Source of the DNA: an uncultured Pseudomonadales bacterium | GTDB taxonomy: Bacteria; Pseudomonadota; Gammaproteobacteria; Pseudomonadales; UBA7434 | NCBI GenBank assembly: GCA_905480475.1 | Contig: CAJQQO010000007.1 | Coordinates: 1-39,847 of the forward strand | Reading direction: 5' to 3' | Length of the DNA stretch: 39,847 bases | Shown here: positions 1 to 39,847 of the stretch, piece by piece | How positions within the stretch are numbered: position 1 is the first letter of the stretch | How the letters are laid out: the number at the start of each line of letters is the position of its first letter | Made by a program: the position numbers and the translations under genes | Notes under the pieces: model-generated | Seen by the model: only the letters and a program-made list of their open reading frames with translations | Told to the model about the DNA's origin: nothing | Database searches by the model: none

Positions 1-267
1 AATTAGTGCGCGGCGTATCTCGGCAATTGCTGCATCAGATAGCTCGCTGGTTAAATCAATACCTGATAACTCGGCACCAATAGTTGCACTCATCAGGCGC
101 ACATCAAAATGCTCGAACTGCAAAGCGTTCAATCGGTGGCGCTCTTGATGCAAATGACCGAGCGGGCCAACCTCAAGATCATAGGGAGGGAATTTAATCC
201 GTTGTGCTTGCAACACACTACCGGGATCAGCGGTACCGGGTTTATCAAGTTTGGTGGCTGTCGACAT
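1..267 (-). CDS. TauD/TfdA-family dioxygenase, N-terminal part, cut by window edge
   Basis: The minus strand is open from an ATG at 267 to the left edge (89 codons, no stop). The start is supported by AGGAG eight bases upstream. Residues from about 53 onward (FDVRLMSATIGAELSGIDL, then LSDAAIAEIRRALI) match the beginning of Fe(II)/2-oxoglutarate dioxygenases of the TauD/TfdA family, where IGAEISGVDL-type sequence precedes the first core helix. The catalytic His-x-Asp/Glu and distal His lie outside the window, so activity cannot be judged. The first 50 or so residues are a hydrophilic extension before the usual family start. The gene is divergent from the efflux operon at 621. The family assignment rests on a short stretch. 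Confidence 0.75.
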   Translation of the reverse strand, partial: MSTATKLDKPGTADPGSVLQAQRIKFPPYDLEVGPLGHLHQERHRLNALQFEHFDVRLMSATIGAELSGIDLTSELSDAAIAEIRRALI

Positions 268-620
268 GCTTTTCGCTCCTGATTAGCCGCTTGAATTTCT
301 TAGCAACTTAGGTCTAATGTTTTTTTTACTGATCAGCGCTGCTGTTATTTGCGCATATCGTACCACTCATCTGCCGTAGCTTAGGTTAACGGTTTCTAAT
401 CCAAACGCTGGGGCGAGCCCTTAAAAGTAAAGATGGTAATGTTTTTTCTGCAATATTAGTCTTGTTGTGATTTCATATCTTGATATAGTTGTATCTTTCT
501 TGCCCGCCAAGAATATTTTCTTATTTCCTCACCACACCTTTTTATTGGTAAGCGGTGCTGCGCCTTTCGGTAGCTTATCAACGGTATTGATCTTACGATC
601 ACGATAATGGATACGCTAGC
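268..620. other. Divergent intergenic region upstream of the TauD-like gene and the RND operon
   Basis: This 353-base gap holds no convincing reading frame. It must contain the promoters for the leftward dioxygenase gene and the rightward efflux operon. It is AT-rich with several T tracts. I could not pick out a strong -35/-10 pair or a clear palindrome, and no efflux regulator gene is encoded beside the pump. Confidence 0.5.
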
Positions 621-1823
621 ATGAGTTCTCAATACACTAATTCAAATCAAACAGCGTTAAATAAGGCCGGTAAGGCCAAGCGTTGGCTTTGGTTGCTGCT
701 TGTTTGTGTGCTTATATTTGCCGTTCTAGCAGGGCTGAAGTTTTTGCAGGTGAGCAAAGCCATTGCCTTTGCGAATTCTTTTCCTGAGCGCTCCGAATCC
801 GTTACGGCGATTACTACTAGTGCATCCAGTTTGCCAGAAATCTTTCGCACTATTGGTGAGGTGCAAGCGACTCAGTATGTAGAATTGCGCACCGAGGTTG
901 ATGGAAAAATTAGCGAGATTAATTTTAAAGGTGGCGAAGCAGTCGAGAAAGATCAGCTATTAATCCAGCTCGATAGCAGTGAAGAGCGCGCCCAGTTACG
1001 CGCGACACGTGCCCAGCTTAAGCTGGCCGAGCTGCAATTAAAGCGTGCCAGCGAACTGCGCAATAAAAATCTTGCGAGTAAAAACGATGTTGATATTGCC
1101 AAGGCCGATAAAGATGTTCTGTTTGCCAATGTCGCGGCACTGGTGGCGACGATAAATAAAAAAACCTTAAAGGCGCCGTTTGCTGCTGATACCGGCGTGC
1201 ATAATTTGCAGGTCGGTCAATATCTCAATGCCAATTCGCTGATTACCGAGCTAAGTGGTGGGGCGGGTCAATTCTGGGTCGACTTTGATTTACCACAAGA
1301 TAAGGCCACTTTGTCGGTAGGTGAATCGGTTGCTGTCTCGGCGCGCAATTTAATAACGGGCTCACTCAATGCAAAAATTGTCAGCGCTGAATCAAGAATT
1401 GACGCCAGTTCGCGAAGCCGTGGCTATCGTGCGCTAATTGTTGAAGCACCTGCCAATCTACGTCCCGGCGCGGTTGTCGATATTGAAGCAAACTTTGGGG
1501 CAATTGATGGCGTGTTTCGTTTGCCTGCGTCGGCGGTGCGTCGTAGTAACTTTGGTGCATTTGTCTATGTGCTTGATCCAGCCGAAGCCGATGCGGCGGC
1601 TAAGCATCGAGCAGTACGCAAGCAGGTGAGTGTTCGTGGAGCCGAAGGCGGCGAGGTATTTATTGACGGGGGTTTGCAGGCAGGCGAAGTGGTTGCCGCT
1701 ATAGGCGCTTTTAAGTTGGAAGACGGCTTGTTGGTTAATATTGTTGAGCGTATGCGCGAAAAAGATAATGTTGAAGATGTAAATACTAAGGATCAAGCCG
1801 CCGTAAACGAGATGGCCCAATGA
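621..1823 (+). CDS. RND efflux periplasmic adaptor (HlyD/AcrA-type membrane fusion protein)
   Basis: This 400-residue protein links an inner-membrane RND pump to an outer-membrane channel. A single hydrophobic segment at residues 22-39 (start WLWLLLVCVLIF) serves as an N-terminal anchor or uncleaved signal. The barrel-sandwich half motif VELRTEVDGKISEINFKGGE follows at about 87-106, with QLLIQLDSSEERAQL closing the first lipoyl half. A coiled-coil hairpin rich in Ala, Leu and Lys covers about 115-165, and the second lipoyl half contains TLKAPFAADTGVHNLQVGQY. The beta-barrel and membrane-proximal domains fill the C-terminal half. Its stop overlaps the start of the permease gene by four bases (ATGA), which indicates translational coupling. 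No outer-membrane TolC-like gene is adjacent, so the pump probably borrows one. Substrate cannot be deduced. Confidence 0.93.
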   Translation: MSSQYTNSNQTALNKAGKAKRWLWLLLVCVLIFAVLAGLKFLQVSKAIAFANSFPERSESVTAITTSASSLPEIFRTIGEVQATQYVELRTEVDGKISEINFKGGEAVEKDQLLIQLDSSEERAQLRATRAQLKLAELQLKRASELRNKNLASKNDVDIAKADKDVLFANVAALVATINKKTLKAPFAADTGVHNLQVGQYLNANSLITELSGGAGQFWVDFDLPQDKATLSVGESVAVSARNLITGSLNAKIVSAESRIDASSRSRGYRALIVEAPANLRPGAVVDIEANFGAIDGVFRLPASAVRRSNFGAFVYVLDPAEADAAAKHRAVRKQVSVRGAEGGEVFIDGGLQAGEVVAAIGAFKLEDGLLVNIVERMREKDNVEDVNTKDQAAVNEMAQ

Positions 1824-4800
1824 GTAGCGGCGACAATAAATTAAATCCGCAACACGATATGGGTAAGCCCAATGCCTTGGATGTTTTTGTTCAACGGCCA
1901 TTATTGGCAGTCGTTATTTCATTGGTGTTAGTCTTAATGGGAATTCGTGCGGCTATGGATATGCCGGTATTGGAATTTCCAGAAATTGAAAGCGCATCTT
2001 TGGTTATCACCACGCCTTATGTTGGCGCCTCGGCAAAAACCGTACAGGGTTTTGTTACCGATCCGATTGAGCGTGCAGCAGCTACCATTCCGGGTGTTGA
2101 CTATATTGATTCGACGACCACTGCTGGCTTAAGTGTGGTTAAAGTTTGGCTTAAGTTAAATGAGTCAAGCACTTTAGCCTTGGCCGAATTAAACGCACGT
2201 TTAAGCCAAATTCGTTTTGAGCTACCGCCCGGAGCAGAAGATCCGGCGATTAATGTAGAGCGTACCGATGCGGCGAATGCGATTTTTTATCTGGGCATTC
2301 AACTGGGTGGCCGTTCATTAGCTGAAGTCACCGACTATATGTCGCGCTATGTATTGCCGGTTATCTCTTCAATCTCTGGCGTACAGCGGGTCGATATTTA
2401 TGGTGGTCGCGCGCCAGCGATGCGTATTTGGCTTGATCCAGCGCGGCTCAATTATTTTAATATTAGCGCCCAACAAGTGCGGCAGGCGCTCGCCAGTAAT
2501 AATGTCATTGCGCCTATCGGTCGAATTGAAAATTCACAACAGCGTATTGATTTACAAACCAGCGCGACTTTAAAAAGTCAGCAAGATTTTGAGCGGCTGG
2601 TGGTCGGTAAAGTCGGTAATACCGTGATTCGGATTGCTGATCTTGCGCGCGTTGAACTTGGCGAAGTGGAAGGTGACACGCTAGCTCGGGAAAATCAACG
2701 CGACACAATCTATTTAGGTGTTTATGGTTTGCCGGGTGCCAATGAATTGGAAATCGGCAATATGCTTTACGATGTGCTAGATGAAGTGAATACTTCATTA
2801 CCCGACGGTATGAAAATCGAAGTCGGTTACGACGGCACACTGTATATGCGTGATGCGCTTAAAGAGATTTTTGTCACCTTGGTTGAAACCGTTTTACTGG
2901 TTGGTATTGTTGTACTCTGCTTTATGGGTTCATTGCGCAGTGCGTTTGTGCCGTTAATTACTATTCCAATCTCACTGCTTGGCGCTATGGCTATTATGAT
3001 GGCTATGGGTTTTTCGTTTAACTTGCTAACAGTGCTGGCGATTGTGTTATCGGTAGGTTTGGTTGTCGATGATGCTATCGTCGTGGTCGAAAATGTCGCG
3101 CGCTTTATGCGCGAAGGTATGAGTCGATCCGAAGCGGCGCTGGCTAGCTCGCGTCAATTACTTACGCCTATCATTGGTATGACTATTACGCTTGCAGCGG
3201 TTTATGTGCCTATTGGATTTTTATCCGGCTTAACCGGTGTATTAATTAAAGAGTTTGCATTTACGCTAGCGGTGGCGGTGCTGATCTCGGGTATCGTGGC
3301 CTTAACCTTATCGCCTATTATGAGTGCCTATGCTAGCCCGCCGCGTGGCGAAGAGGGTAGGGTTACGCGCTGGATTAATATGCGCTTTGATTGGTTGCGC
3401 CAACATTATGAAAATGCTTTGCAGTATAGTTTGCGTTGGACGCCACAGTTATTAGTGTTTGGCTTATTCTTTTCTTTATTGGTCATACCGTTTTTAATGT
3501 TTTCGCAGCAAGAGCTTGCGCCGATTGAAGATGAGAGCTCGATTTTTGTTGTCTCCGAAGCGCCTCCGGAAGCATCGATTGATTACACCCACAAGCATAT
3601 GCACGATGTGGTTGATGTAATGAATAATTTAAACGATGCCACCGATATGTGGCAGATCGTTAATCCTAATGGTTCGTTTGGCGGTCAATCTTTTGTCGAC
3701 CCCAAAGATCGTAATGCAACGCCATTGGAAATGCTGCAATCGACTTTTGGAGAGTTATCCCAAGTGCCGGGTTTGCGCGCCTTCCCCAATTTATTTCCAC
3801 CATTGCCAAGTGCCGGACAGTTTTCGGTTGAGCTGGTAGTGACTGCGCCGGTAAGCACCGAAGAGATGCAGCCTTATGCGCAAAAATTATTGGCGGCAGC
3901 TTATGCCTCCAATTTGTTTTTGTTTGCTGATACCAACTTAAAGCTGGATTTTCCGCAAGCGCATTTTGAGTTGGATCGTGATCGCATTGCCGATCTAGGC
4001 ATGACGGTTGATGATGTGAGCCAACAGTTGGCTACTTATCTTTCTGGCGACTATGTCAATCGTTTTGATCTAGATGGTAAAGCTTATCGGGTTGTACCGA
4101 TGGTTGAGGATTCCAATCGTTTTGATATTCAATCGATTCAACAAATTCATATTCAAACGCCGACGGGCGCTATGGTGCCGTTCTCGTCATTAGCCAGCTT
4201 GGAAGAAAAGATTGGTCCGCGAGTACTTGCCAAGTTCCAACAGCGAAACTCTTTTACTATTTATGCGGGTATGATTCCGGCATTTACCAAAGAGCAAGGG
4301 CTGAGCGCAATTGAGACGGCCGCTGCAGAAATACTACCCGAAGGTTATGTGGTGGATTATGCTGGCGAGTCCAGACAATTGCGTCAAGAGGGAAATACTT
4401 TGTTTGGCGCTTTAGCTTTTGCTTTGGCGTTTGTTTTTCTTGTCTTGGTTGTATTGTTTAATAGTTTGCGCGACCCATTAGTAGTTCTGTTAGGTTGTGT
4501 ACCGCTGGCTTTATCGGGTGCATTAATGTTTACCTTTTTGGGTTGGACCAGCGTCAATATCTATTCGCAGATTGGTTTGATTACGCTAGTGGGTTTGGTC
4601 GCCAAAAACGGTATTCTAATTGTTGAATTTGCCAATCATTTGCAAGAGCAGGGTCGCAATAAGCTAGAAGCTATCATCGAAGGCGCTAGTATTAGATTAA
4701 GGCCAGTATTGATGACAACCGGTGCAACCGTGGTTGGCCATTTCCCATTGGTGTTGGTAACGGGTGCTGGAGCAGAGGCACGAAACAGTATCGGCATTAT

Positions 4801-4972
4801 CTTGGTAGCGGGTATGTTGATAGGCACGATCTTTACCTTATTTATTTTACCCAGCGTCTATTTGGTATTGGCGTCTAATCATGGCCCTAAAGTACAGAGT
4901 GATGACGAGGACGAAGAAAAAAGTAGCGATAATTTTGCCGCTGTCGGCAAAGGCAGTATTGCACCCGGTTAA
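1820..4972 (+). CDS. RND-family multidrug efflux permease (HAE1/AcrB type)
   Basis: At 1050 residues this matches the usual length of an inner-membrane, proton-driven RND pump. The N-terminal segment VFVQRPLLAVVISLVLVLMG is TM1. TM4 carries the proton-relay pair in GLVVDDAIVVVEN (D417, D418), and TM10 carries the partner lysine K929 in GLVAKNGILIVEFANH. Two large periplasmic loops, after TM1 and after TM7, give the internal duplication of the family. The C-terminal tail after about residue 1020 is acidic. The gene starts inside the stop of the adaptor gene, so the two form one operon. The sequence resembles the MexI/MexW-like branch more than classical AcrB, but this is an impression. Expected substrates are hydrophobic toxicants or drugs. 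Confidence 0.94.
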   Translation: MSSGDNKLNPQHDMGKPNALDVFVQRPLLAVVISLVLVLMGIRAAMDMPVLEFPEIESASLVITTPYVGASAKTVQGFVTDPIERAAATIPGVDYIDSTTTAGLSVVKVWLKLNESSTLALAELNARLSQIRFELPPGAEDPAINVERTDAANAIFYLGIQLGGRSLAEVTDYMSRYVLPVISSISGVQRVDIYGGRAPAMRIWLDPARLNYFNISAQQVRQALASNNVIAPIGRIENSQQRIDLQTSATLKSQQDFERLVVGKVGNTVIRIADLARVELGEVEGDTLARENQRDTIYLGVYGLPGANELEIGNMLYDVLDEVNTSLPDGMKIEVGYDGTLYMRDALKEIFVTLVETVLLVGIVVLCFMGSLRSAFVPLITIPISLLGAMAIMMAMGFSFNLLTVLAIVLSVGLVVDDAIVVVENVARFMREGMSRSEAALASSRQLLTPIIGMTITLAAVYVPIGFLSGLTGVLIKEFAFTLAVAVLISGIVALTLSPIMSAYASPPRGEEGRVTRWINMRFDWLRQHYENALQYSLRWTPQLLVFGLFFSLLVIPFLMFSQQELAPIEDESSIFVVSEAPPEASIDYTHKHMHDVVDVMNNLNDATDMWQIVNPNGSFGGQSFVDPKDRNATPLEMLQSTFGELSQVPGLRAFPNLFPPLPSAGQFSVELVVTAPVSTEEMQPYAQKLLAAAYASNLFLFADTNLKLDFPQAHFELDRDRIADLGMTVDDVSQQLATYLSGDYVNRFDLDGKAYRVVPMVEDSNRFDIQSIQQIHIQTPTGAMVPFSSLASLEEKIGPRVLAKFQQRNSFTIYAGMIPAFTKEQGLSAIETAAAEILPEGYVVDYAGESRQLRQEGNTLFGALAFALAFVFLVLVVLFNSLRDPLVVLLGCVPLALSGALMFTFLGWTSVNIYSQIGLITLVGLVAKNGILIVEFANHLQEQGRNKLEAIIEGASIRLRPVLMTTGATVVGHFPLVLVTGAGAEARNSIGIILVAGMLIGTIFTLFILPSVYLVLASNHGPKVQSDDEDEEKSSDNFAAVGKGSIAPG

Positions 4973-5163
4973 ATGCCAGAGGCTATGTTGCGGGAAAAAT
5001 TTTCTTAGCAAAACAGTCATTCAGTAGGCAATAAAAAGCAGTAATTTAACTAATCGCAATGAAATGACCCCTAAGAATCCTATATTCCACTAATTCAAGC
5101 GGGTATTATATAGTTCTAGCTATAAAATAAATAAGCTGCTTTCTAGCATACTCTGGAGCTATT

Positions 5164-6420
5164 ATGATCGAGAATAAACTTCTCAATCTATCACGTCAGC
5201 AACTTGCCCAACTGGGGCGCGAATATATGTTGGCCGCGCAGGTTAATAGTCGCGCCGGTTATGCCAAGGTGCGTATTGATCATGGTGAGAACGCTTATTT
5301 AGATGTCGCCATACCCAATTGGTTAGGTGCTAGTCCGGTTTATACTGGGCGTATGCAGCGTGCAATGGGTTTTGCCGATCAGCCTGATGTCGAGGCAATC
5401 TTTAAAGGTTTGCAGCTTGAGTGCGGTTTAAGTCATCAATACTTTGATGCCTGCTTTGAGCTTGAAAGTTCGCAGCGTGGTTCGTTTTATCTGGATAGTT
5501 GTGGTGCACTATTAGAGGCCGAACCCAGAGGTCCCGAAGCTGTTAAAGTTATGTGCCACGATATTGAAGATCCCACCTTCGATGCCACAGCGGTTGCAAC
5601 CAATCCTCAGGCGCGTATGCGTCCCTATCATCGCCCGCCTAGACAAGCTAACAGTACTGGCCCGGTTTGTAAGTGGGATGTTTTTATTGACAAAGATGCT
5701 GAGCACTTGCCTATGCCTGAAGAGGCAAAGCGAGTGGCGAAAAGTTTGCTTGCCCAAATAGAATTAGACGCAGGCAAGGAAGTGGTCGAGCAGGGCGGTA
5801 TGGATGATTACAGTGGTGACTTGCATAGTAAGCTAGCGCTGGAATCTTTTTCACAAAGTGCTTTAACGCTAATCTGTCAGGAGCTGGGCTTACAAAATAA
5901 TTTATTGGTTAGAGCGATGCTAATGGTAGTGGCCGATCTTTATGGTGAGGATGCCGCTGCTGCCGTTGGCGAGTTTCAAATGATTGGAAGCAGTCGAGTA
6001 GTAAGTGAGCGGCTATGTCGATGTTTGGGATTTAGTGACGGTGGTCTAGCGGCAATTGCCGAAGTGCTAGCGTTGCATCCGGCATTTCAACCTATTGCGT
6101 ATAGCTGCGTTAGTGTTCAGCTGTTAGATGACTCAACATTAGCATTAAATATTAATCCCGGGCCAGCGATGGATGAAGCGGATAACTATAGTTGGTTAAA
6201 AATATTAGCCAGCGGTAATGACACAGGTTTAAAGTCACTACTTAAAGGTATTGATAAAACTGCCAGTTGCAGACGCGACGCGAGCGCAAAAAATCGATGG
6301 TTGATTACTGTGGGTAATGAGCTGGAGCAAGAAGAGCATCTCGCTATTATGGTTTGTAGAGGCGCTGTGGTAACGAGTTTTGATTTGAAGGATGCGCCAG
6401 AAATTATGCGTATTGTTTAA
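5164..6420 (+). CDS. Conserved protein of unknown function with MCHDIEDPTF and HRPPR motifs
   Basis: This 418-residue soluble protein has no signal peptide or membrane segment. The start has GGAG six bases upstream. I do not recognise a named family with certainty. The striking part is residues 108-165: FYLDSCGALLEAEP, then MCHDIEDPTFDATAVATNP (C131, H132, D133), then RMRPYHRPPR (H156). The dense, strongly patterned Cys, His and Asp residues look like a metal site or catalytic centre. The C-terminal half (about 215-418) is less patterned. The gene stands alone between the RND operon and a convergent SDR gene. I associate this motif style with proteins near lipid or aromatic degradation genes in Proteobacteria, but that is recollection rather than evidence. 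Coding is certain; function is unknown. Confidence 0.8.
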   Translation: MIENKLLNLSRQQLAQLGREYMLAAQVNSRAGYAKVRIDHGENAYLDVAIPNWLGASPVYTGRMQRAMGFADQPDVEAIFKGLQLECGLSHQYFDACFELESSQRGSFYLDSCGALLEAEPRGPEAVKVMCHDIEDPTFDATAVATNPQARMRPYHRPPRQANSTGPVCKWDVFIDKDAEHLPMPEEAKRVAKSLLAQIELDAGKEVVEQGGMDDYSGDLHSKLALESFSQSALTLICQELGLQNNLLVRAMLMVVADLYGEDAAAAVGEFQMIGSSRVVSERLCRCLGFSDGGLAAIAEVLALHPAFQPIAYSCVSVQLLDDSTLALNINPGPAMDEADNYSWLKILASGNDTGLKSLLKGIDKTASCRRDASAKNRWLITVGNELEQEEHLAIMVCRGAVVTSFDLKDAPEIMRIV

Positions 6421-6444
6421 GCAAGTCGTTCGATGCCAAATGGT

Positions 6445-7344
6445 TTAATCAGCAAAGTTTTGATATTGCTCGGCAATCGTTTCCAAGCGCCAAGGTTTTG
6501 CTTCGCTGGCATCGATATAAGCCATAATTTTTTCTTGCGGCCAAGCAAAGCCTCCCAAGTGCCTACCTGATATTGATAATAGCTGTCCGCTAATATTGCT
6601 GGCTGCGTCACTTATTAAATACTCATAGGCAGCGCAAATAAATTCTGGGGGTAATGCGGTAAGCGCAGATTCCAATCTTTGTTTGTCTAGCATACCTCTT
6701 GAATGCAAGGTCCGCATATTTTCTTCAAATACTTCACCGCTTGATAAGCGGGTTTTAGCGCCGGGCATAATCACATTGCAGCGCACATTGTGTTCTGCCA
6801 AATCTTTAGCAATTGCCGCACTTAAACTATTAATAGCACCTTTAGCTGCGGCATAAGCTGTGCCGCCATAGATACCTTGAAAAGCATGACTGCCGGTATT
6901 GATAATACTGCCGTGTTTCTGCGCCGACATTAGTGGCGCGGCATGGCGGCAAGTATTAAACGTGCCGTTAAGATGTACGTTAATCACTTGCTGCCAATCA
7001 TCGGCTGCAATATTTAAAATAGAACTGCCAGAGGGTTCGGCAATACCGGCGATATTAATTAAGCCATCGATACCGCCATAGTTATCAACACATTGCTGAA
7101 TCAGTTCGCCAGCGTAATTGTAATCCGCTACCGAGCCACAACTGTAGCTAGCGGTTCCGCCGTTAGACCTTATTTCACTAACGGTATCGCTAAGTGCTTG
7201 AGTATTGTTTTTACCGCCGCCGCTACTATTAATTAAAACACTAGCGCCTTTACTGCTAAGTGCAATCGCAACGGCTTTACCGATGCCCATACTTGCGCCA
7301 GTAATAACAATACGTTTTTCTTTTAGGGCTGAGGTTTTTTCCAT
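6445..7344 (-). CDS. Short-chain dehydrogenase/reductase (classical SDR)
   Basis: This is a 299-residue NAD(P)-dependent oxidoreductase. The Rossmann motif TGASMGIG spans residues 15-22, the NAG-like motif is INIAG at 96-100, and the catalytic residues are S152 (NTGSHAF) with Y164 and K168 (TAYAAAKGA). After the core there is a longer C-terminal segment (PPEFICAAYEYLISDAASNI, then an aromatic tail), as seen in SDRs of the 3-hydroxyacyl-CoA or 17-beta-hydroxysteroid type. The substrate is therefore likely an acyl-CoA or alicyclic alcohol, which is inference. It is convergent with the upstream unknown gene, only 24 bases apart. A palindrome overlaps its probable -10 box near 7512. No strong ribosome-binding site is visible before the ATG. 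Confidence 0.88.
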   Translation of the reverse strand: MEKTSALKEKRIVITGASMGIGKAVAIALSSKGASVLINSSGGGKNNTQALSDTVSEIRSNGGTASYSCGSVADYNYAGELIQQCVDNYGGIDGLINIAGIAEPSGSSILNIAADDWQQVINVHLNGTFNTCRHAAPLMSAQKHGSIINTGSHAFQGIYGGTAYAAAKGAINSLSAAIAKDLAEHNVRCNVIMPGAKTRLSSGEVFEENMRTLHSRGMLDKQRLESALTALPPEFICAAYEYLISDAASNISGQLLSISGRHLGGFAWPQEKIMAYIDASEAKPWRLETIAEQYQNFAD

Positions 7345-7507
7345 AACAGTTCTGTCTTAAACTAATAGTATTAAGGGAGGGTATTGTCCGCCTAACCAGG
7401 GGTTAGGCTCATAGTTATAGTTGAGCGGTCGCGATTGTGAATAGATCTCGGCGTCGGTTTTGTGGCAATACAGCCGCCACAATGCTAATCTTCTCGATGT
7501 TGACTTA

Positions 7508-7522
7508 TGCAATTGTATTGCA
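7508..7522. promoter_or_regulatory. Palindromic operator overlapping the SDR -10 box
   Basis: TGCAAT-TGT-ATTGCA is a perfect 6-bp inverted repeat with a 3-base spacer. Read leftward, a TTACAA hexamer (7534-7539) and a TACAAT hexamer (7512-7517) are 16 bases apart, and the palindrome covers the TACAAT box. A related, imperfect copy (TGCATTGTAATTACA) lies at 7530-7544. This is what a repressor site for the SDR gene would look like. The regulator is not encoded next to it. Confidence 0.4.
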
Positions 7523-7651
7523 AGACATATGCATTGTAATTACATATAAGCAAGACCATCCAAAACGATAAATATTAAGCGAATATGTTACTGATAAAGA
7601 ACAGACGACTGCGTTGTTAGCGCAAGTGTTACCTCTGTACATCCCGCCGCA

Positions 7652-7801
7652 ATGAAAACCGATATCATTCAAGCAGCTCAGCGCAATTGTGAATTAGCAC
7701 AACGAACTGGCGCAACAGCAGTGTCTGTCGCAGAAAGAATTCTTAGAGCTATAGAGAAAAATCCATTCGTATCTGTGTCGGTAAAGACCTGGTGTTGTTA
7801 G
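7652..7801 (+). CDS. Doubtful 49-codon frame in the intergenic region
   Basis: An ATG at 7652 opens a 49-residue frame (MKTDIIQAAQRNCELAQRTG, then an Ala/Val/Arg-rich helix) ending with TAG at 7799-7801. The composition looks protein-like and helical, but there is no ribosome-binding site and I recognise no family. It could be a small protein, a decayed fragment of a larger gene, or chance. Confidence 0.2.
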   Translation: MKTDIIQAAQRNCELAQRTGATAVSVAERILRAIEKNPFVSVSVKTWCC

Positions 7802-7979
7802 ATTGATTAAAGGGTTGTTCCGATTAGCGTGCAAAGGTTACTCAAGGGGCTAATGCCAAACGCTAAATATAAATTTAGGTAAGCTTTAAGGCTAGGTTAA
7901 TTTGTTAGACTGTCGGCTCTTTTACGGTCTATTGCTTTAACTGCTATAAGTTATTCACAAGATAAACGGATTATAAACC

Positions 7980-9983
7980 ATGCAACACTCTACTCAATAT
8001 CTAATACTTAGCTGCGTGGTTCTGCTTGCCGGTTGTGGTGATCCCGAAGTGCCTGCCGAACAATTTTCCGTGGTGGACTACGCCCAGCCATCTACTGCTG
8101 AGCGTCCAACTTGCCTTGATTACAGTCCTAGTAAAAATGCCTACTTTGGCGATTTACATGTGCATACCTCGCTGTCCAATGATGGTTATAGTTTTGGTTC
8201 GCGTGCGGCGCCAGATGATGCTTATCGATACGCTTTTGCTAAAGGCAGTATTGATTTAGCGACTAATAAAAATGATTCGGTCAATACTCGCTCAGTCAGT
8301 ATTGATAGAGCTTTGGATTTTATGGGTGTTACCGATCACGCTGAATTTTTAGGCGAGCAAGTCCTCTGTCATGATGCCAATAGTGGGTTAGCCGATTCGG
8401 AATTTTGTTCTGCCTTTGAAGAGGGCGAAGGTCGCAATCCGGCTTTGCTAGCAAAAATATTTAGTCCATTTCCAAACCGTGATAAAGAGCTTTGTGGTGA
8501 AAATGCCGAGCGATGTCTTGCTGCGGCAAAGATACCTTGGCAGCAAACAATAGCCGCTGCTGAAAAGTGGAACGATACCAGCAGCGCTTGCGAGCGAACG
8601 GCTTTTATTGCATTTGAATACAGTTCAGTGCGCTTGGGCAGTAATCTACACCGCAATGTAATTTTTAAAAATGCGGTAGTGCCACAGCGACCGATTAGTT
8701 ATCTTGATGCGCCGCGTGAGTGGCGACTGTGGGAGATTCTTGATCAAGAGTGTTTAAGTAGCGGCAAGAATTGTGATGCACTCGCAATTCCCCATAACTC
8801 GAATATTAGTAATGGTCGAATGTTTGCCACGGATTACGCAGGTGCCTATAGCAAAAGTGCGCAAGCCGAGCGCGCCAAGTTGCGAATAAAAATCGAACCG
8901 GTTATTGAAATTATGCAGCATAAAGGTGATTCAGAATGTCGCAATGGTTTAAGCGGCGTCTTAGGCGGTGAAGATGAACTTTGTGAATTTGAAAAATTTG
9001 AAAACCTTGCCTTTCTTACTGTTGCCGGCACCACTGATGTTGACGATTGTTACGCCGGCCCCTTAGCGGATTATATGCCGCACAAAGGACCTAATTGTTT
9101 AACGCGCAATAGTTATGTGCGCAATGCATTAATTGAAGGTTTAAGAGAAGAAGCGCGCATTGGTGTGAATCCGTTTAAGTTTGGTATTAGCGCAGCTACT
9201 GATACGCATAATGGTTTGGGCGGCGGTGTCAACGAACGCAACTACCCAGGACATCTAGGTTGGGGGGATGGTACGCCTGAGCGTCGTATTCAATACAAGG
9301 GAAAAATCCCCGGCAATGCCAGCAATAACCCCGGCGGTTTAATGGGTGTGTGGTCTGAGCAAAATACTCGTGAGTCCTTGTTTGACAATATTCGTAATAA
9401 AGAAGTTTTTGGCACGAGCGGCCCCCGTATTAAGCCACGCTTTTTTGGCGGATGGGATTTTCCTGCCGATATTTGTAATGATCCTAAGCTAGTGGAAAAA
9501 GCTTATGCGAACGGTGTTGCGATGGGTGGTGATTTGCCAGCTAAAGCGGCAGATGCGCCGATGTTTATAGCGACCGCGTTAAGTGACCCCGGAACGGCGG
9601 CGATGCCCGGTACGCCATTGCAGCGCTTGCAGGTTATTAAAGGTTGGTATGATGCCGATGGCAATCAACAGCAAAGAATTTACGATGTTGTGGGCGATGC
9701 TAATAACGGCGCTTCTGTAGATCTTAATAGCTGCGCCCCGCAAGGGCAGGGGCATCAGCAGTTATGTACTGTCTGGAGTGATCCGGAATTTAATGCCGAT
9801 GATAGTGCGGTTTATTATATGCGTGCGGTTGAGAATCCCACTTGCCGTTACACGACATGGCAGTGTTTGGATTTGCCTGCCGATAATCGCCCGGCTGAAT
9901 GTGATAACGATGCTTTGCCCAAAACTATTCAGGAGCGCGCATGGAGCTCGCCGATTTGGTATACCGCTGGTAACCAACAATAG
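7980..9983 (+). CDS. DUF3604 lipoprotein (PHP-like putative metal-dependent hydrolase)
   Basis: This 667-residue exported lipoprotein has a signal peptide at residues 1-18 and lipobox LAGC with the lipidated Cys at C19. DUF3604 starts at YFGDLHVHTSLSNDGYSFG (H60, H62) and continues with GVTDHAEFLGE (D119, H120, E122). These motifs resemble the metal-binding HxH and DH pairs of PHP-type phosphoesterases. Downstream blocks GVNPFKFGISAATDTHNG, VFGTSGPRIKPRFFGGWDF and the C-terminal CTVWSDPEFNADDSAVYYMR are typical of full-length members. A paralogue is cut by the right end of the window. The biochemical role of the family is not established, and a periplasmic hydrolase is the inference. No operon partner is evident. 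Confidence 0.9.
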   Translation: MQHSTQYLILSCVVLLAGCGDPEVPAEQFSVVDYAQPSTAERPTCLDYSPSKNAYFGDLHVHTSLSNDGYSFGSRAAPDDAYRYAFAKGSIDLATNKNDSVNTRSVSIDRALDFMGVTDHAEFLGEQVLCHDANSGLADSEFCSAFEEGEGRNPALLAKIFSPFPNRDKELCGENAERCLAAAKIPWQQTIAAAEKWNDTSSACERTAFIAFEYSSVRLGSNLHRNVIFKNAVVPQRPISYLDAPREWRLWEILDQECLSSGKNCDALAIPHNSNISNGRMFATDYAGAYSKSAQAERAKLRIKIEPVIEIMQHKGDSECRNGLSGVLGGEDELCEFEKFENLAFLTVAGTTDVDDCYAGPLADYMPHKGPNCLTRNSYVRNALIEGLREEARIGVNPFKFGISAATDTHNGLGGGVNERNYPGHLGWGDGTPERRIQYKGKIPGNASNNPGGLMGVWSEQNTRESLFDNIRNKEVFGTSGPRIKPRFFGGWDFPADICNDPKLVEKAYANGVAMGGDLPAKAADAPMFIATALSDPGTAAMPGTPLQRLQVIKGWYDADGNQQQRIYDVVGDANNGASVDLNSCAPQGQGHQQLCTVWSDPEFNADDSAVYYMRAVENPTCRYTTWQCLDLPADNRPAECDNDALPKTIQERAWSSPIWYTAGNQQ

Positions 9984-10096
9984 GCAAAAGTTTTATCATT
10001 GACTAAGTAGTAGTGTATTATCTGCGGCAGAAAATTCTGTTCTTGCACTACTCACGGTATTCAATTACTCCCACTATTTATTAAAGTGTTTAAACT

Positions 10097-10711
10097 ATGA
10101 AAATTACGATTATTTCTGGCAGTCATCGTCAAAACTCACAAAGCACCAAAATAGCCAAAGCTATGCAAAGTGCCTTAGACGCATTGCCGCAGTGTGATGA
10201 AAGTTATTTATTTGATCTGGCGGATAATCCATTGCCATTGTGGGATGAAGGCATATGGAACGGCGATGCAAAATGGCAGGCTTTACTTGGTCCTATCTCA
10301 GAGCAGTTGGCCAGTAGTGATGCCTTTATTGTGATTGCGCCAGAATGGCATGGAATGGCACCGGCAGGATTAAAAAACTTTTTCTTAATGTGGGGCAAAG
10401 GTGAGCTAGCGCATAAGCCGGCATTAATTGTTACGGTTTCTTCTGCTGACGGTGGTTCTTATCCGGTCGCTGAGTTACGGATGAGTAGTTATAAAAATAA
10501 TCGTATTTGTTTTTTACCCGAGCATTTGATCGTGCGTAATGTTGAGTCGGTATTTAACGATGATGACAAGGATAATAATCCTTCGGCGCAACCGTATTTT
10601 GACGATCGATTAGATTATTGTTTAAAGCAGTTACTCACCTATGGTGAGGCGTTTAAGCAGATTAGGGCCAGTGATGCGGTGAGTCTTGAGACTTATGGCA
10701 GTGGAATGTAA
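10097..10711 (+). CDS. NAD(P)H-dependent FMN reductase (flavodoxin-like fold)
   Basis: This 204-residue protein opens with the flavin phosphate-binding loop MKITIISGSHRQNSQS (residues 9-16 as SHRQNSQS). It carries the family motif APEWHGMAPAGLKNFF at about 81-96, equivalent to the PEYNGSIPGVLKN motif of NADPH-dependent FMN reductases. Members reduce free or bound flavin with NAD(P)H and often supply FMNH2 to two-component monooxygenases. Two luciferase-like oxidoreductases lie 1.3-3.2 kb away on the other strand, a possible but unproven partnership. No ribosome-binding site is obvious before the ATG. A hairpin terminator follows at 10722. Confidence 0.85.
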   Translation: MKITIISGSHRQNSQSTKIAKAMQSALDALPQCDESYLFDLADNPLPLWDEGIWNGDAKWQALLGPISEQLASSDAFIVIAPEWHGMAPAGLKNFFLMWGKGELAHKPALIVTVSSADGGSYPVAELRMSSYKNNRICFLPEHLIVRNVESVFNDDDKDNNPSAQPYFDDRLDYCLKQLLTYGEAFKQIRASDAVSLETYGSGM

Positions 10712-10721
10712 TAAAATAAAT

Positions 10722-10758
10722 TCTTGGCTTGATCTGGATATTGCAGGTCAAGCCAAGA
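10722..10758. terminator. Bidirectional hairpin terminator between convergent genes
   Basis: TCTTGGCTTGA (10722-10732) pairs perfectly with TCAAGCCAAGA (10748-10758). The stem can extend four more pairs inward (one G-U), leaving a 7-base loop. It lies between the convergent FMN reductase and phosphatidyltransferase genes. Reading leftward it is followed by an AATTTATTTTATT stretch, so it suits termination of the leftward gene best. Confidence 0.7.
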
Positions 10759-10770
10759 TGCTGCAGGCTT

Positions 10771-11571
10771 TTATGTGCCTTCCTTAACGTAATTGCCAAT
10801 CCGCCCTGAGTTAATGCCTTTACGCAATAAAATAAACACTACGATCAGTACCGAATACCCGATAAAGAATGGAATAATAAATTCGGCCCATCCCAAACAT
10901 AGCATGACGCTAATAATCAGCAATTGAAATCCTAAGCCAAAAGATGAGACAGCGGTCATAAACCATTTAGGGAAGTGATCGCCATCCTCTGCATCTTTAT
11001 CCATTTGATAAATGGCTTTATCAAACACGCTATAGCAAATGTTATACATCCAAAACCATTGATTAACGATGCGCTGTTTTTCGCCCGGCATGGCTGTGGG
11101 TGCTTTGTCTTCAAAGATCCGGCTGGTTTTATCGCCGTTAAATTTATTCCGCAAAATCACATAATAATAGTTATATAAGGTGCCTTGCAGTTGCACAGCA
11201 AAAAAAGCGCAAAACGTTAATAGCCACGAGCCGTCTGTGATATAGCAGATGGTAAAAAGAAAGAAAAAATTCAGAATAATATCAGCAACCGAGTCAAAGT
11301 AACGGCCGGTGTAAGAGGGGGTCTGTTTGACTCGTGCTAGCTCGCCATCGGCGGCATCAAGAACGGATTTAATAACGAGTAAAACGGCGGCTGCCCACAG
11401 TTGCTGATTGAGCATAAAAAAAATGGCAATGATCCCAGCAACAATAAACATCATAGTGATATGGATTGGCGTGACGGCAGTCTCTTTAAAAGCATTGGCT
11501 ATCCAGCGAGCGGGCGGGCGGCCATAATCGGATAGGTCCAGAAATTTATGTTCTGTAGGTAGCTTGGACAT
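10771..11571 (-). CDS. CDP-alcohol phosphatidyltransferase family membrane enzyme
   Basis: This 266-residue integral membrane protein carries the complete family signature D(x)2DG(x)2AR(x)8G(x)3D(x)3D: D72, D75-G76, A79-R80, G89, D93 and D97, within LDAADGELARVKQTPSYTGR and onward. These enzymes transfer a phosphoalcohol head group from a CDP-activated donor to an alcohol such as glycerol phosphate, inositol or serine. At least six hydrophobic segments are visible, for example at about 40-53, 60-71 and 97-115. The sequence does not look like PgsA or PssA, so the acceptor alcohol is unknown. The gene is monocistronic, leftward, and ends at a hairpin terminator shared with its convergent neighbour. 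Confidence 0.9.
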   Translation of the reverse strand: MSKLPTEHKFLDLSDYGRPPARWIANAFKETAVTPIHITMMFIVAGIIAIFFMLNQQLWAAAVLLVIKSVLDAADGELARVKQTPSYTGRYFDSVADIILNFFFLFTICYITDGSWLLTFCAFFAVQLQGTLYNYYYVILRNKFNGDKTSRIFEDKAPTAMPGEKQRIVNQWFWMYNICYSVFDKAIYQMDKDAEDGDHFPKWFMTAVSSFGLGFQLLIISVMLCLGWAEFIIPFFIGYSVLIVVFILLRKGINSGRIGNYVKEGT

Positions 11572-11962
11572 AGGGGTGAAGATTTTCCTAAAACAGTTGA
11601 GCGGGATAGCTATGTTTCCGAAAACAAGGTGTGACCGAAAAAATTAAAGCTAACAACAGACCATTTTTTTATTAAAGCAATTGCTGTTTGTTTATCATTT
11701 GTACTAATGCTTCTATAGCGCGAGAATATTCTACCTGCTTTTATGCTATTTATTTGTTTATATTGCCCTGTGCCGTTGATTTTGATGCAAATAATTAGCA
11801 TTTGTCGGCAATTGCCAACGCTTTACTGGCAACTCTATCTACGCACTTAAACCGGTTTTAGATCTATTTATAGGGATTTATTTTTATCGATTGTTAGCGG
11901 CCGCTAAAGAGCGGCGTTAAAGACCGATTCTAGAGGGTGATTGGAGGGCGTTAAAGCGCGTT
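11572..11962. other. 391-base AT-rich gap with no convincing gene
   Basis: It holds the upstream region of the leftward phosphatidyltransferase gene and the downstream region of the leftward luciferase-like gene. A short leftward frame (63 codons, near 11610-11801) lacks a ribosome-binding site and protein-like composition. A 10-base repeat GGCGTTAAAG occurs twice in the last 60 bases, and GGCAATTGCC is a short palindrome. I assign no function. Confidence 0.45.
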
Positions 11963-12853
11963 TTACAGGCTTGCAACAAGTTCGCAGGCGCGATCTAACT
12001 CAGTGATATCGCCGGTAGTTGGCGTCAGTATTACTTCGTCGTAGCCAATCGCTTCTAGTTGTGCGATGGCTTGTTTAATATGCTCGTTGGAATTTAGCCA
12101 GCATAAATTGGCGGTCTTTTTGGCGTAGTCATCGCCAAAGATTTTCATATAGTCCATCGCAAAATCTTTTAATTGTGTTTCTGCTTGATCTCCCAAGCTA
12201 AACCATAGGGCGACTTGCATCCATGGTTTGCCCTCGCGACCACTGTCTTGCCATAGCGATAAAAAGCGCTGGTAAATCTTTTTTAGTTCGGCCATATCAC
12301 CGGTAAGATTAAAGCCGGCTAAGCCATCGGCCCACTGTACTGCTCGCGCCATGGATTTTGGTCCCAAGGATGAGCTAAATATTTTAGGCCCGCCAGCTTG
12401 TATTGGCGCTGGGCCAATTTTTGGCGCATCAGGAAATTCAAAATTGCCCGACCAAATATCTTTAATGGTTTTAATTTGTTTGTCGAGTCGAGCAAGACGC
12501 GATTTAAAATGCGCCTGTTTGTTCATTAAAGCGTAATCGTATTCACGCATGCCCACGCCAACCCCCAGGGTAAATCGGCCGCTAGACAAAACATCAATAG
12601 TCGCAGCTTGTTTAGCGACGAGTACTTCTTCGTGATAGGGTGTAACTGCGATCAGTGATTGTATGGGAACGCGTTCAGTTAAAACAGCAGCGGCTGACAG
12701 TACGCATTGTAAATCTAAAAATGGGCTGGCGATTCGTTCGCCGGTGGCGAGCCGCGAAAACGGTCCTTGATCAATGGCCGCAATCCATTGTCGTAATGTT
12801 GCTATATCAACATCGGCAACTGTAGACGGAATAGACATACCAATTTTAATCAT
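11963..12853 (-). CDS. Luciferase-like (LLM class) flavin-dependent oxidoreductase
   Basis: This 296-residue protein has a TIM-barrel bacterial-luciferase fold. It starts MIKIGMSIPS and carries the family landmarks VAKQAATIDVLSSGRFTLGVGVG (about 77-99) and an AVQWADGLAGF block near 170. LLM proteins use FMN or F420, either as monooxygenases or as dehydrogenases/reductases, and the sequence alone does not decide which. It is the second gene after the 328-residue LLM gene, with a 49-base gap and the same strand, so the two are probably cotranscribed. The substrate is unknown. Confidence 0.88.
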   Translation of the reverse strand: MIKIGMSIPSTVADVDIATLRQWIAAIDQGPFSRLATGERIASPFLDLQCVLSAAAVLTERVPIQSLIAVTPYHEEVLVAKQAATIDVLSSGRFTLGVGVGMREYDYALMNKQAHFKSRLARLDKQIKTIKDIWSGNFEFPDAPKIGPAPIQAGGPKIFSSSLGPKSMARAVQWADGLAGFNLTGDMAELKKIYQRFLSLWQDSGREGKPWMQVALWFSLGDQAETQLKDFAMDYMKIFGDDYAKKTANLCWLNSNEHIKQAIAQLEAIGYDEVILTPTTGDITELDRACELVASL

Positions 12854-12902
12854 TTTTAATAGCCGGGTTAATTTTACTGAGCTTTATAAAGATTCTCGCG
12901 AG

Positions 12903-13889
12903 CTAATCCTGCATGGCTTTAACATAAGGCCATACCTCAGTTTCAAATAATTTAAGACCTTGCCATGCAAGCGCAGGATCGAGCCCGCCTAATAATGGAC
13001 ATAAAATAAATGTTCTATCGCGACCTAGATTGTTAATCATAGTAACGGCATCTTTAGGGTTTAAAATTTGATAAGCACCACTTGCGCGCAAGTCGTTAAC
13101 ATTAACGCCACCAGCAAATGGGCCAGCGGCTTTACCGTAGGCTTCTTTAGTCCACTCGGCGTAAGATTCAACCACGTGTTGCGCATGAGGCATAATCTTT
13201 TGCCAATCGGCTTCGGGGTCATTACTCACATGTGTGTATATGGGGCCAAGCGCTTTAAATTTTTCGCCGGGATCTGGCTTGCCTAATTCAAGACAGGTGT
13301 TGCGATAGATATCCCAGTTTTCACCGGCGGGCGGATAAAAGCCATCGGCAATATGTGCGGCGCGCTTGGCGACAGCAGGGTGAGTACCGCCCAATAATAA
13401 TCGCGGCGCAGGATTGGGTACGGGTGTAATGGTGATGCTGCGTCCTTCATAGTCAAAAGTTTCTCCGGACCAAGCTTGGCGTAAAAACTTAAAGGCATTA
13501 ACGTATAAGTCTTTTCTATCTTCGCGTCGCTTGCCAAACATTTGAAATTCGTAAGGGCGGTAACCCGCGCCAATAACCACTTCCAAGCGGCCTTGGCAGA
13601 GGTATTGTGCCACCGACAAATCTTCTGCAAGTTTTACCGGATCATAAATAGGCGCTTGCAATATATTCGGCCGTACAGTGATGCGCTGAGTTCTCGCGCC
13701 AATTGCTGATGCCATAGGTATAGGCGATGGAAGATAACCATCATCTGCCGCGTGGTGTTCGCCTAAGCCCACTGCATCAAAACCAATATCGTCTGCCCAG
13801 ACACACATATCTAATGCGGCATCATAGAGCTGCTGTGTATCAGCGCCAAAAGCGGGTGCTCGCATATCAAAGCTAATGACAAATTCCAT
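12903..13889 (-). CDS. Luciferase-like (LLM class) flavin-dependent oxidoreductase
   Basis: This 328-residue protein of the bacterial luciferase superfamily has early motifs MEFVISFDMRAP and GFDAVGLGEHHAADDGYLPS (about 38-57), the GEHH motif being typical of LLM monooxygenases. VKLAEDLSVAQYLCQGRLEV and GAGYRPYEFQMFGK then cover the flavin-binding region, and RLLLGGTHPAVAKRAAHIADG the later barrel strands. It is longer than, and only distantly similar to, its downstream LLM neighbour, so this is not a recent duplication. It probably leads a two-gene leftward operon. FMN with a separate reductase (possibly the one at 10097) is the likely arrangement, which is inference. Confidence 0.9.
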   Translation of the reverse strand: MEFVISFDMRAPAFGADTQQLYDAALDMCVWADDIGFDAVGLGEHHAADDGYLPSPIPMASAIGARTQRITVRPNILQAPIYDPVKLAEDLSVAQYLCQGRLEVVIGAGYRPYEFQMFGKRREDRKDLYVNAFKFLRQAWSGETFDYEGRSITITPVPNPAPRLLLGGTHPAVAKRAAHIADGFYPPAGENWDIYRNTCLELGKPDPGEKFKALGPIYTHVSNDPEADWQKIMPHAQHVVESYAEWTKEAYGKAAGPFAGGVNVNDLRASGAYQILNPKDAVTMINNLGRDRTFILCPLLGGLDPALAWQGLKLFETEVWPYVKAMQD

Positions 13890-14057
13890 GATTAAATACC
13901 TGCACGATTGGGTAGCTGTTTGATAAGCTAGTAGGAAAAATTATTGTTGAGTTACTATTTCACAGCGAGCGAAATGTCGCAATAGTATTTTTATATTGAG
14001 GAAGTTTTGGGTAGTAACTATTAGCCAGTCTGGTGCGAATGGTACATGTTTTAGCGA

Positions 14058-14085
14058 AGTGGCATTCGTTGCAACGAATGCCACT
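14058..14085. repeat. Perfect 28-bp palindrome (hairpin)
   Basis: The half AGTGGCATTCGTTG (14058-14071) is followed immediately by its exact complement (14072-14085). The flanks TAGC (14052-14055) and GCTA (14086-14089) can extend the stem past a 2-base bulge. It sits between two leftward genes, downstream of the TauD-like gene (ends 14124) and upstream of the LLM pair. No T-run follows on either strand, so it may be a factor-assisted terminator, an RNA-stabilising hairpin or a dispersed repeat. Confidence 0.7.
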
Positions 14086-14123
14086 GCTATTTGAGGAGGG
14101 CGTAAAATTGTAGGCAGTTAGTG

Positions 14124-15101
14124 TTACTCTCTTCCTAATACAACTAATACTTTGCGTTTGCGCTCACCTGAGTAGGGTAGTCGACCATGCATAGCTAAAT
14201 GATTATGAACAACGGCGACATCGCCGTCTTGCCATTCAAGATTATAGGATACAGATTTTGCAATCGATACCATGGTATCCAAAAATGTTTTGCTAAGCTC
14301 TGAATCATCACCAAAACATAATGCAGTAGCTGGGTTTTCTTTCACGCCTTGCCAGCCCAAGTAAGCCGCGATAATTTGATTAAAGAAAACTTTACGGCCA
14401 CCTTGTAGCGTTCTAATGGCTGGTAGTGCAGCGGTTTGTGCCACTAACGCGTCGTTATCTTTCCATTGCCAAGTGTAATGTAGGCTGCGCAGTTTTTCTT
14501 CTGCCTCTTCTGCAGAGCCAACACTTAATGTGCCTTTCCAACTACGGCCTTGGCCAGTTTCAGGGTCGTCATCACAAGGCATTAAAGTGGTGTACTTAAT
14601 ACCGACACTTTCTAATTTGTTAGTCAGTTCTGGCTCGGCTTTAACTAGTTCATCGTAAATCGTATCGGATCGACAAATAACTGTTTCACCGCCTTTATCT
14701 GCAGCGCTTTCACAAAATAGTGAAATAATGCTGGGGTAAAATGGCGTTTGTGCCATTTCATTGTGAATAAAAATTTCAACGTCTTTAGGTGCTTCGTTGG
14801 CAGTAAACACTTTTTCGGTATGATTGATTCTCACCGCGTTAGATAAGGATTCTTTATAGGTAAAGTTATCGTAGCCAAAGGCAGAGAAAAACGCATCGTA
14901 ACTCTTGGCGTCACAGACTGGAAAGCCTCTAAATAAAATAGCGCCTGTGCAGCCAAGTTCTTTTTTGATCGGTGTTAAGTTTTTAGCTAACCACTGTTCA
15001 GCTTGTGCTAAGGTCTGCACGGAACCATCATTTTTAATAACGGTTGGAAAATGTTGCTGATTGTATTCAAGATCACTCAGCATGTTACTTGTATAGGGCA
15101 T
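14124..15101 (-). CDS. TauD/TfdA-family Fe(II)/2-oxoglutarate-dependent dioxygenase
   Basis: This 325-residue protein has the facial triad H113-x-E115 (FIHNEMAQTPFYPS) and the distal histidine in AMHGRLPYSGERKRKVLV (H305), followed by the arginines (R314/R316) that bind 2-oxoglutarate. Other family blocks are GAILFRGFPV (about 54-62) and SIISLFCESAADKGGET (about 124-140). It uses Glu rather than Asp in the first motif, as in the SyrP-like branch. The start is well supported by AGGAG eight bases upstream. It lies 49 bases downstream of an aldo/keto reductase gene on the same strand and is probably cotranscribed with it from an operator-bearing promoter. Hydroxylation or oxidative desulfonation/dealkylation are both possible. 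Confidence 0.9.
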   Translation of the reverse strand: MPYTSNMLSDLEYNQQHFPTVIKNDGSVQTLAQAEQWLAKNLTPIKKELGCTGAILFRGFPVCDAKSYDAFFSAFGYDNFTYKESLSNAVRINHTEKVFTANEAPKDVEIFIHNEMAQTPFYPSIISLFCESAADKGGETVICRSDTIYDELVKAEPELTNKLESVGIKYTTLMPCDDDPETGQGRSWKGTLSVGSAEEAEEKLRSLHYTWQWKDNDALVAQTAALPAIRTLQGGRKVFFNQIIAAYLGWQGVKENPATALCFGDDSELSKTFLDTMVSIAKSVSYNLEWQDGDVAVVHNHLAMHGRLPYSGERKRKVLVVLGRE

Positions 15102-15150
15102 TCCGTTATCTCCTGTTCATCTAGTTAACGCGCGTTTGTCTTTAATGGCG

Positions 15151-16110
15151 CTAATCGTAGATTGGATAAAATTTATTAAACGCGGCTTCACAAAAGTTAC
15201 CGGGGTCATTGAATCTACGATTTCTATTTAGCTCGGATATATCCTGCATATCTTGTTCGCTTAGCGAGAAGTCAAAGATATCAAGGTTCTCTTTTAAACG
15301 TTCGGGCTTGGTGCTTTTGCTAACTAAGGTGCAGCCGCGTTGTACACCCCAGCGCAATACGATTTGCGCCTCAGTTTTTTTGTACTTGGCGGCGATAGCG
15401 ACCACAATCGGCTGTGCTAGTACTGACTCAAAAGCTTCGGCCATATCCAATTCAAAATAGGACATCGCACCTAATGGTGAAAACGCGGTTACCGCAATAC
15501 CGTAGTCTTTGGCTAGGCGTATTAAGCGCTCTTGCGTTAAGTAGGGGTGCGATTCAATTTGTAAATCGGCTGGTTTTATTTTGGCGTAGCTCATTAGGTC
15601 ATTGAGTAGACCTGAGTTGTAGTTGCAAACGCCGATAGTCTTTGCCAAACCTTGCTCAACCAGCGTTTCCATTGCGCGCCATGTTTCAGATAGCGGTACT
15701 GGTGCCGTTTGCATTTTGGGTTCGGCTGCATCTGGATCAAAAAACCACTCGGGTGGGTAGCGAGTTTCAAAGGGTACAAATGGTTGGGCGATAGGAAAGT
15801 GAATTAAATAGGAATCAAGATACTCTAGACCCAAATCGCTTAAGGTTTTTTCCAAGGCCGGTTTGACATGTTCTGGGCTGTGGTAGGTGTTCCACAGTTT
15901 CGAGACAATGGTTAAATCTTCTCGTGTACAAATTCCGTCGGCAATTGCACGGGCTATTCCTTGACCGACTTCGACTTCATTGCCGTAGTCGCAAGCACTA
16001 TCGAGATGGCGATAACCCACTTTGATGGCGTTGTATACAACATCGGCGCATTCTGAATTGGGTATTTTCCATAACCCTAAGCCGATCGTGGGGTTTTGCT
16101 GTTCTGCCAT
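15151..16110 (-). CDS. Aldo/keto reductase, xylose-reductase-like (AKR2 type)
   Basis: This 319-residue NAD(P)H-dependent carbonyl reductase has a (beta/alpha)8 barrel. The catalytic tetrad is complete: D37 (RHLDSACDYGNE), Y42, K71 (VSKLWN) and H104 (YLIHFP). The cofactor motif KSTKPERLKEN near the C-terminus matches the KSNxxxR element that binds the NADPH phosphate. The RYPPEWFF loop (about 116-123), LQIESHPYLTQERLI and the ending NRRFNDPGNF resemble eukaryotic-type xylose/aldose reductases more than bacterial 2,5-diketogluconate reductases. The start has GAGG about seven bases upstream. Its promoter carries the palindrome shared with the sugar genes to the right, so an aldose or related sugar carbonyl is the likely substrate (inference). 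Confidence 0.91.
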   Translation of the reverse strand: MAEQQNPTIGLGLWKIPNSECADVVYNAIKVGYRHLDSACDYGNEVEVGQGIARAIADGICTREDLTIVSKLWNTYHSPEHVKPALEKTLSDLGLEYLDSYLIHFPIAQPFVPFETRYPPEWFFDPDAAEPKMQTAPVPLSETWRAMETLVEQGLAKTIGVCNYNSGLLNDLMSYAKIKPADLQIESHPYLTQERLIRLAKDYGIAVTAFSPLGAMSYFELDMAEAFESVLAQPIVVAIAAKYKKTEAQIVLRWGVQRGCTLVSKSTKPERLKENLDIFDFSLSEQDMQDISELNRNRRFNDPGNFCEAAFNKFYPIYD

Positions 16111-16149
16111 TTTTGCCTCGCAAAGCGTTGACTATTGATGTTAATATGT

Positions 16150-16177
16150 ATCTTATATAAGACATATGTTTTGTCAA
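16150..16177 (-). promoter_or_regulatory. Promoter of the aldo/keto reductase-dioxygenase operon
   Basis: Read leftward, TTGACA (16172-16177) and TAAGAT (16150-16155) are separated by 16 bases. This places transcription start about 30 bases before the aldo/keto reductase ATG. The TCTTATATAAGA palindrome fills the space between the boxes and overlaps the -10 box, an arrangement typical of repression. Confidence 0.55.
16151..16162. promoter_or_regulatory. TCTTATATAAGA operator, copy 1
   Basis: This is a perfect 12-bp palindrome followed by CAT, identical to the copy before the TonB receptor gene. It lies between the divergent aldo/keto reductase and SulP genes, 178 bases before the SulP ATG. 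It is a putative binding site for one or both GntR/UTRA regulators encoded in this window. Confidence 0.7.
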
Positions 16178-16339
16178 TCATTTATGTCGGGTATTTTACG
16201 CTACTGCCTAAATTACCAGCGATTTTTTAGCGGATGATTCCTAGGCTTGAGATGCGCAAGCGGGCAAGACGACTTATGCTAAGGTCGGTATCTATTAATA
16301 AGCTTATAAGCCAGCGATTGCTAAGACGGGTTTAGATTT

Positions 16340-18070
16340 ATGTTGAATACACGGGTGAGCCGATTTTTGCCGGGTTTGGTTTGGTTGCAGGGGTATCGGC
16401 AAGGCGTTTTTAAAAGTGATTTGTTTTCCGGCATTACCATTGCATTTATGCTTATCCCGCAGGGCATGGCTTATGCCGTGGTTGCGGGTTTGCCGCCCGA
16501 ATACGGACTCTATGCTTGCATCTTCCCGCCAATTATTTACGCCTTATTAGGTACGTCGAATAAAATCTCCATAGGTCCGGTTGCGCTGGATTCCATTTTG
16601 ATTATTACTGGCTTAAGCGTACTGGCGGAACCGGGTACCGAGCATTATCTGGAGTTGGCGATTGCACTGACTTTATTAGTGGGGTTGATTCAGGGCTTTT
16701 TCGGTCTAATTAAATTTGGTTTTATCGCCAACTTTTTATCGCACCCGGTTATTGTCGGTTATACCTCAGCAGCAGCGCTGGTTATTATTGCTAGTCAGCT
16801 TGAAAGTATGCTGGGAGTGGATGTCGCGGGTGGTAATGTCTTTCAAATAATCTACCAGCTGCTACAACAATTCACCGATTGGAATTGGCTTACCGTTGGT
16901 ATAGGTTTAGCTGGTTTATGGTTTATGATTTATCCCAAACGTTTTTTCAAAAGCTTACCTAGCGCTTTATTATTAATGATAATCGGTATGCTGTGCTCGG
17001 GGATCTGGGGCGCACAAAGCTACGGCGTGGATGTGATTTCATCAGTCCCTCAAGGTTTGCCTTCATTAACAATACCCAAGTTATCCATATCCGAATTGGT
17101 TGGCCTATTGCCAGTTGCGCTAACGGTCGCGCTAATGGGTTATGTAGGGACGATGTCGATCTGTAAATCGCAGGAAAAACCGACCGATAAAATTTCTGCC
17201 AGACCTAATCAAGAGTTGCTGGCGGTCGGTGCGGCAAATTTCCTAGGTGCGTTTTTTAAAGCTTTTCCGGTCTCGGCAAGCTTTTCCAGAAGTGCGGCGT
17301 TTAGAGAGTCGGGCGCTTTAACGCAGGTATCCGCTGTCGTTAGTTCGTTGTTTATTTTGATTACGGTACTGTTTTTAACACCGTTTTTTACCAGTTATCC
17401 CTTACCTAAGGCTTTGCTGTCGGCAATTATTATCGTCTCGGTTGCGGGTTTATTTAAGTATGGACAAATGAAAGTACTGTACCAGCAAAACCGTCGTGAA
17501 TTTTTTATTTTGATGACCACCTTTGTGATTACTTTATTGCTCGGTGTGCAGCAGGGCTTGTTATTAGGTGTCGCGCTGTCGATTCTGATGGTTATCTATA
17601 ATACCGCCAATCCCCATATGACCGAGTTAGGTTCTATTCAAAACGGCAGTTTGTTTAGAAATGTTAACCGCTTTAGTGAGGCTGTAGTGCGAGACGATGT
17701 GCTGATTTTTCGTTTTGATGCACCGCTTTATTTTGCCAACAAGGATTACTTTGTTGAAAATCTTTACGCTTGGGTAAAACGCAGAGAGAGTGGTTTATTA
17801 AAGTATGTGATATTTGATGCGGAGGCGGTGAATAGTCTCGATAGCACGGCGATACTGACGTTGCAGCAAGTGATCGAGAACTTTAAAGATCAGGATATTG
17901 AGTTTTTTATCAGTAATCCGATTGGTCCGGTTAGGGATATTATTAAAAAATCGTCTTTGTGTGATTATATGTGTGAGCAGTCAATGTTTTCAACCATTCA
18001 CGATGCAATTACTTATATTGATGATGGCGTGAATATTCATGCGGAAGAGGCGCTGCAAACTAACGATTAG
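16340..18070 (+). CDS. SulP-family inorganic anion transporter with STAS domain
   Basis: This 576-residue membrane protein has the SulP signature GLPPEYGLYACIFPPIIYAL (about 50-69) and a membrane core of many hydrophobic spans. The conserved block ANFLGAFFKAFPVSASFSRS is followed by a cytoplasmic STAS domain from about 445 to 560 (FDAEAVNSLDSTAILTLQQV). The family moves sulfate, bicarbonate, dicarboxylates or related anions, commonly with Na+ or H+. It is divergent from the aldo/keto reductase gene, and the shared intergenic region carries the palindromic operator. Membership in the sugar regulon, and a role exporting or importing an anion linked to the substrate, are therefore possible but unproven. 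No strong ribosome-binding site is visible. Confidence 0.92.
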   Translation: MLNTRVSRFLPGLVWLQGYRQGVFKSDLFSGITIAFMLIPQGMAYAVVAGLPPEYGLYACIFPPIIYALLGTSNKISIGPVALDSILIITGLSVLAEPGTEHYLELAIALTLLVGLIQGFFGLIKFGFIANFLSHPVIVGYTSAAALVIIASQLESMLGVDVAGGNVFQIIYQLLQQFTDWNWLTVGIGLAGLWFMIYPKRFFKSLPSALLLMIIGMLCSGIWGAQSYGVDVISSVPQGLPSLTIPKLSISELVGLLPVALTVALMGYVGTMSICKSQEKPTDKISARPNQELLAVGAANFLGAFFKAFPVSASFSRSAAFRESGALTQVSAVVSSLFILITVLFLTPFFTSYPLPKALLSAIIIVSVAGLFKYGQMKVLYQQNRREFFILMTTFVITLLLGVQQGLLLGVALSILMVIYNTANPHMTELGSIQNGSLFRNVNRFSEAVVRDDVLIFRFDAPLYFANKDYFVENLYAWVKRRESGLLKYVIFDAEAVNSLDSTAILTLQQVIENFKDQDIEFFISNPIGPVRDIIKKSSLCDYMCEQSMFSTIHDAITYIDDGVNIHAEEALQTND

Positions 18071-18072
18071 TT

Positions 18073-18138
18073 GCAAAGACTGTTAAAAAGATAGTTCAGG
18101 AAATAGTTAAAAAAATAATTAAGAAAACAGCTAAGTGA
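18073..18138. repeat. Degenerate 12-base tandem repeat between convergent genes
   Basis: Blocks such as tgttaaaaagat, agttcaggaaat, agttaaaaaaat, aattaagaaaac and agctaagtgaca follow one another with 12-base periodicity. Read in one frame they give a lysine-rich amphipathic string (KTVKKIVQEIVKKIIKKTAK) without a start codon. It fills the gap between the SulP and GntR genes and touches the end of the GntR gene. It is probably simple-sequence expansion. Confidence 0.4.
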
Positions 18139-18850
18139 CACTAACCGAGTAGATAAAACTCCGTGTATCACATAAGCTGGATCGCCATTCAATACATTGA
18201 TTATTGATGGTCTTGGCGATGCGATCGACTCTGATTAGTGGTGTACCCACATCAAGCGCTAGGCGTTTGGCGGTTTGCTTATTGGCCAGCTCGGCTTGTA
18301 TTTGCTCTTCAGCATTGGCGACAGAGATACCGTATTCGCGTTGATACAGTGGGTAAAGCGATGCGGAAACGGCCGCCTGCTGGTCAATTTTTGGAAACAG
18401 CGCCTGCGGAATAATAATCGTTTCAGCGACACAAGGGGTTTGATCAACCATCCGAAGCCGACGAATCTCATAGACTTGTTCTTTATCTTTTAGCGCCAAA
18501 ACACTTTGTTCTTGGCGCTTGGCTGCTCGTTGTTTAATCGATTCCACCACGCCTTCGGGTTTTAGTCGGCTACCATCCTGACGAACCAAGCGGAAAAAGC
18601 GAAAGTTGGAGGCCTCATTGGTGTGTTCGGTAACAAATGTGCCCTTGCCCTGGCGGCGTTCAACCAGCTTTTCGGCCTCTAAGGCATTGAGTGCCTTACG
18701 GACAGTACCTTGACTTACACCAAGTTCCGCCGCTAAAGCGAATTCGCTGGGTAGATTTTCTGATGGTTTCCAGTCGCCATCGGAGATGCGCTTAATCAGC
18801 TGCTCGTATACCTGCTTGTATAGCGGCTGGAATCCCAGCGTGTTTTTCAT
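18131..18850 (-). CDS. GntR-family (HutC/UTRA) transcriptional regulator 1
   Basis: This is a 239-residue repressor-type regulator. The N-terminal winged helix-turn-helix contains LPSEFALAAELGVSQGTVRK (about 34-53), followed by the wing ERRQGKGTFV, then a UTRA ligand domain ending in an FIYSVSV strand. I start it at the ATG at 18850; a TTG five codons upstream keeps the frame open but lacks a ribosome-binding site. It is clearly paralogous to the regulator at 27655, with an identical recognition helix core SQGTVRKAL. It is divergent from the GlpD-like gene, and its own TATAAT box (18905-18910) overlaps an operator-like site, implying autoregulation. UTRA domains of this group usually sense small sugars, amino sugars or their phosphates. 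Confidence 0.92.
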   Translation of the reverse strand: MKNTLGFQPLYKQVYEQLIKRISDGDWKPSENLPSEFALAAELGVSQGTVRKALNALEAEKLVERRQGKGTFVTEHTNEASNFRFFRLVRQDGSRLKPEGVVESIKQRAAKRQEQSVLALKDKEQVYEIRRLRMVDQTPCVAETIIIPQALFPKIDQQAAVSASLYPLYQREYGISVANAEEQIQAELANKQTAKRLALDVGTPLIRVDRIAKTINNQCIEWRSSLCDTRSFIYSVSVT

Positions 18851-18903
18851 AATGCTTATATCCAATAAAACGGTGTAACAGAACAGGCATATTACGCGAT
18901 TAT

Positions 18904-18918
18904 CATTATATAAGACAT
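18904..18918. promoter_or_regulatory. Operator copy 2 (partial), overlapping the GntR gene -10 box
   Basis: CATTATATAAGACAT keeps the right half and centre of the 12-bp palindrome but loses the first two bases of the left half. Read leftward it contains a TATAAT box (18905-18910) about 55 bases before the GntR gene ATG. A bound regulator would block this promoter. Confidence 0.55.
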
Positions 18919-18963
18919 CTGAGCTAGCTTATAAAGGATGTGTGTTTAAAATGGATATCTTAC

Positions 18964-18975
18964 TCTTATATAAGA
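18964..18975. promoter_or_regulatory. TCTTATATAAGA operator, copy 3
   Basis: This perfect 12-bp palindrome is followed by TATCTT, which overlaps a second palindrome AGATATCT. It lies just upstream of the predicted -35 box of the GlpD-like operon, 60 bases from copy 2. The pair could support looping or cooperative binding across the divergent promoter region. Confidence 0.65.
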
Positions 18976-18982
18976 TATCTTA

Positions 18983-19011
18983 TTGTAAAAGTTATCATTG
19001 GCAGGTATGAT
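18983..19011 (+). promoter_or_regulatory. Promoter of the GlpD-like/GH31/symporter operon
   Basis: TTGTAA (18983-18988) and TATGAT (19006-19011) have an ideal 17-base spacing, putting transcription start about 50 bases before the ATG at 19068. Operator copy 3 sits immediately upstream. Confidence 0.55.
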
Positions 19012-19067
19012 TTTGAGTTAATAGCGGCGACCCGCAGCTTTTGCGTGGTCTTGAATAAGCCTTAGCG

Positions 19068-20690
19068 ATGAAATTAAGAAATAACAATCTCGATAAACTG
19101 GGTAATGGCGTCTACGATGTGCTGATTTTAGGCGGTGGCATTAATGGCGCTGTTGCTGCTGCGTCTCTTGCCGCCAAGGGCGCAAAAGTTGCTTTAATTG
19201 ATAAAGGCGACTTTGCCGGTGAGACTAGCTCCAATTCCTCCAACCTTGCTTGGGGCGGTATTAAATATTTGGAGAGTTACGAGTTTTTGCTAGTTAACAA
19301 ACTTTGCCAAAGTCGAAATCACTTAATGCGCAGTTACCCCTCTACTGTTAAAGAGGTTCGTTTTCTTACCACGATTCAAAAAGGCTTTCGCTATCCGCCT
19401 TTTTTTGTATTTCTTGGTAGCATTTTATATTGGTTTATAGGTCGGTTTTTTACTCAAGCACCAAAATATCTTAGCGCTGGCATGTTAAAGCGCCGTGAGT
19501 CGGTGATTGATACCAGTAGTGTGGCCGGTGGCTTTGAATATTCTGATTGTTATCTGTATGACAATGATGCGCGCTTTGTATTTAATTTTATTCGCTCGGC
19601 CCTAAGCTATGACTGTGTCGCTGCTAACTATGTTGAGTCCTTAGGTTCCGAGCGCGCCAATGGTATTTGGTCAACCGTCGCACGCGATAATATCAGTGGT
19701 GAGATAATCACCATAGAATCCAAAGTACTGATTAATGCCTGTGGGCCTTATGTTGATCAACATAATCAAATGACACAGCAAAACACCGAACATAGACATT
19801 TGTTTTCTAAGGGAGCGCATCTAATTGTCGATCGAATCACCGACAGTACACGAGTGCTGGCATTTTTTGCCAGCGATGGACGATTGTTTTTTGTGATTCC
19901 GATGGGGCCCAAAACCTGCATAGGCACTACCGACACTCAGATTGAATCTCCGCATGCAAGTGTGAGCGACGAGGATCGACAATTTATCTTGGACAATGCC
20001 AATACGCTATTAAGACTTGATCGACCCCTAACCACTGACGATATTATTGCTGAGCGCTGCGGTGTACGCCCATTGGCGTTAAAAGGTGAGGATGGTGTAG
20101 CCGATTGGGTTAAGCTATCGCGTAAGCATGTGATTGATATTAATAATCAAGATCAGCATTTAAGTATATTTGGTGGCAAACTAACCGACTGTATTAATGT
20201 GGGCGATGAGGTAGCAGATATTGTTACCGACTTAGGTATTAAGCTACCCTATGCCGATAAGATTTGGTATGGAGAAGCCGATGATGCAATTAAACAAGAA
20301 TTTGTGCATCAAGCGCGGTTGATGGGTTTGGATGCTATGACATCTCCATCCTCTTCCGAACCTCTAACGCAACGACTATGGCGACGCTATGGAGCCAATG
20401 CAATCGCAATGCTCGAGGCCATTCGCAAAGATCCAGCTAGCGCGCAGTTATTAATAGAAAACGCTGAGTATTTGCGCTGTGAATTAGAGCATACCGCCGA
20501 GCACGAAATGATTACCAAGTTAGAGGATTTTTTACGCCGACGATCTAAAATTGAGTTGGTGATTCCTCGCGAAGATATTATCAATGCGCCGGGTTTATAT
20601 AAGGCTTGCAAAATTTTATTTGCCGATCAAGCCGATGCCAAATTGCAGGAATATGTCGATTCTTTGCAAGTGCAAAATGAAGCCGCTTAA
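19068..20690 (+). CDS. GlpD-like FAD-dependent dehydrogenase/oxidase
   Basis: This 540-residue flavoenzyme of the glycerol-3-phosphate dehydrogenase (DAO superfamily) type has the FAD-binding motif LGGGINGAVAAASLAAKGAK (21-40). It keeps the GlpD layout: TSSNSSNLAWGGIKYLESYEF, IGTTDTQIE, AERCGVRPLALKG, a LSIFGGKLT block and a C-terminal GlpD helical domain. It departs from canonical GlpD where the family has SSKLIHGGLRYLE: here Lys-Leu-Ile-His is Asn-Leu-Ala-Trp, and the following EALxER block is changed. The substrate may not be glycerol 3-phosphate. It is the first gene of an operon with the GH31 and symporter genes, behind a GntR-type operator. Membrane-associated oxidation of a polyol or its phosphate, feeding quinone, is the inference. 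Confidence 0.85.
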   Translation: MKLRNNNLDKLGNGVYDVLILGGGINGAVAAASLAAKGAKVALIDKGDFAGETSSNSSNLAWGGIKYLESYEFLLVNKLCQSRNHLMRSYPSTVKEVRFLTTIQKGFRYPPFFVFLGSILYWFIGRFFTQAPKYLSAGMLKRRESVIDTSSVAGGFEYSDCYLYDNDARFVFNFIRSALSYDCVAANYVESLGSERANGIWSTVARDNISGEIITIESKVLINACGPYVDQHNQMTQQNTEHRHLFSKGAHLIVDRITDSTRVLAFFASDGRLFFVIPMGPKTCIGTTDTQIESPHASVSDEDRQFILDNANTLLRLDRPLTTDDIIAERCGVRPLALKGEDGVADWVKLSRKHVIDINNQDQHLSIFGGKLTDCINVGDEVADIVTDLGIKLPYADKIWYGEADDAIKQEFVHQARLMGLDAMTSPSSSEPLTQRLWRRYGANAIAMLEAIRKDPASAQLLIENAEYLRCELEHTAEHEMITKLEDFLRRRSKIELVIPREDIINAPGLYKACKILFADQADAKLQEYVDSLQVQNEAA

Positions 20691-20738
20691 CTAACGGCAT
20701 AAGATTATTTTAAAAAACATTTTTTGGGATTTGGGTTG

Positions 20739-22826
20739 ATGGCTAATTTTAACTCTGCTGAGCCAGCGTGGAATGATATTCCTGCATTAGATATAACGGC
20801 TGCGGCAACGCTGCTTGATGCAGAGACGGTTTTATTTAAAACCAGCGAAGGTGATTTGCTGATTAATCTATTTGCCTTTGGCGCGCGCTTGCGTTTTGCC
20901 GAGTGTCAGTTTGGCGACTATGGCATGTTGTTAGATGATGCCTTGCAAAGTAAAGCTGCATTAACACTGGATGCCGATAAGCAGCGTAGTGTTATTAAAG
21001 GTGGCGATTATATTTTAACGGTTCAGCATCAGCCGTTTTCCTTTGAGCTAAGCAAGGCTAATAAAGCGGTTCAAAAATCACCTACTGACGGGCATTTTGT
21101 TCGCCAATTTCGTTTGCCGCCGGTTGCGCGGCTAGATGAAGGCTGGTTTGTAAGTTTGGAGCTGGCATCTAACGAACCCGTCTATGGCTTGGGTGAAAAA
21201 TGGGGTGGTCTCAATAAGCGCGGGCAGTTGTTACGTTCTTATAATCACGATGCACTCGGTGTTAATGCAGAAATATCCTATAAAAATACGCCCTTTGCTT
21301 GGAGCCCTAATGGATGGGGCGCATTTGTTCACACGCCTGCGCCGGTCACTCACGGTGTAGGTTTTGCGCCGTGGTCGCAGCGCGCTTATGGTTTATTGGT
21401 TGAAGATACTTCACTGGATTTATTTTTATTAGCCGGTAATGACGGTGCTGAAATTATTCAGCACTATACCGCCATAACCGGCCGCGCGCCGGTGCCGCCG
21501 TTATGGAGCTTGGGGCTTATTCTTTCTAAAGCCTACTACCAAGATGTTGATGAATTATTAGCAACGGCCCATGCAGTGCGCGAGCATAAAATGCCTTGCG
21601 ATGTAATTACCATTGATGGGCGTGCTTGGCAGGATACTGATACACGATTTGCATTTGAATGGGATCCAAAACGTTATACCGATCCAGCGGCAGTGATTAA
21701 TGAATTAAAGTCTTTGGATTTTAAAGTTTGTATTTGGGAGTACCCATTAGTCTCGGTTAAAAATCCGCTGTTTGATGAGATGTCAAAAAAGGGTTGGCTG
21801 CTAAAAGATAAACGTAGCGGCGAGACCTACCGTTATCAATGGGATATGAGTTGTTTTGGTGAGGTGCTAACACCTCTGCCTGACTCAGGCATTGTCGACT
21901 TCACTCATCCCGATGCCTACGCATTTTGGCTCGAGAGCCATAAGCCTTTATTCGATTTGGGTATCGATATGATTAAGGCAGATTTTGGCGAACAGATCGA
22001 AGAAAATATGCAGGCGCACAATGGTGATTGTGGCGATGTTCTGCATAACGCTTATACACTGCTGTACAACCGCTGTGTTTATGAGGCGGCAGAAAAATAT
22101 TGTCAGACGGGGGCGTTTTTATTTAGTCGCTCGTCGTGGATTGGTTCGCAGCGCTATCCCGCCCAATGGGGTGGTGATCCGCAAGGTGACTGGGGTGGTT
22201 TAGCCGGTAGTTTGCGCGGCGGTGTTTCATGGGGAATGTCCGGTGCACCTTTTTATGCTACCGACGTTGGCGGCTTTTATGGCGATCAACGAGATGCCGA
22301 ACTCTATGTGCGCTGGACACAGGCATCTATTTTTTCTGCACATATTCGTTTGCACGGTATTGGTCAGCGTGAACCCTGGAGTTATATTGACGAGACTTTT
22401 GGTGAAACAGCGAGTAACGCCGCTTCTGCGGCACTGCAGTTACGTTATCGCTTGCTGCCGTATTTACAACAAGCCATGGTAGAGGCAAGTGAAACCGGTA
22501 TGCCAGTGCAGCGTGCTATGGTTTTGGCTTTTCCAAATGATCGCGCGGCGTGGGCATTTGAAGATCAGTTTATGTTTGGCGAGCAACTATTAGTTGTGCC
22601 ATGTTTAGAAGCGGGTGGTAATGTCGAGTTTTATTTACCTGCGGGTAAATGGCGGCGGTTTTTGGCTGACGAAATTTTTGAAGGCGGTCAATACCATCGC
22701 TTAACGTTGGCGTTAGACGATATGGCCGTATTTGTTCGTGACGGTGAAAAGATCCCCTTAGGCCCAGAAATTGAAAATACTTGTGCCCTAGAAGGTAAGC
22801 CGGCCATTGAAACTTATTGGCCATAG
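20739..22826 (+). CDS. GH31 family alpha-glycosidase, alpha-xylosidase (YicI)-like
   Basis: This 695-residue hydrolase is counted from the ATG at 20739, since the frame's upstream TTG has no better support. The nucleophile is D415 in IDMIKADFGEQI and the acid/base is D480 in AQWGGDPQGDW. The blocks VYGLGEKWGGLNKRG, RFAFEWDPKRYTDP, LRGGVSWGMSGAPFYATDVG and IRLHG match the YicI/XylS branch of GH31. A signal peptide is absent, so it acts in the cytoplasm after import. At the subsite where YicI has the FxWCDFEWDP sequence and sulfoquinovosidases an RxxW, this protein reads DTRFAFEWDP, so substrate preference is open. It begins 48 bases after the GlpD-like gene and is followed by the symporter gene; all three appear cotranscribed. 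Confidence 0.91.
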   Translation: MANFNSAEPAWNDIPALDITAAATLLDAETVLFKTSEGDLLINLFAFGARLRFAECQFGDYGMLLDDALQSKAALTLDADKQRSVIKGGDYILTVQHQPFSFELSKANKAVQKSPTDGHFVRQFRLPPVARLDEGWFVSLELASNEPVYGLGEKWGGLNKRGQLLRSYNHDALGVNAEISYKNTPFAWSPNGWGAFVHTPAPVTHGVGFAPWSQRAYGLLVEDTSLDLFLLAGNDGAEIIQHYTAITGRAPVPPLWSLGLILSKAYYQDVDELLATAHAVREHKMPCDVITIDGRAWQDTDTRFAFEWDPKRYTDPAAVINELKSLDFKVCIWEYPLVSVKNPLFDEMSKKGWLLKDKRSGETYRYQWDMSCFGEVLTPLPDSGIVDFTHPDAYAFWLESHKPLFDLGIDMIKADFGEQIEENMQAHNGDCGDVLHNAYTLLYNRCVYEAAEKYCQTGAFLFSRSSWIGSQRYPAQWGGDPQGDWGGLAGSLRGGVSWGMSGAPFYATDVGGFYGDQRDAELYVRWTQASIFSAHIRLHGIGQREPWSYIDETFGETASNAASAALQLRYRLLPYLQQAMVEASETGMPVQRAMVLAFPNDRAAWAFEDQFMFGEQLLVVPCLEAGGNVEFYLPAGKWRRFLADEIFEGGQYHRLTLALDDMAVFVRDGEKIPLGPEIENTCALEGKPAIETYWP

Positions 22827-22918
22827 TTCTATAGGTTAATCGCGCTACGCATTTATTTAGCCTAAAGCGATATCAGTTTTTATAAATAATCCTCTCCACG
22901 GTAGGGAGTAATAATAAA

Positions 22919-24652
22919 ATGGCTTTAGATGATCTCTTATTAACGTTTGGATCGTGCGCGTTTTTTATGGCGCTGGTGGCTTGGGTTTCTTACCAAAAAA
23001 CCAAGGGAGAGGTCGATACCAAAGACGGATATTTTCTTGCCGGTCGTGGTTTAACCGGGGTATTTATTGCCGGCTCAATGCTGTTAACCAATTTGTCTGC
23101 CGAACAATTGATTGGTCTTAACGGCTCAGCCTATGGTTTTAATATGAGCAGCATGGCTTGGGAAGTGACTGCCGGTGTGAGTACTATCTGCATGGCGCTG
23201 ATTTTCTTGCCGCGCTATTTAAGCGGTGCTTTTACTACCTTACCCGAGTTTTTAAGCAGTCGTTTTGATGATGATGTTAGACGCTTAACTGTTATTTTAT
23301 TTATGGTCGGCTACGGCCTTGTCACTATCCCCTCTGTATTATATTCCGGCTCTATTGCGGTGATGCGTTTATTTGATGTGCCGGGATTGCTTGATGTAAG
23401 TTACAGCCAAGGGCTAATGATAACGATTTTAGTTGTCGGCATTATTGGCGGTTTGTATGCGGTATTTGGTGGCTTAAAAGCCGTTGCTATTTCTGACACC
23501 ATCAACGGTTTTGGTTTGCTGATTATCGGCATATTGGTACCGATTTTGGGTTTTGCTGCGCTAGGTGATGGCAGTGTGATGGATGGTATAAAAACGGTTA
23601 CCACTACCCACACTGAAAAACTCAATGCGATTGGCGGGCCTAAAGATCCTACGCCGTTTGGTACGATTTTTACCGGTATGATTTTCGCCAATTTATTTTA
23701 TTGGTGTACCAATCAATATGTTATTCAACGAACGCTAGGAGCGAAAAATCTAGCTGAAGGGCAGAAGGGCGTTATCTTTTCAGGCTTTTTTAAAATTCTG
23801 GTGCCTTTTATGATGATGATGCCGGGCATTATTGCATTTCATCTTTATGGTGGTGGGCTGCAATCGATTGACTTGGCGTTCCCGCAATTAATTAAAGATG
23901 TGTTGCCAGTTTATATGTCGGGGTTTTTTCTGGCGGTATTATTAGGTGCGGTATTTAGTTCGTTTAACTCTTTATTAAATAGTGCAGCAACACTTTTTTG
24001 TTTAGATGTTTATGAACCCTTAAAGAAAGAAAAAGTTAGCGATGCGCAAATGATTAAAGTCGCTAAGATCGCCAGTATAGTGATCGCTATCTTTTCTTTT
24101 ATTGTCGCACCATTATTGCAATACGCCCCTGAAGGTTTGTGGCAGATAATTAGAATATTTACCGGCTTTTATAATATCCCCGTTGTTGCTGTAGTTATCG
24201 TGGGTTTATTTACCAAGCGTGTTCCGGGTCTTGGCGCTAAGGTTGCCATTATTTTTCATATTATTGCTTATGGCTTATTAAAGTTTGTTTTTGACGAGCA
24301 GATCGATATTCACTTCTTACATCTTTACGCAATATTATTTGTAATTGAAGTCGCGATTATGTTGCTTATTGGCTATTTCAAACCCTTAGAACAGCCTTGG
24401 CAGTTTGAGCGCAAGCATGAAGTTGAGTTAGTGCCTTGGGCTTATGCGATACCAGTATCCATTACCTTGTTTTCATGCATTGCCGCTTTGTATGTATTGT
24501 TCTCACCCGTTGGTTTGGTTACCGGATTCGGCCCACTATTTTGGCCAGTGATGACACTTATATTGCTGCTAAATATTATTGGCTGGTTTTATAGTTTGAA
24601 ACGCTGGCGTTACACCTATGCGGATTACATTAAGAAAGAGACTGCTTCGTAA
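22919..24652 (+). CDS. Sodium:solute symporter (SSS family, SGLT type)
   Basis: This 577-residue inner-membrane symporter has about 14 hydrophobic spans. The SGLT block FLAGRGLTGVF is followed by LLTNLSAEQLIGLNGSAYGF (about 58-77), which matches the Asn/Ser/Ala-Glu-Gln sugar and sodium site region of bacterial SGLT proteins. The mid-protein AVFSSFNSLLNSAATLFCLD carries the conserved serines of the sodium site. It is preceded by AGGGAG about ten bases from the ATG. As the last gene of the GlpD-like/GH31 operon it probably imports the glycoside or sugar that GH31 hydrolyses, using the sodium gradient expected in a marine bacterium. Confidence 0.92.
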   Translation: MALDDLLLTFGSCAFFMALVAWVSYQKTKGEVDTKDGYFLAGRGLTGVFIAGSMLLTNLSAEQLIGLNGSAYGFNMSSMAWEVTAGVSTICMALIFLPRYLSGAFTTLPEFLSSRFDDDVRRLTVILFMVGYGLVTIPSVLYSGSIAVMRLFDVPGLLDVSYSQGLMITILVVGIIGGLYAVFGGLKAVAISDTINGFGLLIIGILVPILGFAALGDGSVMDGIKTVTTTHTEKLNAIGGPKDPTPFGTIFTGMIFANLFYWCTNQYVIQRTLGAKNLAEGQKGVIFSGFFKILVPFMMMMPGIIAFHLYGGGLQSIDLAFPQLIKDVLPVYMSGFFLAVLLGAVFSSFNSLLNSAATLFCLDVYEPLKKEKVSDAQMIKVAKIASIVIAIFSFIVAPLLQYAPEGLWQIIRIFTGFYNIPVVAVVIVGLFTKRVPGLGAKVAIIFHIIAYGLLKFVFDEQIDIHFLHLYAILFVIEVAIMLLIGYFKPLEQPWQFERKHEVELVPWAYAIPVSITLFSCIAALYVLFSPVGLVTGFGPLFWPVMTLILLLNIIGWFYSLKRWRYTYADYIKKETAS

Positions 24653-25076
24653 AACATTACCGAATAAAAATTGTTTGTTTAATAAGAGACCGTTTAAAAC
24701 GACAGTGTTTAATACGGCATTGAAGAATAAGAAAAAATTGTTTATTCAGTATGCAAATGTTTTGTATTGTTTATTTCTTAAGCGAAAGGGTCTTTTCTGC
24801 ATGCTAATAAATGACTGAAATTTCGCCGAATCATATGTCGATAATTTAATACTCCGCTGATTCGTACACTAGTTACTATATCTTATATAAGACATCATCT
24901 GTATGATACTTCGCTTCTAGTGTCTTATGGGTAATGCTGCTGGTTGAATAGCAATCAGTGAGGATTTACCAAATCAAGTCGCTACGAGTATTGGGAAGTT
25001 TTGAAAAATAACTACCGGCAGTTTTGTTAGACCGGTTATAACTAGATCAAAAAAATACCAACGGGAGAGTTCCATT
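24653..25076. other. 424-base leader region of the TonB receptor gene
   Basis: AT-rich DNA with operator copy 4 at 24881-24892, a TATGAT -10 candidate at 24902-24907 and a leader of about 165 bases before the receptor ATG. A weak frame overlapping the end of the symporter gene is not convincing. No clear terminator is visible for the symporter operon. Confidence 0.5.
24881..24892. promoter_or_regulatory. TCTTATATAAGA operator, copy 4
   Basis: A perfect 12-bp palindrome followed by CAT, as in copy 1. It lies ten bases upstream of a TATGAT box (24902-24907), so it would cover the -35 region of the TonB receptor promoter. It links the receptor gene to the aldo/keto reductase and GlpD-like operons. 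Confidence 0.7.
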
Positions 25077-27341
25077 ATGATGAAAAAAACAGCAGTGAGT
25101 CGGGCTTTGGCCTTGATGATACCTGCGAGTCTGGCTTTTCAGGCTCCAGTCGCGTTAGCGTTGGAAGAGATTGTTGTGACATCTCAGAAGCGCGAACAAA
25201 GTTTAAGTGATGTTCCTATCGCTGTATCAGTATTAGGAACAGAACAAATCGATTCTACTTTTTCAAATAGTATTGAATCACTTCAGGCGTATATTCCTTC
25301 GGTGAGTTTCCGAACGGGTAATACTACGCGTAACTCGGCATTAACCGTGCGTGGTATTGGTACTGTTTCGTTTAGTATTGGTGCTGAGCCAAGTGTCTCA
25401 ACAGTAGTTGATAACGTTGTGCTTGGTCGTTCTGGCCAAGCGTTTGGCGATTTGTATGACTTGGAGCGCATAGAGGTATTACGTGGTCCACAAGGCACTT
25501 TATTCGGTAAGAATGCATCGGCAGGTGTAGTTAACTTAGTGACTAAAAAGCCAACCGAAGAGTTTGAAGGCTATGTTGATTTCTCTTTCTTCCAAGATGA
25601 TGAGTATCGAGCTAAGGCGCGTGTATCGGGTAAATTAACCGATAGAATTAACGCCAGCGTAACCGTGATGGACGCGGAGTTTGATGGCTATATCGATAAC
25701 GTATTCACTAATGAAAAAGTTAACGGCTATGACAAGCAGGGCATTCGTGCGATGTTTGATGTAGAAGTCAGTGATGACACACAAGCATTAATTATTTATG
25801 AGGATTATGATGCCGATAATGACTGCTGTGATGATCTGGTAGGTAGAAACACTAATGCCTCGCGTCCATTAGATCCTTCGGTATTTGTTTCAGGCTCGGG
25901 TTTGAATCTTGATCAGCGCAGTGTCGATCATGATTTCCAAACACGTACGCTAGACTCAACAACCGCGCTGTCTTTGCAGTTGGTTAAATCTATTGGCGAT
26001 TATACCTTAACGTCGATTACTGCTAGAAGAACCTGGGAAAACACAGAGTTCCGCGAAGGTGATTTCACTTCACAAAATGGTGATTCAACAGATATCGTAG
26101 ATTTTTCTACCGTTGGTTTCCAGTTGCATGATGTGGGTCCACAAGAGTGGCGTCAATTGTCGCAAGAGATTCGCCTAGCGTCTCCCGGTGGTGAATTGGT
26201 TGATTGGCAAGTGGGTGGTTTTTATTGGGATATCGATTCGGCCCGTAACTTTACCCGTGAAGCCAGTTGTCAGGATACCGCTGATAACACCGCTATCCTC
26301 GTTGCAGCGAACGCCGCAGATACCACTTTGGGTTTAACTTGTCAGCAAAATGATATTGTTTCTGCAACTGCATTTATGAGCACCGAGTTTACTAACTACG
26401 CGGTGTTTGGTGATGCGAGCTGGAATCTTACCGATGCGTTTAGCGTGTTGTTTGGTTTGCGCTATACCGATGACGAAGTAAGCTTTAAACATAATCGTCG
26501 AAACAATGATGAGTTTGGTCGTCGAGGTGTTGGTGTTAGACAAGCGACGCTGGATACAGATTTTGACGGCAAAACTAGCGATACCAATTTGTCTGGTAAG
26601 TTAGGTGTTCAATTTAACCTTGGTGAGAGCAATTTACTTTATGCCACTTACTCTACCGGTTATAAAGGTCCTGCGTTTAACGTTTTCTACAATATGAGCG
26701 CTAACGACATTAACCCAATTGATGCAGAGGAATCTGACTCGTATGAACTGGGTTATAAATACACCGGTGAAAACTTGTTCGTAAGCTTTGCTTTATATCA
26801 AACTGAGATTGATGATTTTCAAGCGAATGACTTCGATGCTTCTGATGGTGTAACGACTACCGGCTTTACCAATGGTGGTGATGTTGAAACCCAAGGCGCA
26901 GAGCTTGACTTTCAATGGCAAGCACTTGAAAACTGGATTCTTCGTGGCGGTATAGCTATTTCTGAAGCGGAAACCACCTTAGGTGATGACCTACCATTTG
27001 CACCAGATTCTAAATACTCACTTACTAGCGATTACACTATAGAGATGAGCAGCGGTTCAGAATTGGTACTTAATGCTTCTTATGTTTATACCGACGAGCA
27101 GTTGTCAGGTAATATTGGCCAAAATGAAATGACTAACCCAGAAGTTTTGCTTCCGGACTACGATATAATTAACGCCAGCGTGACTTACCGTGCACCGGAT
27201 GATACTTATTCAATATCATTAATCGGTAAAAACCTAACTGATGAATCTTATGCAACCACTTACAGTGGTGACGGCTTCCGATATCAAATTCCGCGTGATG
27301 CTGAAAGATACTTTGGTGCCAATTTCAGGTTTAACTTTTAA
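25077..27341 (+). CDS. TonB-dependent outer-membrane receptor
   Basis: This 754-residue receptor begins with a signal peptide (about 1-28, ending PVALALEE), then a TonB-box-like EEIVVTSQKREQSLSDVPIA. The plug domain contains LTVRGIG and DLERIEVLRGPQGTLFGKNA (about 131-150). The 22-strand barrel follows and ends in a terminal phenylalanine (RYFGANFRFNF), as needed for outer-membrane insertion. The sequence style is that of the receptors proteobacteria use for glycans, lignin-derived aromatics or other scarce carbon sources, not a classical siderophore receptor. GGGAG precedes the start. The operator copy upstream ties it to the sugar operon, so the imported compound is probably the glycoside hydrolysed by the GH31. 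A strong terminator follows. Confidence 0.94.
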   Translation: MMKKTAVSRALALMIPASLAFQAPVALALEEIVVTSQKREQSLSDVPIAVSVLGTEQIDSTFSNSIESLQAYIPSVSFRTGNTTRNSALTVRGIGTVSFSIGAEPSVSTVVDNVVLGRSGQAFGDLYDLERIEVLRGPQGTLFGKNASAGVVNLVTKKPTEEFEGYVDFSFFQDDEYRAKARVSGKLTDRINASVTVMDAEFDGYIDNVFTNEKVNGYDKQGIRAMFDVEVSDDTQALIIYEDYDADNDCCDDLVGRNTNASRPLDPSVFVSGSGLNLDQRSVDHDFQTRTLDSTTALSLQLVKSIGDYTLTSITARRTWENTEFREGDFTSQNGDSTDIVDFSTVGFQLHDVGPQEWRQLSQEIRLASPGGELVDWQVGGFYWDIDSARNFTREASCQDTADNTAILVAANAADTTLGLTCQQNDIVSATAFMSTEFTNYAVFGDASWNLTDAFSVLFGLRYTDDEVSFKHNRRNNDEFGRRGVGVRQATLDTDFDGKTSDTNLSGKLGVQFNLGESNLLYATYSTGYKGPAFNVFYNMSANDINPIDAEESDSYELGYKYTGENLFVSFALYQTEIDDFQANDFDASDGVTTTGFTNGGDVETQGAELDFQWQALENWILRGGIAISEAETTLGDDLPFAPDSKYSLTSDYTIEMSSGSELVLNASYVYTDEQLSGNIGQNEMTNPEVLLPDYDIINASVTYRAPDDTYSISLIGKNLTDESYATTYSGDGFRYQIPRDAERYFGANFRFNF

Positions 27342-27375
27342 ACCATTGTTTTCCATTTTGTCTTGTCGATTGACA

Positions 27376-27402
27376 GGGGCGGTTAAACCGCCCCTTTTTT
27401 TT
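27376..27402 (+). terminator. Rho-independent terminator after the TonB receptor gene
   Basis: GGGGCGGT (27376-27383) and ACCGCCCC (27387-27394) form an 8-bp GC-rich stem with a 3-base loop, followed by eight T. It starts 34 bases after the stop codon. Confidence 0.93.
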
Positions 27403-27497
27403 GTCCGCATTTCCTGCCATCCCTCCATGCTTATTTTACTTTTCCGGTGCGATGGGTACTTGCCTTAGGTAGGGTTTTGAATTACTTTCCTAAGCCT

Positions 27498-27526
27498 TTG
27501 ACGACGGTCAAGGTTAAGCTGATAAT
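27498..27526 (+). promoter_or_regulatory. Promoter of the second GntR gene
   Basis: TTGACG (27498-27503) and GATAAT (27521-27526) are separated by exactly 17 bases, about 130 bases before the GntR ATG. Confidence 0.5.
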
Positions 27527-27550
27527 GTCCCGCGAGGGTATGGCTTGGCT

Positions 27551-27566
27551 CAGCTGCTTGCAGCTG
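27551..27566. promoter_or_regulatory. 16-bp palindrome in the leader of the second GntR gene
   Basis: CAGCTGC-TT-GCAGCTG is a perfect 7-bp inverted repeat about 20 bases downstream of the predicted transcription start. It could be an operator or an mRNA hairpin. Its sequence is unrelated to the TCTTATATAAGA sites. Confidence 0.4.
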
Positions 27567-27654
27567 TTGGAATGGGCATTAAACCTCGGTACACGTAATA
27601 CGATTCCGAATTAGTGTGTGGTGTTGGTCACAAGAAGTAACACAAGGTAATCCT

Positions 27655-28374
27655 ATGTCTTTAAGTGCGAGCTTTCAGCCGCTTTATAAGCAAGTATACG
27701 ATTTGTTAACTGGCCGATTGGTTGAGGGGCATTGGAAGCCTTCTGAGTCGATACCCAGTGAAATGGCGCTTGCTGAGGAGTTAGGCGTTAGCCAAGGTAC
27801 GGTGCGCAAAGCATTAAACCAAATGGTGGCAGAGAATTTGCTCGAACGGCAACAAGGCAAGGGCACCTATGTTGCCGAGCATACGCAAGAGAGTTCCTTG
27901 TTTCGTTTTTTTCGCCTGCGTGAGCCACATGGTGAAAGCCTAATTCCTGAGACGCAGGTACTATCATCTTCACGTCGAGCCGCCACTCAAAAGGAGCGTG
28001 ATCAGCTTGGGCTAACGGCCAAAGTGCAAGTGGTAGAGTTGCTGCGCTTACGATTTTTAAAAGGTGAGCCAGCGATCTTTGAAAAGGTTATTCAGCCGCT
28101 GTCGGTATTTCCGAATATTGATAAAGAGCAAGTCTTACCTAATTCCCTATATACGCTTTATCAGGAAAAATACGGCATTAGTATTGTCTCAGTGCGAGAC
28201 GAATTGCGCGCCACTGAATTACCCAAGGCGTATGCCAAGCATCTAGGCTTGCCAGCGGGTTCGCCAGTACTGAAGGTAGAGCGAGCGAGTATTCATATCG
28301 ATGGTAGGGTCGTTGAGCTAAGTCACGCCTATTGCAGTACCAAGCACTTTGTTTATTCGGTTCAGCATAAATAA
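27655..28374 (+). CDS. GntR-family (HutC/UTRA) transcriptional regulator 2
   Basis: This is a 239-residue protein counted from the ATG at 27655, which has AAGG seven bases upstream; a GTG 13 codons earlier keeps the frame open but is less likely. It is a paralogue of the regulator at 18131-18850: both begin FQPLYKQVY, share the helix-turn-helix LGVSQGTVRKALN and wing QGKGT, and end with an FVYSV/FIYSV strand. The near-identical recognition helix suggests that both bind the same TCTTATATAAGA sites. The UTRA domains differ more, which would fit two different inducers. No operator copy is seen upstream of this gene, so it may not be autoregulated in the same way. Confidence 0.92.
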   Translation: MSLSASFQPLYKQVYDLLTGRLVEGHWKPSESIPSEMALAEELGVSQGTVRKALNQMVAENLLERQQGKGTYVAEHTQESSLFRFFRLREPHGESLIPETQVLSSSRRAATQKERDQLGLTAKVQVVELLRLRFLKGEPAIFEKVIQPLSVFPNIDKEQVLPNSLYTLYQEKYGISIVSVRDELRATELPKAYAKHLGLPAGSPVLKVERASIHIDGRVVELSHAYCSTKHFVYSVQHK

Positions 28375-28440
28375 ATCCGCGCCTAGTAAAATGTGCGCTA
28401 AGTATACTATCGTGTTAAACCACTAAGCCTCATACGCAAT

Positions 28441-28866
28441 ATGGCACTTAAGTTTAAAAATTTTCGACGATTGGGTTCGGATTTTAAATCTACGCCGGTG
28501 CCTGAAGAATTTATTCGCAAGCAAAATAATCTTTACGTTATTGAATTTGTGCAATTCCTGTTGGCTCTGTTCTTTATCGGTAATCAACTTTACGCACAAT
28601 TCAACGAGCTGAATACTGATTTTTATCATTGGGGGTTAGGTCTGGCTTTTTTATTTTCGATGATTAGCTGTACCGTTGAAAGTAAATATTATCGTACCGT
28701 TGTGGCGGCTGCATTTTTAAGTTGTCTGCTGATAGGAATACAGCAGTCTTGGCATAGCTATATTCTGTATGCCGTAACGGCCGGTGTCATTGTAGTGTTC
28801 TACTTCTTATATTTACACTCAGCTAATGAAAAGTATTTTTTGTGGTTAAAATCAATATCGCAATAA
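28441..28866 (+). CDS. Small integral membrane protein of unknown function
   Basis: This 141-residue protein has a basic N-terminus (ALKFKNFRRLGSDFK) and about four hydrophobic segments, near 32-50, 63-77, 86-99 and 106-125. No motif is recognised. It follows the second GntR gene by 66 bases on the same strand and precedes a GNAT gene by about 50 bases, so it could share either transcript. Coding is supported by length and amino-acid composition. The start has no clear ribosome-binding site. Confidence 0.6.
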   Translation: MALKFKNFRRLGSDFKSTPVPEEFIRKQNNLYVIEFVQFLLALFFIGNQLYAQFNELNTDFYHWGLGLAFLFSMISCTVESKYYRTVVAAAFLSCLLIGIQQSWHSYILYAVTAGVIVVFYFLYLHSANEKYFLWLKSISQ

Positions 28867-28914
28867 TATTTTTTCCAAGCATTTTTCCTTAAATATTTTT
28901 TGCCGCGATTGACT

Positions 28915-29448
28915 ATGAATACAATTGATTTACAAGCAACGCTAAGCGGTAGCACTGTCACCCTGCGTCCACTGCAGGCGGATGATTTTGAGGCCTTATA
29001 TAAAGCGGCATCAGATCCGCAAATATGGGCGATGCATCCAGACTCTTCGCGTTATCAGCGCGATGTGTTTGAGCAGCGGTTTTTTAAAAGTGCTATTGCA
29101 AGTGGTGGTGCGTTAGCGATTGTAGAAAATAAAACAGGCCGGGTTATTGGCTCTTCTCGCTATTACGAATACGATGCAAAAAAAAGCGAGATTTCTATTG
29201 GCTATACCTTTCTAGAACAGTCGCATTGGGGGGTGGGAACTAACAGTGAAATGAAAGCCTTAATGCTTGAGCATATCTTTCAGTACGTTGATGTTGTCTG
29301 GTTCCATGTCGGAAAAGTTAATCTGCGCTCACGCAATGCCGTTGAAAAACTAGGTGCAGTACTTGATTATGAGAAAGCCCGTGAGCTTAACGGTGTTCCT
29401 TATGTGCAGCTGTATTATCGTTTGGATAAATCGAATTATCTTTGCTAG
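28915..29448 (+). CDS. GNAT family N-acetyltransferase (RimJ/RimL type)
   Basis: This 177-residue protein is counted from the ATG at 28915; a TTG five codons upstream is a poorer start. Core GNAT landmarks are VTLRPLQADDFEALYKAASD near the N-terminus, the central strand IGSSRYYEYD, EISIGYTFLEQSHWGVGTNS as the acetyl-CoA region, and NLRSRNAVEKLGAVLDYE, the RimJ/RimL-like NxxSxxxxEKLGF element. It transfers an acetyl group from acetyl-CoA to an amine of unknown identity. It is convergent with the metallo-hydrolase gene, four bases apart. Confidence 0.9.
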   Translation: MNTIDLQATLSGSTVTLRPLQADDFEALYKAASDPQIWAMHPDSSRYQRDVFEQRFFKSAIASGGALAIVENKTGRVIGSSRYYEYDAKKSEISIGYTFLEQSHWGVGTNSEMKALMLEHIFQYVDVVWFHVGKVNLRSRNAVEKLGAVLDYEKARELNGVPYVQLYYRLDKSNYLC

Positions 29449-29452
29449 CAGT

Positions 29453-30415
29453 CTATTCTGGATTGATGGGATTTATCAAAGGTTTCCACCACTGCTTACT
29501 AGGTAGCTTATCCTTAATGTTTATTATTTCTCCCAGTATCGGTGTAAGTAAATTCTCCTGCTGTTCTTTTGCGGCTTTACTTAGCCGTTCAATCGGCTCA
29601 TACCAAGAGTGCAATCCTAAATCAAACATGCCCCAGTGTATCGGCACTAATAAATCACCGCGTAAATCCTGATGCGCTTGCACGGTTTGTTCTGGTGTTT
29701 GATGAATATAAGGCCAGCCATCATCATAGGCACCGTTTTCCAGAAAAGTTAAATCAAATGGACCAAGCTTATCGCCAATTTCTTTGTAATGGGGGCCGTA
29801 ACCTGAATCGCCACTAAAAAATACTCGCTGCGTTTTCCCGCTAATGCTCCATGACGCCCAAAGTGTTTTATTATTATCAATTAACCAACGGCCAGAAAAA
29901 TGCTGTGCCGGTGTTGCGGTTAGTGTTAGTCCATTAAGTTCGGTGCTCTCCCACCAGTCTAGCTCGGTAATTCTATCCGTTTTAACACCCCATGATTTTA
30001 AAAGTTTGCCAACGCCGAGAGGCACGATAAATTGTATATTACCTTTGGCTAGTTTCTTAATGGTTTTTTTATCCAGATGATCGTAATGATTGTGAGAGAT
30101 AAGCACTACATCAATATCGCTTATTTTATCCAGGGTGATAGCGGGTGGCTGAAAGCGCTTGATAGAAAAGGGTACTGGCGAGGCGTATTTGGAAAAAATC
30201 GGATCTAGCAGTATGCGAATGCCTTCGACTTCAAGAAATATCGTCGAGTGTCCTAGCCAAATAAACCGCAGTTCATTACTCTTGCTTGCCAACATTGATG
30301 GCGCTGTAGTAACTTCCGGAAGTTTTTGCGTGGGTCGACGATCATTTTTACTAAAAAAGAAATCGTAAATAATTTTTGGTGAGGTTTGCCTGCCAACAAC
30401 TTCAGGTGTTGGCAC
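29453..30415 (-). CDS. Metallo-beta-lactamase-fold hydrolase (UlaG/NAPE-PLD-like), start uncertain
   Basis: The frame from the first canonical start (GTG at 30415) gives 320 residues. Metal motifs are complete: SHNHYDHLD (HxHxDH), the later His in TPAQHFSGRW, FFSGDSGYG with its bridging Asp, and PIHWGMFDLG. WLGHSTIFLEVEGIRILLDP at about 53-72 is typical of the UlaG/NAPE-PLD-like branch. The GTG has no ribosome-binding site. The frame stays open upstream and encodes a convincing Sec signal peptide (NTYRAIVSLIVFIFCSSIHV, then SAKD) starting about 30568, but with no ATG, GTG or TTG. The mature enzyme is therefore probably periplasmic, made from a rare AUA/AUC start after AGGA at 30577-30580, or the gene has lost its start. 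Substrate unknown. Confidence 0.85.
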   Translation of the reverse strand: MPTPEVVGRQTSPKIIYDFFFSKNDRRPTQKLPEVTTAPSMLASKSNELRFIWLGHSTIFLEVEGIRILLDPIFSKYASPVPFSIKRFQPPAITLDKISDIDVVLISHNHYDHLDKKTIKKLAKGNIQFIVPLGVGKLLKSWGVKTDRITELDWWESTELNGLTLTATPAQHFSGRWLIDNNKTLWASWSISGKTQRVFFSGDSGYGPHYKEIGDKLGPFDLTFLENGAYDDGWPYIHQTPEQTVQAHQDLRGDLLVPIHWGMFDLGLHSWYEPIERLSKAAKEQQENLLTPILGEIINIKDKLPSKQWWKPLINPINPE

Positions 30416-30640
30416 AGTATTTTTAAAAATCTTATTTTCTTTATCGTATTGCGTTGAATTAGCTATACGCTGCGTTGTGGATGCCTGATCTAAATCTTTA
30501 GCGCTTACATGAATTGAAGAACAGAAAATGAAAACGATAAGACTAACAATAGCTCGGTAAGTGTTGATTATTATAATCCTATCGCTTTGTGTTTGCTTGC
30601 TAACTTTATGGCTATGGTAACCGCAGTTTGAAATATAAAT

Positions 30641-31432
30641 TTATTTTATTCGGCGTCGTTTGGAAAAATACAAGCCGGATAAAGCGCTAACAAACAATAA
30701 TAGCGCCGAAGGTATAGGTACTTGCGAGTTTTGTCCGGGTGTGCCTTCAATGCCGACAACATCGTAAATAAAATTATCATATCCCACGCCACTAATATCA
30801 TCGTTAACCAAGCTTAAGCCGGCGATATTAAATGCGCCGTCGTCATTGATAAAGCCAAATGAAAGTACCGCTGAGCCATCCAGTGCTAGCGTAAACTGAT
30901 TCAGTAAGGAGCCATCTCTTGCCCAAAACGATGCGATAACATTGCCACCAATACCTTCGCTATCGACGTCACTACCCAAGACATCAAAAGCGATTTGTGA
31001 TTGATCAAAATCGAAAAGTACTGCAACCGAGCCTTCGCCTAAACTCATCACCGAGCTCTCGCCTGACAATCCGCTATTGCCACCTAAGTTACCGGTGGTA
31101 AGGTTTTCGCCAGCAACGCCGTTCGATAAACTTAATTCATCGGTGGGTGTGCCGATAAGTGTATCTAAACCGCCGACCTCTACAACTGTTTGTCCTGCAA
31201 AGCGCTCGGAAAATGATGTTAGTCCGGATTCCAGTACGCCATCATAGCTTACCAGCTCGTCTGGCAATAACCCCAGATCTTCAAAGTCGACAATATTTGT
31301 CGCGGTTAAAGAGCTTGAAGCCACTTGAATAAGTGCTGCTTGGCTTGTGAGTGATAGCAGTAGTGTTGCAGTACCGATAATTGTTGATGTGGTAAGTTTA
31401 CTTAAAGAAGGTGAAGCGTTTGGGGTGCGCAT
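30641..31432 (-). CDS. Secreted protein with PEP-CTERM-like sorting signal
   Basis: This 263-residue protein has an N-terminal signal peptide (about 12-33: LTTSTIIGTATLLLSLTSQA). The middle is rich in Gly, Ser, Asp and Asn with beta-strand patterning. The C-terminus reads VPIPSALLLFVSALSGLYFS (238-257) followed by KRRRIK: a Pro motif, one hydrophobic helix and a basic tail. That tripartite end is a variant of the PEP-CTERM/VPxxP exosortase signal. The ATG is preceded by AAGGAA. No exosortase gene is in the window. It is probably exported and cleaved at the membrane for release or attachment to exopolysaccharide. The function of the middle part is unknown. Confidence 0.8.
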   Translation of the reverse strand: MRTPNASPSLSKLTTSTIIGTATLLLSLTSQAALIQVASSSLTATNIVDFEDLGLLPDELVSYDGVLESGLTSFSERFAGQTVVEVGGLDTLIGTPTDELSLSNGVAGENLTTGNLGGNSGLSGESSVMSLGEGSVAVLFDFDQSQIAFDVLGSDVDSEGIGGNVIASFWARDGSLLNQFTLALDGSAVLSFGFINDDGAFNIAGLSLVNDDISGVGYDNFIYDVVGIEGTPGQNSQVPIPSALLLFVSALSGLYFSKRRRIK

Positions 31433-31512
31433 AATATGGTTTCCTTATTATTGTTTTACTTTTTTATGTTTGTTATCGGATCTTATTAGTTGCGATATTC
31501 ATTTTGCGACGA

Positions 31513-31528
31513 TTACAAGCGATTGTAA
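31513..31528. promoter_or_regulatory. Inverted repeat upstream of the PEP-CTERM gene
   Basis: TTACAA-GCGA-TTGTAA is a perfect 6-bp inverted repeat with a 4-base spacer, about 80 bases before the leftward ATG at 31432. It may be a regulator site. I found no -24/-12 type promoter nearby. Confidence 0.3.
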
Positions 31529-31721
31529 ATATCGATACCGGATGTTTATTAATAAGCTGTTACTTATGTAATGCAGGAGTAAGTTTATTTCGCATAATTA
31601 ACGTTACCGCCTTGGCTAAGCAACTGATAATATTGGATTATTAAGTTGCTGTGTTTTTAATGTTCTAGCGGCTTAGGTGTAGCGAATAGTTTGATCACAC
31701 ACGGGTAGTTTAATAGCGATA

Positions 31722-32870
31722 ATGATGACAATGACAAAAACGTATACAGCGAGTATCAAAAACGCCAAGGGTCTAACAGCTTTGCTAATTGGTGGCACAG
31801 GGCCTACTGGTCACTATATTGTCAATGGGCTATTGGCGCGTGGTTATAGCGTAGCGATACTGCATACCGGTAATCATGAAGTTGACGAGATTCCCGCCGA
31901 GGTCGAGCATATTCATACCGACCCTTATAATGAGGCTTGTTTAGTTGAGGCTTTGGCCGACAGAATGTTTGATTTATGCGTGGCGACTTATGGGCGCTTG
32001 CGTGTGATTGCCAAACTAATGCAAGGCAAGTGCGGGCATTTTATTTCAGTCGGTGGTCAGCCCTGTTATGTGGGTTATATGAATCCGATGGCCTGCAAGC
32101 CCGAAGGTATGCCTGTGCCTACTAGTGAAGATGCTTTACTGGTATCAAAGCCTGAGCAAGATGAAAAAGGTTATCGCATTGTGTTAACCGAGCAAATGTT
32201 ATTTGAGACGCAGCCCGACGCCACCCATTTTCGCTATCCAATTGTTTATGGTAAATATCAAGCGCTACCGCGCGAATGGAGTATTGTTAAGCGTATTATG
32301 GATGGTCGGCCACATATTATTTTGGCCGATGATGGTTTGTCATTGCTTAGTTTGGGTTATGCGGAAAATCTAGCGCATGCATTATTATTAGCCGTTGATC
32401 AGCCTGAAAAATCTCGCGGTGAAATATTTAATTGCAGTGATGAGCATACTCTAACAGTTAGGCAAATGGTCGAAGTGATTGCCGAAGGTCTGTCGCATAA
32501 CTGGCGTATAGTCTCTATGCCCTATGAGTTAGCTAGGCCGGCAAAGCCATTAATTATGCAGCCGCTAAGCACGCATAAGATGGTTGATATTGCCAAGCTA
32601 CGTACGCGCTTGGGTTATAAGGATATTGTTAAGCCTGAAATCGCACTGCAGCGTACTGCAAAATACTTGCTTGAAAATCCACTGGATAATGAAGGCTGGC
32701 AAGTTAAAGCGCTAGAAGATCCCTTTGATTATGCCGCCGAAGATAAATTAATTGAGGCTTGGGATAAAGCGATTGCCTCAATGCCGCCAGTAGAGTTTGC
32801 CGTTGAGCCGGGTTATACCATGGCGTATAGCGGGCCGGGCGGAAGAGAACGAACAAATAAAAACTTTTAA
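31722..32870 (+). CDS. NAD(P)-binding epimerase/reductase-like protein (extended/atypical SDR)
   Basis: This 382-residue protein has a Rossmann N-terminus ALLIGGTGPTGHYIVNGLLA (about 20-39, GGTGPTG dinucleotide motif). The usual YxxxK dyad is not evident: the equivalent region reads EKGYRIVLTEQMLF, so chemistry may differ from classical epimerases. Later blocks (RYPIVYGKYQ, LGYAENLAHALLLAV, GEIFNCSDEHTLTVRQMVEV) are standard for the NAD-dependent epimerase/dehydratase superfamily. The C-terminal 60 residues are an added tail. Alternative ATGs at 31725 and 31731 are equally possible starts. It is convergent with the HxlR regulator. Given the aromatic/acyl-CoA genes nearby it may reduce a lignin-type or acyl substrate, but that is inference. 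Confidence 0.82.
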   Translation: MMTMTKTYTASIKNAKGLTALLIGGTGPTGHYIVNGLLARGYSVAILHTGNHEVDEIPAEVEHIHTDPYNEACLVEALADRMFDLCVATYGRLRVIAKLMQGKCGHFISVGGQPCYVGYMNPMACKPEGMPVPTSEDALLVSKPEQDEKGYRIVLTEQMLFETQPDATHFRYPIVYGKYQALPREWSIVKRIMDGRPHIILADDGLSLLSLGYAENLAHALLLAVDQPEKSRGEIFNCSDEHTLTVRQMVEVIAEGLSHNWRIVSMPYELARPAKPLIMQPLSTHKMVDIAKLRTRLGYKDIVKPEIALQRTAKYLLENPLDNEGWQVKALEDPFDYAAEDKLIEAWDKAIASMPPVEFAVEPGYTMAYSGPGGRERTNKNF

Positions 32871-32878
32871 TGATCTGA

Positions 32879-33817
32879 TCAAGCTCGATCACGGTTTTGA
32901 GCCACTTCCTTAGGCGATGGGATCTGGCCGCAGGCCGAGCAATGAATATCAATTGCCAGTGTTGCCCCGCATGTTTCATGAATAAGATTGGCTGCGGCTG
33001 GTTTTTCTGTCATCCAATCAATTGCCCATTGGCGCAATGCCATAGTAAAAGGATATAGCGACTTGCCTTTAGCTGTTAGTTTATAGGCATAACGGGGCGG
33101 GTTTTCCTGATAGCGTTGACGTTTAAATACCTCTGCTTCCACCAATGTTTTTAAGCGCTCTACCAAAACCGCCGAAGCAATTTGTAGTGGCCGTAAAAAA
33201 TCATCGTAGCGATTAGTGCCAAAAAACGCCAATATCAAAATCAGTAATGTCCAGCGATCACCAACAAGGTTGGTCAGTTGTACAGGCGTATCAGGATTTA
33301 TTACCGGCGTGGATGTTCTCACGCGACGATGTCCATGAATCGTTTTTAAAACGTCTACTTGCGTGCCAAGCTCACTGTCGTGATCCAACCATTTAATATC
33401 TTCTAACTGCAATTTTTGTTGGCAATGTCGGCAGGCAATCTCGGGATGCAAAGTATTTTTGCAGCGGGTATGAAAGCGCTGGATATCTAATACGGGATTA
33501 TGTTGCGGGTTCCAATCAAGCTCCCACTGCTGAGCTAGTAGTGAAGCGCCAAATAGCGCCAGTCCTTTTTCGCTAAGCCGATACTCAAAACGTCTTGCCG
33601 ATGGCGAGTAGGGGCGCTTATAAAAAATATCGTGATCAACCAAGGCCTTAAGCCGACGAGTAAGTGTTGCACGGCTAGCGCCGGTGGCTTCACGAAATTG
33701 CTCAAACCGGCGATGGCCAGAAAAAGCGCCCTGCAAAATAAGTAGCGTCCAGCGATCACCAATAATATCTAAACTATTGGCAATGGCTTGATCGAGAATA
33801 AGAGGTTTGTCTGGCAT
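32879..33817 (-). CDS. Tandem (fused double) HxlR-family transcriptional regulator
   Basis: This 312-residue protein is about twice the length of a normal HxlR regulator, because it carries two winged-helix HxlR domains in series. Domain 1 spans about 10-105 (IIGDRWTLLILQGAF at 18-32), domain 2 about 176-270 (LVGDRWTLLILILAFFG at 184-200). Each is followed by a short Cys-rich element (C119, C129, C132; and C283, C293, C296) that could bind zinc. The repeats share GDRWTLLIL but differ elsewhere, so the duplication is old. HxlR proteins respond to aldehydes, phenolics or redox changes. It is divergent from the carotenoid oxygenase-thiolase operon, with a 13-bp repeat over both promoters, so it probably controls that operon. 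Confidence 0.9.
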   Translation of the reverse strand: MPDKPLILDQAIANSLDIIGDRWTLLILQGAFSGHRRFEQFREATGASRATLTRRLKALVDHDIFYKRPYSPSARRFEYRLSEKGLALFGASLLAQQWELDWNPQHNPVLDIQRFHTRCKNTLHPEIACRHCQQKLQLEDIKWLDHDSELGTQVDVLKTIHGHRRVRTSTPVINPDTPVQLTNLVGDRWTLLILILAFFGTNRYDDFLRPLQIASAVLVERLKTLVEAEVFKRQRYQENPPRYAYKLTAKGKSLYPFTMALRQWAIDWMTEKPAAANLIHETCGATLAIDIHCSACGQIPSPKEVAQNRDRA

Positions 33818-33900
33818 TAGCTAATGTTATCAAAGCCTTAGCTGCGGTTATACAGTAGATCGCGAGCGGCTACCTTGCCAGAGTCAAAATTAGATCTTAT

Positions 33901-33913
33901 TAGTCTCATAGTA
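33901..33913. promoter_or_regulatory. Direct-repeat operator, copy 1, over the HxlR gene -10 box
   Basis: TAGTCTCATAGTA occurs here and again, identically, at 33998. Read leftward it contains TACTAT (33908-33913), 17 bases from ATAACA (33931-33936), a plausible promoter for the HxlR gene. Confidence 0.55.
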
Positions 33914-33997
33914 AGGTAAGTGTTGATGCTTGTTATATAGACAATATGTGCTGTTTTATATGGATTGGGGAGGTTGACTCGCTTAATTCAAATTTGA

Positions 33998-34010
33998 TAG
34001 TCTCATAGTA
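33998..34010. promoter_or_regulatory. Direct-repeat operator, copy 2, over the oxygenase operon -10 box
   Basis: The same TAGTCTCATAGTA sequence, 97 bases from copy 1. It begins with TAGTCT (33998-34003), a weak -10 box lying 18 bases downstream of TTGACT (33974-33979), so a bound regulator would cover the promoter of the carotenoid oxygenase operon. Confidence 0.55.
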
Positions 34011-34101
34011 GAAGTAACTAAAGATGAATGCTACATAGTTAGATTGAGCTGCTTACTTCTATTCTCCCTATGCCTTGCCTTAGCGACTGAGACAACTTGC
34101 C

Positions 34102-35589
34102 ATGAATATCACTTGGAAAAACACCGTTGAACATACGCTCAAGCCTAGCCCGCATCCGTATTTAAGCGGTGCGTGGACACCCAACTTTACCGAGTACGAC
34201 GCCGAGGATATGGAGGTTATTGGCAGCATTCCCACGGATATTGACGGCATCTATATACGTAATACCGAAAACCCGGTGCACGAGGCGCTGGGTCATTACC
34301 ATCCGTTTGATGGCGATGGCATGTTACACACAATGGCTTTTAAAGACGGTAAGGCGGTATATCGCAATCGCTTTGTGCGAACCAAGGGTTTTGACGCCGA
34401 GCAAGAAGCTGGCAAGGCTTTGTGGACAGGGTTTGTTAATGATGCGTCTAAATCAAAGAGGCCCGGCACCGGTGTGCAAGGTTATTTAAAAGATGCATCG
34501 TCGACTGACGTGATTGTTCATGCAGGACAAATTCTTTCAACTTTCTGGCAATGCGGTGATGGTTATAGGCTTAACCCCTATACGCTTGAGCAATATGGCG
34601 CGGAGCGCTGGACACCTATTGACGGCATTTCCGCGCATCCCAAAGTTGATGAGCGCACCGGCGAGTTATTATTTTTTAATTACTCCAAGTACCCGCCGTA
34701 TCAGCACTACGGTGTGGTTGATAAAAATAATAAGCTGGTTCATTACACACCGGTGCCATTACCCGGGCCACGCTTGCCACATGATATGGCGTTTAGCAAA
34801 AACTATTCTATTTTGGTGGACCTCCCGATGTATTGGGACCCGGAAAAACTTGCCCAAGGTTTACATCATCCTTGTTACTTTCCCGATCAAACTACACGCT
34901 TTGCGATTTTGCCACGCTATGGCGGCGAAAAAGATATTATGTGGTTTGAGGCTGCGCCTACTTATGTTTTGCATTGGATGAATGCCTATGAAGAAGGTGA
35001 TGAACTTATTCTCGACGGCTATTTTCAAGACAAGCCGTCGCCACCGCCATTGCCGGGTTTACCCAAAGCAGTAGGTTTATTAATGTCGAATATTGATCAG
35101 CACTCCTTTCAATCCAAACTGCATCGCTGGCGATTTAATTTAAAAACCGGTGAGGTGAATGAGCAGCATCTTGATGAGCGCGTATTGGAGTTCGGCACAT
35201 TTAATCAACGGTATGCGGGTCATAAATCGCGTTACTTGTATTCCACTTGGGGCGAGCCCGGTTGGTTTTTATTTTCGGGTTTGGTTAAGCATGATTTGGC
35301 TACCGGCGAATCTACAGAGCTGGCTTTTGGTGAGCAGCGTTTTGGCAGCGAGGCACCGTTTGCGCCAAGGGTAAACGCCTGTAGTGAGGACGATGGGTAT
35401 CTGGTCAGTTTTATCACGGATATGCAAGCCAATCGCTCGGAGTGTATTTTAATCGACGCCAAAGATATTGAGGCGGGGCCTGTCTGCCAAATTATATTGC
35501 CGCATCGAATTGCCAGCGGCACGCATGCCACATGGGCTGATGGCCCAGCCACGCGTGAAGATATAAAACGGTCGCAATGTACAGCCTAA
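34102..35589 (+). CDS. Carotenoid-cleavage-type oxygenase (RPE65/lignostilbene dioxygenase family)
   Basis: This 495-residue non-heme iron oxygenase is a seven-bladed propeller. All four iron-binding histidines are in their usual contexts: H179 (SAHPKVDE), H227 (LPHDMAFSKNY), H291 (YVLHWMNAYEEGD) and H475 (GTHATWADG). FDGDGMLHTMAF at 69-80 and the N-terminal LSGAWTPNFTEYDAEDMEVI are also characteristic. Family members split an alkene C=C bond with O2: carotenoids, lignostilbenes, or phenylpropenes such as isoeugenol. No signal peptide is present. The gene heads an operon with two thiolases and is divergent from the tandem HxlR regulator. Because thiolases act on CoA thioesters and no carotenoid genes are nearby, a phenylpropanoid- or terpenoid-type substrate seems more likely than a carotenoid, which is inference. 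Confidence 0.92.
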   Translation: MNITWKNTVEHTLKPSPHPYLSGAWTPNFTEYDAEDMEVIGSIPTDIDGIYIRNTENPVHEALGHYHPFDGDGMLHTMAFKDGKAVYRNRFVRTKGFDAEQEAGKALWTGFVNDASKSKRPGTGVQGYLKDASSTDVIVHAGQILSTFWQCGDGYRLNPYTLEQYGAERWTPIDGISAHPKVDERTGELLFFNYSKYPPYQHYGVVDKNNKLVHYTPVPLPGPRLPHDMAFSKNYSILVDLPMYWDPEKLAQGLHHPCYFPDQTTRFAILPRYGGEKDIMWFEAAPTYVLHWMNAYEEGDELILDGYFQDKPSPPPLPGLPKAVGLLMSNIDQHSFQSKLHRWRFNLKTGEVNEQHLDERVLEFGTFNQRYAGHKSRYLYSTWGEPGWFLFSGLVKHDLATGESTELAFGEQRFGSEAPFAPRVNACSEDDGYLVSFITDMQANRSECILIDAKDIEAGPVCQIILPHRIASGTHATWADGPATREDIKRSQCTA

Positions 35590-35611
35590 CAATAAAACTT
35601 AGAGGTGGGTG

Positions 35612-36850
35612 ATGCTGAGTCCGCAGCGTATTTATATTCTTGGTGGTTATCAAAGCGACTTTTCCCGTAATTGGGCGCGTGATGGTCAGCCACTCTATGA
35701 CGGTTTTGCAACTACGGTACAGCAGGGTTTGCAAGCCACGGGTTTGGACGCCGCTGATATTCAGGTCGGGCATGTTGGTAATTTTGTTGCGCCGCTCTTT
35801 ACTGGGCAAGCGCATTTAGGTGGGTTCTTTGGTCATATAGATCCGGCCTTGCATTATCTGCCTGCCAGTAGTCATGAAGCGGCCTGTGCATCAGGCTCCA
35901 TGGCAATGCTTGCCGCAATGGCTGACATAAGTGCAGGTTATTATGATTTAGCCTGTGTCTTAGGCGTTGAACAAATGCGTAATGTTGCTGCTGAAAAAAG
36001 TTCAGAGAATTTGCGCGCCGCCGCATGGGTAGGGCAGGAGTGGCAGCATACGCCTTATGTTTGGCCCTGTGCATTTGATAACTTATTAGATGAATACGAT
36101 CAGCGTTACGGTGTTAATGCAGAGCATTTGCAAGCGATCTCAAAAAAGAATTTTGCTAACGCGCGTAACAATCCCAATGCGCAAACGCGCAATTGGACAT
36201 TAGATGAAAATAGTTTCTCTAATGATGACGAAGCCAATCCAGTGATTAGTGGGCGTATTCGGCGTTATGACTGCGGGCAAATTAGTGATGGTGCAGCGGT
36301 AGTGTTTCTTGCAAGCGAATCGCGGGCTCGGCAATATGCCAAATCGCATAATGTGGATTTACAGCAAATACCGTATATCAAATCCTTTGCGCATGTTGGC
36401 GCACCCATGCTATGGCAAGAAAAATTACGATTAAGTGCCGGGCAGGATTATATTTTTCCGCATCTGCAAGGTTTATTTAAACAAGCCTTAAGCGATGCCG
36501 GTTTTGAATCTGTTGCCAGCCTTGATGGTTTGGAAGTGCATGATTGTTTTTCAATAACTGAATATATGCTGCTTGACCATAGTGGTTGGTATCCGCCCGG
36601 TCAGGCATGGCAAGCCATTGAAGCGGGTGATACCGAAGTGGGCGGAAAGCTACCAATTAATAGCAGTGGTGGATTGTTAGGGCTTGGTCATCCGGTTGGT
36701 GCAACCGGCGTGCGTATGGTATTAGATGCTTACAAACAAAGTTGCGGTATCGCGGGTGATTATCAAATTGAAGGTGCCAATAATTTAATGACAGTTAATT
36801 TGGGTGGTAGTGCAACCACTTGTGCCAGTTTTATTATTGGGCGTGATTAA
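35612..36850 (+). CDS. Thiolase-family protein (SCP-x/acetyl-CoA acetyltransferase-like)
   Basis: This 412-residue protein is counted from the ATG at 35612, with GAGG six bases upstream; the frame also allows a GTG one codon earlier. The nucleophilic cysteine is C92 in SSHEAACASGSMA. The catalytic histidines lie in LEVHDCFSITE and GLGHPVGATGVRM. The C-terminal CGGGG cysteine loop of degradative thiolases is replaced by NLGGSATTCAS, as in SCP-x-type thiolases that handle branched or bulky acyl-CoA. It begins 22 bases after the oxygenase stop and ends one base before the next thiolase gene, so the three genes form an operon. It probably cleaves or condenses a 3-oxoacyl-CoA in the same degradation route. 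Confidence 0.9.
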   Translation: MLSPQRIYILGGYQSDFSRNWARDGQPLYDGFATTVQQGLQATGLDAADIQVGHVGNFVAPLFTGQAHLGGFFGHIDPALHYLPASSHEAACASGSMAMLAAMADISAGYYDLACVLGVEQMRNVAAEKSSENLRAAAWVGQEWQHTPYVWPCAFDNLLDEYDQRYGVNAEHLQAISKKNFANARNNPNAQTRNWTLDENSFSNDDEANPVISGRIRRYDCGQISDGAAVVFLASESRARQYAKSHNVDLQQIPYIKSFAHVGAPMLWQEKLRLSAGQDYIFPHLQGLFKQALSDAGFESVASLDGLEVHDCFSITEYMLLDHSGWYPPGQAWQAIEAGDTEVGGKLPINSSGGLLGLGHPVGATGVRMVLDAYKQSCGIAGDYQIEGANNLMTVNLGGSATTCASFIIGRD

Positions 36851-36851
36851 A

Positions 36852-38087
36852 ATGAATACGGCTTATATTATTGATGCGGTAAGAATTCCGCGCGCAAAAA
36901 TAACCAGCGATGCTGAAAAAAAGCAAGGCGTTTACGCTCAGCTAAAACCGGTTGATTTATTAAAACCTCTATTTAACGCCATATGTGAGCGCAATGATTT
37001 TTTGTCGCATCATGTCGATGATGTTTTATTAGGTTGCGCAACGCAAAGCGGTGATCAAGGCGCCAATCTGGCAAAGATCGCTGCGCTTTATGCGGGTTGG
37101 TCCGATAAGGTTGCTGGTATAACGCTAAACCGTTTTTGTTGTTCAGGACTTGATGCGGTTAACTTAGCTGCTAGTAAAATTATCGCTGGGTCAGATGATC
37201 TGGTAGTCGCGGGTGGTGTAGAGCAATTAACGCGCGTGCCGATGTTTTCGGATCGTGGTGCATGGTATAGCGATAAGGACGTTATGGAGCGTACGCGTTT
37301 TATGCATATGGGTTTGGCTGCCGATTTAATTGCCGTGCAAGAGAATTATAGCCGTGCGCAACTTGATGATGTTGCATTGCAATCTCATCAGCGTGCAGCC
37401 CATGCGGTTAGCAACGCTTACTTTGAGCATTCAATAGTAAAAGTAAACGATGCGCAGGGTGGCAGTTTGCTTGATAGTGATAACGCCATCCGCCAATCTA
37501 TCGATGCACAAAAACTTGCGAGCCTACCGGCAAGCTTTACTGATTTTATAGCTATGGGCCAGCAAGTTGTCGATAAGGTTTATCCCGATACAGAATTAAG
37601 AGCTTTGCACAGTGCAGGCAATTCGCCGGCCTTGGTTGATGGTGCATCATTAGTATTGTTAGCCAATCAAGCCAGTTGTCAGCGCTTGGGTTTAAAGCCG
37701 CGAGCACGTATTCGTCATTTTGCCAATGCCAGCGATGAACCGGTCCGTATGTTAACCGGTCATATTCGAGCCACAGAAAAGCTATTGCGAGCGACCAATC
37801 TAACACCCGCTGATATTGATTTTTGGGAAGTCAACGAATCATTTGCGGCAAGCGCATTAAAGTACCAACAGGATTTTGCTATAGCCGATAATTGTTTTAA
37901 TGTTAACGGCGGTGCGATTGCTATGGGGCATCCCTTGGGCGCAACCGGTGGTAATTTACTGGGGATGTTGCTTGATGAGCTAGAGCGCCGTGATCAAAAA
38001 CGTGGGGTTGTAGCGATATGTGGTGGCGCTGGTGTAGGTGTCGCTACACTTATTGAGCGACTGACTGATGCGGAAATGGGTGCGTAG
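36852..38087 (+). CDS. Acetyl-CoA C-acyltransferase (thiolase)
   Basis: This 411-residue protein is counted from the ATG at 36852; the upstream in-frame sequence overlaps the previous thiolase gene and lacks thiolase similarity. The active-site cysteine is C96 in TLNRFCCSGLDAV. The catalytic histidine is in GGAIAMGHPLGATGG, the second cysteine in AICGGAGVGVATLIE. This is a canonical thiolase of the FadA/acetyl-CoA acetyltransferase type (MNTAYIIDAVRIPRAK start). It lies one base after the SCP-x-like thiolase gene, which implies coupled translation. Two different thiolases in tandem suggest two successive or alternative CoA-dependent cleavages. No acyl-CoA ligase or hydratase is present in the cluster. 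Confidence 0.93.
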   Translation: MNTAYIIDAVRIPRAKITSDAEKKQGVYAQLKPVDLLKPLFNAICERNDFLSHHVDDVLLGCATQSGDQGANLAKIAALYAGWSDKVAGITLNRFCCSGLDAVNLAASKIIAGSDDLVVAGGVEQLTRVPMFSDRGAWYSDKDVMERTRFMHMGLAADLIAVQENYSRAQLDDVALQSHQRAAHAVSNAYFEHSIVKVNDAQGGSLLDSDNAIRQSIDAQKLASLPASFTDFIAMGQQVVDKVYPDTELRALHSAGNSPALVDGASLVLLANQASCQRLGLKPRARIRHFANASDEPVRMLTGHIRATEKLLRATNLTPADIDFWEVNESFAASALKYQQDFAIADNCFNVNGGAIAMGHPLGATGGNLLGMLLDELERRDQKRGVVAICGGAGVGVATLIERLTDAEMGA

Positions 38088-38211
38088 TTCTAGTTGCTAT
38101 CTTTGTATTCAAGAGTATTCGCTGGTGGCAAGCCAAGTTATACTAGCGCCTCAAAAAGTCTAATAGCTAAAGCGCTGGATCAGCCTCTTTGAAATAACTG
38201 CGAGCAGCCAG

Positions 38212-38238
38212 TGCTTGAAGCTGCGGTAGCTGCAAGCA
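38212..38238. other. Imperfect hairpin upstream of the DUF1569 gene
   Basis: TGCTTG (38212-38217) and CAAGCA (38233-38238) enclose AGCT...AGCT arms with one mismatch, giving a 10-pair stem over a 5-base loop. There is no T-run after it, so it may be a terminator remnant of the thiolase operon or part of the next gene's leader. Confidence 0.25.
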
Positions 38239-38274
38239 TAGACAATAAAATATAAGAAGGAATAGGGCGTAGAA

Positions 38275-38811
38275 ATGAAGCGTAGGCAATTTGGCAAAAC
38301 AGCAATTTTAGGTGCCGCTGGTTTAATTGGTGGTGGTGCGGTTTGGCTTGGTATGGACAGAGCGCATGAGGAATTGACTATCACCTCTGCATTGGCGAAG
38401 TTGGAAGTGTTGTCGAATAAGCCGTTATCCAATTCAGGTGAATGGAATCCTTATCAAATATTTATGCACTGCGCGCAAAGTGTTGAGTATTCAATGACAG
38501 GTTTTCCCGAGCATAAGTCTGCGCTTTTTAAAAATACTGCGGGTCAGCTTGCCTTCTCGGTCTTTTCTGCTCGCGGTGAAATGAGCCATGGTTTAAGTGA
38601 GCCGATTGCTGGGGCACCGCTATTTACTGCGGAGCAAGACGTGGATAGCGCTATCAATCGTTTGAAACAATCGCTAATGGATTTTGAAAGTTATCAAGGT
38701 GATCTGGCTCCGCATTTTGTTTATGGTGAGTTATCCCGTCAGGATTATGAAATTGCTCATGTTATTCATTTGAATAATCATTTGTTTGAAATTCAAATGT
38801 TGGAAGCTTAA
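38275..38811 (+). CDS. DUF1569 protein with twin-arginine signal
   Basis: This 178-residue protein starts MKRRQFGKTAILGAAGLIGG, a Tat-type N-terminus (RRQFGK followed by a hydrophobic stretch to about residue 26), so it is probably exported folded. The mature part matches DUF1569: WNPYQIFMHCAQSVEYSMTG (about 57-76, with the conserved His and Cys of the family), then FSARGEMSHGLSEPIAGAP and a closing HFVYGELSRQDYEIAHVIHL with paired His residues. The fold is expected to be a DinB-like four-helix bundle binding metal through these histidines. Biochemical function is not established. It appears to be a single-gene unit. Confidence 0.88.
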   Translation: MKRRQFGKTAILGAAGLIGGGAVWLGMDRAHEELTITSALAKLEVLSNKPLSNSGEWNPYQIFMHCAQSVEYSMTGFPEHKSALFKNTAGQLAFSVFSARGEMSHGLSEPIAGAPLFTAEQDVDSAINRLKQSLMDFESYQGDLAPHFVYGELSRQDYEIAHVIHLNNHLFEIQMLEA

Positions 38812-38868
38812 ATCTAAAACCTTAACTTCTCAGGCATGCTTTTATTTTACTGTTTCCAAAGTCCTAAA

Positions 38869-39847
38869 TTAATTTGCTGGCGAATACCAAACCGGTGATG
38901 TCACCGCGCGCTCTTGTAACCATGCGGGCTGGTCTTTAGGAAGTGGTACATCGAGTCGATGCGCATCGTAGGTGCTCCATCGGCAGGTCGGTATTTGCAA
39001 AACACGTGCATAATAAAAAGCCCGTTGCGCTGAGTTAAACTCCGGATCATGCCAGACGGTATTAAACGTCGCGTCACCTTGCTCTTTGTTAAAACTGCAA
39101 TCATCTAACACAGGCGGTGTAACTTCTAATGCGCAGCGATGCGTTTTTAAATCGGGTCGCACTCCGCCAGCACAAGCGACATCATAAACACGCTCAATTG
39201 CTTTACCGTTTTCAACCCATGATTTAATCATTTGCAAACGCTCTAACGGTGCAGCTTGTGGATCTTGTACGGCCTGCAAGATAAATGACAAGGCTTGATC
39301 TTTAGTGGCGGCTTGGTTTGATAACTCGCCACCCATCGGAACTCCGCGAGCATAGCCGTTAGCTGCCGTATTTTTAAGATCTGCATTATTAAAATCCCAG
39401 CCGGCAAATAAACGAATGCGCATACGCGGGCCAGAAGTGGCAAAGACTTCGCGTGCACGCAATGCATCAAATAAATCCTCACGGGTATTGGCTTCGGCCC
39501 AAATTCCCGCTAAGCCAGCGGCACTAAAAGGCGAGCTGCGTGGGCCGTCGGCAAAATCAAAGCCCTCAGGTTTTTCACCACCTAATAAACGCACTTCGCG
39601 CGTGCCATCCGATACACCGATCTTGCCAAAGTAATTAGACTCTTCAACTGCGCTTGCGGCATTGTGTCCATCGGATGAGCCAATCATGCCAAAGCGATAG
39701 GGGTTAACACCGCGATCGGCTTCCATCTCTAAACCATCTTTCATAGCCTGGCGTGCGTAACTGCCTTTTGCTTCGCCAATAACATCCGGTTTGCCTAATA
39801 TATTTTCCAGCATCGCGAATTGCGCCCATTCATCATTTGTTGATAGC
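38869..39847 (-). CDS. DUF3604 protein, C-terminal part, cut by right edge
   Basis: The leftward frame is open from the window edge (LSTNDEWAQFAMLENILGKP) to a stop at 38869, about 326 codons. It covers the C-terminal half of a DUF3604 protein: GVNPYRFGMIGSSDGHNAAS, VFATSGPRMRIRLFAGWDF, FNTVWHDPEFNSAQRAFYYA and a SPVWYSPAN end. It is a divergent paralogue of the lipoprotein at 7980-9983. The N-terminal metal-binding motifs and any signal peptide lie beyond the window. An internal ATG at 39813 is not the true start, because family sequence continues upstream of it. Confidence 0.9.
   Translation of the reverse strand, partial: LSTNDEWAQFAMLENILGKPDVIGEAKGSYARQAMKDGLEMEADRGVNPYRFGMIGSSDGHNAASAVEESNYFGKIGVSDGTREVRLLGGEKPEGFDFADGPRSSPFSAAGLAGIWAEANTREDLFDALRAREVFATSGPRMRIRLFAGWDFNNADLKNTAANGYARGVPMGGELSNQAATKDQALSFILQAVQDPQAAPLERLQMIKSWVENGKAIERVYDVACAGGVRPDLKTHRCALEVTPPVLDDCSFNKEQGDATFNTVWHDPEFNSAQRAFYYARVLQIPTCRWSTYDAHRLDVPLPKDQPAWLQERAVTSPVWYSPAN

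Follow-up and report, generated by a model that had tools for sequence, protein, structure and literature searches.

A putative AUC start codon for a presumably exported NAPE-PLD-like hydrolase of an uncultured Pseudomonadales bacterium

The window (the whole stretch of 39,847 nucleotides analysed here, i.e., a 39.8 kb contig of a 3.5 Mb assembly) carries on its minus strand a hydrolase frame whose conserved N-terminal part has no ATG, GTG, or TTG to begin from. We consider it fairly probable that the full-length, exported, NAPE-PLD-like enzyme is translated from a rare AUC at 30568, with AUA at 30571 as a second choice. The complete gene as proposed would occupy 29453..30568 on the minus strand (ATC start, 371 codons plus stop), a delimitation supported by the open frame, by N-terminal homology to four homologs (L135, L002, L031, and L111), and by a match to the Pfam family Lactamase_B_2. 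An AGGA located 8 nt upstream would place the 30S subunit at AUC 30568, where the initiator fMet-tRNA would pair with positions one and two of the codon, the third being mismatched, and methionine would be inserted with low efficiency; cleavage of the signal peptide after VSA would follow, and the enzyme would act outside the inner membrane.

Reading frame and N-terminus of the hydrolase

The window sequence is open on the minus strand from 30640 to 29453 (395 codons). The initial annotation had reported a frame devoid of ATG, GTG, and TTG from the stop at 30643 down to GTG 30415, as well as the lack of a ribosome-binding site before this GTG; both statements hold, as none of the three codons occurs among the in-frame codons from 30640 to 30418, and no Shine-Dalgarno (SD) sequence was found before GTG 30415, the first usual in-frame start. 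The corresponding shorter ORF (29453..30415, minus strand), present in the ORF list, is the expected call of a standard gene finder. There are 51 codons between ATC 30568 and GTG 30415, including IVSLIVFIFCSSIHVSA|KD, and they hold a predicted Sec signal peptide, (M)NTYRAIVSLIVFIFCSSIHVSA, with cleavage before KD (30500..30568, minus strand). By eye, the putative signal can be divided into (M)NTYR, AIVSLIVFIFCSSI, and HVSA|KD, as candidates for the charged n-region, the hydrophobic core, and the A-x-A-like cleavage site, respectively; the homologs have similar or lipoprotein segments at this place.

As judged from homology, the region above GTG 30415 is coding, in agreement with the initial annotation, which had assigned about 50 residues to it. 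The best homologs (L002 and L111, 54% identity each; L135, 52%; L031, 49%; over one alignment) all have an N-terminal signal or lipoprotein segment. When the relatives were checked for similarity to the upstream signal peptide, the lack of which had been named as an argument against the claim, these homologs were thus found to carry a matching N-terminus. In L002 and L135 the segment precedes the motif R-I-x-x-S-x-Q-Y-x(6)-F-x-N, of which L031 and L111 have less strict versions at this place; the version of the hydrolase of the window, RIANSTQYDKENKIFKN, is located upstream of 30415. As the homologs share the export segment and the motif, the true start should lie upstream of 30415. The distance from ATC 30568 to the RIxxSxQY motif is 33 codons, exactly as from the ATG of L135 to its own motif, an agreement to be taken as supporting since the length of the signal region varies across the hydrolase family. 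Taken alone, the extension has a weak coding-statistics signal: about 1 bit when counted from ATC, with 8.5 bits reached over the best 33 codons.

Translation from GTG 30415, which would give a shorter product without signal peptide, can be defended as using the sole usual start in the frame; however, this GTG, besides lacking an SD, sits within conserved coding sequence, and starting there would drop the conserved RIANSTQY...FKN stretch together with the export segment, which makes this reading very unlikely.

The identity of the protein is best defined by its fold and metal site. Residues 142-336 match Pfam Lactamase_B_2 (PF12706) with an E-value of 5.8e-48, and residues 108-358 align to human NAPE-PLD (PDB 4qn9; 250-residue alignment, E 9.6e-58). 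The motifs HNHYDH, TPAQH, GDSGY, and HWG are aligned with those of 4qn9, so that HxHxDH and the later His, Asp, and His ligands are all present, as in the NAPE-PLD/UlaG-like hydrolases; unlike human NAPE-PLD, the protein of the window is bacterial and has a putative Sec-type signal. Scores against the NCBIfam equivalogs PRK00685 and PRK11709 (UlaG) were far under their cut-offs, and we therefore describe the hydrolase, from these alignments, as a NAPE-PLD-like enzyme of the metallo-beta-lactamase fold, a claim limited to fold and metal site and not extending to the substrate.

Initiation codon and upstream gene

The start region reads GCGAT AGGA TTATA ATA ATC AAC ACT TAC CGA on the minus strand (assembled sequence: ATAATAATCAAC). 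The AGGA (30577..30580) had been placed five to eight bases before ATA and ATC by the initial annotation, and the sequence agrees: it precedes ATC (30566..30568) by 8 nt and ATA (30569..30571), which would make the protein one residue longer, by 5 nt. A further ATA is found in the leader at 30574. Within the same genome, the distance between AGGA and ATG (n = 77) was 7 nt in 20 cases, 8 nt in 6, 9 nt in 12, and 10 nt in 10, while a distance of 5 nt was found twice. The hydrolase gene thus has an AGGA at the usual spacing before an AUH codon, and the clustering of the spacings at 7-10 nt favours ATC 30568 over ATA 30571 as the better candidate. One has to keep in mind that this AGGA is an SD of only four bases.

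The leader ends upstream at TAA 30643-30641, the stop codon of a gene coding for a secreted protein without Pfam match (30641..31432, minus strand). As both genes are in one frame and the upstream one ends 72 nt before ATC 30568, stop readthrough or coupling of ribosomes from the upstream gene could be envisaged as the source of hydrolase synthesis; yet the upstream protein has an ordinary C-terminal anchor at its end (VPIPSALLLFVSALSGLYFSKRRRIK), which we take to be PEP-CTERM-like, the leader codons 30640-30580 are without homology, and the hydrolase has a separate SD. In addition, a congener (G003) has a homolog of the upstream gene (L138, 6381-7229; 68% DNA identity over 625 bp) with no hydrolase behind it. 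We thus regard readthrough or coupling as extremely unlikely.

Start-less genes and sequence accuracy in the assembly

We screened the window together with 110 further contigs, i.e., 1.0 Mb of the same 3.5 Mb assembly, for genes with a coding signal of at least 15 codons above their first usual start. It was confirmed that the start-less frame of the hydrolase exceeds chance: among about 760 five-prime-complete genes, five passed the screen, and three of them are explained otherwise, namely prfB by its known programmed frameshift, an FAD oxidoreductase (L202) by a single frameshift close to a contig end, and L231 as a decayed mobile-element, transposase-like gene. Besides the hydrolase, the screen returned a gene for an SDR-family oxidoreductase, a short-chain dehydrogenase (L139 on G000:C1, 4204 down to 3374, minus strand), which reads AGGA, 7 nt, ATT, and then KLTNNKTALVTGGG, with 130 codons before the first usual start; in the congeners, four homologs (identity of 64% and about 45%) all have ATG at the exact position of this putative ATT start.

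A second screen, directed at SD-backed ATH codons, returned lpxB (TIGR00215; L239 on G000:C99, 18518-19729, plus strand), a gene essential in most Gram-negatives. It reads GGAG, 6 nt, and ATC AGC ATA CAA, and the frame reaches the VAGETSGD motif without passing a usual start; its congeneric counterparts mostly start with ATG, two with TTG, and in the alignment the closest congeners have their ATG at the place of the ATA, two codons past the ATC. A looser screen of the same sequence gave no further convincing case of an ATH start. Among the candidates rejected, L211 (3693) has a real ATG downstream, in an overlap, and L152 is mraZ with a TTG start; L165, L187, L197, and L225 were discarded as well.

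Sequence error was the next explanation to be weighed, as a consensus error could hide a real usual start in the stretch or have removed a base from the leader. The assembly does contain errors, i.e., single frameshifts in infC (C330) and in the FAD oxidoreductase gene (L202); these known errors are, however, indels near contig ends, whereas the proposed start site lies 9 kb inside its contig. The leader (30640-30565) holds no ATG, GTG, or TTG in any forward frame, so that no usual start is available upstream to be connected by a single-base indel, and such a repair was rejected. As for substitutions, we searched the 1.0 Mb for stops that interrupt a frame showing coding signal both before and after them (87% sensitivity at internal gene positions). 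The 14 matches each had a usual start at most 10 codons past the stop and were, by eye, ordinary same-frame gene pairs; no convincing internal nonsense codon was thus left among 72,145 single-base targets, which bounds the substitution error rate below about 1.4e-4 per base (95%). Uniform random substitutions would place all three hits at detectable ATH starts with p of about 2e-6, a post hoc calculation that assumes equal rates but leaves a large margin. Given the lack of a convincing nonsense codon and the two other SD-backed ATH starts, an error of sequencing explains the hydrolase case poorly and is very unlikely; the ATH starts are probably genuine and seem to be tolerated by this genome, lpxB included.

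The infC gene (L229 on G000:C330) is itself cut at the contig end and has a one-base frameshift near position 150, probably an assembly error.

The main rival of an AUC start is a real but recent mutation of the start codon (ATG to ATC or ATA) that would have left the gene silent or nearly so, as an early pseudogene. Its relatives indeed begin with a usual codon: the nearest homologs, 49-56% identical, start with ATG (L135 and L031) or apparently GTG (L002 and L111), and the ATC codon is not conserved among them. The gene is also dispensable, being absent from 11 of 11 congeneric genomes, and a relative of another family keeps a mere decayed remnant, likewise without usual start. Against start loss, the 371 codons are free of stop or frameshift, all metal-site motifs are intact, and the same kind of change in lpxB points to a genome in which ATH starts are tolerated. 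The search for homologs covered 58 relatives, 392 genomes from the order, 369 from the class, and a GTDB r220 scan, and gave none above 56% identity. With no closer homolog, and none in the congeners, against which to compare the start codon, silent start loss, although somewhat unlikely in our view, stays the main rival. Of the three options offered by the initial annotation, the rare start has thus gained from the SD spacing and from the two other ATH starts, the start-codon mutation stands in the sense that relatives have ATG or GTG, and the sequence error has lost ground.

The remnant mentioned above (L026 of G014, about 1770 down to 1380, minus strand) belongs to the same hydrolase family and combines a lipoprotein signal with a frame break.

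Relation to known AUH starts

Translation from AUH codons is not without precedent, infC and pcnB of E. coli both starting with AUU. In S. aureus, AUH starts are described for infC, ccpN, citZ (AUA), and cvfC1 (AUU), and AUU/AUA sites yield about 10% of the AUG level, one of them up to 30% in rich medium (PMC13009471). According to PMC12350097, which cites an E. coli reporter study, AUA, AUU, and AUC all rank within the top seven initiators by strength. On the other hand, AUC starts have very rarely been documented, which counts against reading 30568 as one: among 61,358 ancestral AUG starts, one had switched to AUU and none to AUC or AUA (PMC5622118), a count of AUH switches that is lowered by annotation bias.

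The hydrolase start is best read, from its sequence context, as belonging to this known and rare AUH initiation, weak but real. As in the E. coli and S. aureus cases, an isoleucine codon would replace AUG, the SD is at normal spacing, and a lower yield is expected; in contrast to them, the codon would be AUC (or AUA), the SD has four bases, and the product would be an enzyme destined for export, not a regulator. It also differs from the conserved regulatory type represented by infC and ccpN, as the codon is not conserved in the homologs and the gene has no ortholog in the genus.

A broader possibility is that start-codon discrimination is relaxed in this lineage, with AUU, AUC, and AUA starting an appreciable number of genes (perhaps tens), essential ones included. 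We hold this to be rather unlikely; if true, standard gene finders would cut short or miss such genes. In the region above the first usual start, ATH codons backed by an SD are no more frequent (0.065) than TTH (0.066) or GTH (0.070), which gives no evidence of mass ATH use. An altered initiator tRNA was also considered and rejected, as the genome has the anticodon arm (CGGGCTCATAACCCG) in its ordinary, unaltered form. AUC starts are rarely on record and are passed over by gene finders, so that annotations lose signal peptides and whole N-termini; the three SD-backed putative ATH starts seen in one third of a single genome, with lpxB among the genes concerned, suggest that such starts may be commoner in uncultivated bacteria than currently estimated.

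Elsewhere in the window, a membrane-like ORF of 141 residues without Pfam match lies between a GntR/UTRA regulator and a GNAT acetyltransferase (28441-28866, plus strand).
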